Shown here piece after piece: positions 1 through 64,000 of a stretch of DNA of 64,000 nt. The position numbers and the translations under genes were made by a program. Location of the stretch: positions 62,001 through 126,000 of the forward strand of contig NZ_KE384196.1 of assembly GCF_000424465.1 (NCBI RefSeq), in the 5' to 3' direction. Position 1 is the stretch's first letter. Every line of letters starts with the position of its first letter. Under the pieces are notes generated by a model. That model saw only the letters and a program-made list of their open reading frames with translations, made no database searches and was not told the DNA's origin. Origin of the DNA: Butyrivibrio hungatei NK4A153. GTDB lineage: Bacteria > Bacillota > Clostridia > Lachnospirales > Lachnospiraceae.

Positions 1-1
1 A

Positions 2-1369
2 GAGCTTGCAAAAAGCTATGACTATGTCAGCGTTCTTTCAACTGACTCTGTAGGTTTCAATGTCAGAGTATCTCAGCACGTTAAGACTATTGCCGGATCA
101 ACACTTACAACAGAGAGAGGAAACGTTATAAGGGTTTACAAAGACGGTCTGTACAGCGAATATTCTTTTAACAGATTTGAGGGCGATACCGTAGCTATGG
201 CAGCCAAGGCTAAGGGAGTTCTTGATCGTCAGCTTGCAGTGTTAAAAGAGACAAATTCAGAAATCTACAATACTCCAAAGCTCGAGGATGAGAAGCAGGA
301 GCTCTTTGTGGAGATGGAGACGGGCGAACTTCCTGAAGAGACAGATCTTTCGGCTCTTGTCGGTAAGCTTCAGAAGCTCAGCGACGAGGGAGCAGCTCTT
401 TCTGATGAAGTCATTGATTGCACCTGTGCGGCTCAGTCAACCCACATTTGCAAGATGTTCCTTACACCAAATAAGGACCTTCGACAGAGCTATGTAATTT
501 CAGAAGGTTTCGTGTACATGATCGGTGACCGTGATGGTAATAGCAATCAGGCTATCAACGGAATTTCTGACAGAGAAGGTCCGGAAATCTTTGACAGACT
601 CGGAGACCTCGTCAATAAGAGTTTCAAGGAACTTCAGGACAGCCTTGGTTCTGAGCACGTGATTCCCGGAGAGTACGAGATCATCACTGCTCCCGACGTT
701 TCGGGACTTATCGCTCACGAGGCATTCGGTCACGGCGTTGAGATGGATATGTTCGTTAAGAAAAGAGCTCTCGGAGCAGATTATATTGATAAGAGGGTTG
801 GATCGGATCTTGTTACCATGCATGAAGGGGCAAACTGCGTAAAAGACGTATCCAGCTATGCATTTGACGATGAAGGAACTCTGGCGGGCGATGTTATCGA
901 GATTGAAAAGGGTATCCTTAAGGCAGGTATATGCGATGCCCTGGCAGCTCTCAGACTCGGAACAAAGCCAACCGGTAACGGTAAGAGAGAGAACTTCGAG
1001 CACAAGGTTTATACAAGAATGACAAATACAATGTTTGATAAGGGAACATCCACAAAAGAAGAGATGATCGCTTCGGTTAAGAAGGGATATCTTTTAGACG
1101 GAATTGATGCCGGAATGGAGGATCCAAAGCACTGGGGAATTCAGTGCATCATAGCAAGGGGCTACGAGATCATCGACGGAAAGCTCACCGGAAAGGTGGT
1201 TTCTCCTGTTGTTCTCACGGGCTATGTGCCCGATCTTCTTGGATCCATTTCCATGGCCAGCAACGACTATATATCATTCGGAGACGGAGCCTGCGGAAAA
1301 GGCCACAAGGAATGGGTTAAGGTTTCAGACGGCGGCCCATACCTGAAGGCGGTGGCAAGACTTGGATAA
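2..1369 (+). CDS. tldD: TldD/PmbA family metalloprotease, HEXXXH subunit (5' partial)
   Basis: The frame is open from the first bases, so the gene starts upstream of the window; about 455 codons are visible. Near visible residue 239 is HEAFGH, the HEXXXH zinc motif of TldD-type proteases, within GLIAHEAFGHGVEMD, followed by the glycine-rich C-terminal half usual for this family. TldD with PmbA/TldE forms a cytosolic heterodimeric protease that in enterobacteria cleaves unfolded peptides and matures microcin B17 and CcdA. The partner lies directly downstream, with its start 13 nt after this stop. The family call is firm; the physiological substrate is unknown and no RiPP precursor is visible nearby. 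Confidence 0.93.
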   Translation, partial: ELAKSYDYVSVLSTDSVGFNVRVSQHVKTIAGSTLTTERGNVIRVYKDGLYSEYSFNRFEGDTVAMAAKAKGVLDRQLAVLKETNSEIYNTPKLEDEKQELFVEMETGELPEETDLSALVGKLQKLSDEGAALSDEVIDCTCAAQSTHICKMFLTPNKDLRQSYVISEGFVYMIGDRDGNSNQAINGISDREGPEIFDRLGDLVNKSFKELQDSLGSEHVIPGEYEIITAPDVSGLIAHEAFGHGVEMDMFVKKRALGADYIDKRVGSDLVTMHEGANCVKDVSSYAFDDEGTLAGDVIEIEKGILKAGICDALAALRLGTKPTGNGKRENFEHKVYTRMTNTMFDKGTSTKEEMIASVKKGYLLDGIDAGMEDPKHWGIQCIIARGYEIIDGKLTGKVVSPVVLTGYVPDLLGSISMASNDYISFGDGACGKGHKEWVKVSDGGPYLKAVARLG

Positions 1370-1382
1370 AGGGGATGAGAAG

Positions 1383-2654
1383 ATGACAGATAAGATAATT
1401 GAACTTTTGAAAAACTCAGGCGCAGATGCCTGGGAAGTTACAGATACATGTACAGAGGGCTGGGAGTTCTATTTCATCGGACACAGGCTTGATCAGAACA
1501 GAGTTCGCGACGTTGAGCACATAGAGGTAATTGTTCACAGAAAGCTGGATGACGGCAAGTTCCTTGGAAGCGCATCGCAGGAGATAGCGCCGACAGCAAC
1601 GGAAGCCGAGGCTAAAAAGATTATCGACGACCTTTATGAGAGAGCTTCCTATGTTAAGAATCCATACTACGAGCTCAATAAGAAGCCTGTTAAGGGAGTG
1701 GATGAGAACTTTGATCCACAGCAGATGGCAAAGGATTATATCGAAGCTATGCAGCATATTCCCGAGACTTCAGGCGAGGACATCAATTCCTATGAGATCT
1801 TTGCTGAGAACTGCAAGAGAAGATACGTCAACTCTGAGGGCATTGATGTTACGATCTCTTACCCGAGTTCAACCGTCGAAGTTGTTGTCAATGCAAGAAA
1901 CGATGAGCATGAGATCGAGCTTTACCGCATGTATACTGCAGGAACATGTGACAGAGAGAATCTGGTAAAAGAAATTTCGGATACTCTTAAGTATGGTAAG
2001 GACAGACTTGTGGCAAAACCGACACCAGCCGCCTATAAGGCAGCAGTTCTTTTCCCTACACAGGACTGTGTTCAGATTTACGAGTGGATCGTTGATAAGA
2101 TGATGGCATCCATGAAGTACCGTGAAATGTCTGATTGGGAGATCGGCAAGGCGATCTGCAATGATGTTAAGGGCGACACCTTCACGATCAGTGCGGTAAA
2201 AGAGCTTGCCAATTCCTCCAAGAACTTTCCTGTTGATGCTGAAGGTGCAGAGGTCAGGGATATGGCTATCATTAAGGACAACGTTCCCGTAAGCTATTGG
2301 GGCGGCGTTCAGTTCCGTCATTATCTCGGGGTTGAGGATTCCTTCATTGCAACAAACTTTAAGGTTGAGGGCGGCAGGCTTTCGGAGAGCGAGATAAGAA
2401 CAGGTACATACCTTGAGCCTGTTGAGTTTTCGGACTTCAGTGTAGATATTTTCACCGGAGAGATCGCGGGAGAGATCAGACTTGCTTACTGGCATGAGGG
2501 AGATAAGGTTACACCTGTGTGCGGAGGATCCGTAACGGGAGCTCTTACCGAGCTCATCAGCGATGTTAAGCTTTCAAAGGAACTTCGTCAGTATGACAAT
2601 TATCTCGTACCCAGCGTTATAAAGATTGAAAACGTCACAATTGCTGGGGCTTAA
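1383..2654 (+). CDS. TldD/PmbA family protein, second subunit (TldE-like)
   Basis: This 423-residue protein lacks a HEXXXH motif, as expected of the non-metal-binding PmbA/TldE partner. It follows the TldD-like gene at once. I chose the ATG at 1383 because AGGGGATGAG sits just upstream; a TTG at 1362 in the same frame would overlap the previous stop and has no better ribosome site. The C-terminal half (PVSYWGGVQFRHYLG and the GEIRLAYW/GGSVTGAL region) is typical of family C-terminal domains. Likely role: the structural half of a heterodimeric cytosolic protease. Confidence 0.88.
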   Translation: MTDKIIELLKNSGADAWEVTDTCTEGWEFYFIGHRLDQNRVRDVEHIEVIVHRKLDDGKFLGSASQEIAPTATEAEAKKIIDDLYERASYVKNPYYELNKKPVKGVDENFDPQQMAKDYIEAMQHIPETSGEDINSYEIFAENCKRRYVNSEGIDVTISYPSSTVEVVVNARNDEHEIELYRMYTAGTCDRENLVKEISDTLKYGKDRLVAKPTPAAYKAAVLFPTQDCVQIYEWIVDKMMASMKYREMSDWEIGKAICNDVKGDTFTISAVKELANSSKNFPVDAEGAEVRDMAIIKDNVPVSYWGGVQFRHYLGVEDSFIATNFKVEGGRLSESEIRTGTYLEPVEFSDFSVDIFTGEIAGEIRLAYWHEGDKVTPVCGGSVTGALTELISDVKLSKELRQYDNYLVPSVIKIENVTIAGA

Positions 2655-2700
2655 AGCTTTTTTAGATAATGCTTAGTTTATGGTAAAAAATGCTTGTGTG

Positions 2701-2729
2701 TTGACAGTCTATTGACGCTGGTGTAGTAT
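2701..2729 (+). promoter_or_regulatory. Sigma-A-type promoter of the dapA leader
   Basis: TTGACA (2701-2706), a 17-nt spacer and TAGTAT (2724-2729). It lies just upstream of the lysine riboswitch, so transcription would start a few bases before the aptamer. Confidence 0.7.
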
Positions 2730-2743
2730 CAGTATAAGAAACA

Positions 2744-2910
2744 GTTGGATAGAGGTTGCGTATTTAATAAGTAACGTCGCAGATGTGACAGGCACAGATG
2801 AAGCGGCATGAAAGGGAAATACGCCGAAAGGGTTGACCCCCTGAAGGTCAATTGCTTGGGCATACGGTTAAGAACCGTATGACTGTCATCTAAGGATGGG
2901 GCGCTATCAA
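2744..2910 (+). ncRNA. Lysine riboswitch (L box)
   Basis: The leader has the conserved lysine-aptamer blocks in order: GATAGAGGTTGCG, AATAAGTAACG, GAAAGGGAAATACGCCGAAAG, the TTGGGCATACGG / CCGTATGACTGTCAT arm, and closing GGGGCGCTATC. P1 is formed by 2744-2752 with 2903-2910 (one bulged G). It precedes dapA, the first committed step of lysine synthesis, and is followed by an intrinsic terminator at 2943-2971. The expected mode is lysine-dependent premature termination. Confidence 0.93.
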
Positions 2911-2942
2911 CATTATTCTTTTTATAGTGAAAAGATTATGTT

Positions 2943-2971
2943 ACCGGCTCCCATTATGGAGTCGGTTTTTT
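2943..2971 (+). terminator. Riboswitch expression-platform terminator
   Basis: A 9-bp stem (2943-2951 with 2958-2966, one G-U pair), loop CATTAT, then a run of six T. It lies between the lysine aptamer and dapA and would end transcription when lysine is bound. Confidence 0.85.
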
Positions 2972-3035
2972 GTTGGACACAAATTCCATTCGATGAAAGA
3001 TGCTTCAACCGGCGCGATTTATTAAGGAGGAAAAA

Positions 3036-3920
3036 ATGGCAATTTTTAAAGGAGCGGGAGTTGCAATCGCAACACCATTTAAGGAAAACGGAGAGGTTAA
3101 TTACGAGGAGTTCGAACGTCTTATCGAGTTCCAGATCGAGAACGGAACAGACGCGATCATCGTTTGCGGAACAACAGGCGAAGCAGCAACCATGACAGAA
3201 GAAGAGCACATGGATGTTGTTAAGTTCTGTATAGATAAAGTTGCAAAAAGAATTCCCGTTATTGCAGGAACAGGATCAAATTGCACAGAGACAGCAATTA
3301 AGCTCTCTAAGCTTGCTGAAAGCTACGGTGCGGATGCGCTTTTGTGCGTAACACCATATTACAATAAGGCAACACAGGGCGGTCTTTTTGCACACTTTTC
3401 TGCAATTGCTGACGCAGTAAATATCCCTATCATTCTTTACAATGTACCGAGCAGAACAGGATGTAACATTCTTCCTGAGACAGCTGTTAAGCTCTGCAAG
3501 GAGAAAAAGAATATTGTTGCCATCAAGGATGCTACAGGAAACATGTCACAGACTATCAAGATGATGCAGCTTGCAGACGGATGTATTGATCTTTATTCGG
3601 GAGATGACGATCAGATCGTACCTCTTATGTCAGTCGGCGGCCTCGGAGTAATTTCGGTTCTTGCAAACGTTGCTCCGGCTCAGACACATGAGATCTGCCG
3701 GAAGTGTCTTGAGGGAGATTATGAGACTGCAAGAAAGCTTCAGTTCAAGGCATATCCTCTTGTAAAAGCTCTTTTCTCAGAGGTTAATCCTATTCCCGTT
3801 AAGAGCGCGCTTAAGATGATCGGTTTTGCAGCAGGTCCGCTTCGCCTTCCTCTTACAGAGATGGAGCCCGAGAACTGCGCTAAGCTTAAGGAAGAGATGA
3901 AGAAGTTCGGACTTATCTGA
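3036..3920 (+). CDS. dapA: 4-hydroxy-tetrahydrodipicolinate synthase
   Basis: This 294-residue class I aldolase condenses aspartate semialdehyde with pyruvate, the entry to lysine and diaminopimelate. Visible signatures: VAIATPF near the N-terminus, CGTTGE (substrate threonines), YNVPSRTG (catalytic tyrosine), and AIKDATG with the Schiff-base lysine near residue 164. The start at 3036 is set by TAAGGAGG six bases upstream; an earlier in-frame ATG at 3000 has no such site. dapB follows on the same strand after 72 nt. Control by the upstream lysine riboswitch is expected. Confidence 0.97.
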   Translation: MAIFKGAGVAIATPFKENGEVNYEEFERLIEFQIENGTDAIIVCGTTGEAATMTEEEHMDVVKFCIDKVAKRIPVIAGTGSNCTETAIKLSKLAESYGADALLCVTPYYNKATQGGLFAHFSAIADAVNIPIILYNVPSRTGCNILPETAVKLCKEKKNIVAIKDATGNMSQTIKMMQLADGCIDLYSGDDDQIVPLMSVGGLGVISVLANVAPAQTHEICRKCLEGDYETARKLQFKAYPLVKALFSEVNPIPVKSALKMIGFAAGPLRLPLTEMEPENCAKLKEEMKKFGLI

Positions 3921-3992
3921 CGGATGCTTGGCAAAAACGATGTTTCTTAGATAAAATAGCTAGGATTACACAGATTTGGAAAGGAAACACAG

Positions 3993-4748
3993 ATGACAAA
4001 AATGATCATGCACGGCTGTAACGGCCGTATGGGCAAGGTTATCATCGACCTTATAAAGGAAGATAATGATATAGAAGTAGTAGCGGGCGTAGACGCTTTT
4101 GGCGATAACAATTACGATTTTCCCGTATACAGAAGTCTTGATGAATGTATTACCGATGCCGATGTTATCGTTGATTTCTCGAATGCATCAGCAGTAGAGG
4201 GACTTCTTAATTACTGCACGGCTAAGAATGTTCCGGTTGTTCTTTGCTCAACAGGACTTTCTGAGGATCAGCTTAAGATGGTAAAAGAAGCTTCTTCAAA
4301 GGTAGCGGTTCTTAAGTCGGCAAATATGTCGGTTGGTGTAAATGCACTTATCAAGGTGCTGAAGGAAGTTTCTCCCATGTTTGCGGCTGCGGGATTTGAT
4401 ATCGAGATAGTTGAAAAGCATCATAATCAGAAGCTTGATTCACCCAGTGGAACAGCAATCGCACTTGCAGACAGCATTAACGAATCTCTTAATAATGAGA
4501 TGGATTATGTATACGACAGAAGCACAAGAAGAGAAAAGAGACCTCAGAAGGAAATCGGAATCTCTGCTGTACGCGGAGGAACAATCGTAGGTGACCATGA
4601 TGTTATCTTTGCAGGTCACGACGAGGTTGTAACTCTTTCTCACAGAGCTTATTCAAGAGCAATTTTTGGAAAGGGCGCCATTGAGGCAGCTAAGTTCCTT
4701 GCCGGTAAGTCTGCGGGATTGTATGACATGTCGGATGTTCTTGCCTGA
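3993..4748 (+). CDS. dapB: 4-hydroxy-tetrahydrodipicolinate reductase
   Basis: This 251-residue cytosolic enzyme reduces the DapA product with NAD(P)H. The N-terminal GCNGRMGK is the nucleotide-binding loop. HHNQKLDSPSGTA, from about residue 141, holds the catalytic histidine and the tetrahydrodipicolinate-binding Lys/Ser/Gly/Thr. Length and motifs are complete. It is co-oriented with dapA and probably in the same riboswitch-controlled transcript. The purine-rich GGAAAGGAAA lies upstream of the start. Confidence 0.96.
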   Translation: MTKMIMHGCNGRMGKVIIDLIKEDNDIEVVAGVDAFGDNNYDFPVYRSLDECITDADVIVDFSNASAVEGLLNYCTAKNVPVVLCSTGLSEDQLKMVKEASSKVAVLKSANMSVGVNALIKVLKEVSPMFAAAGFDIEIVEKHHNQKLDSPSGTAIALADSINESLNNEMDYVYDRSTRREKRPQKEIGISAVRGGTIVGDHDVIFAGHDEVVTLSHRAYSRAIFGKGAIEAAKFLAGKSAGLYDMSDVLA

Positions 4749-4779
4749 CTGATCGGAAGCGGCACCTGAGGAGAAGTGT

Positions 4780-5553
4780 ATGAGATTCAGACCTTGTATT
4801 GATATTCATAACGGCAAAGTGAAGCAGATAGTGGGGAGCAGCCTTCGTGATAAGAACGATGAGGCAAAAGAAAACTATGTTGCTTCACAGGATGCTGTAT
4901 TCTACGCCAGAATGTACAGAGAGATGGGACTTTCGGGCGGGCATATAATATTGCTTAATCCTGTAACAAGCCCCTTGTATGAGAAGACGAAAAAACAGGC
5001 CATAGAGGCTCTTTTGGCTTGCCCCGGACTCATGCAGGTCGGTGGCGGAATAACGACTGAAAACGCCTCAGAATTTATAAATGCGGGTGCTTCTCACGTT
5101 ATTGTCACTTCTTATGTATTTAAAGACGGAGAGATCAATTACGCCAATCTGCAGAAGCTTAAAGAGGCAGTTGGAAAAGAGAAGGTTGTTCTTGATCTTT
5201 CATGCAAAAATGTAGACGGAAAGTATTACATAGTAACAGACAGGTGGCAGAAGCTTACTGATGTTGAACTAAATGAGGAAACGCTTGATCTGCTTTCCGG
5301 GTACTGCGATGAATTTCTTGTTCATGCTGCCGATGTAGAAGGCAAGCAAAAAGGTATAGAGAAGAATGTGGCAAAGATCCTCGGAGACTGGGGAAAGATA
5401 CCCGTTACCTATGCCGGAGGAGCAGGAAGCCTTGATGATGTAAAAGAGCTTAAGGAAATCGGAAAGGGAAGAGTGGACGTTACGATAGGAAGTGCCCTTG
5501 AGATTTTCGGCGGTAATCTTAAGATAAAAGATATAGTTGATATATGTGAATGA
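4780..5553 (+). CDS. hisA: HisA of the eukaryotic (His6) type
   Basis: This 257-residue TIM barrel is a phosphoribosylformimino-AICAR isomerase (histidine step 4). From memory its motifs match yeast His6 better than ordinary bacterial HisA: RPCIDIHNGKVKQIVG, QVGGGI, VIVTSYVF, VLDLSCKN, FLVHAADVEG, TYAGGAGSLDDVKEL and the C-terminal GSALEIFGGNL. It starts 31 nt after dapB, with GAGGAGAAG before the ATG, so it may ride on the dap transcript. No other histidine gene is in the window. A strong stem-loop (5564-5589) ends the unit. Family call firm; the eukaryote-like subtype should be confirmed by phylogeny. Confidence 0.88.
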   Translation: MRFRPCIDIHNGKVKQIVGSSLRDKNDEAKENYVASQDAVFYARMYREMGLSGGHIILLNPVTSPLYEKTKKQAIEALLACPGLMQVGGGITTENASEFINAGASHVIVTSYVFKDGEINYANLQKLKEAVGKEKVVLDLSCKNVDGKYYIVTDRWQKLTDVELNEETLDLLSGYCDEFLVHAADVEGKQKGIEKNVAKILGDWGKIPVTYAGGAGSLDDVKELKEIGKGRVDVTIGSALEIFGGNLKIKDIVDICE

Positions 5554-5563
5554 TAAACAAAAA

Positions 5564-5589
5564 AGCCATCCAACAAATGTTGGATGGCT
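5564..5589 (+). terminator. Stem-loop after the dap-hisA unit
   Basis: A perfect 11-bp stem AGCCATCCAAC / GTTGGATGGCT with AAAT loop, preceded by an A run and followed by TCTGTTG. It may act in both directions, toward the convergent cold-shock gene. Confidence 0.7.
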
Positions 5590-5695
5590 CTGTTGATTAA
5601 TCATCTATACAATATTGCAAATTCTAAATATTTATTTTTATATTTAAGAATAAGTCGACATGTAGTCTGATTAATTAGCTTCAACTTTTGATTAA

Positions 5696-5896
5696 TTAAA
5701 GCTTGTTTACGTTTACGGCCTGAGGTCCTTTTTCGCCCTGGATTACATCGTACTCAACTGAAGCGCCTTCGTCGAGAGACTTGAAGCCCTCCATGTTAAG
5801 TCCTGAATAATGTACGAATACATCGTTTCCAGCCTCATCAGAGATAAAGCCATAACCTTTCTGGTTGTTGAACCACTTAACAGTACCTTTGTTCAT
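5696..5896 (-). CDS. Cold-shock protein, CspA family
   Basis: A 66-residue single OB-fold protein with both RNA-binding motifs: KGYGFI (RNP1) and VFVHY (RNP2), beginning [10 protein letters not shown]. Such proteins are RNA chaperones. I placed the start at 5896, where GGAGGTATTACA precedes ATG; a longer frame back to 5944 adds a non-conserved hydrophobic leader. The upstream region to about 6000 is A/T-rich and may be its 5' leader. Confidence 0.96.
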
Positions 5897-6102
5897 TGTA
5901 ATACCTCCACTAAAAAATAAAAAAATAATCGTTCTGTTGTCCATGACAACAAACTAACAATAGCATAAATAGCTAAAAAAGTAAAGTAGATCTTCCTATT
6001 TACTTTAAGATTTTAAAGTGATAAAATATATAAGCACAGAGGTTTTTTGTTAACGAAATATAGTTTACCTTTTTGTGTTAGAAAAATCGGAGGGATGGCG
6101 AA

Positions 6103-6390
6103 ATGAACAAAAAGATTAGAACAGATGCTGTAGACCATCTGTTTGACGCAATTCTATGCCTTCAGAATAAAGATGAATGTTATAGTTTTTTCGATGATCT
6201 TTGTACCGTGAACGAACTTTTATCTCTTTCTCAGAGATTTGAGGTGGCTTCAATGCTTAAAGAGCACAAGACATACCTTGAGATTGCAGAGAAGACAGGA
6301 GCATCAACAGCGACCATCAGCAGAGTAAATCGCTCACTGAATTATGGCGATGATGGATATGAGCTCGTATTCGATAGATTGCAAGAGTAA
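6103..6390 (+). CDS. TrpR-like DNA-binding protein, YerC/YecD family
   Basis: This 95-residue protein has a TrpR-superfamily fold: helical N-terminus, CTVNELLSLSQRFEVASML, then the helix-turn-helix YLEIAEKTGASTATISRVNRSL. The YerC/YecD group is widespread in Firmicutes; its regulon here is unknown. CGGAGGG lies upstream. It stands alone between divergent cspA and convergent bactofilin genes and ends at a strong stem-loop. Confidence 0.9.
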   Translation: MNKKIRTDAVDHLFDAILCLQNKDECYSFFDDLCTVNELLSLSQRFEVASMLKEHKTYLEIAEKTGASTATISRVNRSLNYGDDGYELVFDRLQE

Positions 6391-6420
6391 TTTCGAAATT
6401 AAAATTGAGTCAAAAAAATA

Positions 6421-6450
6421 TAAGCGCTTCGGCTTGAACCGAAGCGCTTA
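6421..6450. terminator. Bidirectional terminator
   Basis: A stem of at least 12 bp (TAAGCGCTTCGG / CCGAAGCGCTTA) flanked by A-rich and T-rich runs, between the convergent TrpR-like and bactofilin genes. Confidence 0.85.
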
Positions 6451-6468
6451 TTTAATCTAAATATTTAC

Positions 6469-6954
6469 TTAAATTACTTTCTTCTCGTCAGATTCGTTAG
6501 TCTCTGATTCAGAATCGTTTTCTGCATCACTTGTTACGGCAGCAGCTCTTTCTTTTGCGATATCCGCTGAATTTCTCTCAAGACCTGTCATTTCGCATCT
6601 GCCCTGGAAAATAGCATTCTCATCGATGATAATACCTTTGCAGATGACGTCGCCGACAACTTTTCCGGTATCGCTTATCTCGACTTTTCCCTGAGGCGCG
6701 GATAGATTTCCGTTTACTTCGCCGGCTACATAAATATTTACGCCGGAAGCAGTTCCAAAAATTTTACCTTCCTGACCTACAATGAGAGCACCGCTTATAG
6801 TGACGTTGCCTTTGATAGTGCCATCGATCCTTGTTGAATCCTTTGTGGTAAGCGGACCGTCAATTACGGCGCCGGGACCGATAATAGTTCCTACCTGTTC
6901 AAGTATCTCATTTTCAGTTGCGTTGGTAGAATCTTTTTTAGTGTTTCCAAACAT
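6469..6954 (-). CDS. Bactofilin (polymer-forming cytoskeletal protein)
   Basis: This 161-residue protein has the right-handed beta-helix repeats of bactofilins over about residues 20-120 (GPGAVIDGPL, TRIDGTIKGNV, ISGALIVGQEG, YVAGEVNGNL, ISDTGKVVGDV), flanked by disordered N- and acidic C-terminal tails. Bactofilins self-assemble without nucleotide and scaffold cell-wall enzymes. The gene starts 14 nt after the stop of an M23-like membrane protein and has AGGAGGATT upstream, so the two form an operon, a pairing known from other bacteria (for example CcmA with Csd1 in Helicobacter). Confidence 0.94.
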   Translation of the reverse strand: MFGNTKKDSTNATENEILEQVGTIIGPGAVIDGPLTTKDSTRIDGTIKGNVTISGALIVGQEGKIFGTASGVNIYVAGEVNGNLSAPQGKVEISDTGKVVGDVICKGIIIDENAIFQGRCEMTGLERNSADIAKERAAAVTSDAENDSESETNESDEKKVI

Positions 6955-6968
6955 AATGAATCCTCCAT

Positions 6969-7772
6969 TTAACCCTTGATATCCATTACATCTTCGGGAT
7001 TTACGTATTTCTCATCCTTCTGTATCTGATATCCTAAAGTTTTGTTTTGGCTGCCTACAACGTATAACAGGTCGCCCCTGTCAACAGTATCGCCTTCCGA
7101 AACTACAGGTGAACCTTCGTTTCGATAAATTGAAATATATCCGTTTCCGTGATCTATGGAAACGATGTGTCCAAACTTCGCATCTGAAGTTACGGTCATA
7201 ACTGTTCCGCTTCCGGTAGCTATAATATTACTTCCGGGAGCTGCTGTAAATAGAACCAGAGGATTTCCTGTTGCGGTATCCTTGTTCTTGTCGGTAAGCT
7301 TGGTTATATTGGTGGCATTCGGATCATCCACAGCCTGAGTGGGAAGCGGAGTGGTTCCTGTCAAAGGAAAGCCTGAAGGAACTGCCAATTTTTCAGCCTC
7401 TTCACTAGCCTGACGCTCGTTCTTAAGTCTTTCACTGAGGGCAGCCTGAATATGTTCCGAATTGGAACTTGCGCTCTCGTATGACGCTGCGAGACTACTG
7501 TTTTCTTCTTGAAGATCTGAGATTTCTTGCTTCTGTTCGGCTTGTATAGCCTTCAAATTAGAAATGGTCATAATACTATAGATAATGTAGCATCCTAAAA
7601 ATAATGCAAAAGCAAAAATTGAGTATGCCAACCATTGTGTTTGGGAATGATTCAGATGGAGACGTTTTGTTACACCGTCAGAGTCTCCGGAAATAACCAT
7701 AAATGTATAACTTCGCTTGTGTCTGTGTTTTCTGTGGTACCTTTGCTGTCTGGGCTTACTAATAGTACTCAT
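6969..7772 (-). CDS. Membrane protein with coiled coil and degenerate M23/LytM domain
   Basis: Layout of this 267-residue protein: basic cytoplasmic tail rich in Arg/His/Lys, one membrane segment (about residues 45-68), a coiled coil (70-130), a Pro/Thr linker, then a C-terminal LytM-like fold (about 165-265) with GHIVSIDHGNGYISIY. The zinc ligands of active M23 peptidases look absent: the usual His-x-His position reads SIYRN and the usual LHFEI reads LGYQI. It is probably a non-catalytic wall-binding or activating factor working with the bactofilin. CGGAGGTGAAT precedes the ATG at 7772; a GTG seven codons earlier is less likely. Confidence 0.85.
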   Translation of the reverse strand: MSTISKPRQQRYHRKHRHKRSYTFMVISGDSDGVTKRLHLNHSQTQWLAYSIFAFALFLGCYIIYSIMTISNLKAIQAEQKQEISDLQEENSSLAASYESASSNSEHIQAALSERLKNERQASEEAEKLAVPSGFPLTGTTPLPTQAVDDPNATNITKLTDKNKDTATGNPLVLFTAAPGSNIIATGSGTVMTVTSDAKFGHIVSIDHGNGYISIYRNEGSPVVSEGDTVDRGDLLYVVGSQNKTLGYQIQKDEKYVNPEDVMDIKG

Positions 7773-7838
7773 ATTCACCTCCGACTTAGACACTGTATTT
7801 TAACATATAATCGGTCAATCGTGCAACTTTACATGAAT

Positions 7839-7881
7839 AGGGCCCGCGAAAACGCAGATAAATAGCGCTTTCCCGGGTCCT
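7839..7881. terminator. Imperfect stem-loop between convergent-end and promoter regions
   Basis: Arms 7839-7855 and 7865-7881 pair over 17 positions with two mismatches and one G-U pair, just past the stop of the phosphorylase gene. It is the best terminator candidate for that gene but lacks a clear T run on the minus strand. Confidence 0.5.
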
Positions 7882-7904
7882 GAAGAATAGGAGTATAATT
7901 ATGA

Positions 7905-10358
7905 TCAACCCATAACAGCTTCTACTGTGTATTCTTTTACGCCTTCTTCGTATGGGATGATATTTCCGCTTATTTCTTTTCCGTTTACGGTAAGCTTCTT
8001 GATACCCTTCTGAGCACCGTTCTGCTTAACGCTGATGTTGTAAGTAGCACCGCGGTATTTTCTGGTGAGAGTGAAGTCACCGAAATCTGCGGGCACACAA
8101 GGATCGATTGAAAGACCGTTGTGTGTAGGATATACACCCAGGATGTACTGGGAGATATTTACAAATGTCCATGCAGCTGTTCCTGTAAGCCAGCTGTTCT
8201 TGCCCTGACCAAAGAACTTAGCGTCTCTTCCTGCAACCATCTGAGAGTATACATAAGGCTCGGTGCAATGAACTTCGCTGATATCCTCGATGTAAGCAGG
8301 ACATGTCTTCTTGTAGATCTCGAAAGCTCTGTCGCCGTGTCCGAGAACAGTCTCAGCGATAGATACCCAAGGATTGTTGTGACAGAAGATACCGCCGTTC
8401 TCCTTGTATCCCGGTGGATATGAACTAACTTCACCAAGTTCGAGATGATATTTTGTGTAAGCAGGCTGTAAGATCATTACGCCGTACTTTGTATCAAGTC
8501 TTTCTTCAACGCTCTTAAGCGCTTTCTCTGCAAGACCTTCTTTTACACCGATTCCTGCAAGAACGCAGAAGCCCTGAGGCTCGATGAAAATCTGACCTTC
8601 TTCACATTCTTTTGAACCAACCTTGTTGGAATTAGCATCGTAAGCTCTTACGAACCATTCGCCGTCCCAACCTGCTGTGCAAGCTGCATCGTAAACTTTC
8701 TTGATTTCTTCTCTTGCTCTCTTTGCTTCAGCATCATCGCCGAGGAGTTCAGCAAGCTGTGCATATTCTTCGCCGTATTTTACGAACATACCTGCGATGA
8801 ATACAGACTCGGCAACAGGGCCTTCTGAAGGACCGAATGTCTGGAATGACTCACCCGGATGCTCTGAGAAGCAGTTAAGGTTGAGGCAGTCGTTCCAGTC
8901 CGCACGTCCGATAAGAGGAAGGCCGTGAGGACCCTTGTGAGTAGCAGTGAAGTTGAATGAGCACTTAAGGTGATCCATAAGTGTCTTTGCAACGCTCATA
9001 TCATTATCGAAAGGAACCATTTCTTTCAAGATAGAAAGGTCGCCTGTTTCTCTTACATATGCGCTTGTACCTGCGATGAGCCAGAGCGGATCGTCGTTGA
9101 ATCCTGATCCGATGTCTGAGTTACCCTTCTTTGTAAGGGGCTGGTACTGATGGTAAGCGCTTCCGTCCTGGAACTGAGTAGAAGCGATATCGATGATACG
9201 CTGTCTTGCTCTGTCGGGAATAAGGTGAACGAATCCGAGAAGATCCTGACAAGAATCTCTGAATCCCATTCCACGGCCGATACCTGACTCATAATAAGAA
9301 GCAGATCTGGACATGTTGAATGTAACCATGCACTGATACTGGTTCCAGATATTTACCATGCGGTCAACCTTCTCGTTTGAAGAAGATACATGATAGATTC
9401 CGAGAAGATTCTTCCAGTAGTCGTTAAGCTCTGCGAGAGCCTTGTCAAAAGCATCCTCAGTCTTGTATGCATCAAGCATTGCGTATGCAGGCTTCTTATT
9501 GATAACGCCATATGATTCCCACTTGTCATCTTCGGGATTCTCGATGTATCCGAGTGTGAAGATGAATGTCTTGGATTCGCCGGGCTTAAGGTTGATGTTG
9601 ATCTGGTGAGCAGCGATAGGAGACCATCCGCTTGCGACAGAATTTGTGCACTTTCCTGCTGCAACTGCATCAGGGCTGTCCGGTCCGTTGTATGCGCCAA
9701 GGAATGCATCCCTGCTTGTGTCATATCCGTCAACTTTAGTATTTACGCCGTATACTGCGTAGTGATTTCTACGCTCTCTGTATTCTGTCTTGTGGAAAAG
9801 AGTTGCTCCGTCGTTTGTAACTTCAACTTCACCTGTACTGAGGTTACGCTGGAAGTTCTTCATATCGTCATCTGCATTCCACAGACACCATTCTACATAT
9901 GAAAAGAGAACGAGCTTAGCATCTTCTTTCTTATTATTTGTGATAGTGATCTTGGAAACTTCACAATTATCATTCATAGGAACGAAAGTTAACACATCGG
10001 CTTTAATATCTGATTTTGATGATGAGAACTTGCTATAACCTAATCCATGGCGACACTCGTAGCTGTCAAGGGCTGTCTTTACAGGCTGCCATCCGGGATT
10101 CCAGATAACGTCATTTCCTTTATCTGTTTCATCTTTAATATAGAAGTATTTACCGTTGTTATCATAAGGAACATTGTTATAACGGTATCTTGTAAGCCTT
10201 AAAAGCTTGGCATCCTTATAGAATGTGTATCCGCCGCAAGTATTTGATATTAATGAGAAAAATTCCTTATTTCCAAGGTAGTTGATCCAGGGAAGAGGAG
10301 TCTTTGGTGTAGTGATGACGTATTCACATGCATTGTCATCAAAGTAGCCGAATTTCAT
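7905..10358 (-). CDS. Cellobiose phosphorylase (GH94)
   Basis: This 817-residue cytosolic enzyme splits cellobiose with phosphate into glucose 1-phosphate and glucose, saving ATP. Signatures: N-terminal [15 protein letters not shown] and [10 protein letters not shown], a beta-sandwich super-sandwich domain, then an (alpha/alpha)6 barrel with [11 protein letters not shown] near residues 483-493 holding the general-acid Asp. The length fits GH94 cellobiose phosphorylases (about 800-820). GGAGG precedes the ATG. The promoter has a perfect LacI-type palindrome downstream of it, and a LacI gene with a sugar ABC importer lies divergently, so uptake and phosphorolysis of cellobiose or cellodextrins appear co-regulated. 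Specificity over cellodextrin phosphorylase is judged by length and N-terminus only. Confidence 0.93.
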
Positions 10359-10376
10359 AAATATAACCTCCGTTCA

Positions 10377-10390
10377 CTTAAACGTTTAAG
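10377..10390. promoter_or_regulatory. LacI-type operator of the phosphorylase gene
   Basis: CTTAAACGTTTAAG is a perfect 14-bp palindrome with the central CG step typical of LacI-family operators. It lies between the predicted -10 box and the ribosome site, a position suited to repression. Confidence 0.75.
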
Positions 10391-10405
10391 ATAATTACTA
10401 GAGAC

Positions 10406-10434
10406 ATTATATATGGGAAGCTCCTATATTGCAA
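10406..10434 (-). promoter_or_regulatory. Sigma-A-type promoter of the cellobiose phosphorylase gene
   Basis: On the minus strand: TTGCAA (10434-10429), a 17-nt spacer, TATAAT (10411-10406). The leader is about 40 nt. Confidence 0.75.
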
Positions 10435-10540
10435 CACAAAATATCACAAATATTATTGCCCTTAAACCGTTGTCCTGTGCGCGTTTCAGAGACAACACGC
10501 ATAAAACCGCCGATGGACACTGGGCGTAAATGATATTTCG

Positions 10541-10550
10541 AAAACGTTTT
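10541..10550. promoter_or_regulatory. Second LacI-type palindrome in the divergent region
   Basis: AAAACGTTTT is a perfect palindrome within TCGAAAACGTTTTACT, midway between the phosphorylase gene and the LacI gene. A related half-conserved site, GCGAAAACGATTAA (10700-10713), overlaps the start region of the LacI gene. Together with 10377-10390 these could allow looping or autoregulation. Confidence 0.5.
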
Positions 10551-10733
10551 ACTAAATCATTAACCAATTGTAACCAAAATCAGAATTATATATGAAAAAA
10601 GAGAGTGGATTTTGTAAAAAACAAACAAAGATATATAATGTGCACAAAAAAATCGTTTTTTTTATTGCTTCTGGAGTCATTATGATGTATATTTATCGTG
10701 CGAAAACGATTAAGTTCAAGGGTATTTATTGAT

Positions 10734-11759
10734 ATGGCTAAGCGTAATGTTTCATTAAAGGATATTGCCGTTGCTTGTGGAGTGTCCATAGCTACAGTGT
10801 CTAAGGCACTAAACGATCATAGCGACATAGGGCAGGAAACTAAGGAACATATACGGGCAGTTGCTGATAAGCTCGGATATCATCCGAATGCGGCTGCGCA
10901 GGCTCTTAAGACGAACAGGACCAACAATATCGGTGTCTTGTTTGTAGATGAAGCCAACAGCGGTCTCACACATGATTATTTCAATCATGTGCTTAACAGT
11001 TTTAAGAAAACTGCGGAGGAGAACGGTTTTGATATAACCTTCATCAATGGAGGGAAGGCGAAGATCAACAATATGTCCTATCTGTCACATGCGATATACA
11101 GAGGCTTTGATGGAGTGGTTATAGCATGTGTTGATTTCTCCGATCCGGAAGTTGAGGAACTTATTAAGAGCAATATACCGGTCGTCACGATCGACCATAT
11201 CTTTTTTAACAGGACTTCAGTCGTGTCTGACAATGTAAAAGGGATGAGAGAGCTTGTAAATTATGTTTACGGGCAGGGGCACAGGAAAGTGGCATATGTT
11301 CACGGCGCAGGTTCATCCGTTACACAGAACAGACTTACAAGTTTTTATAAGACACTTCAGGAATTGGGAGTAGAGATTCCGGATGAATATGTAGTTGTAT
11401 CTCCTTATAGAGATACTGATGCCGCATATGAAGCGACTAACAAGCTTTTAGATCTGAAGGAACCACCTACATGCATCCTTTATCCCGATGATTTTGCGGC
11501 ACTTGGTGGAATAAATGCTATAAGACAGAGAAATCTCAGAATACCGGAAGATATTTCAATTGCAGGATATGATGGACTTGAACTTGCAAAGCGTCTTTCT
11601 CCGAGACTTACCACAGTGGTGCAGAATTCTGAGAAAATCGGTGGAATAGCGGCAACCAAATTGATCGACCTTATAAACAATCCTAAGGGGACACTGGTTG
11701 AGCAGATTGTAGTTGAAGGTACATTGGAAAAAGGGGAATCCGTTAAAAAGATTCAATAA
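10734..11759 (+). CDS. LacI family transcriptional regulator of the cellobiose locus
   Basis: This 341-residue protein has an N-terminal LacI helix-turn-helix (VSLKDIAVACGVSIATVSKALN, then the hinge helix LGYHPNAAAQALK) and a periplasmic-binding-like sugar domain. I chose ATG 10734; a GTG at 10698 would add 12 unconserved residues. A TATAAT at 10634-10639 is a possible -10. It lies between the divergent phosphorylase gene and the co-oriented ABC genes, so it probably senses cellobiose or a phosphorylated product and binds the palindromes in the gap. Confidence 0.93.
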   Translation: MAKRNVSLKDIAVACGVSIATVSKALNDHSDIGQETKEHIRAVADKLGYHPNAAAQALKTNRTNNIGVLFVDEANSGLTHDYFNHVLNSFKKTAEENGFDITFINGGKAKINNMSYLSHAIYRGFDGVVIACVDFSDPEVEELIKSNIPVVTIDHIFFNRTSVVSDNVKGMRELVNYVYGQGHRKVAYVHGAGSSVTQNRLTSFYKTLQELGVEIPDEYVVVSPYRDTDAAYEATNKLLDLKEPPTCILYPDDFAALGGINAIRQRNLRIPEDISIAGYDGLELAKRLSPRLTTVVQNSEKIGGIAATKLIDLINNPKGTLVEQIVVEGTLEKGESVKKIQ

Positions 11760-11830
11760 GATTTGAGATGGCTGAGCCATTTTAAATACACACAACAATT
11801 ATTTAACGCAAAAGAATGGGAGGTACGGTT

Positions 11831-13234
11831 ATGAAGAAAAGAGTACTTGGGTTACTTCTTTCTATGACTATGGTAGCAGGAATGCTTACTGCTTGTGGCG
11901 GAAATGCAAACACTGCTGCTTCAACCGGAGCATCAGCTGATGGAAACGCAGCAGATGCAACTGCAGCAGATGCACCTGCAGCTGCTGGAGATGAGGGTAA
12001 AGTCCTCAATATTTACTGCTGGAACGAAGAGTTCAAGAGCAGAGTTACAGATCACTATCCTGGATATACAGAGACAGATGCTACTTCAGGAAAAATCGGT
12101 GATGTAACTGTAAAGTGGAATATCACACCCAGCCAGGACAATGCTTATCAGAACAACCTCGACGAGGCTCTTCTTAAGCAGGCTGACGCAGCAGCTGATG
12201 ACAAGATTGATATTTTCCTTGTAGAGGCTGACTACGCACTTAAATATGTAGATGCCGATGTTTCAATGCCTGTTGCAGATCTTGGTATCGCAGACGCTGA
12301 CATCGCTAACCAGTACAAATATACACAGGATGTTATGACAGATTCTAACGGAAAGCTTAAGGGTCTTTCATGGCAGGGCTGCCCCGGTGTTCTTATTTAC
12401 AACCGTGCAGCTGCTAAAGATGTTCTTGGTTCTGACGAACCCGCTGAAGTTCAGAAGGCCGTAGCTGATTGGGATACATTCCTTAAGACAGCTGAGCAGA
12501 TGAAGGCTAAGGGCTACAGCATGACATCAACAACTAACGATGCTTATCGTGTATTCTCTAACAATGTATCAGGTAAGTGGGTACAGGATGGAGTAGTTAA
12601 GGTTGATCCCAGCATCATGAAATGGGTTGAGATGACAAAGAAGATGGTTGACGCTAAAGAGGTTGGTTCTACATCAGATCTTTGGAGCGATGACTGGAGC
12701 AAGGGATTCTATCCTGACGGAAAGACATTCTGCTACTTTGGACCCGCTTGGATGATCAACTTCTCAATGGCTGCTGATAAAGAAGGCTCAATCGCTCACG
12801 ACGGTGGTTGGGGTGCAACAGAAGGACCTCAGGGATTCTTCTGGGGCGGAACATGGATCTGCGCAGCTCAGGGAACAGACAATGTATCTCTTGTTGCAGA
12901 TATCATGAAGCAGCTTACAACAAACAAGGATATCATGCTTGATATCGTTGCTAAGGACAGTGATTTCGTAAACAACAAGCCTGCTATGGAAGAAGCAGCA
13001 ACTAAGGACGAGTATGCATTTGCTCCTCTTGGTGGACAGAACCCTCTTGCAATGTTCTGCAACGGTGCTGAGAAGTGCGATCTTTCTAACCAGTGCGAAT
13101 ACGATCAGGGTTGTAACGAAGAGTTCCAGAAAGCTATGAAGAACTACTTCGACGGCAACGCTACTCTCGACCAGGCTCTTGACATGTTCAATTCAGCTAT
13201 CGTTGAGAAGTATCCTGAATTAAAGACTGAGTAA
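11831..13234 (+). CDS. Sugar ABC transporter solute-binding lipoprotein
   Basis: The 467-residue precursor has a lipoprotein signal, MKKRVLGLLLSM...LTAC, with the lipobox Cys near residue 19, then a short Ala/Asp/Ser/Thr-rich linker. The mature part is a cluster-1 (MalE/oligosaccharide type) binding protein. GGGAGG sits before the ATG at 11831; an ATG at 11816 would include that site. Its mRNA end carries a 14-bp hairpin (13268-13299) before the permease genes. Substrate inferred from the neighbouring phosphorylase: cello-oligosaccharides. Confidence 0.92.
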   Translation: MKKRVLGLLLSMTMVAGMLTACGGNANTAASTGASADGNAADATAADAPAAAGDEGKVLNIYCWNEEFKSRVTDHYPGYTETDATSGKIGDVTVKWNITPSQDNAYQNNLDEALLKQADAAADDKIDIFLVEADYALKYVDADVSMPVADLGIADADIANQYKYTQDVMTDSNGKLKGLSWQGCPGVLIYNRAAAKDVLGSDEPAEVQKAVADWDTFLKTAEQMKAKGYSMTSTTNDAYRVFSNNVSGKWVQDGVVKVDPSIMKWVEMTKKMVDAKEVGSTSDLWSDDWSKGFYPDGKTFCYFGPAWMINFSMAADKEGSIAHDGGWGATEGPQGFFWGGTWICAAQGTDNVSLVADIMKQLTTNKDIMLDIVAKDSDFVNNKPAMEEAATKDEYAFAPLGGQNPLAMFCNGAEKCDLSNQCEYDQGCNEEFQKAMKNYFDGNATLDQALDMFNSAIVEKYPELKTE

Positions 13235-13267
13235 TCAGTAAGTAATTTGTAGTTTTAGATTTATCAT

Positions 13268-13299
13268 TGTGGAACGTATTGTTCGCAATGCGTTCCACA
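13268..13299 (+). other. Intercistronic hairpin with UUCG tetraloop
   Basis: A 14-bp stem (13268-13281 with 13286-13299, one U-G pair) closed by TTCG, between the binding-protein and first permease genes. No T run follows. Such hairpins usually protect the upstream mRNA from 3' exonucleases, so the binding protein is made in excess over the permeases. Confidence 0.75.
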
Positions 13300-13325
13300 A
13301 ATATTTATTCAGAAGGGTAACGGGT

Positions 13326-14234
13326 ATGAAAAAGAAGAGCAAAGTAGTCAGTTATAATAAATGGGGCTACATTTTCCTTATTCCGTTCGTGGTAATTTAT
13401 CTGGTATTTCAGATGATACCGCTTTTTTCAACAATTTATAATTCATTCTTTGAGAATTATCGCTCGGGATTAAAACAGATCGGTCCGAATTTTGTCGGAT
13501 TACAGAATTTTGCAACAATAATTACAAACGGAGATCTTCCTACATATTTAAAGAACACTTTGATAATGTGGATTTTGGGATTTATTCCGCAGATTCTTCT
13601 TTCACTTTTGTTAGGAGCATGGTTTACAGATCCGTCACTTAGATTGAAGGCACAAGGCTTTTTTAAGACAGTTATTTATCTTCCAAATCTGATAATGGCC
13701 TCAGCATTTGCAATGTTGTTTTTCACATTGTTCTCAAATTCAGGCCCTATCAATTCGATTTTGGTACAGATTGGTTTTTTAAAAGAACCTTATCAGTTCA
13801 TGGCCCATGTTTGGTCAGTTCGTGGCTTGGTTGCTTTTATGAACTGCCTTATGTGGTTTGGAAATACGACAATTCTTTTGATGGCAGGAATGATGGGTAT
13901 TGACCCTTCACTTTTCGAAGCGGCACAGGTTGATGGTGCTACAGCCACTCAAATTTTCTATAAAATTACATTGCCTTTGTTAAAACCAATCCTTATTTAT
14001 GTTATGATTACATCATTGATTGGTGGACTCCAGATGTTTGACGTACCTCAGATTTTGACAAACGGTACAGGCGATCCTATGAGATCTTCAATGACCTTGA
14101 TCATGTATCTTAACAAGCATCTTTTCAGTAAGAACTTTGGTCTTGGTGGTGCTCTTTCGGTATTCATGTTTATTATTACCGGTATACTCAGCTTGATCGT
14201 ATTTAAGTTCACGACAGGCGAGGATAAGGATTGA
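13326..14234 (+). CDS. Sugar ABC transporter permease (MalF type)
   Basis: This 302-residue inner-membrane protein has about six membrane segments and the EAA loop EAAQVDGATATQIFYKITLPLLKP that contacts the ATPase. The start ATG at 13326 follows AGAAGGG; a GTG frame start at 13269 falls inside the hairpin and is unlikely. The second permease gene follows after 16 nt. No ATPase gene is nearby, so a shared MsmX/UgpC-type ATPase elsewhere is expected. Confidence 0.93.
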   Translation: MKKKSKVVSYNKWGYIFLIPFVVIYLVFQMIPLFSTIYNSFFENYRSGLKQIGPNFVGLQNFATIITNGDLPTYLKNTLIMWILGFIPQILLSLLLGAWFTDPSLRLKAQGFFKTVIYLPNLIMASAFAMLFFTLFSNSGPINSILVQIGFLKEPYQFMAHVWSVRGLVAFMNCLMWFGNTTILLMAGMMGIDPSLFEAAQVDGATATQIFYKITLPLLKPILIYVMITSLIGGLQMFDVPQILTNGTGDPMRSSMTLIMYLNKHLFSKNFGLGGALSVFMFIITGILSLIVFKFTTGEDKD

Positions 14235-14250
14235 TTTTGGAGGCTTAACA

Positions 14251-15126
14251 ATGGAAGAAAAAAGAATTGCGATGGCCGGACAGAGTGATACCGGAGCATC
14301 GGTTCACGCCAGACGCGTGATAGCGTATATTATACTTATATTGATAACATTTATCTGCCTTTTCTGGTTCTATGTTTTGTTTATAAATTCAACCAGATCA
14401 AACGCAGATCTTACAAGAGGATTCAGTCCCGCTCCGGGAAAATTCCTTGGAACAAACTGGGATAATCTTGTACATGGAACTTTGCCTATATTTAATGGCT
14501 TGATTAATTCGCTTATTGTTGCTACACTAACAGCGGTATTTGCTACATATTTTTCTACGATGACAGCGTATGCAATACACGCTTATGACTTTAAGCTTAA
14601 GAAGTTCATTTTTACATTTATTTTGATGGTTATGATGATCCCTACTCAGGTAACTGCACTTGGTTTCTTGCAGCTTATCGGAAAGATGGGATTGGATGAT
14701 AAGTTTACACCACTTATTGTTCCGGCTATTGCTTCACCTGCAGTATTTTTCTTTATGAAGCAGTACATGGATTCTACACTTCCTCTTTCTCTTGTGGAAG
14801 CTGCCAGAATCGACGGATCTACAGAGTGGGGCACATTCAACAAGATTGTAGTACCGCTTATGAAACCTGCTGTTGCTGTTCAGGCAATCTTCAGTTTCGT
14901 AACAAGCTGGAATAACTACTTTACTCCTGCACTTGTGCTTCACACAGACACAAAGAAGACACTTCCTATACTTATAGCTCAGCTCAGAAGTGCAGACTGG
15001 CTTAAGTTTGACATGGGACAGGTATATGTAATGATTTCATTCTCTATCTTCCCTGTTATAGTTGTTTATCTTTTATTATCCAGACACATCGTCGGCGGTG
15101 TTACACTCGGTGGTGTAAAGGGATAA
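14251..15126 (+). CDS. Sugar ABC transporter permease (MalG type)
   Basis: This 291-residue inner-membrane protein has an N-terminal segment near residues 25-47, further membrane helices, the EAA loop VEAARIDGSTEWGTFNKIVV, and a typical C-terminal VGGVTLGGVKG. TTTTGGAGG precedes the ATG. It is the last gene of the cellobiose-type importer operon, followed by two strong hairpins. Confidence 0.93.
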   Translation: MEEKRIAMAGQSDTGASVHARRVIAYIILILITFICLFWFYVLFINSTRSNADLTRGFSPAPGKFLGTNWDNLVHGTLPIFNGLINSLIVATLTAVFATYFSTMTAYAIHAYDFKLKKFIFTFILMVMMIPTQVTALGFLQLIGKMGLDDKFTPLIVPAIASPAVFFFMKQYMDSTLPLSLVEAARIDGSTEWGTFNKIVVPLMKPAVAVQAIFSFVTSWNNYFTPALVLHTDTKKTLPILIAQLRSADWLKFDMGQVYVMISFSIFPVIVVYLLLSRHIVGGVTLGGVKG

Positions 15127-15204
15127 TCTGACTTAGTTATTTACTACTCTTCATCTTGCTTGTCCGCGAGGTGAAGATACTCTTTCCTTTTATAAGCGTT
15201 ATGG

Positions 15205-15235
15205 AAGGCCATGGTATTCCCCATACCATGGCCTT
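15205..15235. terminator. First hairpin after the ABC operon
   Basis: A perfect 13-bp stem (15205-15217 with 15223-15235) with a TCCCC loop. There is little T run, so it may stabilise the transcript end or act with the next hairpin. Confidence 0.55.
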
Positions 15236-15246
15236 TCGCATGCTCA

Positions 15247-15292
15247 AAAAAGCCATATCAATCTCATTAGAAAGGGATTGATATGGCTTTTT
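15247..15292. terminator. Bidirectional intrinsic terminator
   Basis: Arms 15247-15265 and 15274-15292 pair over 19 bp (one G-U). The outer ends are A5 on the left and T5 on the right, so it can terminate both the ABC operon and the convergent regulator gene. Confidence 0.88.
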
Positions 15293-15309
15293 ATAAATCA
15301 TCGTTATAT

Positions 15310-16323
15310 TTATGCTTCGCTTACTTGTGGTATCTTGCTTGATTCTGCTGCACGTGTGGCTTTTATTTTCTTTATCCATAGCGCTACAGCTTGGAAAAGC
15401 AGAAATACATATATTGCACCACAGTATGCGTATTTTTCTGAATTTGCGCCTTCAAGCCAGGCAAATATCCTAAAGAAATCTCGCTGTGAAAGAGATGGTA
15501 GATATGAGTTTAATTTATTTTGCCAAGAAATAGCAAATTTATAAGTGATTATAATTTCCGATGTTGTCATTATGATAAATAAAACTTTCCACACTATCTT
15601 ATTGTTTCCACGAATAAAATAGAATAATGTAGCCACAACTCCAATTACAGCCGGAATAAGTATAAGAATTACATACAATAAATTTGGCTTTATTACAGAA
15701 GTTAAAGTATCAATAGAGAAGTTATATTTAAGAGGCTCTGCGAAGATTAAAGGCATTATCTTAAAGGTGATTATCTGTGTGACATGAATCAAACTGCTTG
15801 TGGCAAAAGTCACTATTCCAATAATGCCAGTTATCTTAGGGGAAAGAGTCCCTTTTGCTACGTGAATGAATCCATAAATTAAGACTAATGTCAGAGCGCA
15901 GAATATAATCTTAGGCATCATTATCCATGCGGTGTTCTCATTGAAAAAAGAATCAGCGTGAAAATATGCATAAGTTGTAGTTTCTTTTATAAATTTGCAT
16001 GTAAAAAAATCCGTGGAAATCATACTCAAACAACGAAATAAAAAAACAGCATAGACAGTAAAAATCACTTTTTCTGCAAGGTTATTATCTACTATAGAGT
16101 TTCTTTCTATGACTTTATTCATATCTTTTCCGGATAATAGGTCATCGAGGCTGACATCCAGTGCTTCTGATATTTTCTTTGTAGTAGGAAGATCGGGATA
16201 CCTTTCACCGCATTCCCATTTTGAAACGGCTTGTCTTGTAACAAATAACTGTTCCGCGAGAGTTTGTTGTGTCAATCCTTTTGCCTCGCGTGCCTTTCTG
16301 AGCTGCTCGCCAAACTCGACCAT
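15310..16323 (-). CDS. XRE-family regulator with membrane domain
   Basis: This 337-residue protein has an N-terminal helix-turn-helix, FGEQLRKAREAKGLTQQTLA...TRQAVSKWECGERYPD (residues about 5-60), followed from about residue 85 by five to seven hydrophobic segments. Such HTH-membrane proteins are common in Firmicutes; targets are unknown. The start at 16323 follows AAGGAGCAAG; an upstream ATG at 16356 has no site. It stands alone between convergent neighbours. Confidence 0.88.
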   Translation of the reverse strand: MVEFGEQLRKAREAKGLTQQTLAEQLFVTRQAVSKWECGERYPDLPTTKKISEALDVSLDDLLSGKDMNKVIERNSIVDNNLAEKVIFTVYAVFLFRCLSMISTDFFTCKFIKETTTYAYFHADSFFNENTAWIMMPKIIFCALTLVLIYGFIHVAKGTLSPKITGIIGIVTFATSSLIHVTQIITFKIMPLIFAEPLKYNFSIDTLTSVIKPNLLYVILILIPAVIGVVATLFYFIRGNNKIVWKVLFIIMTTSEIIITYKFAISWQNKLNSYLPSLSQRDFFRIFAWLEGANSEKYAYCGAIYVFLLFQAVALWIKKIKATRAAESSKIPQVSEA

Positions 16324-16459
16324 ATTATCTTGCTCCTTTCGAATTATCACCTGCAAGTGTAATTCCAGTATCCGTTACAATCATAAAAATAACAAGCAAC
16401 AGGTCCAAAATGCTTGTAGACAGTCTGTCGCTATCCCTATTTTATGCGCTTTTCAAAGG

Positions 16460-17395
16460 TTAGCGTGAGCGAACCCATACTAGTTCGTTTGATGTAAGAC
16501 TGTGAAGAAAATCTACATTTACAAATGTCAGGGCGGTAAATGCGATAATAATTACGAAGACCATAAACATAAGAGTTTTTTCTTTGAAGAGCTTTTCGGG
16601 TCTTTGTACCGCTGAATCGGGATCAAACGCCATTGCAACATAGTAAGAGAAAAGCAGGAATACAAGAGGCATGCACAATAAATATTCGATGCGGTACTTT
16701 ATGAGAAATACCCCGAGGCAAAATGTTGATACGAGTGAATAGAAGAGTGCTGATGCCAAAAGAGTTTTCTCGGAATAATATTTGAAGGAACGTCTGTATA
16801 AGCCTGCTGTTTCAGGATTTCCGATCATTCTGTACTCCGCAAAGCGTTTTGTTGCCATGAGGAATGCTCCGCTCATCCAGTAACCGATCAGGATGCTTGA
16901 AGGTGGAAGTGATGAATCTGTTACGACGAACCATCCCATCATGAGACGAAGCATATTGTTTACTGATTCGGAGAGAACATCGAAATATGCGATGTCTTTT
17001 GTTCTGAAAGGTTTTACGTTGTACAAAAAGCCCATAAACAGAAGAATAAGTGATGTTATAAGGAAAGGCTTATTAACAAGTAATGAAAGAATCACACCGA
17101 CAATAATAAGGGCAATGTATTCGGCTATAACAATCGAGAACTTCATGTTTTCCGCTACGACAGGCCTGTTTTTCTTGGTCGGATGGAACTTGTCAAAAGG
17201 TGCATCCAGCCATTCGTTTATTACGTAGTTTGCGCTTGCAATCATGCAGGTTGCAAAGAATGCGCATATAAGTTTGATGATATTTATATCTCGTATCGAA
17301 TGCTCGGTCAGTAGAAAGGCGATTGCAACTCCGGGCATGATAAAGAAGTTTTTTATCCAGTGGTCGGGACGGGCGATTTTAACGTAATTTTTCAT
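16460..17395 (-). CDS. UbiA family prenyltransferase, polyprenyl-phosphate phosphoribosyltransferase type
   Basis: This 311-residue membrane protein has about eight to nine helices. The first Asp motif reads NEWLDAPFDKFHPTKKNRPV, matching the NxxDxxxDxxHPxKxxRP pattern of decaprenyl-phosphate phosphoribosyltransferases rather than quinone or heme UbiA enzymes. The second is DVLSESVNNMLRLMMGW. The reaction would attach phosphoribosyl from PRPP to a polyprenyl phosphate to give a lipid-linked pentose donor. It follows a large multi-pass membrane protein by 18 nt, so the pair is probably one operon. No DprE1/DprE2 epimerase is nearby, so the sugar may stay as ribose. Confidence 0.85.
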   Translation of the reverse strand: MKNYVKIARPDHWIKNFFIMPGVAIAFLLTEHSIRDINIIKLICAFFATCMIASANYVINEWLDAPFDKFHPTKKNRPVVAENMKFSIVIAEYIALIIVGVILSLLVNKPFLITSLILLFMGFLYNVKPFRTKDIAYFDVLSESVNNMLRLMMGWFVVTDSSLPPSSILIGYWMSGAFLMATKRFAEYRMIGNPETAGLYRRSFKYYSEKTLLASALFYSLVSTFCLGVFLIKYRIEYLLCMPLVFLLFSYYVAMAFDPDSAVQRPEKLFKEKTLMFMVFVIIIAFTALTFVNVDFLHSLTSNELVWVRSR

Positions 17396-17413
17396 TGTGC
17401 ATCTCCATGTTTT

Positions 17414-19177
17414 TTATAATGAATATACCCATATGGTGTATGGTGAGTTTGTATCCGAGTATTTACCGATGAGCTTAAATCCGGCCTCATCGCCGTTTGA
17501 AATCTCGATTCGTGAGAATACATATTTTCCGTTTAATTTCTCAAATGCAGATCTATCGATAAGAAGACGCTTGTCTTCAACATCAACTGTTCTTACAGGA
17601 TTCCAGATGCCGTAGTCGCTACCTGAAAAGATATAGGCACGTGCGCCCCAATCGTCGTAGTAGTTGCGGGCTTCCTCTGATTCGGAAAGCGAAGGTGCGA
17701 TCACATTTCTGAATGAATCCTTATATGACTGATAGTAGTAGCTGAGGCACCCGTCCAAAGTCGCAATCTCGTTGTAAGAAAGAACAGCGGGGTGAAAACC
17801 GTAAGCTACGCTGTATTCACCGTTATAGCCAATATCTTTTTTTATCTTCTCGAATAATTCTGTAGAAAAGAAATCCCCGTAGGACAGGGTTTCCGATTTC
17901 TGCCCTTTCAGTGTTTCCCAAGTGTTTACATAGCATGTGTTGAAAAAGTCGTTATATAAAGACTGTGTGCCAATTACCGAGAGAAGAACCAGTATAGTGA
18001 CTGTCTTTGGGACAAATGGTAAAACTGCGTTTAAACGGCTTTTTTTACTCTCGTTGAATGTAATGTAATCTGAAAGACGTATCATTGCGATAAGGGCTTC
18101 AACGTACCACAGAAGCGGGTTAAAAAATATAGTTCTGTTAAACTGCCATCCCTTTAAAGGCGGAACGAGCGTCTCAAATAGAGTTCTTACGGCATGATTG
18201 TTGTAAAGACCGTAAACAATGCAGTTTGCAACTATAAAAAGAAATACAAGGTTAAAAGGATCCTTAAGAGCATTCTTTAGCTCTTTTCTCCTGATATATC
18301 CCCAATTTATTGCTATAGATGAAATGACAAACAAAGGAAGAACCACAACTCTGTGCAAGTCTTCGCAGTGGAAAATGTTATTTACAAAAACATTAAAGAT
18401 GCTGCTTATGATCTCAGATGCAGAGAGATCGTCGATCACCATTGTGTCTCTGATCGTTGCCTGTCCGGAGCCGAATATCAGGGCAAAAAGCCTGTATTCA
18501 ATGAGAATGTAGCTTACGGACATAAGGATCATCGCAGTAAAGATCCTTATGTTTATCTTTTTTTCTTTTATCCAAAGATAAATGAAGTAGATAAAGATAT
18601 AACCCAGGATAAAAGGGCCGAAGAATGTAAAATACGACAGCGTCGGGTACAGAAAAGCGAGCAGGTAATAGATTTTGTTGCCGCTGTTTTTAAGTCTTCT
18701 GATTATGAATACAAGTAGCGGGAGCGAAGCAAAAGAAAACGAGAATGCCGGATAGAGCGGTAAAAGGCCGTAGATGAAGCTAAAGAGCACAACAGCCCAT
18801 TCGTATCTTTTGTACTTATCTCCTAAAATGTCTTTTCCCAGGAGGATTCCCGAAAAGAGTGCGATGAATATTTTGAGAAAATATCCCGTAATATACGCCG
18901 CGAAATTCGGAAGGATCATATAAAGCCAGGAATAAGCGTAAAACTCTGACAGCAGGAAATTTCTGTCAATACCGCCGAGAAGCGGAATAGTCTTTCCCTG
19001 TGAAAAGAACGCATTATTATCCTTTAACAATTTGTAATCGGTTATGTGAATGTCCAGATTATCATGAACGCCAATGAACGTATGAGATTCGCCTGCAATA
19101 AGAAAAACGGCGAGCTGAAGAAACACTATACCTAAAACTATAAGAAAATACCAATTCCTAAAAACTTTTTGTTTCAT
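17414..19177 (-). CDS. Large multi-pass membrane protein, YkoS/DUF6044-like (GT-C-type candidate)
   Basis: This 587-residue protein has about eleven hydrophobic segments in its first 400 residues and a soluble C-terminal region (about 420-587). After the first helix comes FIGVHDNLDIHITDYKLL, an acidic extracytoplasmic loop like that of GT-C lipid-sugar transferases. It resembles B. subtilis YkoS and the DUF6044 group by memory, not by search. With the adjacent UbiA-type enzyme, a role using polyprenyl-linked pentose to decorate wall or surface glycan is plausible. It is the first gene of the two-gene unit. Confidence 0.7.
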   Translation of the reverse strand: MKQKVFRNWYFLIVLGIVFLQLAVFLIAGESHTFIGVHDNLDIHITDYKLLKDNNAFFSQGKTIPLLGGIDRNFLLSEFYAYSWLYMILPNFAAYITGYFLKIFIALFSGILLGKDILGDKYKRYEWAVVLFSFIYGLLPLYPAFSFSFASLPLLVFIIRRLKNSGNKIYYLLAFLYPTLSYFTFFGPFILGYIFIYFIYLWIKEKKINIRIFTAMILMSVSYILIEYRLFALIFGSGQATIRDTMVIDDLSASEIISSIFNVFVNNIFHCEDLHRVVVLPLFVISSIAINWGYIRRKELKNALKDPFNLVFLFIVANCIVYGLYNNHAVRTLFETLVPPLKGWQFNRTIFFNPLLWYVEALIAMIRLSDYITFNESKKSRLNAVLPFVPKTVTILVLLSVIGTQSLYNDFFNTCYVNTWETLKGQKSETLSYGDFFSTELFEKIKKDIGYNGEYSVAYGFHPAVLSYNEIATLDGCLSYYYQSYKDSFRNVIAPSLSESEEARNYYDDWGARAYIFSGSDYGIWNPVRTVDVEDKRLLIDRSAFEKLNGKYVFSRIEISNGDEAGFKLIGKYSDTNSPYTIWVYSL

Positions 19178-19554
19178 TTAAAACCTATAAACCTATAACC
19201 CGAAAAACCACGTTGACCAATGAAAAAGTATAGCATATCTCAACCCCATTTAGACCAATTATTCCAAGGGTTCACAGTTTTTTCGTATTTTATCAAGGGA
19301 GCTCTCTCGCAATACGCGAATAAAGATCTGCCCTGTGCCAAAAGGGGTCTCTTATGGTAAAATGTTTCTATTGTGCTATGGGAACCCATGTAAATAGCGG
19401 TAGTTTGGCATGATTACCAAAGAGAATGGGGGAGGGAAAAGTTTTTTTGGCAAAAATAAGCCTTGCCTTCAGAACTTTAGCATGCTAAACTCTTTACGTC
19501 GCACACAAATGTCCGTAGCAGAAAAACAAGGTGTTATAAATGCGGAGGTCAGGG
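19178..19554. other. Gene-free divergent region before the ACT-hom-lysC cluster
   Basis: 377 nt without a credible gene. It holds small inverted repeats: GGCAA / TTGCC at about 19449-19466, and TTTAGCATGCTAAA (19476-19489), a perfect 14-bp palindrome that could be an operator. I see no T-box, SAM, lysine or threonine leader pattern. Promoters of both flanking units must lie here. Confidence 0.6.
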
Positions 19555-20007
19555 ATGCAGCAGGACACAGGGTATTATGTTATTAGAAGACAGGCGGTTC
19601 CGGAAGTGCTGCTTAAGGTTGTAGAGGCCAAGAAACTCTTGGAGTCAGGCAAGGTTAAGACAGTAAATGAAGCGTCTGCGATGCTCGGTATCAGTCGCAG
19701 TTCTTTCTATAAATATAAAGAAGATATATATGAGTTTCATGATTCATTGCAGGGAACGACATTTACCCTGACATTCCAGATGAATGATGAAGTAGGTCTT
19801 TTATCATATGTTTTGAATCTGATTGCGGATTTCGGAGCAAATATCCTGACAATCCACCAGTCAATCCCGCTTAACGGAGTGGCATCCATATCGATCACGA
19901 TTCAGGTGCTTGAAGCGACTAAGGATATAATGGAGATGATCTCCATTATGGAAGGTAAAGAAGGAATTCATAAGGTGCACATAACCGGAAGAAGTGCAAC
20001 CTATTAA
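19555..20007 (+). CDS. ACT domain protein, UPF0735 (PheB-like)
   Basis: This 150-residue protein has an N-terminal helix-turn-helix-like part (TVNEASAMLGISRSSFYKY) and a C-terminal ACT domain (FTLTFQMNDEVGLLSYVLNL, residues about 68-145). ACT domains bind amino acids. The start at 19555 follows GCGGAGGTCAGGG; an ATG at 19540 would contain that site. It precedes homoserine dehydrogenase by 19 nt, so it may sense threonine or a related amino acid for this operon; that role is inferred. Confidence 0.88.
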   Translation: MQQDTGYYVIRRQAVPEVLLKVVEAKKLLESGKVKTVNEASAMLGISRSSFYKYKEDIYEFHDSLQGTTFTLTFQMNDEVGLLSYVLNLIADFGANILTIHQSIPLNGVASISITIQVLEATKDIMEMISIMEGKEGIHKVHITGRSATY

Positions 20008-20026
20008 AAATATATTGGAGGATGAA

Positions 20027-21235
20027 ATGGCAAAAGTAGCGGTTTTAGGTTACGGAACAGTAGGAAGCGGAGTTGTTGAAGTTCTTGACACAAATGCAGC
20101 AGAGGTTGCAAACAGCGCAGGAGAAGCCGTAGAAGTTAAGTACATACTTGACCTCAGGGATTTCCCCGGCGATAAGCATGAGAATCAGGTCGTACATGAC
20201 TTTGATATTATACTTAACGATCCCGAAGTTGACGTTATCTGCGAAACAATGGGAGGTCTTGAGCCTGCTTTTACATTTGAAAAGAAGGCACTTGAAAAGG
20301 GAAAGAGCGTATGCACATCAAATAAAGAGCTCGTTGCAGCGCACGGTCCCGAACTTGTTGAGATTGCAAAGAAGAACGGCGTAAGTTACCTCTTTGAAGC
20401 AAGCGTAGGCGGCGGTATTCCGGTTCTTCGCAGCATCAACGATTCACTTAAGCATGAGAAGATCGATTCAATAACAGGTATTCTCAACGGAACAACCAAT
20501 TACATCCTTACTAAGATGGATAAAGAGGGCATCGGATTTGCCACAGTCCTTAAGCAGGCACAGGATAAGGGCTATGCAGAGAGAAATCCCGAAGCCGATA
20601 TCGAGGGATATGATGCATGCCGTAAGATCGCTATTCTTTCAAGCCTTATGAGCGGCGAGCACGTAAATTACGAGGATATTTACACAGAGGGAATCACCAC
20701 GATCAGCATTGAGGATTTTGCTTATGCAAAGAGCCTTAACATGGCTATCAAGCTCCTTGGAATGTGCAAGAAGAACGAGAGCGGATTCTTTACTATAGTA
20801 GCTCCTTTCCTTATTCCTATGGAGAATCCTCTTGCAAACGTAAACGGCGTATTCAACGCGATCGACGTTCACGGAAACATGCTCGGCGATGTAATGTTCT
20901 ACGGTAAGGGCGCAGGTAAGAGCGCTACAGCAAGTGCGGTTGTTGCAGACGTTGTAGATATCCTTAAGCACAAGGACAAGCATATCGAAGTAAACATGAA
21001 TTCCAAGAAGGCAGTGCTTACTTCAAAAGACAACGCTGTTCGTAAGTTCTTTGTAAGAGTTACCGAGGATCTTGAAGATCATGCAAAAGAACTGTTCGGA
21101 AACAAGATAGAGATTATTAAGAGCGAAGAAGTAAAAGGCGAGTTCGCATTCGTCACAGATCTTATTTCAGAAAAAGATTTTGAAGAAAAGCTTTGGAAGT
21201 TTGACAGCGTTAAGGGATATATCAGGCTTTATTGA
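20027..21235 (+). CDS. hom: Homoserine dehydrogenase
   Basis: This 402-residue enzyme reduces aspartate semialdehyde to homoserine, the branch to threonine and methionine. Signatures: VAVLGYGTVGSGV (nucleotide binding), CTSNKELVAAHG, ASVGGGIPVLR, GILNGTTNYI, and the KGYAERNPEADIEGYDACRK catalytic region. After about residue 325 a C-terminal ACT-like domain is present. TTGGAGGATGAA sets the ATG at 20027. It lies between the ACT protein and aspartokinase. Confidence 0.96.
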   Translation: MAKVAVLGYGTVGSGVVEVLDTNAAEVANSAGEAVEVKYILDLRDFPGDKHENQVVHDFDIILNDPEVDVICETMGGLEPAFTFEKKALEKGKSVCTSNKELVAAHGPELVEIAKKNGVSYLFEASVGGGIPVLRSINDSLKHEKIDSITGILNGTTNYILTKMDKEGIGFATVLKQAQDKGYAERNPEADIEGYDACRKIAILSSLMSGEHVNYEDIYTEGITTISIEDFAYAKSLNMAIKLLGMCKKNESGFFTIVAPFLIPMENPLANVNGVFNAIDVHGNMLGDVMFYGKGAGKSATASAVVADVVDILKHKDKHIEVNMNSKKAVLTSKDNAVRKFFVRVTEDLEDHAKELFGNKIEIIKSEEVKGEFAFVTDLISEKDFEEKLWKFDSVKGYIRLY

Positions 21236-21277
21236 TAAGTTTTCCCTATAAAAATACAAAAAAGAGGTTTGTTCATT

Positions 21278-22597
21278 ATGAAGAAGGTAGTTAAATTTGG
21301 CGGAAGTTCACTTGCAAGTGCAGAGCAGTTTAAAAAGGTAGGCGAGATCATCAAGGCAGATCCCGACCGCGTGTATGTTGTTCCTTCTGCTCCGGGAAAA
21401 AGAAATTCCAAGGACACAAAGGTTACAGACATGCTTTACAAGACATATGCTCTTGCCGAGGCAAAGAAGGACTTTTCAAAACAGCTTGCCGATATTAAGG
21501 CAAGATACGACGAGATCATCAAGGGACTTAACCTTAAGCTTGATCTTTCTGATGAGTTCAAGACAATTGAGAAGAACTTTAAGGCTATTGCAGGTAATGA
21601 CTATGCTGCAAGCCGTGGAGAGTACCTGAACGGAATAATCATGGCAAATTACCTTGGTTATGAGTTCATCGATTCCGCAACAGTAGTTGTATTTGACAAG
21701 AACGGTGAGTTCGACGGAGAGAAGACAAACAAGCTTATGTCTAAAAAGCTTGAGAAAACTCCCAAGGCCGTTATTCCGGGATTCTACGGTGCATATCCCG
21801 ACGGAAGCATCAAGACATTTTCAAGAGGCGGTTCCGATATAACAGGTTCTATCGTTTCAAGAGCTATCAAGGCTGATGTTTACGAGAACTGGACAGATGT
21901 TTCGGGATTCCTTGTTGCAGATCCCAGAATCATCGACAAGCCACCGCACATTGAGACTATCACATATACAGAGCTTAGAGAGCTTGCATACATGGGAGCT
22001 TCCGTTCTTCACGAAGACGCTATCTTCCCTGTAAGAAAAGAGGGTATTCCGATCAATATCAGAAATACCAACAAGCCTGAGGATCCGGGAACATGGATCG
22101 TTGAGTCAACAGCAAAGAAGTCTAAGTATGTTATTACCGGTATTGCCGGAAAGAAGGGATTCTGCTGTGTAAACATTCTGAAGGATCAGATGAATTCAGA
22201 GATTGGATTTGTAAGAAAGGTACTTCAGGCTTTTGAAGATCAGCAGATCTCAATCGAGCACGTACCTTCAGGAATCGATACCATGACGGTATTTGTTCAG
22301 GAAGATGAGTTTATCGAGAAAGAGCAGTCGGTTGTTTCAGAGATTCACAGACTTGCACATCCCGATATGCTTGAGATTGAATCAGATCTTGCCCTCATCG
22401 CAGTCGTTGGACGCGGAATGAAGTCTACAAGAGGAACAGCCGGAAGAATATTCTCAGCACTTGCTCATGCAAGCGTTAACGTAAGAATGATCGACCAGGG
22501 TTCTTCAGAGCTTAACATCATCATCGGTGTTGATGCGCGTGACTTTGAGAAGGCAATTCGTTCAATATATGATATATTCGTAACTACTCAGTTCTGA
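21278..22597 (+). CDS. lysC: Aspartate kinase
   Basis: This 439-residue enzyme phosphorylates aspartate, the first step to lysine, threonine and methionine. Signatures: VVKFGGSSLAS at the N-terminus, SRGEYLNGIIMA, FSRGGSDITGS, and two C-terminal ACT domains (about residues 300-439; FVRKVLQAFEDQQISIEHVPSG and VVGRGMKSTRGTAGRIFSAL). ATG 21278 follows AAAGAGG; the frame opens at a TTG nine bases earlier. The 3' end overlaps the convergent next gene by 10 bp. Confidence 0.95.
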   Translation: MKKVVKFGGSSLASAEQFKKVGEIIKADPDRVYVVPSAPGKRNSKDTKVTDMLYKTYALAEAKKDFSKQLADIKARYDEIIKGLNLKLDLSDEFKTIEKNFKAIAGNDYAASRGEYLNGIIMANYLGYEFIDSATVVVFDKNGEFDGEKTNKLMSKKLEKTPKAVIPGFYGAYPDGSIKTFSRGGSDITGSIVSRAIKADVYENWTDVSGFLVADPRIIDKPPHIETITYTELRELAYMGASVLHEDAIFPVRKEGIPINIRNTNKPEDPGTWIVESTAKKSKYVITGIAGKKGFCCVNILKDQMNSEIGFVRKVLQAFEDQQISIEHVPSGIDTMTVFVQEDEFIEKEQSVVSEIHRLAHPDMLEIESDLALIAVVGRGMKSTRGTAGRIFSALAHASVNVRMIDQGSSELNIIIGVDARDFEKAIRSIYDIFVTTQF

Positions 22598-23388
22598 TAT
22601 ATATAATCTAAGAATTTTACGGCAGCTTCGGTTCGTGTGGAATTTGCAATGATTCCGACAACCGATGTCTTGCCTGAATATATTCCGGTCTTTTCGTAGG
22701 CTTTAGAATTATTGATGATAATTCCTACGGGGACCGGATTTTTCATTTCTTCTTTGGGAAGATTGGTATAATTTCCGGTCTTTGCCGCGTTGTCACAAAG
22801 AACAGCGTATTTGTTGTTTTCGTCAAAAGTTCCGTTTGTCAGATAAGCCTGATATTCATCGGATGCAATGTATTCGATGTAGCCCGCATCCATGTAGAGA
22901 ACATTGTCACCCATTGCTTCAAGGTCTTCTTTGGAATAATAAGCTGAAAGGTCGGCGAATACATCCTGTCCGGCATACTGGAAAAAAGTATTGTAGTCCG
23001 CGCCGAGAACATCAAGCTCCTTTGCGGCTATGTTTGCCGTTATCTTCTGAGTTGTAGCGACAGCAACCTGATCGATGTTGTCCGGGTTAAGAACTGCTGT
23101 GGTGTCTACAAAGCAGACATTTTCTGCGGGATCGACACCTATGGCTTCCATAAAGTCCTCAGCCATCGTGTTTTCAAGTGAAGCAGGTGTAGAATTGACA
23201 AGAATTACACTGAGAAAAGTGGGCTTTTCGTTGACCATGTTCTTTATGCCTGAGATGATGAAGATCAGGGCGACGACAACCGTCATTACGTGGAACTTGT
23301 AGTAGTCCCAGAAATAATCCCATTTTGCCTTGAAATCTTTATCCTTCATCTTGTCTTGCTGCTGCTTGACTTCTTCACGAATTGACAT
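22588..23388 (-). CDS. Single-pass membrane protein of unknown function
   Basis: This 266-residue protein has a charged, Lys/Gln-rich cytoplasmic N-terminus, one membrane helix (about residues 35-52, ending FIISGIKNMV), then an extracytoplasmic domain with VDTTAVLNPD and DVFADLSAYYSKEDLEAMG. The outer part resembles a substrate-binding fold (VLGADYNTFFQYAGQDVFADL), but I do not recognise a named family with certainty. GAGAGGT precedes the start. It is monocistronic and convergent with lysC. Confidence 0.8.
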   Translation of the reverse strand: MSIREEVKQQQDKMKDKDFKAKWDYFWDYYKFHVMTVVVALIFIISGIKNMVNEKPTFLSVILVNSTPASLENTMAEDFMEAIGVDPAENVCFVDTTAVLNPDNIDQVAVATTQKITANIAAKELDVLGADYNTFFQYAGQDVFADLSAYYSKEDLEAMGDNVLYMDAGYIEYIASDEYQAYLTNGTFDENNKYAVLCDNAAKTGNYTNLPKEEMKNPVPVGIIINNSKAYEKTGIYSGKTSVVGIIANSTRTEAAVKFLDYIYQN

Positions 23389-23598
23389 ATACATACCTCT
23401 CTATTTTTAATAAAACAATGTCATTTTGTTTCTAAAACATATATAATGAAATAAAGCTTGTACATTTATAATGATATAAACGTTATTTAACTATAAGTCA
23501 ACTGATTGGTCAAAAAAAACTTGAAAGAGTAACGGAAATAATATAAGATAGTCGATAAAATGGCAGGCAGTCAAGTATGTAGGAGGTTGGATTTATAC

Positions 23599-24114
23599 AT
23601 GATCGGTAATGACAACAGTTATGTTGAATGTCTAGTAGCCAGTAAAGCGTCTCCGCTAGTTGTTGTTCTTAAGTATGTGTGCTTTGGATTGGCTATATTT
23701 TTCTTACTTTCAACTCTATTGTTAAATGCAAATATCATTTGTGTTCTGCTTTTTCTGGCAGCCGGTGCCGGATACTATTTCGCAAAGCAGAATTCCAGTA
23801 TAGAGTATGAATATCAGTATTGTGACAAGGAAATTTCCATTGATAAAATCTTGAATAAGAGTTCCCGTAAACATATAGGAACTTATGAAGTCGAAAAGAT
23901 CGCTGCTATGGCGCCTTCGAATTCATATCATCTTTCGGAGTACAAGAATCAGACATTTAAGACTCTTGATTTTTCGGCAAAAAATAAAAATGTTCAGCCC
24001 GATCCTACATATACATTTTATTATGACGGAAAAGAAAAGATCGTATTTGAGCCAAGCAGTGAGCTTGTTGCTGCCGTTAAGGCCGTTGCACCGAGAAAGG
24101 TTTTTACAGACTGA
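23599..24114 (+). CDS. Small membrane protein, DUF6106-like
   Basis: This 171-residue protein has two adjacent membrane helices (about residues 20-60) and a soluble C-terminal domain with IEYEYQYCDKEISIDKI and KTLDFSAKNK. It resembles a Lachnospiraceae family annotated as DUF6106, from memory. TAGGAGG lies about 12 nt before ATG 23599; a TTG at 23587 is closer to that site and is an alternative start. It is 87 nt before guaB, on the same strand. Confidence 0.75.
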   Translation: MIGNDNSYVECLVASKASPLVVVLKYVCFGLAIFFLLSTLLLNANIICVLLFLAAGAGYYFAKQNSSIEYEYQYCDKEISIDKILNKSSRKHIGTYEVEKIAAMAPSNSYHLSEYKNQTFKTLDFSAKNKNVQPDPTYTFYYDGKEKIVFEPSSELVAAVKAVAPRKVFTD

Positions 24115-24198
24115 TTTTTTTGGTGGATTAATTATTGTGTAGTTATTACGGAGGTTTTTTGCCTCCATAATCATTATTATTATTTAGATTGGAGTTAA

Positions 24199-25659
<1,461 letters not shown>

Positions 25660-25705
25660 TTTCCTGTTATTTTATTAAATTGATAAACAGGGATGGGGGG
25701 ATATT

Positions 25706-28435
25706 TTGCAAGAGACACTAAATGAGATGGACACGATAAATGCTACCAATAAGGGCTCTTCTTCGTCAGTAAGCGGAGCTCTTGGTAGTTTTACGCCTAA
25801 ATATGCCGATGAAATGCAGGCTTGGCAGGACAAGTTCTGCGAGATGGCAGGGGTTTACGCCTTCTGCCTTGATCCGGCAGGTGTCCCTCTCAGTAATTTT
25901 TCCGGAAATCCTCATGAGATAGAAATCATAAAAAAATACGTTACGGAACCCAGAATAAAGAGTATCCACAAGCGAGTGTCGGAGAGCGACCTCGAGGATC
26001 AGGCGGTTGAGATAACAGAGATTCCGAACCTGCGTCTTGCTGCGGTAGCTGTTAAAAACGGCAATACAACAGCGGCTGTGTGGATAGTCTGTGGGGTGTT
26101 CACTGATTTTGAATACGATTCCGAGTATTTTCATCTTGAGCCGATAGATTCTTTCGGCTACAGAACTTCAGAGAGTAAATTTTATAAGACGCTGGATATA
26201 TTGCGCACGACACTTGATATTCTCATAAAGCTTGAAGCTTCCAGATCCAAAGCTGTGGCTGTAAGTGAAGAGAGCAGGCAGCAGGAGCTTGAAATGACGA
26301 ATTCATTCAGGCGTGCCGAGACCATGACTGAGATAGTATCACTCCTTGATAGCGACGATACTATTGAAGAAATAATGGTCGAGATATTAAAGAAGCTCTG
26401 CACATATCTCCAGATAAGCAACGGATTTACATGTAAGGTTCATCACAATTCTCTTATGGATATTGTTGTTCAGTGGACTGCTTCCGGTGTTGAAAAGATT
26501 TTTCCTGAGACCACTGACAGAGAGCTTTGCTGGTTCCTTGGAAGCGAGAAGGCGGTTGTTATATCAAGTGATACGGCGATGAATGCGGGCGAGCGCGAAC
26601 AGGTGGAAGACCTTGGCATTAAGGCTCTTGTCGCAATGCCTGTTATTATTAACGGCTCGGCTCTTTTCTATGCATGTCTTACAGAGAACAGAGAGAACAG
26701 GATATGGTCGATAGATGACGTTAAGTTTATCAACGATGCGATCCGCGTTCTACAGACAATAATAACAAAGAGACTTCAGAAGAATTCGCTCGCAAGTTCT
26801 TTTGCTTCGCTTGAAGCTGTGCTTGATAACGTGGGAAGTGCCATCTACGTAAGGGATATAGGCACCGGCGTCCTTCTGTTTGCAAACAGAAGCTTTAAAA
26901 AGAACTTTAATAAAGAGCTTACCGAGAATACTCTTGTGGATCTTTTTGAATCAAATATTCCCGCGAAGAGCAGAAGCGGAAACTACGAGGTTCATCACAA
27001 GGACAGAGAGAAATGGTACGATGTTTACTACACTAGGATCAAGTGGGTGGACGGACGTCCCGTTTCTTTGTGTGCTATATATGATATTACCGAGAAAAAG
27101 CTGTATCAAAAGAGAATTGAGCAGCAGGCATATACAGATTTCCTGACAGGCCTTTACAACAGAATGTGCTGTGAGAAAGACCTTGCCAGATACATTGACG
27201 AAGCAAGGACAAAGCGTATTCACGGTGCGCTTATGTACCTTGATCTTGATGACTTTAAGCATATCAACGACAGTTTGGGACATCAGTACGGAGATGTTCT
27301 TTTAAGAGATATTTCTAAGGCGATAAGCAGAATCGAAGGAATAACCAATTCCTGCTACAGAATGGGTGGAGACGAGTTCGTTATTATCGTTCCTCCCGAG
27401 AGTTTTGATAGACTCCCCAAGATCATTGAGGAGATAAAAAATACTTTCGCAACACCGTGGTATCTTAAGGACAGCGATTATTACTGTACAATGAGTATGG
27501 GTGTTGTAAAGTATCCCGATCACGGTGACAATGTTTCGGAACTTATCAGAAAGTCCGACGTTGCGATGTATGAAGCGAAGAAATCCGGTAAGAACAGGAT
27601 TGCCGAGTATTCCGACAATATTGATTCTTCATCGATACACAGACTCGATCTTGAGAAGAATATGTATGACGCTATAACAAAGAGTTGCAGCGAGTTTGAG
27701 GTTTACTTCCAGCCTGTTATCAGCGAACCTATAGACAACAAGAGCGGAAGAAAGCAGTACAAGCACGTCGGTGCAGAGGCTCTTGTAAGATGGAACAGTT
27801 CAAAGCTTGGATTCTTGAGCCCCGATGAATTTGTTCCGCTTGCTGAGTACCTGGGACTTATCACGCCTATCGGTAATCACGTTCTTAAAAAAGCTTGTGA
27901 GTGCTGCAGACAGTGGAATGAGTCGGGAACGGGAGAATATGCGGTTTCCGTAAATCTTTCCGTTGTGCAGATTATGCAGAACGACATCGTGGATGTTATA
28001 AGGAAGAATATTGAAGAAAACCACATCAATCCTCGTAATCTGGTACTTGAGCTTACTGAGAGACTTGCGATAAACGATCTTGCAAGAACGAAGCAGACGC
28101 TTCTTGATATCAAGGCACTCGGAGTAAGGCTTGCACTTGATGATTTCGGTACGGGTTACTCTGCTCTTAGCAGTATAAGAGCGCTTCCTTTTGACATAAT
28201 CAAGGTTGACCAGAACTTTGCCAAGGATCTTGCCGAGGATGATTATTCGCAGGCATTTATCCGCATGATGGCAGAGCTTGGAAAGGCAATAAATGCCGAG
28301 ATCTGCGTTGAAGGAATAGAGACGCAGGCGCAGCTTGATGCGATAAAAGGAATGGGAGTTAAGTATGTTCAGGGTTATTATTACGACAAACCCATGCGCA
28401 GAGTGGCTTTCGAGGAAAAGTACGTTTATAACTAA
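25706..28435 (+). CDS. Multidomain c-di-GMP protein: PocR-like, GAF, PAS, GGDEF, EAL
   Basis: A 909-residue cytosolic protein with no membrane helix. Order: a PocR-like sensory domain (about 30-165), GAF-like (215-360), PAS-like (365-475), GGDEF (480-640) and EAL (655-905). GGDEF is intact near 553 (RMGGDEFV) and has no RxxD inhibitory site five residues before it. The EAL part keeps AEALVRW, LELTER, LDDFGTGYS and VEGIET, so both synthesis and hydrolysis look possible. The start is TTG 25706 after GGATGGGGGG; an ATG at 25727 is an alternative. glnS follows after 66 nt. Confidence 0.92.
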   Translation: MQETLNEMDTINATNKGSSSSVSGALGSFTPKYADEMQAWQDKFCEMAGVYAFCLDPAGVPLSNFSGNPHEIEIIKKYVTEPRIKSIHKRVSESDLEDQAVEITEIPNLRLAAVAVKNGNTTAAVWIVCGVFTDFEYDSEYFHLEPIDSFGYRTSESKFYKTLDILRTTLDILIKLEASRSKAVAVSEESRQQELEMTNSFRRAETMTEIVSLLDSDDTIEEIMVEILKKLCTYLQISNGFTCKVHHNSLMDIVVQWTASGVEKIFPETTDRELCWFLGSEKAVVISSDTAMNAGEREQVEDLGIKALVAMPVIINGSALFYACLTENRENRIWSIDDVKFINDAIRVLQTIITKRLQKNSLASSFASLEAVLDNVGSAIYVRDIGTGVLLFANRSFKKNFNKELTENTLVDLFESNIPAKSRSGNYEVHHKDREKWYDVYYTRIKWVDGRPVSLCAIYDITEKKLYQKRIEQQAYTDFLTGLYNRMCCEKDLARYIDEARTKRIHGALMYLDLDDFKHINDSLGHQYGDVLLRDISKAISRIEGITNSCYRMGGDEFVIIVPPESFDRLPKIIEEIKNTFATPWYLKDSDYYCTMSMGVVKYPDHGDNVSELIRKSDVAMYEAKKSGKNRIAEYSDNIDSSSIHRLDLEKNMYDAITKSCSEFEVYFQPVISEPIDNKSGRKQYKHVGAEALVRWNSSKLGFLSPDEFVPLAEYLGLITPIGNHVLKKACECCRQWNESGTGEYAVSVNLSVVQIMQNDIVDVIRKNIEENHINPRNLVLELTERLAINDLARTKQTLLDIKALGVRLALDDFGTGYSALSSIRALPFDIIKVDQNFAKDLAEDDYSQAFIRMMAELGKAINAEICVEGIETQAQLDAIKGMGVKYVQGYYYDKPMRRVAFEEKYVYN

Positions 28436-28501
28436 AAATATGTTATTATATAAGAGCGCTAAACGGCACAAAGATATAAATGTAAAGGTTAGGATTTAAT
28501 A

Positions 28502-30208
28502 ATGGCAGAAGTAATTACAAATACAAGTGATAATGCTGAGGTGGAAAATACACCTTCCAGACATTTTATAGAGCAGGCTATAGACAAGGATCTTGCGGAG
28601 GGAGTTTACGATCATGTATGCACAAGATTTCCTCCCGAGCCAAACGGTTTTTTGCATATAGGACATGCTAAGAGTATTCTTCTTAACTACGGAATGGCAA
28701 AAGAATACAACGGCAAGTTCAACATGAGATTTGACGATACCAATCCCACCAAGGAAAGATCTGAGTTCATGGACTCCATTATCGAGGACGTTAAGTGGCT
28801 CGGTGCGGATTATGAAGACCGTCTTTTCCATGCTTCGGATTACTTTGATGAGATGTATGAGAATGCCGTTAAACTTATAAAAAAGGGCAAGGCATACGTT
28901 TCAGAGCTTACTGCCGAGCAGATGCGTGAATACAGAGGAACACTCACAGAGCCCGGTAAGGACGATCCTAACAGAAACAGAAGTGTTGAGGATAACTTAA
29001 GACTCTTTGAGGATATGAAGAACGGCAAGGTCGAGGACGGCGCTATGACACTGAGAGCCAAGATCGACATGTCTTCACCTAACATAAATATGAGAGATCC
29101 CATTATCTACAGGGTTGCTCATATGACACATGCACGTACACAGGATAAGTGGTGCATTTATCCTATGTATGACTATGCTCATCCCATTGAGGATGCGATT
29201 GAGGGTATAACACATTCACTCTGCACATTGGAGTTTGAGGATCACAGACCTCTTTACGACTGGGTAAAAGAGGAGTGCGGCTACAAGAATCCTCCCCGTC
29301 AGATTGAGTTTGCGAAGCTCTACCTCAACAATGTCGTAACAGGTAAAAGATATATCAAGAGACTTGTAGAAGACGGAATTGTTGACGGATGGGACGATCC
29401 GAGACTTGTAACCATCGCAGCACTCAGAAGAAGAGGATTTACTCCCGAGTCAATCAAGATGTTCGTTGATATGTGCGGAATCAGTAAAGCACAGTCAACT
29501 GCAGAGTACGCGATGCTTGAGTATTGCATAAGAGAAGACCTTAAGCTTAAGGCAAAGAGAATGCTTGCAGTTCTCAACCCCGTAAAGCTTATAATAGATA
29601 ACTATCCCGAGAATGCGACAGAGTATCTCGAGATTGAGAATAACAAAGAAGTTCCTGAGATGGGAACAAGAAAGATTCCTTTTGGAAAAGAGCTCTATAT
29701 CGAGAGAGAAGACTTCATGGAGGAGCCTCCGAAGAAGTATTTCCGTCTTTTCCCCGGAAACGAAGTAAGACTTATGAACGCTTACTTTGTAACATGTACG
29801 GGTTGCGATAAGGATGAGAACGGCAATGTTATCGCCGTACATTGTACTTACGATCCCGAGACTAAGTCCGGAAGCGGATTTAACGCAAGAAAAGTTAAGG
29901 GCACGATTCACTGGGTTGCTGCAAAAGAAGCGGTAACTGCAGAAGTTCGTCTTTATGAGAATATTATTGATGAGGAGAAGGGCGTTTATAACGAGGACGG
30001 TTCTCTTAACTTAAACCCCAACTCAATTACAGTTATCAAGGATGCTAAGCTTGAGCCCGAACTTGCAGATGCGGTAAGCTACGACAAATTCCAGTTTGTA
30101 AGAAACGGATTTTTCTGCGTTGACAGCAAGGATTCTAAGCCCGGAGCACCTGTATTTAACAGGATTGTTTCGCTTAAGAGTTCTTTTGTTCTGCCAAAGA
30201 ATAATTAA
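28502..30208 (+). CDS. glnS: Glutaminyl-tRNA synthetase
   Basis: This 568-residue class Ic synthetase charges tRNA-Gln directly. HIGH is at residues 52-55 ([10 protein letters not shown]), after PPEPNG. WDDPRL and the RRRGFTPE region are typical of GlnRS. The second ATP signature, usually (V)MSKRKL, is replaced here by TGKRYI (residues 280-285), keeping the central Lys-Arg. The C-terminal beta-barrel anticodon domain is complete. Many Firmicutes use the GatCAB route instead, so GlnRS itself is a lineage trait. Confidence 0.96.
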
Positions 30209-30247
30209 AAATTTTTCTATAGTAATATTTAGAAAAGAGGTATAGAA

Positions 30248-31105
30248 ATGGCTGGTATTTTTTCTGGACTGGAGAAGCTTGGACTTGGAAATATTGACGG
30301 AGGAAATCTTTTTGAGGATCCAAACAAGAAAGAGGCCAATGTCAAGAAAGCTGAGCCCCAGAAGAAGCTTACACTTGTCAATGAGGAGGATTATCTTTTT
30401 GACAAGAAATATAAATGTCCTATCTGTGATTCGGACTTTGAATCAAAGACTGTTCGTACAGGTAAGGTTAGAATGAAGGCTGTGGATGTGGATTTAAGGC
30501 CTGACTATTCTGAAGTCGATCTTACAAAGTATGACATCATTGCATGCCCCGAATGCGGATATGCGGCGCTTGGAAGATATTTCACGACGCTCAATAAGTA
30601 TCAGATTGACGATATCAGAAACAAAATCTGCATGAATTACAAGAAGCAGGACTACAAGGAGCCTATATACACATATGAGCATGCACGAAGCCTTTATCAG
30701 CTTGCACTTGCAAATGCGGTAGTAAAGAAGGCGAAGAACAGCGAGAAGGCTTATATCTGTCTTAAGACAGCCTGGGTAATTAGAGGTGAGACTCAGAGAC
30801 TCGATCAGGACGAAGCTGATTACGAGAAGAAGAAAAAAGATAACGACGCTCAGGAGCTTGAGCTTTTAAAGAACGCACTTAACGGATTCATCATGGCAAG
30901 GCAGTCAGAAGATTTCCCTATTGCCGGAATGGATTCGACAACGCTCGATTATCTTATCGCAGCACTTGCATTTGAGACAGAACAGTATGATATCGCAAGC
31001 AAGATGATCTCTGAACTTCTCATGTCCAGAACCGCAAACAGCAGGATTAAGGACAAGGCTAGAGCTCTTAAGGATATGATGGCCGAGAAGCAGGGCGAAA
31101 AGTAA
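30248..31105 (+). CDS. DUF2225 family protein
   Basis: This 285-residue protein has two cysteine pairs, CPICDSDF (about residue 57) and CPECGYAA (about 101), suggesting a zinc-binding N-terminal half, followed by a helical TPR-like C-terminal half (residues 130-280). This layout matches DUF2225, common in Clostridia, with no settled function. A AAAGAGG site precedes the ATG. It is 39 nt after glnS and probably co-transcribed. Confidence 0.88.
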   Translation: MAGIFSGLEKLGLGNIDGGNLFEDPNKKEANVKKAEPQKKLTLVNEEDYLFDKKYKCPICDSDFESKTVRTGKVRMKAVDVDLRPDYSEVDLTKYDIIACPECGYAALGRYFTTLNKYQIDDIRNKICMNYKKQDYKEPIYTYEHARSLYQLALANAVVKKAKNSEKAYICLKTAWVIRGETQRLDQDEADYEKKKKDNDAQELELLKNALNGFIMARQSEDFPIAGMDSTTLDYLIAALAFETEQYDIASKMISELLMSRTANSRIKDKARALKDMMAEKQGEK

Positions 31106-31133
31106 TTCTCCCAAATAAAAACAGACATAATAA

Positions 31134-31163
31134 AACCCCATGGATAGCGATATCCGTGGGGTT
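31134..31163. terminator. Terminator hairpin with GCGA loop
   Basis: A 13-bp stem (31134-31146 with 31151-31163, one U-G pair) and a GNRA-type GCGA loop, between convergent genes. Confidence 0.82.
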
Positions 31164-31172
31164 AACTATTAT

Positions 31173-31511
31173 TTATAACTTATCTTCTTCATTGCCAAAG
31201 AATTCATCAGGTGTAGCGGAATCATTGCTTTCGGTAGTGCTTATTGCTTCGGCAGCTTCAGCAGTAGTTGCGGCTTTTCCGGCCTTTTCTTCGGCGGTTT
31301 TGATGTCTACGTATTTTCTGGAACCGAATCTGGACTCGGTTGCTTCATCCAAATCCTCATCGAAATCTTCGAACTCTTCAAAATCATCGTCATCAAAACT
31401 GTCGGCAATCTCAGCATCTCTCTTACTTAAGTAATAATATACACCGGCTGCGGCTGCACCAACAGCAGTACAGAATAAAATAAACTTTCCGAATCCATTT
31501 CCCTTGGACAT
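31173..31511 (-). CDS. Small membrane-anchored acidic protein, unknown function
   Basis: About 112 residues: a short basic start, one membrane helix (FILFCTAVGAAAAGVYYYL), then a strongly acidic stretch (DSFDDDDFEEFEDFDEDLD) and an Ala/Thr/Ser-rich disordered tail. This resembles small YtxH-like envelope proteins in layout only. Two start codons fit the TAGGAGG site: ATG 31511 (10-nt spacing, chosen) and ATG 31517 (4 nt). Confidence 0.75.
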   Translation of the reverse strand: MSKGNGFGKFILFCTAVGAAAAGVYYYLSKRDAEIADSFDDDDFEEFEDFDEDLDEATESRFGSRKYVDIKTAEEKAGKAATTAEAAEAISTTESNDSATPDEFFGNEEDKL

Positions 31512-31682
31512 AACCATACATCCTCCTATCCAAACGTTGAATTAATTTTATAACAATTTTCAGATAAATAAAAGTACGTTGTATTAAAAATTAATAAATA
31601 ACGGCAAATCGTTTGAATTAGTACTTACAAAATGATATATTAAAATCAGACTGATGTAGTCAATTGAAGCCGGAGAACGTGT

Positions 31683-32285
31683 ATGAATGAACGATTTTTT
31701 GAGCTAAAAAAAGATAAGCAGGAACGGATCATTAACGCGGCGTTTAAGGTGTTTGCGGAGAACGGCTACACGCATTCCAGCACCGACGAGATAGTTAAGA
31801 CTGCGGATATCAGTAAGGGCTTGTTGTTTCATTATTTTGGAAATAAAATCGGTTTGTATTCTTTTCTGTATGATTATGCGACGAGGTCGGTGACGCTTGA
31901 ATTTTCGACACATGTTGAAAAGAGTGAGACCGGCTACTTTGAGCTGTACAAGCAGGTTCTTGCGGCTAAGGGCGATGCTCTTAAACGGTTCCCGTATATT
32001 TTTTCTTTTCTGAAAAAAGCGGATGAAGAGACGGATACTAAGGCTTCTTTTGAAATAAGCGAGAAGCGGGAGAAGTTCTCGATGATAATGCGTGCGCTTA
32101 AAGAGAGGGCGGACATAACAGTCTTTTCCACGGGAGTTGACTACAACAAAATATGGTACATTCTTGATTATACGGTGGAAGGAGTACTCGAAAAGAATAT
32201 CAGAGGTGGTAGCTTTAGGGCAGACCTGTTTATGGAAGAAGCTTTGGAATACGTTGATATGGTTCAAAGGATGGTGCTTACATAA
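31683..32285 (+). CDS. TetR family transcriptional regulator
   Basis: This 200-residue protein has the TetR helix-turn-helix IINAAFKVFAENGYTHSSTDEIVKTADISKGLLFHYFGNK (shown by parts, residues about 15-55) and a helical ligand domain. It is 15 nt before the PfkB-like kinase and malQ, so the three form a likely operon. Confidence 0.93.
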   Translation: MNERFFELKKDKQERIINAAFKVFAENGYTHSSTDEIVKTADISKGLLFHYFGNKIGLYSFLYDYATRSVTLEFSTHVEKSETGYFELYKQVLAAKGDALKRFPYIFSFLKKADEETDTKASFEISEKREKFSMIMRALKERADITVFSTGVDYNKIWYILDYTVEGVLEKNIRGGSFRADLFMEEALEYVDMVQRMVLT

Positions 32286-32300
32286 TAAGGAGGCTAAAAA

Positions 32301-33215
32301 ATGGGTAAATTTTTAGTGGCTGGTGTAACACAGATTGAAACTATCGTAAGAGTTGAAAAGATTCCTGTCAGCTTTGCGCCTATGACAAGCGCTATAGATT
32401 CTATCTATACCGCGATGGGCGGTGATGCCTACAACGAGTCGCTTGCACTTGAGTGGCTGGGTGACGAGGTTGTCTTTATGTCAATTGTCGGACGTAATCA
32501 GGATCTTGAGATGATCAATCCGCCCGACAGGAGAATCACGCTTTCCACTGAATATATTATCCCGCAGATGAATGATACGCCTACCGAAGTTGTTCTGTAC
32601 GACAAGGAAAGGCGACAGCAGATCTTTGAAGATATCAAGGATCTTAGAGAAAATACATATGACATGTCCATGGTTCCGCCTATTGCGGAGAGCTGTGACA
32701 TGGTAGTTCTGGCCAATGCGAATTTCTGCAGGCCGTTTGTTAAGGTTGCGAAAGAGCACAATAAGCCTGTCGCAGTTAACATCAGATATTACGAGAGAGA
32801 AAAAGAAAAATATAACGCAGACTTTCTAGACTCCGCAAAGGTTCTTTATTTCAGTGACGATACTTTGACGGAAGATCCCTACGATTTCATAGACAGAATG
32901 GCAAATACATACGGAACGGAGATAATTATCCTCGGTCAGGGCAGTGAAGGACTGATGCTTTATGACAAAGTTCAGAATCTTCGAATTCACTACAACACCG
33001 TTAAGACCAACGAGGTAGTAAATACCATAGGTGCAGGTAATGCGCTTTTTGCATGCTTCCTTCATTACTACATGGAGACGGGAGACAGCGTAAACGCCAT
33101 AAAGAATGCACTTTTGTTCGCATCCTACAAGATTGGATATATGGGAACGTCAAACGGATTTATGACGCCGGATCAGCTTGCACAGTGGAGAAACCTGATC
33201 TGGGGTATTAAGTAA
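32301..33215 (+). CDS. PfkB family sugar-kinase homologue with altered active-site Asp
   Basis: This 304-residue ribokinase-fold protein has the N-terminal GGDAYNESLALEWLG motif and the C-terminal family signature. The usual DTxGAGDxF reads NTIGAGNALF here, so the catalytic-base Asp is Asn 247. The rest of the fold looks complete. It may be a low-activity kinase, use another base, or be a non-catalytic sugar sensor. AAGGAGG precedes the ATG. It is flanked by TetR and malQ genes. Confidence 0.88.
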   Translation: MGKFLVAGVTQIETIVRVEKIPVSFAPMTSAIDSIYTAMGGDAYNESLALEWLGDEVVFMSIVGRNQDLEMINPPDRRITLSTEYIIPQMNDTPTEVVLYDKERRQQIFEDIKDLRENTYDMSMVPPIAESCDMVVLANANFCRPFVKVAKEHNKPVAVNIRYYEREKEKYNADFLDSAKVLYFSDDTLTEDPYDFIDRMANTYGTEIIILGQGSEGLMLYDKVQNLRIHYNTVKTNEVVNTIGAGNALFACFLHYYMETGDSVNAIKNALLFASYKIGYMGTSNGFMTPDQLAQWRNLIWGIK

Positions 33216-33239
33216 AAAAGATACTATAAGGGGACCGAT

Positions 33240-34763
33240 ATGAAAAAAAGCGAAAATGAGCAAAAAAGAGCTTGCGGCGTTTTACTTCCTGTTTTTTCAT
33301 TGCCGTCGAAATACGGAATCGGTGCGTTTTCAAAAGAAGCGTACGAGTTTGTGGATTTCCTTAAGAAAGCGGGGCAGAAGTATTGGCAGATCCTTCCTCT
33401 TGGGCCTACGGGATACGGTGATTCGCCTTATCAGTCTTTTTCTACTTTTGCAGGAAATCCGTATCTGATAGATCCTGAGTTTTTTGCGGAAAAAGATCTT
33501 TTGACATTGGAAGACCTTGAGGTATTAAAGAGCGAAGAGCCGGTTGATAAGGTTGACTACAAGACTATTGAGGCGCATAAATACGAGCTTATGCGCAAGG
33601 CTTTCGGAAATATAGATAAGGCCTTTGGAGCTTCTGGCATAAAAGCTGATTTCGAGAAGTTCAAGAAAAGCAACGGAAAGAAGTGGCTCTTTGACTATGC
33701 ACTTTTTATGGCTCTTAAGGATATGTACGGCGGAAGGTCTTGGAATACCTGGGATGAGGCCATAAGACTCAGGAAAAAAGACGCCATGACAAAGTATAGG
33801 GAGAAGCTCTCGGAAGAGATAGATTTCTACTGCTTTGTCCAGTTTGTTTTTTATGTGCAGTGGAATGCGCTTAAAAATTACGCGAATAAGAACGGGATCG
33901 AGATTATCGGCGACATACCGATATATGTTGCTTTTGACAGCTCGGATACGTGGGCAAATCCTGAACTTTTCCTTCTTGATAAGGACAATGTTCCTATAGA
34001 GGTTGCGGGATGTCCTCCCGATGCGTTCAGTAAGACAGGACAGCTTTGGGGAAATCCGCTTTATAGGTGGGACTATCACAAGCAGACGGGGTATAAGTGG
34101 TGGCTTGAGAGAATAGGGCACTGCTACAAGCTTTATGATGTGCTTCGTATCGATCATTTTAGGGGCTTTGATGAGTATTATGCGATTCCTTACGGAAATC
34201 CTACGGCTGAGATCGGAAAGTGGCGTAAAGGTCCCGGATACGATCTTTTCGATGCGGTGAAAAAAGAATTCGGAGACGTAAAGGTTATCGCAGAAGATCT
34301 GGGATTTCTTACGCCTTCGGTCATTAAGCTTGTAAAAAAGACGGGATATCCCGGAATGAAGGTGCTTCACTTTGCGTTTGGAGCGGATGATGACAGCGAA
34401 TATCTTCCGCACTACTATAACAGCAACTGCGTTGTATATACGGGAACTCACGACAATGATACGACAAGGGGATGGTATAAGACACTAAGCAGAGATGATA
34501 AGAAATTTGTGAGGGACTATCTTGGAGTAAACAGCGGAAGGCAGGTTATAAGCGGACTTATACGCGCTGCATTTTCAAGCGTTGCGGACACTGCGATAAT
34601 TCCCATGCAGGATTATCTCGAGCTTGACGAGAGTGCAAGAATAAACATTCCGTCGACTCTCGGTGGAAACTGGCAGTGGAAGATGGAAGGCGATGAGCTC
34701 ACGGATGAGCTCTGCGAGAGGATGTATAGCTACGCTAAAGTTTACGGAAGAATCAGGAAGTAA
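33240..34763 (+). CDS. malQ: 4-alpha-glucanotransferase (amylomaltase, GH77)
   Basis: This 507-residue cytosolic enzyme transfers alpha-1,4-glucan chains between maltodextrins. Early signature: ACGVLLPVFSLPSKYGIG, PLGPTGYGDSPYQSFS. Catalytic residues are in place: Asp near 305 (RIDHFRGF), Glu near 352 (AEDLGFLTP) and Asp near 405 (THDNDTTRGW). It is third in the TetR-kinase-malQ unit and works with the GH13 enzyme at 57938 in alpha-glucan use. Confidence 0.96.
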   Translation: MKKSENEQKRACGVLLPVFSLPSKYGIGAFSKEAYEFVDFLKKAGQKYWQILPLGPTGYGDSPYQSFSTFAGNPYLIDPEFFAEKDLLTLEDLEVLKSEEPVDKVDYKTIEAHKYELMRKAFGNIDKAFGASGIKADFEKFKKSNGKKWLFDYALFMALKDMYGGRSWNTWDEAIRLRKKDAMTKYREKLSEEIDFYCFVQFVFYVQWNALKNYANKNGIEIIGDIPIYVAFDSSDTWANPELFLLDKDNVPIEVAGCPPDAFSKTGQLWGNPLYRWDYHKQTGYKWWLERIGHCYKLYDVLRIDHFRGFDEYYAIPYGNPTAEIGKWRKGPGYDLFDAVKKEFGDVKVIAEDLGFLTPSVIKLVKKTGYPGMKVLHFAFGADDDSEYLPHYYNSNCVVYTGTHDNDTTRGWYKTLSRDDKKFVRDYLGVNSGRQVISGLIRAAFSSVADTAIIPMQDYLELDESARINIPSTLGGNWQWKMEGDELTDELCERMYSYAKVYGRIRK

Positions 34764-34822
34764 ATGAAAATTTAGAAAGTAACTTAAGGCATAGGAAGTA
34801 GCCGGGAGACATAGAAAGTAAC
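34754..34822 (+). repeat. Four phased copies of a short motif
   Basis: A motif near (T)AGRAAGTARC occurs at 34754, 34773, 34792 and 34812, a 19-20 nt spacing (about two helical turns). It starts in the end of malQ and runs into the gap. Confidence 0.5.
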
Positions 34823-34871
34823 ATGGGCGGAAAAGTATTCATTGTCTATAGGAGTGAGTTATAGACGAAAT

Positions 34872-34903
34872 CGGCGATGTAGAAATACGTATCTATATCG
34901 CCG
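34872..34903. terminator. Hairpin between malQ and the CYTH gene
   Basis: A 12-bp stem (34872-34883 with 34892-34903, one G-U pair), loop AATACGTA. A smaller 7-bp hairpin lies at 34844-34866. The convergent position suggests termination, though T runs are short. Confidence 0.55.
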
Positions 34904-34910
34904 CAGGTGA

Positions 34911-35444
34911 TTAAAATGATTCAGTGCTCATGTATGAATTGCTGTAGTGGAAATCTCCGGTTACGTCTTCGCGGAACCAGGAAGCGGGGTGATATGCGCT
35001 TGCGGCTTCTTCGCTTGGAAATTCAACTTCGGCAAGCAGACGACCGTTAAACGGCGCGTCAAAAACATCAAGTTCAATCTTGATGGCGCCTGATTTTATT
35101 GCAAAATTAATATTTGGATTGGCCGACAGAAATCCGTTATCAAATGCGTCTTCGTTAAGTGGCAGGAGATATCGGGTTTTCTTTATGATGTTGCCGTCAC
35201 ATTTTTTTACAAGATGATCATAGCTCACCGCATCAAGGGGCATGTTGTACTCCACCTTTCCGATGCCGCTTTTTTCTGCGGGTGAGGAGCCTTTGTAGGT
35301 CATATAGTATCTGTCGTCTTCTCTTCGTACGCGTACGGCGGGGGTTGTGTTTAGGTAGCCTTGCTCGATTATATGGCAGGGATATGTATCAAGGTTCTGC
35401 GGAAGGTCTTTTACGGTAAATTTTTTTTCTATCTCAATTCCCAT
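34911..35444 (-). CDS. CYTH domain protein
   Basis: This 177-residue protein begins MGIEIEKKFTV, the ExExK-type metal/phosphate motif of the CYTH (triphosphate tunnel metalloenzyme) family, followed by alternating charged beta strands (VRVRREDDRYYMTYKG, IKIELDVF, LAEVEFPS). Members hydrolyse triphosphates or act on polyphosphate; the substrate is not predictable here. It is monocistronic. Confidence 0.92.
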   Translation of the reverse strand: MGIEIEKKFTVKDLPQNLDTYPCHIIEQGYLNTTPAVRVRREDDRYYMTYKGSSPAEKSGIGKVEYNMPLDAVSYDHLVKKCDGNIIKKTRYLLPLNEDAFDNGFLSANPNINFAIKSGAIKIELDVFDAPFNGRLLAEVEFPSEEAASAYHPASWFREDVTGDFHYSNSYMSTESF

Positions 35445-35522
35445 GGTATATGCACCTTTCTGTGATTTTGTCTAAGACTGAATATACTTTTTGTGCTATC
35501 ATGTCTTCGATTTTAGTGGTGT

Positions 35523-35636
35523 TATGACTTTTTATAATAAAATGATACCAAAAAGTCATAGATTTCAAGTTTTCATATCTTAAATTATAGTAGAGGACAT
35601 GACTTTTTTGAATAAAAACTATCTAACAGGTCATGT
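35523..35636. repeat. Two inverted repeats sharing an ATGACTTTTT core
   Basis: Within the 304-nt divergent gap (35445-35748): TATGACTTTTT (35523-35533) faces AAAAAGTCATA (35550-35560), and ACATGAC (35597-35603) faces GTCATGT (35630-35636). The shared ATGACTTTTT core suggests one protein binding both. Promoters of the CYTH and DJ-1 genes should be in this gap. Confidence 0.45.
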
Positions 35637-35748
35637 TTTCTCAGATTAGTGCGAATAGAAATGATATAATGATTCATATAATTGCGTAGAAGAGCCGAAA
35701 AGACGAATGTTGAAAAGCGAAAGTATTAAGAATAAACGGAGGACGAAT

Positions 35749-36294
35749 ATGGCAAAAACAGCGATTTTTCTTGCAAACGGTTTTGAAGAAATAGAGGGAC
35801 TTACAGTAGTGGATATTCTCAGGAGAGCGGGAATCGACATAACAATGGTTTCTATAACGGGAACTACAGCCGTTGAGGGTTCTCACGGAATAAAGCTTGA
35901 GGCTGATGATACAATTGAGAACTATGATTTTGGCGGAGTTGATATGATCATTCTTCCGGGCGGAATGCCGGGAACGAAGAACCTTGATGCGTGTGCGCCT
36001 CTCAAAGCTAAGATAGAAGAGTTTAACAACGCAGGCAAGATGCTTGCAGCAATCTGTGCTGCACCAACCGTATACGGCAAGATGGGACTTCTTAAGGGCA
36101 AAAAAGCCTGCTGCTATCCCGGATGCGAAGGCGACCTCATCGGTGCAAACGTATCTACTGACATGGTCTCAAAGGACGGCAACTTCATCACATCACGCGG
36201 CATGGGAACGGCAATTCCATTCGCACTTGCAATCTTAGAGCACTTCAATGGAAAAGAAGCAGCAGACGAGATGGCAAAAGCAATCGTATACTGA
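35749..36294 (+). CDS. DJ-1/PfpI family protein (YajL-like)
   Basis: This 181-residue protein has the DJ-1 fold: FLANGFEEIEGL with the Glu, MIILPGGMPGTKNL, and the nucleophile elbow AAICAAP with Cys near 103. Members act as deglycases, chaperones or oxidative-stress proteins. CGGAGG precedes ATG 35749; an ATG at 35707 in frame has no such site. A terminator follows at 36367-36405. Confidence 0.92.
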   Translation: MAKTAIFLANGFEEIEGLTVVDILRRAGIDITMVSITGTTAVEGSHGIKLEADDTIENYDFGGVDMIILPGGMPGTKNLDACAPLKAKIEEFNNAGKMLAAICAAPTVYGKMGLLKGKKACCYPGCEGDLIGANVSTDMVSKDGNFITSRGMGTAIPFALAILEHFNGKEAADEMAKAIVY

Positions 36295-36366
36295 TTTCCG
36301 AGCAGTTATGTTATAGACAGGGGGATAGGAAAGGAGATACGAGTTTTCGCTACGGGCAAGTGTTTC

Positions 36367-36405
36367 GGCATATAAAAGGCTGAAGTGGTGTGGTTTTTAT
36401 ATGCC
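36367..36405 (+). terminator. Intrinsic terminator of the DJ-1 gene
   Basis: An 11-bp stem GGCATATAAAA / TTTTATATGCC with a 17-nt loop, followed by TTTTT. Confidence 0.8.
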
Positions 36406-36427
36406 TTTTTGACTTAAACTAAGTCTC

Positions 36428-36472
36428 AAAAGCATATAAATGCGCTTGAGCATGAGCTGTTTATATGCTTTT
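36428..36472. repeat. Inverted repeat of the GCATATAAA motif
   Basis: Arms AAAAGCATATAAA (36428-36440) and its exact complement (36460-36472), 13 bp. The GCATATAAA core recurs in both orientations across 36369-36740, including at 36496 and 36591 (CTATATGC), filling the gap between the DJ-1 and chemoreceptor genes. Confidence 0.7.
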
Positions 36473-36668
36473 GCTTCGAGGATTCAGGGAAAAAAGCATA
36501 TAAAATTGGCACAAATCATAAGTTTTATAGGATAGACGTTATCATTTTTAATGCTATAAGCATATGAATCTGCCTGGTATTTGAATATCTATATGCTTTG
36601 AGCTTTTGACCTTTCGAAACTATTTCTGCAAGTCTGTTAAGGAAGATAGAACCTTACGCAAAAAATAA

Positions 36669-36776
36669 GGCAGATATATATAATTTTTGCGAATTTGTGC
36701 CATATAAATGAGACCAACTCTTTGGGCTCATTTATATGTCCGGCACAATCTGAGCTAAAATTATATATATCTGCCT
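36669..36776. repeat. Nested inverted repeat A (108 nt)
   Basis: The outer arms are 20 bp and perfect (36669-36688 with 36757-36776); middle arms TTGTGCC / GGCACAA (36696-36702 with 36742-36748); inner arms CATATAAATGAG / CTCATTTATATG (36702-36713 with 36727-36738). It ends 22 nt before the 3' end of the convergent chemoreceptor gene. No open frame or T-run terminator explains it. Confidence 0.85.
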
Positions 36777-36798
36777 ATATATTTACAGCGTAACCCTA

Positions 36799-38811
36799 TC
36801 AGGTTTTAAAGAACTGAATATCCTGATTAAGCTTATTTGCAACATCTTTAAGGTTAGTAGCCGAACCTGCAAGAGATGTAACAGTAGCGGAAAGCTCTTC
36901 CATAGAGGCGCCGGTTTCTTCTGATGAAGCGGCGTTCTGCTGTGAAATGGCAGAGAGCGAATTCATTGAATCCGATACAACATTCTTGGAAGATACGCAA
37001 GTCTCTGCACCTGAGGAGATGCTCTTTACACCGTTTACGGTCTCGCTGATATCTGAAAGCATTTCGTTTACGGAAATGAGTGTTTCGCCAAGAGCATCCT
37101 GCTGGTCAAGATTTCCTTTTCTTACTTCATCTGAAGCTTCAACCGCAGCTTCACTCTGCTCAAGAAGGATATCCATCTGTTTTCTGATATCGTCAGCCAT
37201 TGCCTTGGAATCATCGGCAAGTTTACCAATCTCTTCAGCAACAACCGCAAATCCTTTTCCTGCTTCGCCTGCCCTTGCAGCCTCAATCGAAGCGTTAAGT
37301 GAAAGGAGGTTTGTCTGAGTTGCGATACTTGCAATTCCTTCGACCTTCTCGTTGATGCTTGAAACCGCTTCCTGAGTAGCGGAGATAGTCCTTGAAATGT
37401 CGTCGATCTTGGAAGTCATGTTTGTACTTGATTCCTGAAGAGCTGAAAGCGACTGTGAAGAAGCTTCCGAAGCATCTTTCATTCTTGTTGCAAGAGCTTC
37501 AAGACTTCCGGTTGAACCCTGAACATTTGAAACGGCATCACCGATCTGAGTAACATTCTCGGATGCTTTCTGAATCTCATCGGCCTGCTGGGTAGCACCG
37601 GATGCAATATCCTGAACTGCATTTGATACATCTTCGGCTGTTTGCGAAATCTGATTGGCCATATCTGAGAGCTCCTCGGATGACTCGCCGATTGTTGTTG
37701 CAGATGCTTTAATATTGGAAACAATTGCCTGAAGTTCATTTATTACAGTGTTTGTGTTGTTGATGATCGCTCCAAACTCATCTTTTCTGTTAATATGCTT
37801 GGTCACAACTGCAAATTTACCGTCAGCAAGCTCTGCGAGAGCAGTGTTGACATCGTTGATGGGGTTCGTGAAAGAAATAGCCATCTGTACAGAGATAAAT
37901 GCTGTTAAAACGAGCAACACCAGTCCGACGATCACGACAATAAGTGCAGCGGATCTTGTCTCTGCGGTTACTACTTTCGTATCGGTTGCAGCAACAACTA
38001 CAAAACCTGTACTCGGAGATTTCTTATAAGAAACTACGGCATGATATCCTTTACCGGTATCAACCTGATATACTCCGCTGTCCTGACCGGAAGTTACGAA
38101 TTGTGATTTGCTTCTGTCATCTTCGTTCTCTGCAGTGATCTCATACTGTGAATGAGCAGCAACAAGTCCGTTTCTGTCAACGAAGAAAGCGTCGCTTGAC
38201 TTTTCGGAAAGAAATTCATGGAATCTGTTAAGATCGAGATTTCGCTGAACAATACCTATAGCCTCACCCTTTGAATTGTACACGGGAGCTGCGATTGTAA
38301 TCTGACGTACACCTGTTGATGCTGAAACTATGACATTGGAAACATAAGTATTTCCGTTCATTGCTTCTTTAAAGTAATCTCTTTCACCTACTTCGACAAG
38401 CTCTCCTGTATTTCTGAGAATCTGTTTTCCATCTTTGCCCGTAAGAACGGTAATGTTGCCGTCATTAAGCATTGTATCGATTTCTTCGAGATATTTGGCG
38501 GCTTCTTCCTGGAAAGTAACATTGAATGGAGTCTCCATGAATCGTGTTGTGGCAGGTGATTTGGCAAGTGTCTGAATACTCATTATATTTTTTTCCATAA
38601 TGCCTTCAAATTCGGACTGAATATAGTTTGCTTGCCAGTTTAGTGTATTTTCTGCATCCTTAACCGCTTTTGAAGTCGATGATGCATAACTTACTATTAC
38701 GGAAATAATAAGCGGAACAGCTGCTACTAAAAGCATTATTGCAATCATTCGCGGTTTAATGCTGTTCATAAAATTGGTAGTTTTTTTCTGGGGTTTGGAA
38801 TCCTTTGCCAT
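36799..38811 (-). CDS. Methyl-accepting chemotaxis protein with dCache-type sensor
   Basis: This 670-residue receptor has a membrane helix (about 20-42), a large extracytoplasmic double-Cache-like domain (about 45-285, with [12 protein letters not shown]), a second helix (about 295-320), HAMP, and a long signalling coiled coil. The conserved hairpin tip [20 protein letters not shown] is present. GGAGGCAATTTCT sets the start at 38811. A sigma-D type promoter lies upstream at 38981-39007, consistent with co-expression with flagella. Ligand unknown. Confidence 0.95.
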
Positions 38812-38980
38812 AGAAATTGCCTCCGTACTATTGATAAAAGTAAATAACTTTAACACGTTAAAACGATTAAAAAATAATAACAATTTTATACTAAAATGAT
38901 ACTATTTAGCAGTTAAAAAATGACTGAAATTAGGAAAATTTTATATAGTTTTAATGATTTGGCGTGCTAAGTTCAGTATA

Positions 38981-39007
38981 ATATCGGCAATTGGTTCGCT
39001 TAATTTA
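38981..39007 (-). promoter_or_regulatory. Sigma-D (FliA) type promoter for the chemoreceptor
   Basis: Read on the minus strand: TAAA (39007-39004), a 15-nt spacer, GCCGATAT (38988-38981), against the sigma-28 consensus TAAA-N15-GCCGATAA. The leader to the start codon is about 160 nt. The rest of 38812-39198 is A/T-rich and must also contain the tig promoter (TATAAT at 39099-39104, weak -35). Confidence 0.8.
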
Positions 39008-39198
39008 AGTGCCGGGATTCAAAATAGCAATTTTTTCCATGTGGGATACTATTTAAAAAAGCGCGAATAAAAACATGGAAATTATTATGTACTTATGTTA
39101 TAATCTGAAGCGATTGTGCCTATATGTGGGCTAAAGGGCTTGAAACTGTGTTTTTCGGCTCTTTATTATAAATACTTTTAGGAGGAATTACAGATAAA

Positions 39199-40671
39199 AT
39201 GAGCGTAACAGTTGAGAAGCTTGAAAAGAGCATGGCTAAGCTTAAGATTGAAGTATCTGCTGAGCAGCTCGAGAAGGCAATTCAGAAGGCCTATGAGAAA
39301 AACAAGAATAAGATTCAGTTACCCGGTTTCCGTAAGGGTAAGGCTCCTCGTAAGATGATCGAGCAGATGTACGGTAAGGGAGTATTCTATGAGGATGCTG
39401 CAAATGAACTTATCGAGACAGAGTATCCCAAGGCTGTTGAGGAGTGCGGAGAGAACGTTGTATCATCTCCCAAGATTGATGTTGAGCAGCTTGAGGCAGG
39501 AAAGGACTTCATCTTTACAGCTGAAGTAGCTCTTAAGCCTCCGGTTAAGCTTGGAAAATATAAGGGCGTTGAAGTTGAGAAGATGGACATCGACGTTACA
39601 GATGCTGATGTTGACGCTGAGATCGACAAGCAGAGAAATACAAATGCAAGAACTGTTGATGTAACAGACAGAGCAGTTCAGAACAACGATATCGTTACTC
39701 TTGATTTCGAAGGATTTGTTGACGGAGTTGCATTCCCCGGCGGAAAGGGAACAGATTATCCTCTTACAATCGGTTCAGGTGCATTCATTCCCGGATTCGA
39801 AGAGCAGCTTGTTGGATTTGAGATTGGTAAAGAAGGCGATGTAAACGTTAAGTTCCCTGAGGAATATCAGGCAGCTGAACTTGCCGGAAAAGATGCTACT
39901 TTCAAGTGCACAGTTAAGGCTATCAAGGCTAAGGAACTTCCTGAGCTCAACGATGAGTTTGCAAGCGATGTATCAGAGTTTGATACACTTGCCGAGTACA
40001 AGGAAGATGTTAAGAAGAAGCTTGTTGAGAAGAAGACAAACGAAGAGAAGGCTAAGAGAGAAGATGCTGTAGTTAAGGCTGTTATCGAAGATTCAGATAT
40101 GGAGCTTCCTGAGGCTATGATCGAGACACAGCAGAGACAGATCGTTAATGATTTCGCTCAGAGACTTCAGATGCAGGGTATGAACATGGATCAGTATCTT
40201 CAGTATACAGGTAACACTGTAGACAAGATGCTTGAGCAGGTTAAGCCTCAGGCTATCGAGAGAATCAAGTCAAGACTTGTTCTCGAGGCTGTAGCTGAGA
40301 AGGAAAACATCACAGTTTCAGACGAAGAGTTCGAGAAGGAACTTGAGAAGATGGCTGAGCAGTACAGAATGGAGCTTTCTAAGCTTAAAGAGCTCATGTC
40401 TGATGCTGAGAAGAAGGTTATGAAGAGTGATCTTGCAGTTCAGAAGGCTGCTGATTTCCTTGTGGAGAATGTAAAGGAAGGCGCTGCTAAGAAGGCTGCA
40501 AAGAAGACAACAACAAAGAAGACTGCTGAAAAGGCTGAGAAGGCTGCCGATAAGGAAGAGAAGCCTGCAAAGAAGACAGCTGCCAAGAAGACTACAGCTA
40601 AGAAAGATGCTGCAGACAAGGAAGAGAAGCCTAAGAAGACAACAACAAGAAAGAAGAAGACTGAAGAGTAA
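39199..40671 (+). CDS. tig: Trigger factor with histone-H1-like C-terminal tail
   Basis: The ribosome-associated chaperone and peptidyl-prolyl isomerase. The N-terminal ribosome-binding domain ends with GFRKGKAPR (near residue 45), the FKBP-like domain is about 150-245, and the helical chaperone body runs to about 425. From about residue 428 to 490 the protein carries a low-complexity tail of Lys, Ala and Thr (repeats such as AAKKTTAKK and DKEEKPKKTT), which is not part of standard trigger factor (about 430 residues). AGGAGG precedes the ATG. Next comes a DUF6056-like gene, then clpP-clpX. Confidence 0.96.
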   Translation: MSVTVEKLEKSMAKLKIEVSAEQLEKAIQKAYEKNKNKIQLPGFRKGKAPRKMIEQMYGKGVFYEDAANELIETEYPKAVEECGENVVSSPKIDVEQLEAGKDFIFTAEVALKPPVKLGKYKGVEVEKMDIDVTDADVDAEIDKQRNTNARTVDVTDRAVQNNDIVTLDFEGFVDGVAFPGGKGTDYPLTIGSGAFIPGFEEQLVGFEIGKEGDVNVKFPEEYQAAELAGKDATFKCTVKAIKAKELPELNDEFASDVSEFDTLAEYKEDVKKKLVEKKTNEEKAKREDAVVKAVIEDSDMELPEAMIETQQRQIVNDFAQRLQMQGMNMDQYLQYTGNTVDKMLEQVKPQAIERIKSRLVLEAVAEKENITVSDEEFEKELEKMAEQYRMELSKLKELMSDAEKKVMKSDLAVQKAADFLVENVKEGAAKKAAKKTTTKKTAEKAEKAADKEEKPAKKTAAKKTTAKKDAADKEEKPKKTTTRKKKTEE

Positions 40672-40772
40672 TCAGGCAGTTTGAATAAAAACATATGAAC
40701 CTTATGGCACTTATTATTTGGTAAATACAAAGAAATAGGTGCCATTAGTTTTATGTGGAACCGGGAGGATGT

Positions 40773-42242
40773 ATGATAGAGTCTTTTTTTAACAAGTATA
40801 AGAAAATATTTGCGGGGATATTCATTATCGGAATATTCTGTGCAGTTGTGCCTGTTATAGTGGGCTGTGGTTATACATATCTGTGTGAAGATGATTTCAG
40901 CTTTGAGGGTGGAGCTGCGGATGCTGCGGATGTATACGGATCCAACGTGGTTGCAGCCGCACATAAGATGGTTGAATATTACAATGTAAATCAGGGAACA
41001 TATCTTTTTAATTATCTGATTCATTTTATCAGGGCATATACAAGAGGTGGACTTCCGGGATTTCATTTTTACATGATCCTAAACGCTGTCGCTTTCTGCG
41101 TTGCACTTATGGTTCTTCTGAAAATCCTTATAAAAGACAATACCGCGTGCCTCGGAGCCTCTTTTGCAATATTTGCGACTGTTTTTTCCATGACGAATAC
41201 GCCAAGTGGAAGAGAGCTTTTTTACTGGTATACCGGCGGACTTAATTATCTGACGGAATTAACCCTTGGTCTGCTTGCCGTTTCGTTGAGTATCCTGTAT
41301 ATACGAAAGAAAAAAATTGGATATCTTGTTGTAAGCGCCATATTGGCATTTTTGGCAAGCGGAGGATCGCTTAATATTGTACTTGCTGATCTTTCGTGGC
41401 TTATCGCAGTAGTGATACTTAAAAGAGAAGAATTCATCAAGGATAAAAAGATTGCTATACCGGCGGGCGTATCGTTTGTAGGAACACTTATAAACGGTCT
41501 TGCTCCCGGAAACTATAGAAGAGCGGAGAAAGACCTGAAGGAAGGCCACAGTACATTTTTTGACGCACTTAGGGATACTTTTAAATGTATCGTTTCCGAA
41601 GACAAGATCCTTTTTACAAGTGCTGTGTTTATCCTTATGCTGCTCTTGGCATTTGTGATCTTCACTATTTATAAGGTTAAGGTGCTTGAGGGAAAAGTCA
41701 CGGTGTTAAATCTTGTGATCGTTCTTGTCGGAACATGGTTTGCGAGATATTTCACCATGTTTCCCGTATGTTTCGGATATCATGTGGATGAAGTTATCAA
41801 CATGAGAACCGCAAGTTCTTATGAGATTGTGGCGAAGTTTATGTATTTTCTTGTAGTGGCGGTGCTTGCACAGTTTCTTTCGGAGAAGTTTGAAGGAAAG
41901 ACAGATCGTATCGCAACGGGAGTGCTTGCTGCAGGAGTATTGCTTGCACTGATCCTTCATTCGGCATTAAGTGAAGATATTAAGAGCGGAATGTCGTATG
42001 CTTCATATGACGATTATAGGACAGGGGCATTGCAGGAAAACTATGCTGCCCGCGAATATGTTCTTTCGGCGCTTACTTTGGCGGAAAAAGGAAGCGATGC
42101 CGTTATTTATGTCAGACCTTACAGACCGGCATATTCCACCTATGGAATGGGGCTTGGAGTAGAAGCCGGAGAGTGGGTGAACAGGTCTGCGGCAGGCTTT
42201 TATGATCTTAATACCGTTACGATTGTTTATCTTGAAGAGTGA
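40773..42242 (+). CDS. Multi-pass membrane protein, DUF6056-like
   Basis: This 489-residue protein has about ten hydrophobic segments. After the first comes CEDDFSF, an acidic pair in the first outer loop as in GT-C-type and DUF6056 proteins. A soluble C-terminal part follows from about 410. Function is unknown; a surface glycan transfer role is a guess. CGGGAGG sets the ATG at 40773; the frame opens at a GTG 18 nt earlier. It interrupts the usual tig-clpP-clpX order and ends at a terminator. Confidence 0.75.
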   Translation: MIESFFNKYKKIFAGIFIIGIFCAVVPVIVGCGYTYLCEDDFSFEGGAADAADVYGSNVVAAAHKMVEYYNVNQGTYLFNYLIHFIRAYTRGGLPGFHFYMILNAVAFCVALMVLLKILIKDNTACLGASFAIFATVFSMTNTPSGRELFYWYTGGLNYLTELTLGLLAVSLSILYIRKKKIGYLVVSAILAFLASGGSLNIVLADLSWLIAVVILKREEFIKDKKIAIPAGVSFVGTLINGLAPGNYRRAEKDLKEGHSTFFDALRDTFKCIVSEDKILFTSAVFILMLLLAFVIFTIYKVKVLEGKVTVLNLVIVLVGTWFARYFTMFPVCFGYHVDEVINMRTASSYEIVAKFMYFLVVAVLAQFLSEKFEGKTDRIATGVLAAGVLLALILHSALSEDIKSGMSYASYDDYRTGALQENYAAREYVLSALTLAEKGSDAVIYVRPYRPAYSTYGMGLGVEAGEWVNRSAAGFYDLNTVTIVYLEE

Positions 42243-42251
42243 GATGCTATG

Positions 42252-42289
42252 AAAAATTTCCCGTAAATATCAGTTTGCGGGAAATTTTT
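42252..42289 (+). terminator. Intrinsic terminator
   Basis: A perfect 12-bp stem AAAAATTTCCCG / CGGGAAATTTTT, 14-nt loop, between the DUF6056-like gene and clpP. Confidence 0.85.
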
Positions 42290-42360
42290 ATGCTCTTTTT
42301 ATAAAATTATTGGTATAATGGAAATTGGAATTTTATTTTTAGGCTAGAAAGGAAGAAAAA

Positions 42361-42963
42361 ATGAGTTTAATACCTTACGTCATTGAACAGACAAGTCGCG
42401 GTGAGAGGTCATATGATATTTACTCCAGACTTTTGAAAGAGAGAATCATTTTCCTCGGAGAAGAAGTTAATGCCGCATCAGCCAGTACAGTTGTAGCTCA
42501 GCTCCTGTTCCTTGAAGCTGAAGATCCCAATAAGGACATTCATATGTATATTAACAGTCCCGGGGGAGAGATTACATCCGGAATGGCTATATATGATACA
42601 ATGCATTATATAAAATGTGACGTTAGCACAATATGTATAGGAATGGCTGCAAGTATGGGAGCGTTTCTTCTTGCAGGCGGAGCAAAGGGCAAGAGAATGG
42701 CTCTTCCCAATGCGGAAGTTATGATCCACCAGCCTTTGGGAGGAACACAAGGTCAGGCTACTGAGATTGAGATTGCTGCAAAGCATATCATCAGAACAAA
42801 AGAGAAAATGAACAGGATGCTTGCTGAGAATACAGGAAAGCCTTTCGAGCAGGTTGCTGCAGATACTGAAAGAGATAACTGGATGACTGCGCAGGAAGCT
42901 TTGGAATACGGGTTGATTGATTCTATAGTTGAGAACCGTCCTAAGAAAGAGGAAAATAAATAA
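42361..42963 (+). CDS. clpP: ATP-dependent Clp protease proteolytic subunit
   Basis: This 200-residue serine peptidase forms the ClpP barrel. Catalytic Ser 98 (MAASMGAF) and His 123 (MIHQPLGG) are in place, and the catalytic Asp follows in the [10 protein letters not shown] region. N-terminus: [19 protein letters not shown] purine-rich site (GAAAGGAAG) precedes the ATG. It overlaps clpX by one base (TAATG), so the two are translationally coupled. Confidence 0.97.
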
Positions 42964-44234
42964 TGGCAAAGATACCGGGAGAGATCAAGTGCTCTTTTTG
43001 TAATAAGACACAAGATCAGGTAAAAAAATTAATAGCGGGACCTGCAGGTGTATATATCTGCGACGAGTGCGTAGAGATTTGCTCGGACATCATCGCTGAG
43101 GAATTCGACGATGAGCCCGAAGTAGTTGAGAGGGACCAGCAGATAAATCTTTTGAAGCCTGTAGAAATCCGAAACTTTTTGGATGAGTACGTTATCGGAC
43201 AGGAGGAAGCTAAGAAAGTTCTTGCTGTTTCCGTATACAACCATTACAAGAGAGTATTGGCTCCAAAGAATGAAGATAAGTCGGAAGTTGAACTTCAGAA
43301 GAGTAATATCATAATGGTAGGTCCTACCGGATCGGGTAAGACATACCTTGCACAGACACTTGCCAAGATAATCCATGTACCTTTTGCGATTGCTGATGCT
43401 ACAACGCTTACCGAGGCAGGATATGTCGGAGAAGATGTTGAGAATATATTGCTCAAGCTTATCCAGAATGCTGATTACGATATCGAGAGAGCGCAGTACG
43501 GCATTGTATATATCGATGAGATCGATAAGATCACAAAGAAGAGCGAGAATGTTTCCATAACAAGAGACGTATCGGGTGAAGGTGTTCAGCAGGCACTTCT
43601 TAAGATCATTGAGGGTACTATTGCAAGCGTGCCTCCGCAGGGCGGAAGAAAGCATCCTCATCAGGAGCTTATTCAGATTGATACAAGTAATATCTTGTTT
43701 ATTTGCGGCGGAGCGTTTGACGGCCTTGATAAGATCGTTGAGGCAAGACTCGACCGCAACTCAATCGGATTTAATGCTGAGATTGCTGACAAGTCTGAAA
43801 GAGAAATCGGAGAAGTTCTCAAAGAGGTTACACCTCAGGACCTTGTTAAATTTGGACTTATTCCGGAGTTTGTCGGACGTGTGCCTATTACGGTAACACT
43901 TGAAGGTCTTTCAAAGGAAGCACTTGTCAGAATTCTTACAGAGCCCAGAAATGCTCTTGTTAAGCAGTATCAGAAGCTCTTTGATTTTGATGATGTTAAG
44001 CTTACATTTGAGGAAGGCGCTGTTGATAAGATCGCGCAGATGGCATACGAGAGAGAAACAGGTGCCAGAGGACTTCGTTCCATCATGGAAAAGACTATGA
44101 TGAATGTTATGTACGAGATTCCTTCCGATGAAACAATCAGCGAGTGTGTGATCACTGACAATTCCGTTGACGGAACAAGTGAGCCTCTTATTGTTCACAA
44201 AGAACAGGGAAAACTTCTTAAGCCCGCAAAGTAA
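42963..44234 (+). CDS. clpX: ATP-dependent Clp protease ATPase subunit
   Basis: This 423-residue AAA+ unfoldase delivers substrates to ClpP. The N-terminal zinc domain has [11 protein letters not shown] and CDECVEIC. Walker A is GPTGSGKT (about 120-127), Walker [11 protein letters not shown], and the substrate pore and sensor motifs follow, with VGRVPI and [10 protein letters not shown] near the C-terminal end. A strong terminator lies 35 nt after the stop. Confidence 0.97.
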
Positions 44235-44269
44235 TTGCAAGGCAGAACAGAGAAAAAAAGATAGATTTA

Positions 44270-44294
44270 GAGCCATGACTTAAAGTCATGGCTC
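44270..44294. terminator. Bidirectional terminator after clpX
   Basis: A perfect 11-bp stem GAGCCATGACT / AGTCATGGCTC with a three-base loop, followed by ATTTTTTA. It separates clpX from the convergent galK. Confidence 0.88.
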
Positions 44295-44331
44295 ATTTTT
44301 TAGTGGGGTTTATATTTAAAACAAATAGTGT

Positions 44332-45630
44332 TTAAATATCAATTTTCATTCCGCCGTATTTTCTGATCTTAAGAACGACGCATGCTCCTTCGCCGAATAT
44401 ATCGTTGAGGGCTTTTTTGTATTCTTCGACCTTGTCATTACGAACAAAAGCCTGGATTGTTCCGGCAAATCCGCCTCCGTGAACCCTGCATACACCGCCG
44501 TCTTCACCAAGTATGGTTTCGCTGATGCAAAGAGCAAGTGAAATACCCTGGTGCTGAACGTCCTGATTGGTATATACGTTCTGAAGGAATTTGTATGATG
44601 AATCACCGGATTCTTTTATGGTTTTCAGGAATGTAGCAAAGTCATTGTTTTTGAGGGCGTCAACCTGTTTTATAACCCTCTTGTTCTCTTCATAGAAGTG
44701 GAGAGCACGAAGAACTGCTCTGTCTCCGAGCTTTTCACGAAGAGCGGGAATGGATTCAATAACTTTGGATTCAGGAACATTTACAAGAACGGCTTTCCTG
44801 AATTCTTCCGCTACGGCTTTCATTTCTTTGGTAACGGCAGCATATTCCGAAGTTAAGTCTGCGTGATTTCCCTTTGTATCTGTGATGCAAAGACTGTAGC
44901 CTGCTGCATCGAGATCAAGTTCTAAGGTTTCAACCTTTGGAGTGCCGGGAACTTTGAAATCTATATGACTGAGTTTTCCGAAAGAGCAGGCCATCTGGTC
45001 CATAAGGCCGCACGGCTTACCGAAATATATATTTTCTGCATATTGACCTATTGTTGCAATGGTCATCGGATCGATCTTACCCTCGTTGTACAATGAGGAG
45101 ATGATAGTACCTATCACTGTCTCAAAGGATGCAGAAGATGAAAGACCTGAACCGTTAAGCACATCGCTTGTAATATAAGCATCAAAACCGCCTATTTCAA
45201 ATCCGTTCATTTTGGCTCCGGCGAGAACACCTTTTACCATGGCAAGCGAAGAACCGTGTTCAGCCATGTTTATAGCTGTGTCATCAGGGCTGAAGCTTAT
45301 CATGTTGTTGTAGCCTTCGGATCTGATATTTATCATGTCGGCTTTTTTTGCTACAACGGCGATAGTGTCTAAGTTGATGGATGCCGTAAGGACATGGCCG
45401 TGCTGATGGTCGGTATGATTACCACCTATCTCTGTGCGTCCCGGTGCATTTATTATGCATACATCATCGTTGTATCCGGCAGTTGACTTAAAAGTATCCT
45501 CATAGCTTTTTATTGCCTTGATATATCTTTCTGTCTGATAAGCAATCAGAGATTCATCAAGATAGATATCCAGAAGCTTATCGTTTAATCTGCCATCTTC
45601 AATATAACTGATCAAGTCCTGTGTTTTCAT
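44332..45630 (-). CDS. galK: Galactokinase
   Basis: This 432-residue GHMP kinase phosphorylates galactose at C1. The galactokinase signature GRTEIGGNHTDHQHG is at about residues 64-78, the ATP loop LNGSGLSSSASFE lies near 155-168, and motif 3 reads CRVHGGGFAGTI near the C-terminal end. It begins 13 nt after the stop of the beta-galactosidase gene, so one transcript should serve release and phosphorylation of galactose (Leloir pathway). The epimerase and uridylyltransferase are not in the window. Confidence 0.96.
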   Translation of the reverse strand: MKTQDLISYIEDGRLNDKLLDIYLDESLIAYQTERYIKAIKSYEDTFKSTAGYNDDVCIINAPGRTEIGGNHTDHQHGHVLTASINLDTIAVVAKKADMINIRSEGYNNMISFSPDDTAINMAEHGSSLAMVKGVLAGAKMNGFEIGGFDAYITSDVLNGSGLSSSASFETVIGTIISSLYNEGKIDPMTIATIGQYAENIYFGKPCGLMDQMACSFGKLSHIDFKVPGTPKVETLELDLDAAGYSLCITDTKGNHADLTSEYAAVTKEMKAVAEEFRKAVLVNVPESKVIESIPALREKLGDRAVLRALHFYEENKRVIKQVDALKNNDFATFLKTIKESGDSSYKFLQNVYTNQDVQHQGISLALCISETILGEDGGVCRVHGGGFAGTIQAFVRNDKVEEYKKALNDIFGEGACVVLKIRKYGGMKIDI

Positions 45631-45643
45631 ATTTTCCTAACCC

Positions 45644-47698
45644 TCATCTGTTGACAAATATCTTAATACCCCAAGGTCCGATACTGATCCTGTCTCCGCG
45701 GTTGTAGTTATCCGAGCTTATAAGTTCCGTGCAGTCTTTAAATATTGAGATAAGCTCAATTCTGGGAGAGTAGTTAAAGTAGTAGGTTATCTCTTCACCG
45801 AGAGCATTGGTTCCCGATTTGACTATAATAGGGAATATTTCTTCGGGTACGGAGAGGCCTATTCTTCTTATAAGTTTTTTCAGTATCGAAGTGAGACCTT
45901 CGCATTTCATGTAACATCCGATATAGGTTACGGTTCCGCTTCCGTTTTCATAGAGTTTCTTATGAAGGATTGCGGCATATTTATCCCAACATGGATGTAC
46001 GTAGGTACCCCAGATTTCTTCGCCTGTGCCCTGAGGCCTCAAAAGTTCCATCCAGTGAGAAACATTAAATTCTCTTCCTTCGATCTTTATAGTTGTATCT
46101 ACGGGTCTTGTAAATTGATCGTAGCTTCCTCCGACCATGTCTGTCATGTTATAAGGAAGAGCATCGGGATAAATCTTAAGCTCTTCATCAGAGACAAGAC
46201 TCTTAAATCCAAGTACAAGATTTCCGCCTTTCTCTACATATTTGCGAAGAGAATCGATGAGTTCTGTTGTAGCCGAATAGAGTGAAGGTGCAATCAGGAG
46301 AGGATATTTTTTAACCAGCTCCTCCGGATCCATATTAATAATATCGTCTTTGTAAACAATATCTGTTTCAAGATTCATCTTGTAGCAGGCATTGTACATC
46401 CAGCGAAGTATATGGTTATAACTAAGCTCCTTAGGGCTCCAGTCATCTTCCCCGACGCTTGCATCAGATACATCGTCAATAGGAAATTCATCCAGACCAA
46501 CAAGGCTTCTGTTATCTGCGATAATGGCAGCAGGACAGTGCTTCCTGAGATTTTGTAAATGCTCGTCTATCTTAAGCTCTTCAGACCTTGCAAAGGCAAG
46601 CTCCTTATAAGTTTCACCGGGAATCAGGTCGTGGCTTATGATCCCTTTCCAGTATGACTCAAGGGAATTGTGGATTGAATGCCAATTCCAGTACATAACA
46701 CCGTTTGCTCCACTTGCAAGGTGGCTGTAATAAGCCTGTCTGAGCTGTCCGGGATATGCGAGCCAGTCAAGTCTGCCCTGAGACTGTGTTTCAAGTACAA
46801 GGTAATTATCCTTTTTGAGTGATCTTCCGATGGCACCGCCGAAACCTATGGTTGCGCCGTCGAATCTGTTCTGAGTGGGATGGTAGATATCAACTCCGGC
46901 AATATTAACGGCTTTTGCAGCATCCTGCTGATTAACAAGAGGCTGAATGCCGTAAGAAAATCCATCCCATGAGAAATCATAATTGTGAGTGATGAACTGA
47001 TCGTCTCTCTTATACTCATTTATGATGTCTGCCTGCCATTTCTGGTACTCGGTTATCCTGTCTCTGAGGAACGCCTTGTAGGCAGCGGAAAGACTACCGT
47101 TTATGGTACCGCGGATATCGGGCATGTCATCCCATGATTCAATGCGGTTACTCCAGTAATTGAGCCCGAATTCATCGTTGAATTTATTGATGTCGGGATA
47201 TTTCTTCTTCATCTCTTCGATGAACAACTTTTGATTTTCCGGAGAATATCCGTTTCCTGAGCGTGTCTCGTTATCAATCTGATATCCGATAACCTGCGGA
47301 TTTGCCGCAACTTCTTCCATCATCTTTCTGATGATCCTTTCAGCATGGAAAAGAAAATGCGGGTTGGTGATATCGTGTTGCTGTCTGCGTCCGTAGATGC
47401 TCTGTCCTTCAGGAGTTACGGCCATGACATCGGGGTATTTCTTTGCAAGCCATGAAGGTATAGCGTAAGTAGGCGTACCTACGATAACCGAAATATCGTA
47501 TTTTGCGGCCGCATCAAGAACTTTGTGTAAATATGTAAAATCAAATACGTTATCGGAAGGCTCCCAATTACTCCATGTGGATTCAGCGATTCTGATAACG
47601 TTCATGCCGGCATCCTTCATAAGTTGGAAGTCGGTATCTATTCTGTCATAAGGCATATATTCAGCATAATAAGCAGCACCAAAAAAAGTTGATTTCAT
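45644..47698 (-). CDS. Beta-galactosidase (GH42)
   Basis: This 684-residue enzyme begins FFGAAYYAEYMPYDRI, typical of GH42. The acid/base Glu is in IGYQIDNET (near 144) and the nucleophile in VLETQSQG (near 301). No signal peptide is seen, so it acts in the cytoplasm on imported galactosides. It is divergent from a LacI gene and a sugar importer, the set found in the B. subtilis gan locus (ganA with ganSPQ and ganR). Confidence 0.94.
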   Translation of the reverse strand: MKSTFFGAAYYAEYMPYDRIDTDFQLMKDAGMNVIRIAESTWSNWEPSDNVFDFTYLHKVLDAAAKYDISVIVGTPTYAIPSWLAKKYPDVMAVTPEGQSIYGRRQQHDITNPHFLFHAERIIRKMMEEVAANPQVIGYQIDNETRSGNGYSPENQKLFIEEMKKKYPDINKFNDEFGLNYWSNRIESWDDMPDIRGTINGSLSAAYKAFLRDRITEYQKWQADIINEYKRDDQFITHNYDFSWDGFSYGIQPLVNQQDAAKAVNIAGVDIYHPTQNRFDGATIGFGGAIGRSLKKDNYLVLETQSQGRLDWLAYPGQLRQAYYSHLASGANGVMYWNWHSIHNSLESYWKGIISHDLIPGETYKELAFARSEELKIDEHLQNLRKHCPAAIIADNRSLVGLDEFPIDDVSDASVGEDDWSPKELSYNHILRWMYNACYKMNLETDIVYKDDIINMDPEELVKKYPLLIAPSLYSATTELIDSLRKYVEKGGNLVLGFKSLVSDEELKIYPDALPYNMTDMVGGSYDQFTRPVDTTIKIEGREFNVSHWMELLRPQGTGEEIWGTYVHPCWDKYAAILHKKLYENGSGTVTYIGCYMKCEGLTSILKKLIRRIGLSVPEEIFPIIVKSGTNALGEEITYYFNYSPRIELISIFKDCTELISSDNYNRGDRISIGPWGIKIFVNR

Positions 47699-47734
47699 AA
47701 CAATTCACCTCATAAAAAACCTTTGTATATATAT

Positions 47735-47763
47735 TTTATAAAAAAATTCGCTTAATATGTCAA
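47735..47763 (-). promoter_or_regulatory. Sigma-A promoter of the GH42-galK operon
   Basis: Minus strand: TTGACA (47763-47758), a 17-nt spacer, TATAAA (47740-47735). The leader is about 35 nt. Confidence 0.82.
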
Positions 47764-47890
47764 AAATGAGAAAAAATATTCGTATATGCAACAAACACAA
47801 GATGCAGTTTTTTATTTGATAGGAATTTCATATCAAATATAAATTGGTTTTATTTAGCAGCCAACATGAAAAATCAAGTAACAATTGCGG

Positions 47891-47919
47891 TTGACGAAAA
47901 AATGATAAAGTGCTAAATT
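47891..47919 (+). promoter_or_regulatory. Sigma-A promoter of the LacI (GanR-like) gene
   Basis: TTGACG (47891-47896), a 17-nt spacer, TAAATT (47914-47919). The palindrome TTGCGCAA lies 17 nt downstream of the -10 box. Confidence 0.7.
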
Positions 47920-47936
47920 TCAAACAAGACAACCAA

Positions 47937-47944
47937 TTGCGCAA
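47937..47944. promoter_or_regulatory. Putative LacI-family operator, copy 1
   Basis: TTGCGCAA within CCAATTGCGCAAAG, a perfect palindrome with a central CG step, placed for autorepression of the LacI gene. A related partial site, ATTGCGGTTG, lies at about 47884-47893. Confidence 0.65.
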
Positions 47945-48011
47945 AGTATAACACAGAGTTTAAAAAAAGCAAAGTATTATTTTAAATATCGATTAAAAGA
48001 GGTTTTATCGG

Positions 48012-49055
48012 ATGGGAGAGAATGAAAAAAAGAATATAACCATCGGGGATGTTGCGAAGGCGTTGGGGGTGTCAAAAACAACGGTTTCCCGTGCAATTTC
48101 CGGTAAGGGCAGAATAGGAAACGAAACAAGGAAGAGAGTCCTTGAATATATAGAAGCAAACAATTACAGGCCAAATCCAATGGCCAAAGGGCTTGCGGAC
48201 CAGAAAAAATATAATATATGCTGGGCTATTCCCGGAGATTCGAATGTGTATGCACTTCCTTTTTTTCAGAGGTGCATGGCGGGAGTTTGCGAGGTTACTA
48301 CGGCTACTGACTATGATGTCCTGATCTCGCTTGTATATGAGGATAATATTTCTCATTTAAAGAGGATCGTCGAGAATAAAAAAGTGGACGGCGTTATCCT
48401 TGGTCGAACAATGGTGGACGATCTTGCAGTTAAGTACTTAAAAAGCATGAATATTCCGTTTGTTACGGTCGGAAGCAGCAAAGAAAAGGGTGTTATTCAG
48501 GTAGATAACGATCAGGAGAATGCCTGCATGGAGATGACAACCGCTCTGATAAAATGCGGTTATAAAAAGCCGGTTCTGATCGGCGGAGCACTCGGCCACA
48601 TGGTAAATAGGACAAGACAGAAAGGGTTCGAGATGGGGCTTAAGGCAGCAGGTATCGGAGTTGAGCCGGATATGCTCTTTCTTGGAAACGAAACTTCCGA
48701 AGAAGTGGAAAAAGCAGTCGATGCAGCGATCAAAGCAGACGCAGAGTGTATAGTATGTATGGATGACAGAATATGTCGTGATGTGATATTGAAACTCAGG
48801 CGAGATGGCGTGAATATTCCCGGGGATGTCGGAGTTGCGTCTTTTTATAACAGCGATCTGCTTTCGGGAAATCAGCCTCAGGTCACAGCTCTTCAGTATG
48901 ATCCGAAGGAACTTGGAAACGTTGCGTGTAAGACGTTGCTCAGACTTATAGACGGTGAAGAGGCTCCGGAAAAGAGTCTTCTTGGCTATGAAGTATTACT
49001 GAAAGAGTCCACACAAAAAAGCGTAAATCCGATTACATTATCAAAAAAACATTGA
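48012..49055 (+). CDS. LacI family regulator of the galactoside locus
   Basis: This 347-residue protein has the LacI helix-turn-helix ITIGDVAKALGVSKTTVSRAIS and hinge (NNYRPNPMAKGL), then a sugar-binding core (EFIRST half about 65-340). It stands between the divergent GH42-galK operon and its own ABC importer. The shared TTGCGCAA palindrome before this gene and before the importer is its likely operator, with a galactoside as inducer. Confidence 0.93.
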   Translation: MGENEKKNITIGDVAKALGVSKTTVSRAISGKGRIGNETRKRVLEYIEANNYRPNPMAKGLADQKKYNICWAIPGDSNVYALPFFQRCMAGVCEVTTATDYDVLISLVYEDNISHLKRIVENKKVDGVILGRTMVDDLAVKYLKSMNIPFVTVGSSKEKGVIQVDNDQENACMEMTTALIKCGYKKPVLIGGALGHMVNRTRQKGFEMGLKAAGIGVEPDMLFLGNETSEEVEKAVDAAIKADAECIVCMDDRICRDVILKLRRDGVNIPGDVGVASFYNSDLLSGNQPQVTALQYDPKELGNVACKTLLRLIDGEEAPEKSLLGYEVLLKESTQKSVNPITLSKKH

Positions 49056-49080
49056 TACACCCCCGTAAAAAAGGTAAAAT
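49052..49080 (+). promoter_or_regulatory. Sigma-A promoter of the galactoside importer
   Basis: TTGATA (49052-49057, overlapping the LacI stop codon), a 17-nt spacer, TAAAAT (49075-49080), with the operator-like site downstream. Confidence 0.78.
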
Positions 49081-49113
49081 ATAATAGTATGGACAACCGT
49101 TTGCGTGTGATTT

Positions 49114-49121
49114 TTGCGCAA
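49114..49121. promoter_or_regulatory. Putative LacI-family operator, copy 2
   Basis: TTGCGCAA within TTTTTGCGCAATAG, identical in core to the site at 47937 and close to the predicted transcription start. A further related site, CCGTTTGCGTG, lies at about 49098-49108. Confidence 0.65.
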
Positions 49122-49177
49122 TAGTACAGGCAGAAGAACTTTTTATATTACTTATAATTGTTAGGAGGGAAACGATT

Positions 49178-50497
49178 ATGAAAAAGAAGTTTCTATCAAT
49201 TGCTTTGGCATCTATGATGGTTGCAGCTGCTATTACAGGGTGTGGCAATCCTGAGGTTGCCAATGACACGGTAGAGTCTGAAACACCAACAGCTGAAAGC
49301 TCAGGAGATAGCGGGGAAACGGATGGCGCAGCTTCTGCGGACGCAGTTCAGAACCTTATCAGCAGTACAACGGGACCGGTGGATCTTACACTTTGGGCTT
49401 CTGAGGAAGATCAGGATTTCACACAGGGAGTTATTGATGACTTCAAGGCTCTTTATCCTGATGTAACATTTAACATTACACTCGGCGCAGAGTCAGAGTC
49501 TACAGCTAAGGATAAAGTCCTTACAGACGTTGAGGCTGCTGCGGATGTATATACATTTGCACATGACCAGATTAATGACCTGGTTAATGCGGGAGCACTT
49601 CAGGAAGTATTGGCTACTTACACATATGATGTAAAGAATGCCAATGTTCAGACTTCTGTTGATGCCGCAACAGTAGGCGGAAAGCTTTATGCTTATCCTA
49701 TGACGGCAGATAACGGTTACTTTATGTTCTATAACAGTGAGGTTATCAAAGACCCTTCCAATCTTGAAGCAATGATCGCCGATGCAAAGGCTGCAGGCAA
49801 GAAGATTGCTATCGAGTTTAAGAACGGATGGTACCTTTACGGTTTCTTTAAGGCAGTCGGCCTTGACGCTACACTTAATGAAGACGGAAAGACAAACACT
49901 TGCAACTGGAACGGAGAGGGCGGTGTTGACGTATGTCAGGCAATCCTTGATGCAGTTGCTTCAGGTGTTGTTGTAAATATGGATGACGGCACTACCGTTA
50001 CAGGAATTAAGGACGGTACGGTTTGTGCGGCTATTAACGGTATCTGGAATGCACAGGTTGCACAGGATGCCTGGGGAGCAAACTACGAAGCAAGTAAGCT
50101 TCCCACAATGAAGATCGGTGGCAAAGATTGCCAGCTTTCATCATATTCCGGATTTAAGCTTATCGGTGTAAATCCTCATGCAAAGAATATCGGTTGGGCT
50201 ATGCTTCTTGCTGAGTACCTTACTTCAGAGGAAGTTCAGACAGCAAGATTTGAGGCAAGAAACCTCGGACCTTCCAATATTAATGCAGCTTCATCTGATG
50301 CGGTTAAGAGTGATAAGGCTATTTCAGCTCTTGCAGCGCAGGCACCTTTCTCAACACCTCAGGTTATTGGCGGAAATTACTGGAGTCCTGCTGAGACACT
50401 CGGGCAGATTCTTGCAAGCGGCAATCCTGACAAGACAGATCTTCAGCAACTTCTTGATACTGCAGTTGAAGGTATTACAGCACCGGTCAATGACTGA
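49178..50497 (+). CDS. Sugar ABC transporter solute-binding lipoprotein (galactoside locus)
   Basis: The 439-residue precursor has a lipoprotein signal ending AAAITGCG (Cys near 22), an acidic Ser/Thr linker to about residue 65, then a MalE/CycB-type binding protein (VDLTLWASEEDQDF). TTAGGAGGG precedes the ATG. A 12-bp hairpin follows at 50533-50566. By gene context the ligand is probably galacto-oligosaccharide, as for GanS, but maltodextrin cannot be ruled out from sequence alone. Confidence 0.92.
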   Translation: MKKKFLSIALASMMVAAAITGCGNPEVANDTVESETPTAESSGDSGETDGAASADAVQNLISSTTGPVDLTLWASEEDQDFTQGVIDDFKALYPDVTFNITLGAESESTAKDKVLTDVEAAADVYTFAHDQINDLVNAGALQEVLATYTYDVKNANVQTSVDAATVGGKLYAYPMTADNGYFMFYNSEVIKDPSNLEAMIADAKAAGKKIAIEFKNGWYLYGFFKAVGLDATLNEDGKTNTCNWNGEGGVDVCQAILDAVASGVVVNMDDGTTVTGIKDGTVCAAINGIWNAQVAQDAWGANYEASKLPTMKIGGKDCQLSSYSGFKLIGVNPHAKNIGWAMLLAEYLTSEEVQTARFEARNLGPSNINAASSDAVKSDKAISALAAQAPFSTPQVIGGNYWSPAETLGQILASGNPDKTDLQQLLDTAVEGITAPVND

Positions 50498-50532
50498 TAA
50501 TTGAATTTTGGGCTAGATACTAGCCAATGAAG

Positions 50533-50566
50533 TATAACCCCATATCGAATGAGGTATGGGGTTATA
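50533..50566 (+). other. Intercistronic hairpin after the binding-protein gene
   Basis: A perfect 12-bp stem TATAACCCCATA / TATGGGGTTATA with a 10-nt loop and a weak T run. As in the cellobiose operon, it sits between binding protein and permeases and would favour the first gene by mRNA stabilisation or partial termination. Confidence 0.75.
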
Positions 50567-50609
50567 TTTGTCAAAAAGGTAAAAGGGTAAGAGAAAGGAG
50601 TTGAGATAA

Positions 50610-52109
50610 TTGGCTAATTATAGGACTTATCCGCATAATCAGAGAAATTATCCGCGTAATCAAAAGACTGTTCGTATTAAGAAGGCTCCCAAAGTTAATC
50701 CGATCGTAAAATACTTCAAGGAATTGGGCACTTGTCTGGCAGAGGGCAGTACTTGTGTGAAACTATCGACCGTATTCATGGGATTGGGGCATATATACAA
50801 TTACCAGTTTATAAAAGGTGTGCTTGTATTTATTGTGCAGGCGCTGTTTATTGTATACCTCATTTTCGGTGCCGCACCGAATCTGGCTAAGTTCAGTACA
50901 CTCGGTACGGTGAAAAGAGAAGCCATATTCGATCCTCTGACGATGCAGAATACAGTAAATGATTATGACAATTCATTTATGATACTGCTTGGCTCGGTAG
51001 GTGCACTGTTTATTATTTTCATGTTCTTTTTATTCTGGGTAAGCAATATTAAGAGCATGTACAGGACACAGCTTCTGCTGGAGGCAAGAAAGCATGTAAA
51101 TACTTTCAGTGAAGATTTCAAAGAGCTCTTGGGCGAGAAGTTCCATATTACACTTCTTTCATTCCCTATTCTCGGCGTTATTTTGATGAATATCATCCCG
51201 ATATTGATCCTTATCACTATAGCATTTACCAATTACGACCAGAATCATCTGCCGCCGAGTGAACTGTTTACCTGGGTTGGATTCAGAAACTTTGTAAAAC
51301 TGTTTACTCAGACAACAACATCCTCTTTTGGATATGCATTCAGAAGAATTCTTGAATGGACATTTTTGTGGGCATTTTTTGCAACGGTTTCGAACTTCCT
51401 TCTTGGTCACCTTATTGCACTGCTCATCAATTCGAAACTTATCAAACTTAAAAGATTTTGGAGAACGTTATTTATAGTTACGATTGCCGTGCCACAGTTT
51501 GTAACACTTCTTTTGATAAGAAATTTCCTTGCGGATTCGGGTATTGTCAATTCTATATGTTCAAGCATGGGCATAACGGCGTTTCTTCAGAATGTAGGCC
51601 TTGTAAGTAAGAATATTTCATATATTCCGTTCCTTACCAGTCCCGGATGGGCAAAAGTTACGATTGTCATTATAAATATCTGGGTTGGTATTCCGTATCA
51701 GATACTGATTTCTACAGGTATTCTTTTGAATATTCCAAGGGACCAGATTGAGGCGGCAATGATCGACAGAGCGTCACCGTATGCGATATTTAAAAACGTA
51801 ACAATGCCTTATGTTATGTTCGTTGAGGGACCGACGCTTGTCACTGACTTTGTAAGAAATATCAATAACTTCAATATTATTTATCTGCTTACGCAGGACG
51901 TATATGTAACGACGGATCAGGCACTGGCCAATTCACACGGAAAAGAAGTAGACCTTCTCGTCACGTGGTTGTTCAGACTGACAAACGAGTATTACGATTA
52001 CAAGATGGCGTCGGTAATCGGTGTCATTGTATTCTCGATATGTTCGATATTTACTATTCTTTCATTTAGCAGAATTGTAGCAGGTGAGAGAGAGGAGGTA
52101 TTCATGTGA
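50610..52109 (+). CDS. Sugar ABC transporter permease, MalF/GanP type
   Basis: This 499-residue inner-membrane protein has a long basic N-terminal tail (about 1-45), two early helices, and a MalF-like core with the EAA loop IEAAMIDRASPYAIFKNVTMP. The start is TTG at 50610 with AAAGGAG nine bases upstream. The 3' end overlaps the next gene by one base. There is no ATPase gene nearby, so a shared one is expected. Confidence 0.92.
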   Translation: MANYRTYPHNQRNYPRNQKTVRIKKAPKVNPIVKYFKELGTCLAEGSTCVKLSTVFMGLGHIYNYQFIKGVLVFIVQALFIVYLIFGAAPNLAKFSTLGTVKREAIFDPLTMQNTVNDYDNSFMILLGSVGALFIIFMFFLFWVSNIKSMYRTQLLLEARKHVNTFSEDFKELLGEKFHITLLSFPILGVILMNIIPILILITIAFTNYDQNHLPPSELFTWVGFRNFVKLFTQTTTSSFGYAFRRILEWTFLWAFFATVSNFLLGHLIALLINSKLIKLKRFWRTLFIVTIAVPQFVTLLLIRNFLADSGIVNSICSSMGITAFLQNVGLVSKNISYIPFLTSPGWAKVTIVIINIWVGIPYQILISTGILLNIPRDQIEAAMIDRASPYAIFKNVTMPYVMFVEGPTLVTDFVRNINNFNIIYLLTQDVYVTTDQALANSHGKEVDLLVTWLFRLTNEYYDYKMASVIGVIVFSICSIFTILSFSRIVAGEREEVFM

Positions 52110-52957
52110 TGAAAGTAAAAAAATTTATTATATCAAGCCTCCTTCATATCCTGTTGGCATTTATAACATTTGTATGGATAATACCGATCATCTGGCTTGT
52201 AGTTACGGCTTTCAGCGGATATAAGGGAATAGACATATCTCATTTCTTCCCTGAGACATGGTCGGTTAAGAATTTTAGTACCATTTTGTTTAAGCCGGAC
52301 TCTGTTGTACAGTATGTGACATGGTTTAAAAATACGTTTATCATAGCAGTCTTTACTTGCATAATATCCACAGTGTTTATATTCATGGTAGGTTATGCAT
52401 TTTGCTGCCTGAGATTCCCCGGACGTAAGCAACTTATGGTATTTAGCGTTGTTTTGAATATGTTCCCCGGCGTACTTTCAATGATAGCTGTGTACTTTGT
52501 ACTTAAGTCTCTCGGACTTACAAACAGCCACATCGGTATGATCATAGTTTACTCGGCGGGTTCCGGACTTGGATTCCTCATTGTCAAAGGATTCATGGAT
52601 ACAATTCCCGTATCTCTGCGTGAGTCCGCAAGACTTGAAGGAGCCAATGAACTTCAGATCATGCTTAATATCATACTTCCTATCTGTAAACCTATAATTG
52701 TTTATCAGGTAATCGCTTCATTCCTTGTTCCGTGGGGAGATTTCGTACTCGCAAAGCTTATGCTCAATTCCGGACTTTCAAAAGACTGGACCATTGCGAT
52801 AGGACTGTACAACATGCTTGATAAGTCGCTTATCAACAAATACTTCTCAATATTCTGCGCAGGCGGACTACTCGTCTCCATCCCGATATCAATCCTGTTC
52901 CTGCTTATGCAGAAGTTCTACATCGAGGGCGTATCAGGCGGAGCGATTAAGGGCTGA
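52109..52957 (+). CDS. Sugar ABC transporter permease, MalG/GanQ type
   Basis: This 282-residue inner-membrane protein has six predicted helices, the EAA loop RESARLEGANELQIMLNIILP, and the C-terminal GVSGGAIKG. GAGGAGG lies about 10 nt before ATG 52109 (overlapping the previous stop as TGATG); GTG 52106 is an alternative start. It is the last gene of the importer, and nested inverted repeat B begins 18 nt later. Confidence 0.92.
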   Translation: MKVKKFIISSLLHILLAFITFVWIIPIIWLVVTAFSGYKGIDISHFFPETWSVKNFSTILFKPDSVVQYVTWFKNTFIIAVFTCIISTVFIFMVGYAFCCLRFPGRKQLMVFSVVLNMFPGVLSMIAVYFVLKSLGLTNSHIGMIIVYSAGSGLGFLIVKGFMDTIPVSLRESARLEGANELQIMLNIILPICKPIIVYQVIASFLVPWGDFVLAKLMLNSGLSKDWTIAIGLYNMLDKSLINKYFSIFCAGGLLVSIPISILFLLMQKFYIEGVSGGAIKG

Positions 52958-52974
52958 TTATTTATAAAAGGGAC

Positions 52975-53214
52975 GACCTATATGGCCATTCTTCACGGCC
53001 TGCAGCGACGGTATCAGTTTTGAAATGTTTGTGGTCGGCTGCGCAGTGATTTTCATAATTTTAGAAAACCCGAAAATGCCTCCTTTCGACGTTGCTCAGG
53101 GAAGTCGGCATTTTCGGGTTTTCTAAAATTTGAAAATCATCTTGCTCGTCCGAAAACTGCACATTTTAAAACTGATACCGTCGCTGCAGGCCGTGAAGAA
53201 TGGCCATACAGGTC
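52975..53214. repeat. Nested inverted repeat B (240 nt)
   Basis: The outer arms 52975-53021 and 53168-53214 are 47 nt with one mismatch (A-C). They continue with a 7-bp stem containing a G-U pair (53022-53028 with 53161-53167), then an asymmetric internal loop (53029-53046 and 53140-53160), then a 33-bp inner stem with one bulged T (53047-53080 with 53107-53139) and a 26-nt terminal loop. No gene, T-run terminator or transposase accompanies it. Confidence 0.92.
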
Positions 53215-53267
53215 TGTTGCTTGTTATATGCTGATTTTAGCAGCTACTCATATAATGCAGCAGACCT
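53210..53267. repeat. Hairpin sharing an arm with inverted repeat B
   Basis: Arms 53210-53220 and 53257-53267 form an 11-bp stem (one U-G pair), with inner pairs TTATATG / CATATAA and GCTG / CAGC. The bases AGGTC at 53210-53214 are also the end of repeat B, so the two structures compete. Confidence 0.75.
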
Positions 53268-53320
53268 CCTAATGGAAGGAATAGTTGTTTTGCATTAAAG
53301 AGAACTAATTGATATCATTA

Positions 53321-53350
53321 TAATCTGACATTAATCTGATTTTAATCTTT
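53321..53350 (+). promoter_or_regulatory. Three direct repeats, response-regulator box
   Basis: TAATCTGA at 53321, TAATCTGA at 53332 and TAATCTTT at 53343 repeat every 11 bp, the spacing bound by OmpR/PhoB-type regulators. The last copy lies just before a -10-like TATATT (53379-53384) that has no good -35, the usual arrangement at an activated promoter. Confidence 0.7.
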
Positions 53351-53435
53351 CTCAAAGGATTGTTTAATTTGGGACCTTTATATTGATTACTGTAAACAAA
53401 AGAAAACATTCTTACAAAGAGAAAGGGAATACACC

Positions 53436-53966
53436 ATGGATGAATTTGAAAAGATTGAAAAATTAAGAGCTAGAGCAAACGTAACATATGAAGAGGCTAA
53501 GGCGGCACTTGCTGAGGCAAACGGAGACCTTCTTGATGCGATGATCGTTTTGGAAAAAGAGGGCAAGGTTGCAAAGCCTGAGCAGCAGGTACATTCCACA
53601 GAATATACACGTGAGCCCGGATATGAGATGGTTCCCGTAGGTGATGGTAAGGACTGCGGTGAGAGTTTTGGAACCAAGTTCAAAGAAATCGTTAAGAAAG
53701 TGATCGACTATCTTTCAAACAATCATATGAAAGTTTCGCATCACGATGAGCAGGTGATCGACCTTCCTCTTTGGACGGCGGTTTTGATATTGGTACTCGG
53801 CTGGTGGTTTGTATTTGTACTTATTGTAATTTCATTGTTCTTTGACTGGAATTATAAGTTCTATGGAAAAAATAATCTGCAGGGCGCAAATAATGTGATG
53901 GATAAGGCGAAAGAGACTGCAGAACAGGTTAAGGAAGAATTTCATCACAATTCTTCGGAATCATAA
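53436..53966 (+). CDS. UBA-like/DUF4342 small membrane protein
   Basis: This 176-residue protein has a UBA-like N-terminal domain (residues about 1-45; VTYEEAKAALAEANGDLLDA), a linker, a C-terminal DUF4342-like part with basic residues, one or two membrane helices (about 110-135, WTAVLILVLGWWFVFVLIVI) and an acidic tail. It lies 31 nt before an OmpR-type regulator and appears to be the first gene of that operon, downstream of the 11-bp repeats. It may sense or assist envelope signals; function unproven. Confidence 0.8.
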   Translation: MDEFEKIEKLRARANVTYEEAKAALAEANGDLLDAMIVLEKEGKVAKPEQQVHSTEYTREPGYEMVPVGDGKDCGESFGTKFKEIVKKVIDYLSNNHMKVSHHDEQVIDLPLWTAVLILVLGWWFVFVLIVISLFFDWNYKFYGKNNLQGANNVMDKAKETAEQVKEEFHHNSSES

Positions 53967-53997
53967 CAGTTTTGACTAAATACGACAGGAGTATTAA

Positions 53998-54717
53998 ATG
54001 GCGGCACATTTACTTATAGTTGAAGATGAGGACAAACTTGCAAGGTTTGTCGAACTTGAATTGCAGCATGAAGGGTATGAAGTGAGCAAAGCGGCCGATG
54101 GCCGCGAAGGCCTTAGGATGGCAACCGAAGGAAACTACGACCTTATTTTGCTTGATATCATGCTGCCGGGTTTAAACGGACTGGAAGTACTAAGGCGATT
54201 GATGCAGGATAATCCGACGCCGACGATTCTTTTGACCGCACGTGACGAAGTCATGGATAAAGTATCGGGACTCGATGGCGGGGCTGTGGACTATATCACA
54301 AAGCCTTTTGCCATTGAGGAACTTCTTGCAAGAGTCAGGGTTGCGCTTAAGCTTCACGGAAAGGTGAGCGCTGAGAGCGCAGCTAAAGGCACTTCCGACG
54401 CAAATGAAGAAGGCGTTTATACCTGGCAGAAACTAAAACTTGATGAGAAAAAGCGGGAGGTTACTTATGACGGCCATATAATTTCGCTTACAAACCGTGA
54501 GTTTTTGATGCTTGAAATGCTTCTAAAGAATAAAGACATTGTGCTTTCGAGGGACACTCTTCTTGAGAAAGTGTGCGGCTATGACTATGTCGGTGAAACC
54601 AATATGATCGATGTATATATAAGATATCTGCGCTCAAAGATTGATGATGCGTTTGATGTTAATATGATCACGACCGTGAGGGGAGTAGGCTATGTCATCA
54701 AATCCGATGCAGAATAA
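53998..54717 (+). CDS. OmpR-family response regulator
   Basis: This 239-residue protein has a receiver domain with the phospho-acceptor Asp near residue 53 (LLDIMLPG), Lys in ITKPF, and a winged-helix domain (about 140-235; SLTNREFLMLEMLLKN, DVYIRYLRSKI, VRGVGYVI). It overlaps the histidine kinase gene by 26 bp and is probably its partner. The three TAATCTGA repeats upstream of the operon fit autoregulation. Confidence 0.96.
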   Translation: MAAHLLIVEDEDKLARFVELELQHEGYEVSKAADGREGLRMATEGNYDLILLDIMLPGLNGLEVLRRLMQDNPTPTILLTARDEVMDKVSGLDGGAVDYITKPFAIEELLARVRVALKLHGKVSAESAAKGTSDANEEGVYTWQKLKLDEKKREVTYDGHIISLTNREFLMLEMLLKNKDIVLSRDTLLEKVCGYDYVGETNMIDVYIRYLRSKIDDAFDVNMITTVRGVGYVIKSDAE

Positions 54718-55954
54718 TGTTCGCCCGTCAAAAAAAATGACGTCTATCGCGCATCATATCGTGGGTCAGATAAGCCTGGCAAAGACGAAAGTATATTTAA
54801 AAACGGATCTGCTCATGTTCATCCTGCTGAACGCGGGATGGGCATATATGAAAGAGCTGGAGGTTATCGGGGAATTTTCCCTTTTTAATCATAATCGCAG
54901 CTTATATTCGGAAACAGGGCATTTGAGCGATATATGCTATCGTGTTTTTTCAACGGACGGGGAAATGCTTATGTCCGCCGAATTTTTTATGATAGCTTTC
55001 AGAATAGCTGTCTTTGTGGCGGCACTTTTTGTATTGCAGATGATAGGACTTATGCTTTCGCTTCCGATCGTGTTTAGAAAGGCACATCGCACGCTCAGAC
55101 CGATAAGAGAGATTGCGGAGAAAGCGGATGAGCTGAACAGACTCGCTTTTTCGGAGGATAAATTCAGGCATATAGAGGATGCGATAGAACATGCGGATCC
55201 GGAGGGAACGATAAACCTTAACGACAGGGACCTTCTTGGAATAGAACAGGCGGTTAATCATCTGATAGCGAGACTTCAGGATTCATACAGGCAGCAGGCG
55301 CGCTTTGTAAATGACGCGTCACACGAGCTCAGAACTCCTATAGCGGTTATCAGGGGATACGCAGGAATGCTGGAGCGATGGGGCAGGTCTGATGAAAAAG
55401 TGCTTGATGAGTCGATCGCGGCTATATCTAATGAAGCCGAGCACATGAACCACCTGGTTGAGCAGCTTCTTTTCCTTGCGAGGGGCGACAGCGGAAAGAC
55501 CGTATTGCAAAAAGAGAGCATTCTCTTAAATGAACTGATGAAGGAAATATATGAGGAATCATTTTTAATAGATGAAGAGCATCCGTACAGGTTTAGGGAT
55601 GCTTCGGAACTTATAACGATCGATGCCGACCGTACGCTTCTTAAGCAGGCGGTGCGCATACTTGTGGATAATGCCGCAAAATATACGAATAAAAACGATG
55701 AGATAATACTTGGAGTTGGGCGTACCGAAGACGACAGGCCGTATCTGATGGTGCAGGATACTGGTATAGGTATGACTCAAACAGATGTTGAGCATATGTT
55801 TGAAAGGTTCTACAGAGCCGATGAAGCCAGAAGTTTTCAGGGGACGGGACTTGGCCTTTCAATAGCAAAATGGATAGTTGACAGGCATGGCGGACACTTT
55901 GAAGTTGTTTCAAGAACGGAACTTGGAACAAGGATAATGATAGTTTTGTCTTAA
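54692..55954 (+). CDS. Sensor histidine kinase
   Basis: This 420-residue kinase has two membrane segments (about 29-45 and 105-130) around a short outer loop, HAMP-like linker, HisKA with the phosphorylated His near residue 211 (ASHELRTPIAV), and HATPase with DNAAKYT, DTGIGM and GTGLGLSIAKW. All boxes are intact. The start ATG 54692 lies inside the response-regulator gene after GGGGAGTAGG, so the two are translationally coupled. Confidence 0.95.
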   Translation: MSSNPMQNNVRPSKKMTSIAHHIVGQISLAKTKVYLKTDLLMFILLNAGWAYMKELEVIGEFSLFNHNRSLYSETGHLSDICYRVFSTDGEMLMSAEFFMIAFRIAVFVAALFVLQMIGLMLSLPIVFRKAHRTLRPIREIAEKADELNRLAFSEDKFRHIEDAIEHADPEGTINLNDRDLLGIEQAVNHLIARLQDSYRQQARFVNDASHELRTPIAVIRGYAGMLERWGRSDEKVLDESIAAISNEAEHMNHLVEQLLFLARGDSGKTVLQKESILLNELMKEIYEESFLIDEEHPYRFRDASELITIDADRTLLKQAVRILVDNAAKYTNKNDEIILGVGRTEDDRPYLMVQDTGIGMTQTDVEHMFERFYRADEARSFQGTGLGLSIAKWIVDRHGGHFEVVSRTELGTRIMIVLS

Positions 55955-56090
55955 AAATTGACTTAAAAAAGCATAAAGAATGAAATTGCCCTATTTATAA
56001 TTATTGAAGATGTGTGTTATACTAAGTGTGTCGGCAAAAAGTACATTTGTCTACGAAGTGGCATTTTGATATTTAGGAGAATAAGGGCTT

Positions 56091-57935
56091 ATGAAGAAAG
56101 TTGCTCTGGTAATGGAAAGCTGGGGACGATATATCACTAACGCATGGATAAGTGGAATCCTCAGCAAGATCAAGGAAGCGGATGCAGATGTAAACTTATA
56201 TGTATTTAACGCTTATGCCAATTGGAGCACAGATGAGCTGTACAATCAGGGAGAACACAATATTTTTGGTCTCCCTGATTTTTGTGATTATGACGGAGTG
56301 ATCGTTGAACTTAATAACACGGAAGAGCCTTCTGTAAGAAATGACGTGATAGAAAGAGTCAGGGCTTCCGGAACACCGGCTATTCTTATCAATGCAAAGG
56401 AAGACGGTTTCTATCTTGTTGGTGTAAATAATTATCAGTGCATGTATGATAATATAAGCTTTTTATATAATGAAAAGAACTGCAAGAGCTTTTGGTTTGT
56501 CATGGGACCGGAAGGAAATTATGAGAGTCAGAGACGTGCCAAGGCACTTGTTGACTTTGCAAAAGAAAAGGGCCTTAAAAAGAACAAGGATTATGTTCTT
56601 GAATTTAGAGGCTTTGATATAAAGGATGGAAGAGAAGCGTTTAGAAGTCTGTATGGGACAAAAAAGAAGATGCCCGATGCGGTGATCTGTGTCAATGACA
56701 ATCTTGCGGTCGGCGTACTTGCCGAGGCGGAAGAAGAGGGAATTAAATGTCCTGAGGACTTTTATATAACGGGATTTGATGATTTTGACAAGGCAAGATT
56801 TTATTCTCCAAGAATCTCTACCGTAAGCTACAAGAGAGAAGATGCCGGAGAGATGGCAATACAGCTTTTCCTTGATCTATGGAGCGGAAAGCCTGTTGAG
56901 CAGGAGAATTATATTAAATCCACCAATATATATTGGGACAGTTGCGACTGCGAGTCAGATATTATAGTTGACAGTCGTGCCCAGATGAAAGGCAATATCC
57001 TGTGGAATGAGAGCAGCGTAGAGTTTGCAAATGACTTATTAAAGCTTTCTTCAAGGATCACTCATGCAGACAGCATGAAAGAAATGGTTGATGTTATCCG
57101 TGATGTCGTCAAAGTATCCAGATGCGAAGATATCATAATGGTCCTCGATCCCAAGTTCTGGGCGCAGTTTGAGACTGCCGAGGAAGAGTGGATATTTGAT
57201 ACGGCTTATATTAATGAAGATTGTATAAAAAATGTTTTTCCGACTTTCGAAGGAACAGGCAGGGGCGATTGCTATCTGTTTATCCCCATTCACTTCAGGG
57301 AAAAGAGCGCGGGATATCTTGCAATGAAGAACCCGATATATCTTATGGAGCAGCAGTTCCTTTTTGATCTTATCAATACATTTTTATCAGGAATGGAGAT
57401 CCTTTATCAGAAAGAATGTCTTGCAAGAGCCAATGAGAAGCTCTCGGATCTTTCTGTAAAAGATGCTCTTACGGGGCTTTATAACAGACTCGGATTTGGT
57501 GAATATGCAGAGAAGCTTATCGCTGACGGACACAAAGAAGGAAGACAGATGCTTATCCTTTATTCCGATCTTGATATGCTTAAGTATTTGAATGATACTT
57601 ATGGCCATGAAGTTGGTGACAAAGCTATAATATGTGCTTCCAATGAGTTAAAAGAGCATGTTACCCCGGAGGGAATGTGCTTTAGACTTGGCGGTGATGA
57701 ATTCCTTATAATTGATAAATTCATGAGTGAAGAGATTGTAAAGGATTGCATCATTGAGATAAGAGAAAATTTAGTCAGAGATTCCAGAAAGATAGAGCTT
57801 CCTGTAGATCTGTCGCTTAGTTTTGGATATGTTGTGACGGAAGGCAAAGGAAAAGTTTCTTTGGATGAGTACATAAGCAGAGCAGATACCTTGATGTATG
57901 AGGATAAGAGAAGGAGACGGAAAGGTAGGATATAG
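56091..57935 (+). CDS. LacI-type sugar sensor fused to GGDEF diguanylate cyclase
   Basis: This 614-residue protein has no signal or membrane helix. Residues about 1-290 match the sugar-binding core of LacI regulators (GRYITNAWISGIL, DGVIVELN, AVICVNDNLAVGVLAEAEEEG, YITGFDDFDKARF) but without a DNA-binding domain. A middle region (about 300-440) resembles a GAF-like sensor. The C-terminus is a GGDEF domain with intact RLGGDEF near 533 and no RxxD site. It would make c-di-GMP in response to a sugar or nucleoside in the cytosol. The GH13 gene starts 2 nt after its stop. Confidence 0.9.
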   Translation: MKKVALVMESWGRYITNAWISGILSKIKEADADVNLYVFNAYANWSTDELYNQGEHNIFGLPDFCDYDGVIVELNNTEEPSVRNDVIERVRASGTPAILINAKEDGFYLVGVNNYQCMYDNISFLYNEKNCKSFWFVMGPEGNYESQRRAKALVDFAKEKGLKKNKDYVLEFRGFDIKDGREAFRSLYGTKKKMPDAVICVNDNLAVGVLAEAEEEGIKCPEDFYITGFDDFDKARFYSPRISTVSYKREDAGEMAIQLFLDLWSGKPVEQENYIKSTNIYWDSCDCESDIIVDSRAQMKGNILWNESSVEFANDLLKLSSRITHADSMKEMVDVIRDVVKVSRCEDIIMVLDPKFWAQFETAEEEWIFDTAYINEDCIKNVFPTFEGTGRGDCYLFIPIHFREKSAGYLAMKNPIYLMEQQFLFDLINTFLSGMEILYQKECLARANEKLSDLSVKDALTGLYNRLGFGEYAEKLIADGHKEGRQMLILYSDLDMLKYLNDTYGHEVGDKAIICASNELKEHVTPEGMCFRLGGDEFLIIDKFMSEEIVKDCIIEIRENLVRDSRKIELPVDLSLSFGYVVTEGKGKVSLDEYISRADTLMYEDKRRRRKGRI

Positions 57936-57937
57936 CA

Positions 57938-59569
57938 ATGCCCGGTTGGCTTAAGAATGCAGTATTTTACGAGATCTATCCGCAGAGCTTTTATGATACC
58001 AACGATGACGGAATAGGAGATATTGGGGGAATCATAGAGAAACTTGATTATATCAAGGACCTTGGGGCAAATGCGCTTTGGATCAATCCGTGGTACGACT
58101 CTCCGTTCAAGGATGCGGGCTACGATGTGAGAGATTACAAAAAAGTGGCTTCAAGATACGGAACTAACGAGGATGCAAAGCGCCTTTTTGAGACGGCGCA
58201 CAAAAAGGGCATCCGCGTACTTTTAGATCTCGTTCCGGGCCATACATCCGAAGAACATGAGTGGTTTAAAGAAAGCGGGAAAGCAATTCCCGTTGTAGAC
58301 GGAGTGCCCAAGAAAAACGAGCATTCCGACAGATATATCTGGACTGAATACTGGCTGTCAGGTATTGGCGGCCATCCTTACATAAGCGGGGAATGTGACA
58401 GAAACGGCGTGTACATGCTGAATTTCTTTAAGTCGCAGCCCGCTCTCAATTATGGTTTTGCCGCTCCGACCGAGAGCTGGCAAATGTCTTACAAAGATCC
58501 CGAACCGCAAAAAACGCTGGAACTTATGATGGATGTTATGAGATTCTGGCTTGATATGGGATGCGACGGCTTTAGAGTGGATATGGCTGATTCTCTTGTA
58601 AAAGACGATGATGACAGAAAGTCATGCACGTGCTCGCTTTGGAAGAAAGTAAGAGCAATGCTTGATAAAGAATACCCCGAAGCTGCGATGGTCTCTGAGT
58701 GGTCAAATCCCGAACTGTCTCTAAATGACGCCGGATTCCACATGGACTTTTACCTTGATCATGCGGGAAACGGATATAACAGACTTTTCCGTGACTACGA
58801 GACACTTGAGAAGTATCATGTATTTCCGATTGCAGAAGACAGGAAGAACACCGAAGGCAGGGACAGAAGCTATTTCAGAAAAGACGGTGACAGCGATGCC
58901 ACGGCTTTTCTTAGTGACTATATTCCAAAGTATGAAAAGACAAAAGATGCGGGTTACATATGCTTTATGACCTGCAATCATGATACGCCAAGACCTGCAA
59001 GGACACTGGACGAGACAGAACTTAAGATTGCTTACGCCACGATTTTTACGCTACCCGGAGTTCCGTTTATCTATTACGGTGATGAGATAGGCATGAAATA
59101 TATTGAGAACCTTCCGACTAAGGAAGGCGGATATACCAGAACAGGCAGCAGGACTCCCATGCAGTGGGACGGAGGTGCTGTTAATATGGGATTTTCCGCC
59201 GCATCCAAGGATAAACTCTATCTTCCCGTTGATGAAAACGGTCCGAGCGTTACGGGACAGCAGAATGATAAGACTTCTTTGTATAATGTTGTAAAAGAGA
59301 TCCTTGCAATCAGGGGAAAAGAAAAAGAGCTGTGCGCAGATGCTTCGTTTGAAGTTCTGTGCAGCGGAAAAGATAAGCCTTTTGTCTATAAGAGAGGCAG
59401 TCTTGTGATTATGGTTAATCCCGGTGAAAAAGATATTGAATATACAGCGGACTATCCCGCGATAGAAAACGGCGACTATGAAGAAGTCTATTCAATCGGC
59501 AGGATAGAGCGCAGTGGTTCAAAGATTGTGCTGAAGGCACAGAGCTTTGCAATGATCAGATTAAAGTGA
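57938..59569 (+). CDS. GH13 alpha-glucosidase (oligo-1,6-glucosidase type)
   Basis: This 543-residue cytosolic GH13 enzyme begins WLKNAVFYEIYPQSFYDTNDDGIGD. The four conserved regions are present: DLVPGHTS, GFRVDMADS (nucleophile Asp 215), MVSEWSN (acid/base Glu 254) and CNHDTPR (Asp 349). A C-terminal beta domain follows. It should hydrolyse maltodextrin or isomaltose-type glucosides; trehalose-specific action cannot be excluded. Start is 2 nt after the preceding stop, so translation is coupled. The 3' end overlaps the convergent engB by 9 bp. Confidence 0.93.
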   Translation: MPGWLKNAVFYEIYPQSFYDTNDDGIGDIGGIIEKLDYIKDLGANALWINPWYDSPFKDAGYDVRDYKKVASRYGTNEDAKRLFETAHKKGIRVLLDLVPGHTSEEHEWFKESGKAIPVVDGVPKKNEHSDRYIWTEYWLSGIGGHPYISGECDRNGVYMLNFFKSQPALNYGFAAPTESWQMSYKDPEPQKTLELMMDVMRFWLDMGCDGFRVDMADSLVKDDDDRKSCTCSLWKKVRAMLDKEYPEAAMVSEWSNPELSLNDAGFHMDFYLDHAGNGYNRLFRDYETLEKYHVFPIAEDRKNTEGRDRSYFRKDGDSDATAFLSDYIPKYEKTKDAGYICFMTCNHDTPRPARTLDETELKIAYATIFTLPGVPFIYYGDEIGMKYIENLPTKEGGYTRTGSRTPMQWDGGAVNMGFSAASKDKLYLPVDENGPSVTGQQNDKTSLYNVVKEILAIRGKEKELCADASFEVLCSGKDKPFVYKRGSLVIMVNPGEKDIEYTADYPAIENGDYEEVYSIGRIERSGSKIVLKAQSFAMIRLK

Positions 59570-60166
59570 TGATTCTTTTGCCTCAGCTAAGAGTTCATCC
59601 ATGAAATCATAAATATCGTCGCGGCCGTCCTTACTTAGGGCTGAGTAAGGGAAAATCCTTACATCATCCGGAAGACCGAGCCCGTTTCTGAGCATGTTCA
59701 GGTGCTTTTCGTGCTGGCTTTTCTTGATCTTGTCGGATTTGGTCGCGATTATGACAGGCTGGAATCCCTGATGTACGATCCATTTGTACATCTGAACGTC
59801 GTTTGCAGAGGGCTCATGTCTTATATCTATCAAAAGAAAAACTCGAAGGAGCTGTTTGGAAGTGTGAAGGTAGTTCTCTACCATCTTTCCCCACTGCTCC
59901 TTTACTTTTTCGGGAACGCGCGCAAAGCCGTAGCCCGGAAGGTCTACGAGATAGAACTCGTTGTTTATGTTGTAGTAGTTTATTGTCTGGGTTTTACCCG
60001 GTTCCTGCGAAGTCCTCGCATAATTTTTTCTATTCATTATGCCGTTTATAAGTGAGCTCTTGCCGACATTACTTTTTCCCGCAAAGGCAAATTCGGGGTA
60101 CGGATTGTCCGGAAGAGTACTTGTGATACCGCATACTGTCTCGAGGTTTACATTCTTTATTACCAT
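59561..60166 (-). CDS. engB: Ribosome biogenesis GTP-binding protein EngB (YsxC/YihA)
   Basis: This 201-residue TRAFAC GTPase acts in 50S subunit assembly. G1 is GKSNVGKSSLI (residues about 30-40), G3 DLPGYGFA, G4 TKSDK. The length is normal. Its end overlaps the GH13 gene; AGACAATACAAG lies before the start with no strong ribosome site. Confidence 0.95.
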   Translation of the reverse strand: MVIKNVNLETVCGITSTLPDNPYPEFAFAGKSNVGKSSLINGIMNRKNYARTSQEPGKTQTINYYNINNEFYLVDLPGYGFARVPEKVKEQWGKMVENYLHTSKQLLRVFLLIDIRHEPSANDVQMYKWIVHQGFQPVIIATKSDKIKKSQHEKHLNMLRNGLGLPDDVRIFPYSALSKDGRDDIYDFMDELLAEAKESSL

Positions 60167-60282
60167 CTTGTATTGTCTCCATGATCAATTGAATTCGATT
60201 TTTGGTTCCCGTATATTCTACACTATATGCTTCAAACAGGCAAAAAACGCTTGCACATAAGGGAAAACGTCCTTTGCTTAAC

Positions 60283-60311
60283 TTGGAAAAACGGCGACGT
60301 ATAGTTATAAT
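60283..60311 (+). promoter_or_regulatory. Sigma-A promoter of the first lipoprotein gene
   Basis: TTGGAA (60283-60288), a 17-nt spacer, TATAAT (60306-60311). Confidence 0.7.
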
Positions 60312-60376
60312 GGGGGAATAAATATTAACAGAGGATTAATGAAGAAAGGGATTGTTTTATACAGAAGGGAGTTTAT

Positions 60377-61201
60377 ATGAAAAAACAGATTGTTGGTTGC
60401 ATTGCCATGGCGCTTGTGTTGACAGGGTGCATGGCCGGAAAGGATGTGGCATCTGATGATGTCATGGGAACTGCGGAGGTTTCTGCTATTGCAAGTACTG
60501 ATGTGGCAGGAGAAAGTTCTTCCGAAGAAAGCTTGGGGGCATCAAAAAGTGATAGTGTGTCAAGCGAACCTTATGGTGTATATGCCAGAATAAACAAAGA
60601 GGAGCATTATGAGGGAAATGACGTATTTGAACGAGAGTTTATTTATGCTTTACATGAAGATGGAACAGGGCTTGTGCGTGGTAATGATGATTTTAGGATT
60701 ACATGGGATGATAAAAATATATATTGGGAAGTTCCGACAGAGGAAGGCATTGAATCTCATGAATATAAACTTGAAGGGAATATCCTGAAAGTAAAAGAGG
60801 TTGACGGCTGGCAGGAATATACTAAAAAGCCCGGAGACGATCCGATAGAGAATGGCGATTTGGTTGAGTTTGCAGGAGTTTATAGTAAGATAGAAAATTC
60901 AGAAGCTGAAAAGGAAAATGCAAAGACGTATGGTGATATGTATTTTAGCTATGGAGGAATGATCGGAGGCGGAGAAGGTTATCCTCAGGTTTGGCCTGAT
61001 AAGATTACCAAAAATGAAGATGGCTCATATCTTTGCGAATATGATAATTATGACTTTGAGTATACTATCTATCCCAAGGGTGTGATTGGTGAGAAAGAAG
61101 CAAGTGATCCGGAGCTTAAAGATAAGCTATATATTAAAGTGGCGATTAAAAAAGACGGCGAAACTAAGGATATTGTGTTTTACAGAAGCGCGCAATTTTG
61201 A
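60377..61201 (+). CDS. Lipoprotein of unknown function, paralogue 1
   Basis: The 274-residue precursor has a lipoprotein signal, MKKQIVGCIAMALVLTGC, Cys near 18, then a Ser/Ala/Asp linker. Its central domain (about 70-155; YGVYARIN, HEDGTGLV, ITWDDKNIYWEV, VKEVDGWQEYTKK) matches that of the third lipoprotein (61636). A second beta-rich region (about 160-274) is not in the paralogue. It resembles DUF-type beta-barrel or lipocalin-like domains that bind small ligands; function not known. Confidence 0.85.
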   Translation: MKKQIVGCIAMALVLTGCMAGKDVASDDVMGTAEVSAIASTDVAGESSSEESLGASKSDSVSSEPYGVYARINKEEHYEGNDVFEREFIYALHEDGTGLVRGNDDFRITWDDKNIYWEVPTEEGIESHEYKLEGNILKVKEVDGWQEYTKKPGDDPIENGDLVEFAGVYSKIENSEAEKENAKTYGDMYFSYGGMIGGGEGYPQVWPDKITKNEDGSYLCEYDNYDFEYTIYPKGVIGEKEASDPELKDKLYIKVAIKKDGETKDIVFYRSAQF

Positions 61202-61319
61202 TATAGTACAAAATAAATATAAATTGTTAAAAAAATACTAATAAAATTCATTGCTGTGACTAGAGGGATGGAGTAATATAGGTTATTATTAAATTAACAT
61301 TCTGAAAGGAAACGAGTAG

Positions 61320-61529
61320 ATGAAAAAGAAGTTTATTTGCATTTTGGCACTTGCTATGGTAATGACCGGATGTTCATCCAAAAATGCAGAATCTGATGCG
61401 GAAAAAGAAGCTGCGCTTGAGACTATCAGAACAGGCGGAGAAAGCAGCTTTTCCGAAGAAGATGACCACACTATCACAATAGGTAGTGCAGATAATGCCG
61501 ACGCTACAGAGAGCGAAATGGCAAACTAA
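61320..61529 (+). CDS. Short lipoprotein, paralogue 2 (probable truncated copy)
   Basis: The 69-residue precursor has a lipoprotein signal (KFICILALAMVMTGC), very close to that of the third lipoprotein, followed only by an acidic linker that ends ESEMAN. It lacks the folded domain of its neighbours, so it is either a truncated duplicate or a small lipoprotein in its own right. GAAAGGAAACGAG precedes the ATG. Confidence 0.75.
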   Translation: MKKKFICILALAMVMTGCSSKNAESDAEKEAALETIRTGGESSFSEEDDHTITIGSADNADATESEMAN

Positions 61530-61585
61530 TTTTGAAGAGAACACTCGTAAATTACACATAGATATTTGAGTTATGATGATTGTGT

Positions 61586-61591
61586 TATAAT
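61586..61591 (+). promoter_or_regulatory. Extended -10 promoter of the third lipoprotein gene
   Basis: TGT-TATAAT (61583-61591), with no good -35 box. Confidence 0.5.
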
Positions 61592-61635
61592 TAACGTTAT
61601 CGTAACTATTGCTTTGAGAGAAAGGAAATGAGGAG

Positions 61636-62148
61636 ATGAAAAAAAGATTTCTAGGTATTTTAGCACTTGCGCTGGTGTTTACCGGGTGTTCTTTTAATAT
61701 TCCGGGTTTGGATTCAGATACAGATACGGCCGGTAATCTGGATAGTTTATTTGCAAATGAAGAGGAAATTGATGCCGGATCGGACAGCGCGACAAAGAGC
61801 ATGTCTTCTGCCGATAATGTAGCAGATGACAGTTCATCAAAGGCTGCTACCAAAGAGAGAAACGGCGCTCCCGGAAGTGACAACGTTGTGAGCGACAAAC
61901 CTGTAGGTATTTTTTCAAGAGAATACACAGAGGAAATCGAAGGCCAAGAAGTAAAGCAGATCTGTTCCGTTACATTTAATGAAGATGGAACAGGAAGTTT
62001 TACACGCCAGGATACAGTAAAAATAACCTGGGCTGATGGCAAGATAACCACAGAAGGTGGCGAAACTTACGAATACGAGTTTAAACCTTCCACCGACGTC
62101 CTCAGAATCAAAGAAGAATTCGGATGGGAAGATTACTGCAAAAAGTGA
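61636..62148 (+). CDS. Lipoprotein of unknown function, paralogue 3
   Basis: The 170-residue precursor has a lipoprotein signal (MKKRFLGILALALVFTGC) with Cys near 18, a Ser/Asp linker to about 85, then one domain (about 90-170; VGIFSREYTEE, NEDGTGSFTR, ITWADGKITTE, LRIKEEFGWEDYCKK) related to the central domain of paralogue 1. GAAAGGAAATGAGGAG precedes the ATG. It ends 3 nt before a strong terminator and then the giant inverted repeat C. Confidence 0.85.
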   Translation: MKKRFLGILALALVFTGCSFNIPGLDSDTDTAGNLDSLFANEEEIDAGSDSATKSMSSADNVADDSSSKAATKERNGAPGSDNVVSDKPVGIFSREYTEEIEGQEVKQICSVTFNEDGTGSFTRQDTVKITWADGKITTEGGETYEYEFKPSTDVLRIKEEFGWEDYCKK

Positions 62149-62151
62149 TCG

Positions 62152-62183
62152 AAAGGCATATCGCGATACCGCGGTATGCCTTT
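62152..62183 (+). terminator. Terminator hairpin of the lipoprotein gene
   Basis: A 14-bp stem (62152-62165 with 62170-62183, one U-G pair), loop ATAC, ending in TTT. Its last six bases GCCTTT can pair instead with AAAGGC at 62717-62722, the far end of repeat C. Confidence 0.82.
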
Positions 62184-62722
62184 ACTGTTTCGGGGATAGC
62201 AGCCCTTGGGGAGAGGGATATTTGAGCATTGCGCGAGAGCGTAAAGTTTCATGGGAGCCCGAGATCCTTCCTGAAATTCTGCTTTGAGGCTCTTGTTTGA
62301 CATCCAATCCGCAGGGAATAGGGGGCTACAGGCTTATGTTTTTTCGCAATCACTCCGGCTCACATTTTTATGGGGTTACGACCGTTTTTCTATTATGGCG
62401 CATGTTACGACTAAACTCGCATCCCGATGCCTTTATACGCCCGTGTATGCGGGCTATGACACTTCTTATAAAGGCATCGGGATACTCACACAACGTCTCC
62501 ACATGCGCAGAAAAAACGGTCGTAACCCCATAAAAATGTGGCCTCCCGTGAAATGCTCAAAAACATAAGCCTGTAGCCTCCTATTCCCTGCGGATTGGAT
62601 GGAGTTTTGAGCCGAAAGAATTTCAGGAAGGATCTCGGGCTCCCCATGAAACTACGCGAAGAAGCAGCTCAAATATCCCTCTCCCCAAGGGTTGCTATCC
62701 CCGAAACTGTGGCGGCAAAGGC
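62178..62722. repeat. Giant nested inverted repeat C (545 nt)
   Basis: A near-symmetric rod with stems, outside to inside: GCCTTT / AAAGGC (62178-62183 with 62717-62722); 41 bp (62187-62227 with 62667-62707); 36 bp with one bulge (62245-62280 with 62617-62653); 5 bp GGCTC / GAGCC (62288-62292 with 62609-62613); 43 bp (62301-62343 with 62559-62601); 29 bp perfect (62361-62389 with 62512-62540); 8 bp (62398-62405 with 62501-62508); 17 bp perfect (62421-62437 with 62467-62483); and a small apical GCCCG / CGGGC. Two of the few differences between arms are G-T positions (62202/62692 and 62323/62579), which stay paired in RNA. No gene, transposase or target-site duplication is seen. Confidence 0.94.
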
Positions 62723-62727
62723 CTTGG

Positions 62728-62756
62728 TTGTTAATGATCACTCAGAGGTGTACAAT
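62728..62756 (+). promoter_or_regulatory. Sigma-A promoter of the MMPL transporter gene
   Basis: TTGTTA (62728-62733), a 17-nt spacer, TACAAT (62751-62756), starting 6 nt after the end of repeat C. Confidence 0.65.
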
Positions 62757-62834
62757 ATATAGTGTATATATAAATTAAATAACAAGCAGTGATGCGTGGA
62801 TATTCATTATGAAGGAATTTTTGAGGGGGCGAAA

Positions 62835-64000
62835 ATGAGTAGTAATGAAAAGGCCGGAAACAGCTTTATGCTTAAGATCTGTACGTTTATCGTGGATAAG
62901 CGTAATCTTTTTTTCTTGATATATGCGATCGTGTGCATATTTTCTGTGATATCGAGGGGCTGGGTAGGTGTAGAGAATAAGCTGCCCAAGTATCTTCCGA
63001 AAACTTCAGAGACATATAGGGGACTTGAACTAATGGAGGAGCAGTTTACGACTTACGGCTCCGCTAAAGTGATGGTTGCGAACATATCATATGACCAGGC
63101 ACTTCTGATACAGGAGGATGTTGAGAAAATATCGGGAGTTTTCTCGGCGGAAATTGATGATTCGGATGAGCACTATGCCAACGGGTCTGCGCTCTTTAAT
63201 ATTACCTTTGATTATGATGAGACCAATGATAAATGTCTTGAGCTACTTGATACGGTAAAAGAGTATTTTGAACCGTATGATTATTATTTGACCACGACGC
63301 TCGGCGATACGCAGTCTGAACTTATAGATCAGGAGATGAATGTCATCTCGGTTATCGTAGTTATTGTCGTTGTCTTGGTACTTGTGCTTACATCGCAGGC
63401 GTATGCCGAGGTTCCGATACTCCTTCTTACATTCGGAAGTGCGGCGCTTGTTCAGATGGGCACGAACTTCCTTCTTGGCACTATTTCTTTTGTCTCCAAT
63501 TCGGTTACGATAGTTCTTCAGCTTGCACTGTCAGTCGATTATGCGGTCATTTTCCTAAACAGATACAAAGAAGAGCATATGACGCTTGAGCCAAGAGAAG
63601 CGTGTATTGTGGCGCTCTCCAAATCAATTCCCGAGATAACGGGAAGTTCCCTGACTACGATCGGCGGCCTTGTTGCCATGCTGTTCATGCAGTTTGGAAT
63701 CGGCGCGGATATGGGTATAGTTCTTATCAAAGCGATCATTCTCAGCCTTTTGTCGGTATTTCTCTTGATGCCCGGAATCATCATGGTATTTGCGGGACTT
63801 CTAGAAAAGACCAAACACAAGAACTTCATTCCGCAGATCCCTTTTGTCGGCAGGTTTGCGTATAAAACAAGATATATCATCGCTCCGCTTTTTGTTGTCG
63901 CAATAATTATCGCAAACAGGATCTCTTCGAAAACTCCGTATGTATACGGCTACTCGCAGATCACACCGCCTCTTACCAACGCCGTTCAGAGGGCGGAGAA
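62835..64000 (+). CDS. MMPL/RND family transporter (3' partial)
   Basis: The first 388 codons are visible; the frame is open at the window end. A first membrane helix lies at about residues 22-40, then a large outer loop (about 45-165), then a run of helices (about 170-335) including VDYAVIFLNRYKEE and SLTTIGGLVAMLFMQ, the sterol-sensing/MMPL pattern. Such proteins export lipids, drugs or peptides using proton motive force. GAGGGGGCGAAA precedes the ATG. Its promoter begins 6 nt after the giant repeat. Confidence 0.9.
   Translation, partial: MSSNEKAGNSFMLKICTFIVDKRNLFFLIYAIVCIFSVISRGWVGVENKLPKYLPKTSETYRGLELMEEQFTTYGSAKVMVANISYDQALLIQEDVEKISGVFSAEIDDSDEHYANGSALFNITFDYDETNDKCLELLDTVKEYFEPYDYYLTTTLGDTQSELIDQEMNVISVIVVIVVVLVLVLTSQAYAEVPILLLTFGSAALVQMGTNFLLGTISFVSNSVTIVLQLALSVDYAVIFLNRYKEEHMTLEPREACIVALSKSIPEITGSSLTTIGGLVAMLFMQFGIGADMGIVLIKAIILSLLSVFLLMPGIIMVFAGLLEKTKHKNFIPQIPFVGRFAYKTRYIIAPLFVVAIIIANRISSKTPYVYGYSQITPPLTNAVQRAE

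Follow-up and report, generated by a model that had tools for sequence, protein, structure and literature searches.

The 545-nt gene-free hairpin that lies between a lipoprotein gene and an MMPL gene in the window (the whole 64,000-nucleotide stretch of Butyrivibrio hungatei NK4A153 analysed here) is probably, with a likelihood that we put near 0.7, a decayed copy of a family of non-autonomous fold-back elements with IS66-type ends, that is, of giant MITEs, the arms of which are kept matched by DNA template switching or conversion. According to this reading, an IS66 transposase would have moved the copies in trans, and template switching or conversion during replication would copy one arm onto the other, now and then inverting the interior of the element. 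Complementarity of the arms would then require no selection on RNA. The junctions A to D that interrupt the palindrome would form the constant parts of the family, probably kept by selection, either because the elements need them to move or because they make such a long palindrome tolerable.

Architecture of the hairpin

An earlier sequence-only reading had described the hairpin and proposed that it be folded on both strands. When this was done for positions 62150-62740, each strand gave a single continuous rod, with a minimum free energy of -393.6 kcal/mol on the plus strand (z -27.2 against dinucleotide shuffles) and -384.1 kcal/mol on the minus strand (z -32.0), and no shuffle of this segment matched the native stability on either strand. 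The rod-forming segment spans 62184-62719 on both strands. Open reading frames within it reach at most 94 aa and overlap one another, none being a plausible gene. The folding and repeat searches confirm the hairpin, which ranks first among the inverted repeats of the 64-kb window (E 4e-101), ahead of the one at 52963-53228 (E 1e-54). The arms recovered by the repeat search agree with the stem lengths given by the sequence-only reading, which were roughly right. The parts of the window copy are as follows.

62152-62183, plus strand: terminator-like hairpin AAAGGCATATCGCGATACCGCGGTATGCCTTT of the lipoprotein gene (inverted repeat I8)
62184-62719, plus strand: whole inserted element, about 536 bp, from comparison with L112 (G004), L113 (G050) and L034/L111 (G069)
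62184-62227, plus strand: outer stem 1, 5' arm, beginning ACTGTTTCGGGG, left terminal repeat truncated
62667-62712, plus strand: outer stem 1, 3' arm, of which about 30 nt survive at the orthologous site of G069
62177-62227 with 62667-62717: outer arm pair in the repeat search, 51 nt, 90%
62228-62252 (5' strand) and 62645-62666 (3' strand), plus strand: junction A
62253-62280 (5' arm) and 62617-62644 (3' arm), plus strand: stem 2; arm pair of 28 nt, 100% (repeat search)
62281-62300 (5' strand) and 62602-62616 (3' strand, GGAGTTTTGAGCCGAAA), plus strand: junction B (including motif search)
62301-62348 (5' arm) and 62554-62601 (3' arm), plus strand: stem 3, grading into junction C; arm pair of 48 nt, 94% (repeat search)
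62349-62360 (5' strand) and 62541-62553 (3' strand), plus strand: junction C
62361-62389 (5' arm) and 62512-62540 (3' arm), plus strand: stem 4; arm pair of 29 nt, 100% (repeat search)
62390-62420 (5' strand) and 62484-62511 (3' strand, CTCACACAACGTCTCCACATGCGC), plus strand: junction D, the most conserved part of the family
62421-62483, plus strand: stem 5 and tip; arm pair 62421-62437 with 62467-62483, 17 nt, 100% (repeat search)
62707-62719, minus strand: right terminal repeat, degenerate, TTTGCCGCCACAG against GTTACCATTCACAG, with 4 mismatches in 14

A test for a retron, or for another hairpin linked to a reverse transcriptase, found no reverse transcriptase gene adjoining the hairpin. Its neighbours are the lipoprotein-like gene, which has no Pfam match, and the MMPL gene.

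A dispersed family of hairpins

The window hairpin is one member of a family of gene-free hairpins, about 230-800 nt long, that is scattered among rumen Butyrivibrio genomes, with copies on contigs C4, C6, C7 and C8 of its own genome. The window DNA used as query found the further places on C4, C6 and C8, each with an inverted repeat of its own; the copy on C6 measures 692 nt, the one on C8 301 nt, and the one on C4 lacks most of its 3' arm. Across the genus, matches were obtained in 5 of 79 genomes with the window DNA as query, in 12 with a diverged copy and in 15 when a short core pattern was used. Among named genomes, a scan with the exact junction B pattern placed the family in Butyrivibrio sp. 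M55, B. hungatei XBD2006, Butyrivibrio sp. LB2008 and one Butyrivibrio MAG. Furthermore, when a sequence model was built from the junction C-D strand, it matched at least 11 places in G003 and at least 11 in G322, a genome from another genus of the same family, and the places examined in G322 share the folding plan; other significant matches of the model were few across 397 genomes of the family and 392 of the order. Exact matches of the junction B pattern in Anaerolineae, Blautia and Thalassomonas, together with three in viral contigs, fall at loci without such a hairpin and were set aside as chance. The core pattern had no match in viral contigs, and no plasmid match was found. For weak R1 matches in G365, G478 and G738, no hairpin was confirmed, and L203 has none. 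The literature search found no paper on such elements in Butyrivibrio.

It is next to inconceivable that the hairpin is a chance or artefactual inverted duplication, produced by an assembly error or by one local duplication. Assemblers do struggle with such hairpins, and contigs of G003 and G065 start or stop inside them (L142, L168, L209, L217, L219, L221), which means that copy numbers are under-counted in draft assemblies. Yet independent assemblies hold orthologous copies whose stems have changed and still pair, several copies lie in G005, a near-finished genome assembled as one contig of 3.55 Mb, and many homologues are dispersed. A lack of homologues, or an assembly or local duplication error, had been named by the sequence-only reading as grounds for dismissing the hairpin; neither applies, since homologues occur at many loci and precise empty sites show real insertions.

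Most copies are intergenic, often no more than tens of bases from a stop codon or just past a terminator. This would suit a composite terminator or an mRNA-stabilising 3' structure selected at gene ends, a reading that we nevertheless regard as very unlikely: orientation to genes varies among copies, presence is patchy among close relatives, and the gene in the window has its own terminator, which G004 and G050 keep at their empty sites. An open reading frame of at least 120 aa crossing the element is absent from most copies, with few exceptions (for example in G050, G049 and G064); the crossing frames of G069_C33 and G049_C26 run in from the flanks.

Several observations concern the surroundings of single copies. 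At L226 1665-2912 (G322, contig C97), two hairpins of about 430 nt in inverted orientation make up a single palindrome of 1248 nt. One orthologous copy adjoins, in the right flanks of L032 and L039, what we take to be a CIRCE-operator-like sequence, TTAGCACTC-N9-GAGTGCTAA. A link with Rpn-type nuclease genes was considered from an open reading frame in L225 that matches Transposase_31; the neighbour in L273 has no match, and the association may be a coincidence.

Insertion and IS66-type ends

Copies of the family insert, as relatives carry precise empty sites and copies occupy many unrelated loci. At the site of G003_C16, the element (TGTTACC...GGTAACA) stands between GAGCTTAACTTTC and ACTTTCCATG, and G065 holds the uninterrupted sequence GAGCTTAACTTTCCATG; the site of G065_C18a is in turn empty in G003. 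Intact copies, three in G003 and one in G006, end in GTTACCATTCACAG with at most one mismatch in 14. With the end set at GTTAC, these four are flanked by the target duplications TTTATAAT (8/8), AAAAATGA (8/8), AACTTTC[T/C] (7/8) and AACG..TC (6/8), scores that control offsets never reach.

The end sequence is over-represented in the genus relative to a reversed-pattern control and occurs there beside IS66-like genes. Proteins encoded beside it gave a weak zf-IS66 match and matched the NCBIfam IS66 transposase model below its cut-off. Related IS66 elements of the genus with similar ends, GTTACAGTTCAGA, carry perfect 8-bp duplications, TGCAAAAG and TCTTACTT (L191, L193). Because the GTTACCATTCACAG ends and the 8-bp duplications are as in IS66, we read the family as non-autonomous IS66-ended fold-back elements. 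Intact copies have both the shared terminal inverted repeat and the 8-bp duplication of an IS66-derived MITE, and the window copy contains no transposase gene.

Of the IS66 genes that go with the exact end sequence, the nearest have just one end on their contig, and GTTAC ends are missing from several copies in G003 and G065. No IS66 transposase, recognised by the IS66 DDE domain, was found in the genome studied here (G000), in G003 or in G065, so that any movement there would have depended on a transposase since lost or on a visiting one. Separately, at L174 616-2310 (G005, contig C4), a caspase-like gene is closely preceded by an IS66-type end, TGTTACTATTCACAG; similar starts recur in several genomes and perhaps belong to cargo-carrying elements.

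History of the window copy

The same lipoprotein gene, terminator-like hairpin AAAGGCATATCGCGATACCGCGGTATGCCTTT and MMPL gene occur without the element in G004 (L112) and G050 (L113), and the terminator-like hairpin thus predates the insertion. In Butyrivibrio sp. M55 (G069), the flanks are 94-98% identical and about 30 nt of the 3' outer arm are kept. From these alignments, the simplest history would place the insertion past the terminator in an ancestor shared by G000 and M55, with most of the element deleted later in M55. At L034 2036-2112 of M55, a 46-nt palindrome, TTTTTGTATCATATGG...CCATATGATACAAAAA, has taken the place of the lost element.

The 30 nt of arm at the M55 site raised the idea that outer arms are copied from host flanking DNA. 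This was ruled out by the empty sites of G004 and G050, which hold no arm sequence, and by the arms of G065_C18a, which are missing at the empty site of G003; the outer stem does not derive from the target site. In the window copy, neither a left terminal repeat nor a target duplication can be recognised, and its assignment to IS66 therefore rests on its relatives. With the left end unrecognisable and the right end degenerate, it appears to be an old, decayed member of the family and is probably immobile.

Maintenance of arm complementarity

The arms are about 99% complementary although stem sequence differs between copies. Both isolated substitutions in the stems of the window copy place G against T, as the sequence-only reading had observed. 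Across 31 copies, 70 isolated mismatches were counted among 7,098 matched positions, comprising 30 G·T, 23 A·C and 17 others. If an RNA were maintained by compensation, G·U should be the preferred mismatch on the RNA's strand; since G·T is about as frequent as A·C, the mismatches are not biased toward RNA, and compensatory RNA evolution was rejected on this ground. The ratio of 30:23 excludes a strong RNA-strand bias and remains compatible with a weak one.

Over 193 stem pairs, the near-identical orthologous copies G000_C6 and G069_C33 differ by exchange of both partners in 15 pairs and by a change on one side in 11. Independent changes would make double exchanges rare, so these counts favour copying from arm to arm. 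Furthermore, the core of G000_C6 is inverted in G069_C33 relative to the shared flanks, and the tip domain of G069_C35 matches that of G069_C33 at 94% when inverted and at 75% when upright. In two published reports (PMC8604942, PMC8794818), template switching between the arms of inverted repeats is described as homogenising the arms and inverting the spacers, and both arm homogenisation and spacer inversion are found here. Judging from these patterns of change, DNA template switching is the process most likely to keep the arms matched; comparable traces would be expected from RecA-dependent conversion or from mismatch repair acting on an extruded hairpin. The earlier suggestion that selection or repair acts on the paired structure holds in its repair half, given the complementarity of the arms despite turnover of the stems, the excess of double changes and the inverted interiors. 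Its other half, a selected RNA fold, is not borne out by the mismatch counts or by Rfam, where no family was matched.

Constant junctions and variable outer stems

All full copies share a common plan that runs from an outer stem through junction A, stem 2, junction B, stem 3, junction C, stem 4 and junction D to a tip, which is short or itself compound. Short copies (that on C8 and its orthologs) have junctions A and B only. The junctions are asymmetric internal loops with short helices; in junction B, CACTGTTTGAC stands opposite GGAGTTTTGAGCC, and in junction D, GACTAAACTCGC opposite GCTCAAACAACGTC. The sequence-only reading held that the loops between stems had diverged freely, which the comparison of the window copy with three paralogs contradicts, as its junctions are 82-91% identical and its long helices 69-71%. 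In the G003/G065 group the junctions are likewise mostly better conserved, whereas the trend is reversed in the copies of G005 and G064. When the A-B pair and the C-D pair were compared as an arm-swapped duplication, scores exceeded those of shuffles in most copies tested, among copies that are related to one another and with one control also raised; the alignments are thus suggestive of C-D having arisen as an arm-swapped copy of A-B.

If template switching acted alone, asymmetric junctions should disappear, yet they persist, which argues for selection on the junctions. Template switching also leaves a second feature unaccounted for. Eight copies of the G003/G065 group have cores that are 91-97% identical, set within outer stems of at least five unrelated classes, each perfectly paired with itself, and two copies in G067, 2.5 kb apart, likewise combine near-identical cores with unrelated, self-paired outer stems. 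These features could fit a new class of mobile hairpins with constant junctions and variable stems, in which a folded single strand of DNA or RNA would be recognised through junctions A-D and the outer stem would be created afresh in many copies by a process that writes both arms at once; we hold this to be possible, though doubtful.

Conserved junctions also bear on a structured non-coding RNA gene family, possibly carried on a mobile element, in which the junction fold would be selected and the stems would covary to keep it. Junctions are conserved above the long stems among copies in two clades, the short helices of junction D covary between lineages, and the architecture recurs in another genus. 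We still consider such an RNA family unlikely, because the isolated mismatches hold no excess of G·T over A·C, an Rfam search gave no match near a gathering score, so that known RNA families were set aside, copies flip relative to flanking genes, and intergenic context differs from copy to copy.

Comparison with known systems

The IS66-ended fold-back family is new as a variant of bacterial MITEs. Like these, its members are non-autonomous, have no transposase gene, carry terminal repeats and target duplications and are dispersed between genes. Unlike them, each element forms, over its entire length of about 230-800 nt, a single palindrome interrupted by four conserved asymmetric junctions, and outer stems are wholly unlike between copies with near-identical cores. 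Near-identical cores within unrelated, perfectly paired outer stems pose a puzzle outside ordinary MITE models. With IS66-family insertion sequences, intact copies share the end GTTAC(Y)ATTCACAG and the 8-bp target duplication, but there are no tnp genes and the interior is unrelated to IS66.

REP, BIME and REPIN sequences are tens to about 100 nt long and tied to RAYT transposases. They and other short bacterial hairpin repeats (PMC3116915) resemble the present family as dispersed intergenic hairpins, whereas the elements described here are several hundred nt long and have IS66-type ends. Template-switching quasipalindromes, as described in two reports (PMC8604942, PMC8794818), share the homogenised arms and inverted spacers; those are short and arise in place, in contrast to dispersed, very long elements with fixed unpaired junctions. 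The orthologous and paralogous copies form a natural series of long palindromes for measuring how arms convert, spacers invert and junctions are retained. In bacteria, perfect palindromes this large are generally regarded as unstable (SbcCD). Despite this, the Butyrivibrio hairpins persist over species-level times in several copies.

A second hairpin family in the window

At least nine more places in the same genome match the hairpin at 52963-53228, and the five copies that were folded have a constant core within unrelated, perfectly paired outer stems. This hairpin represents a second dispersed hairpin family, unrelated-looking and of the same design, which is thus not confined to a single element. 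Two shorter neighbouring hairpins, at 36395-36505 and 36654-36793, have repeated GCATATAAA and TATATATAATTTT stems.
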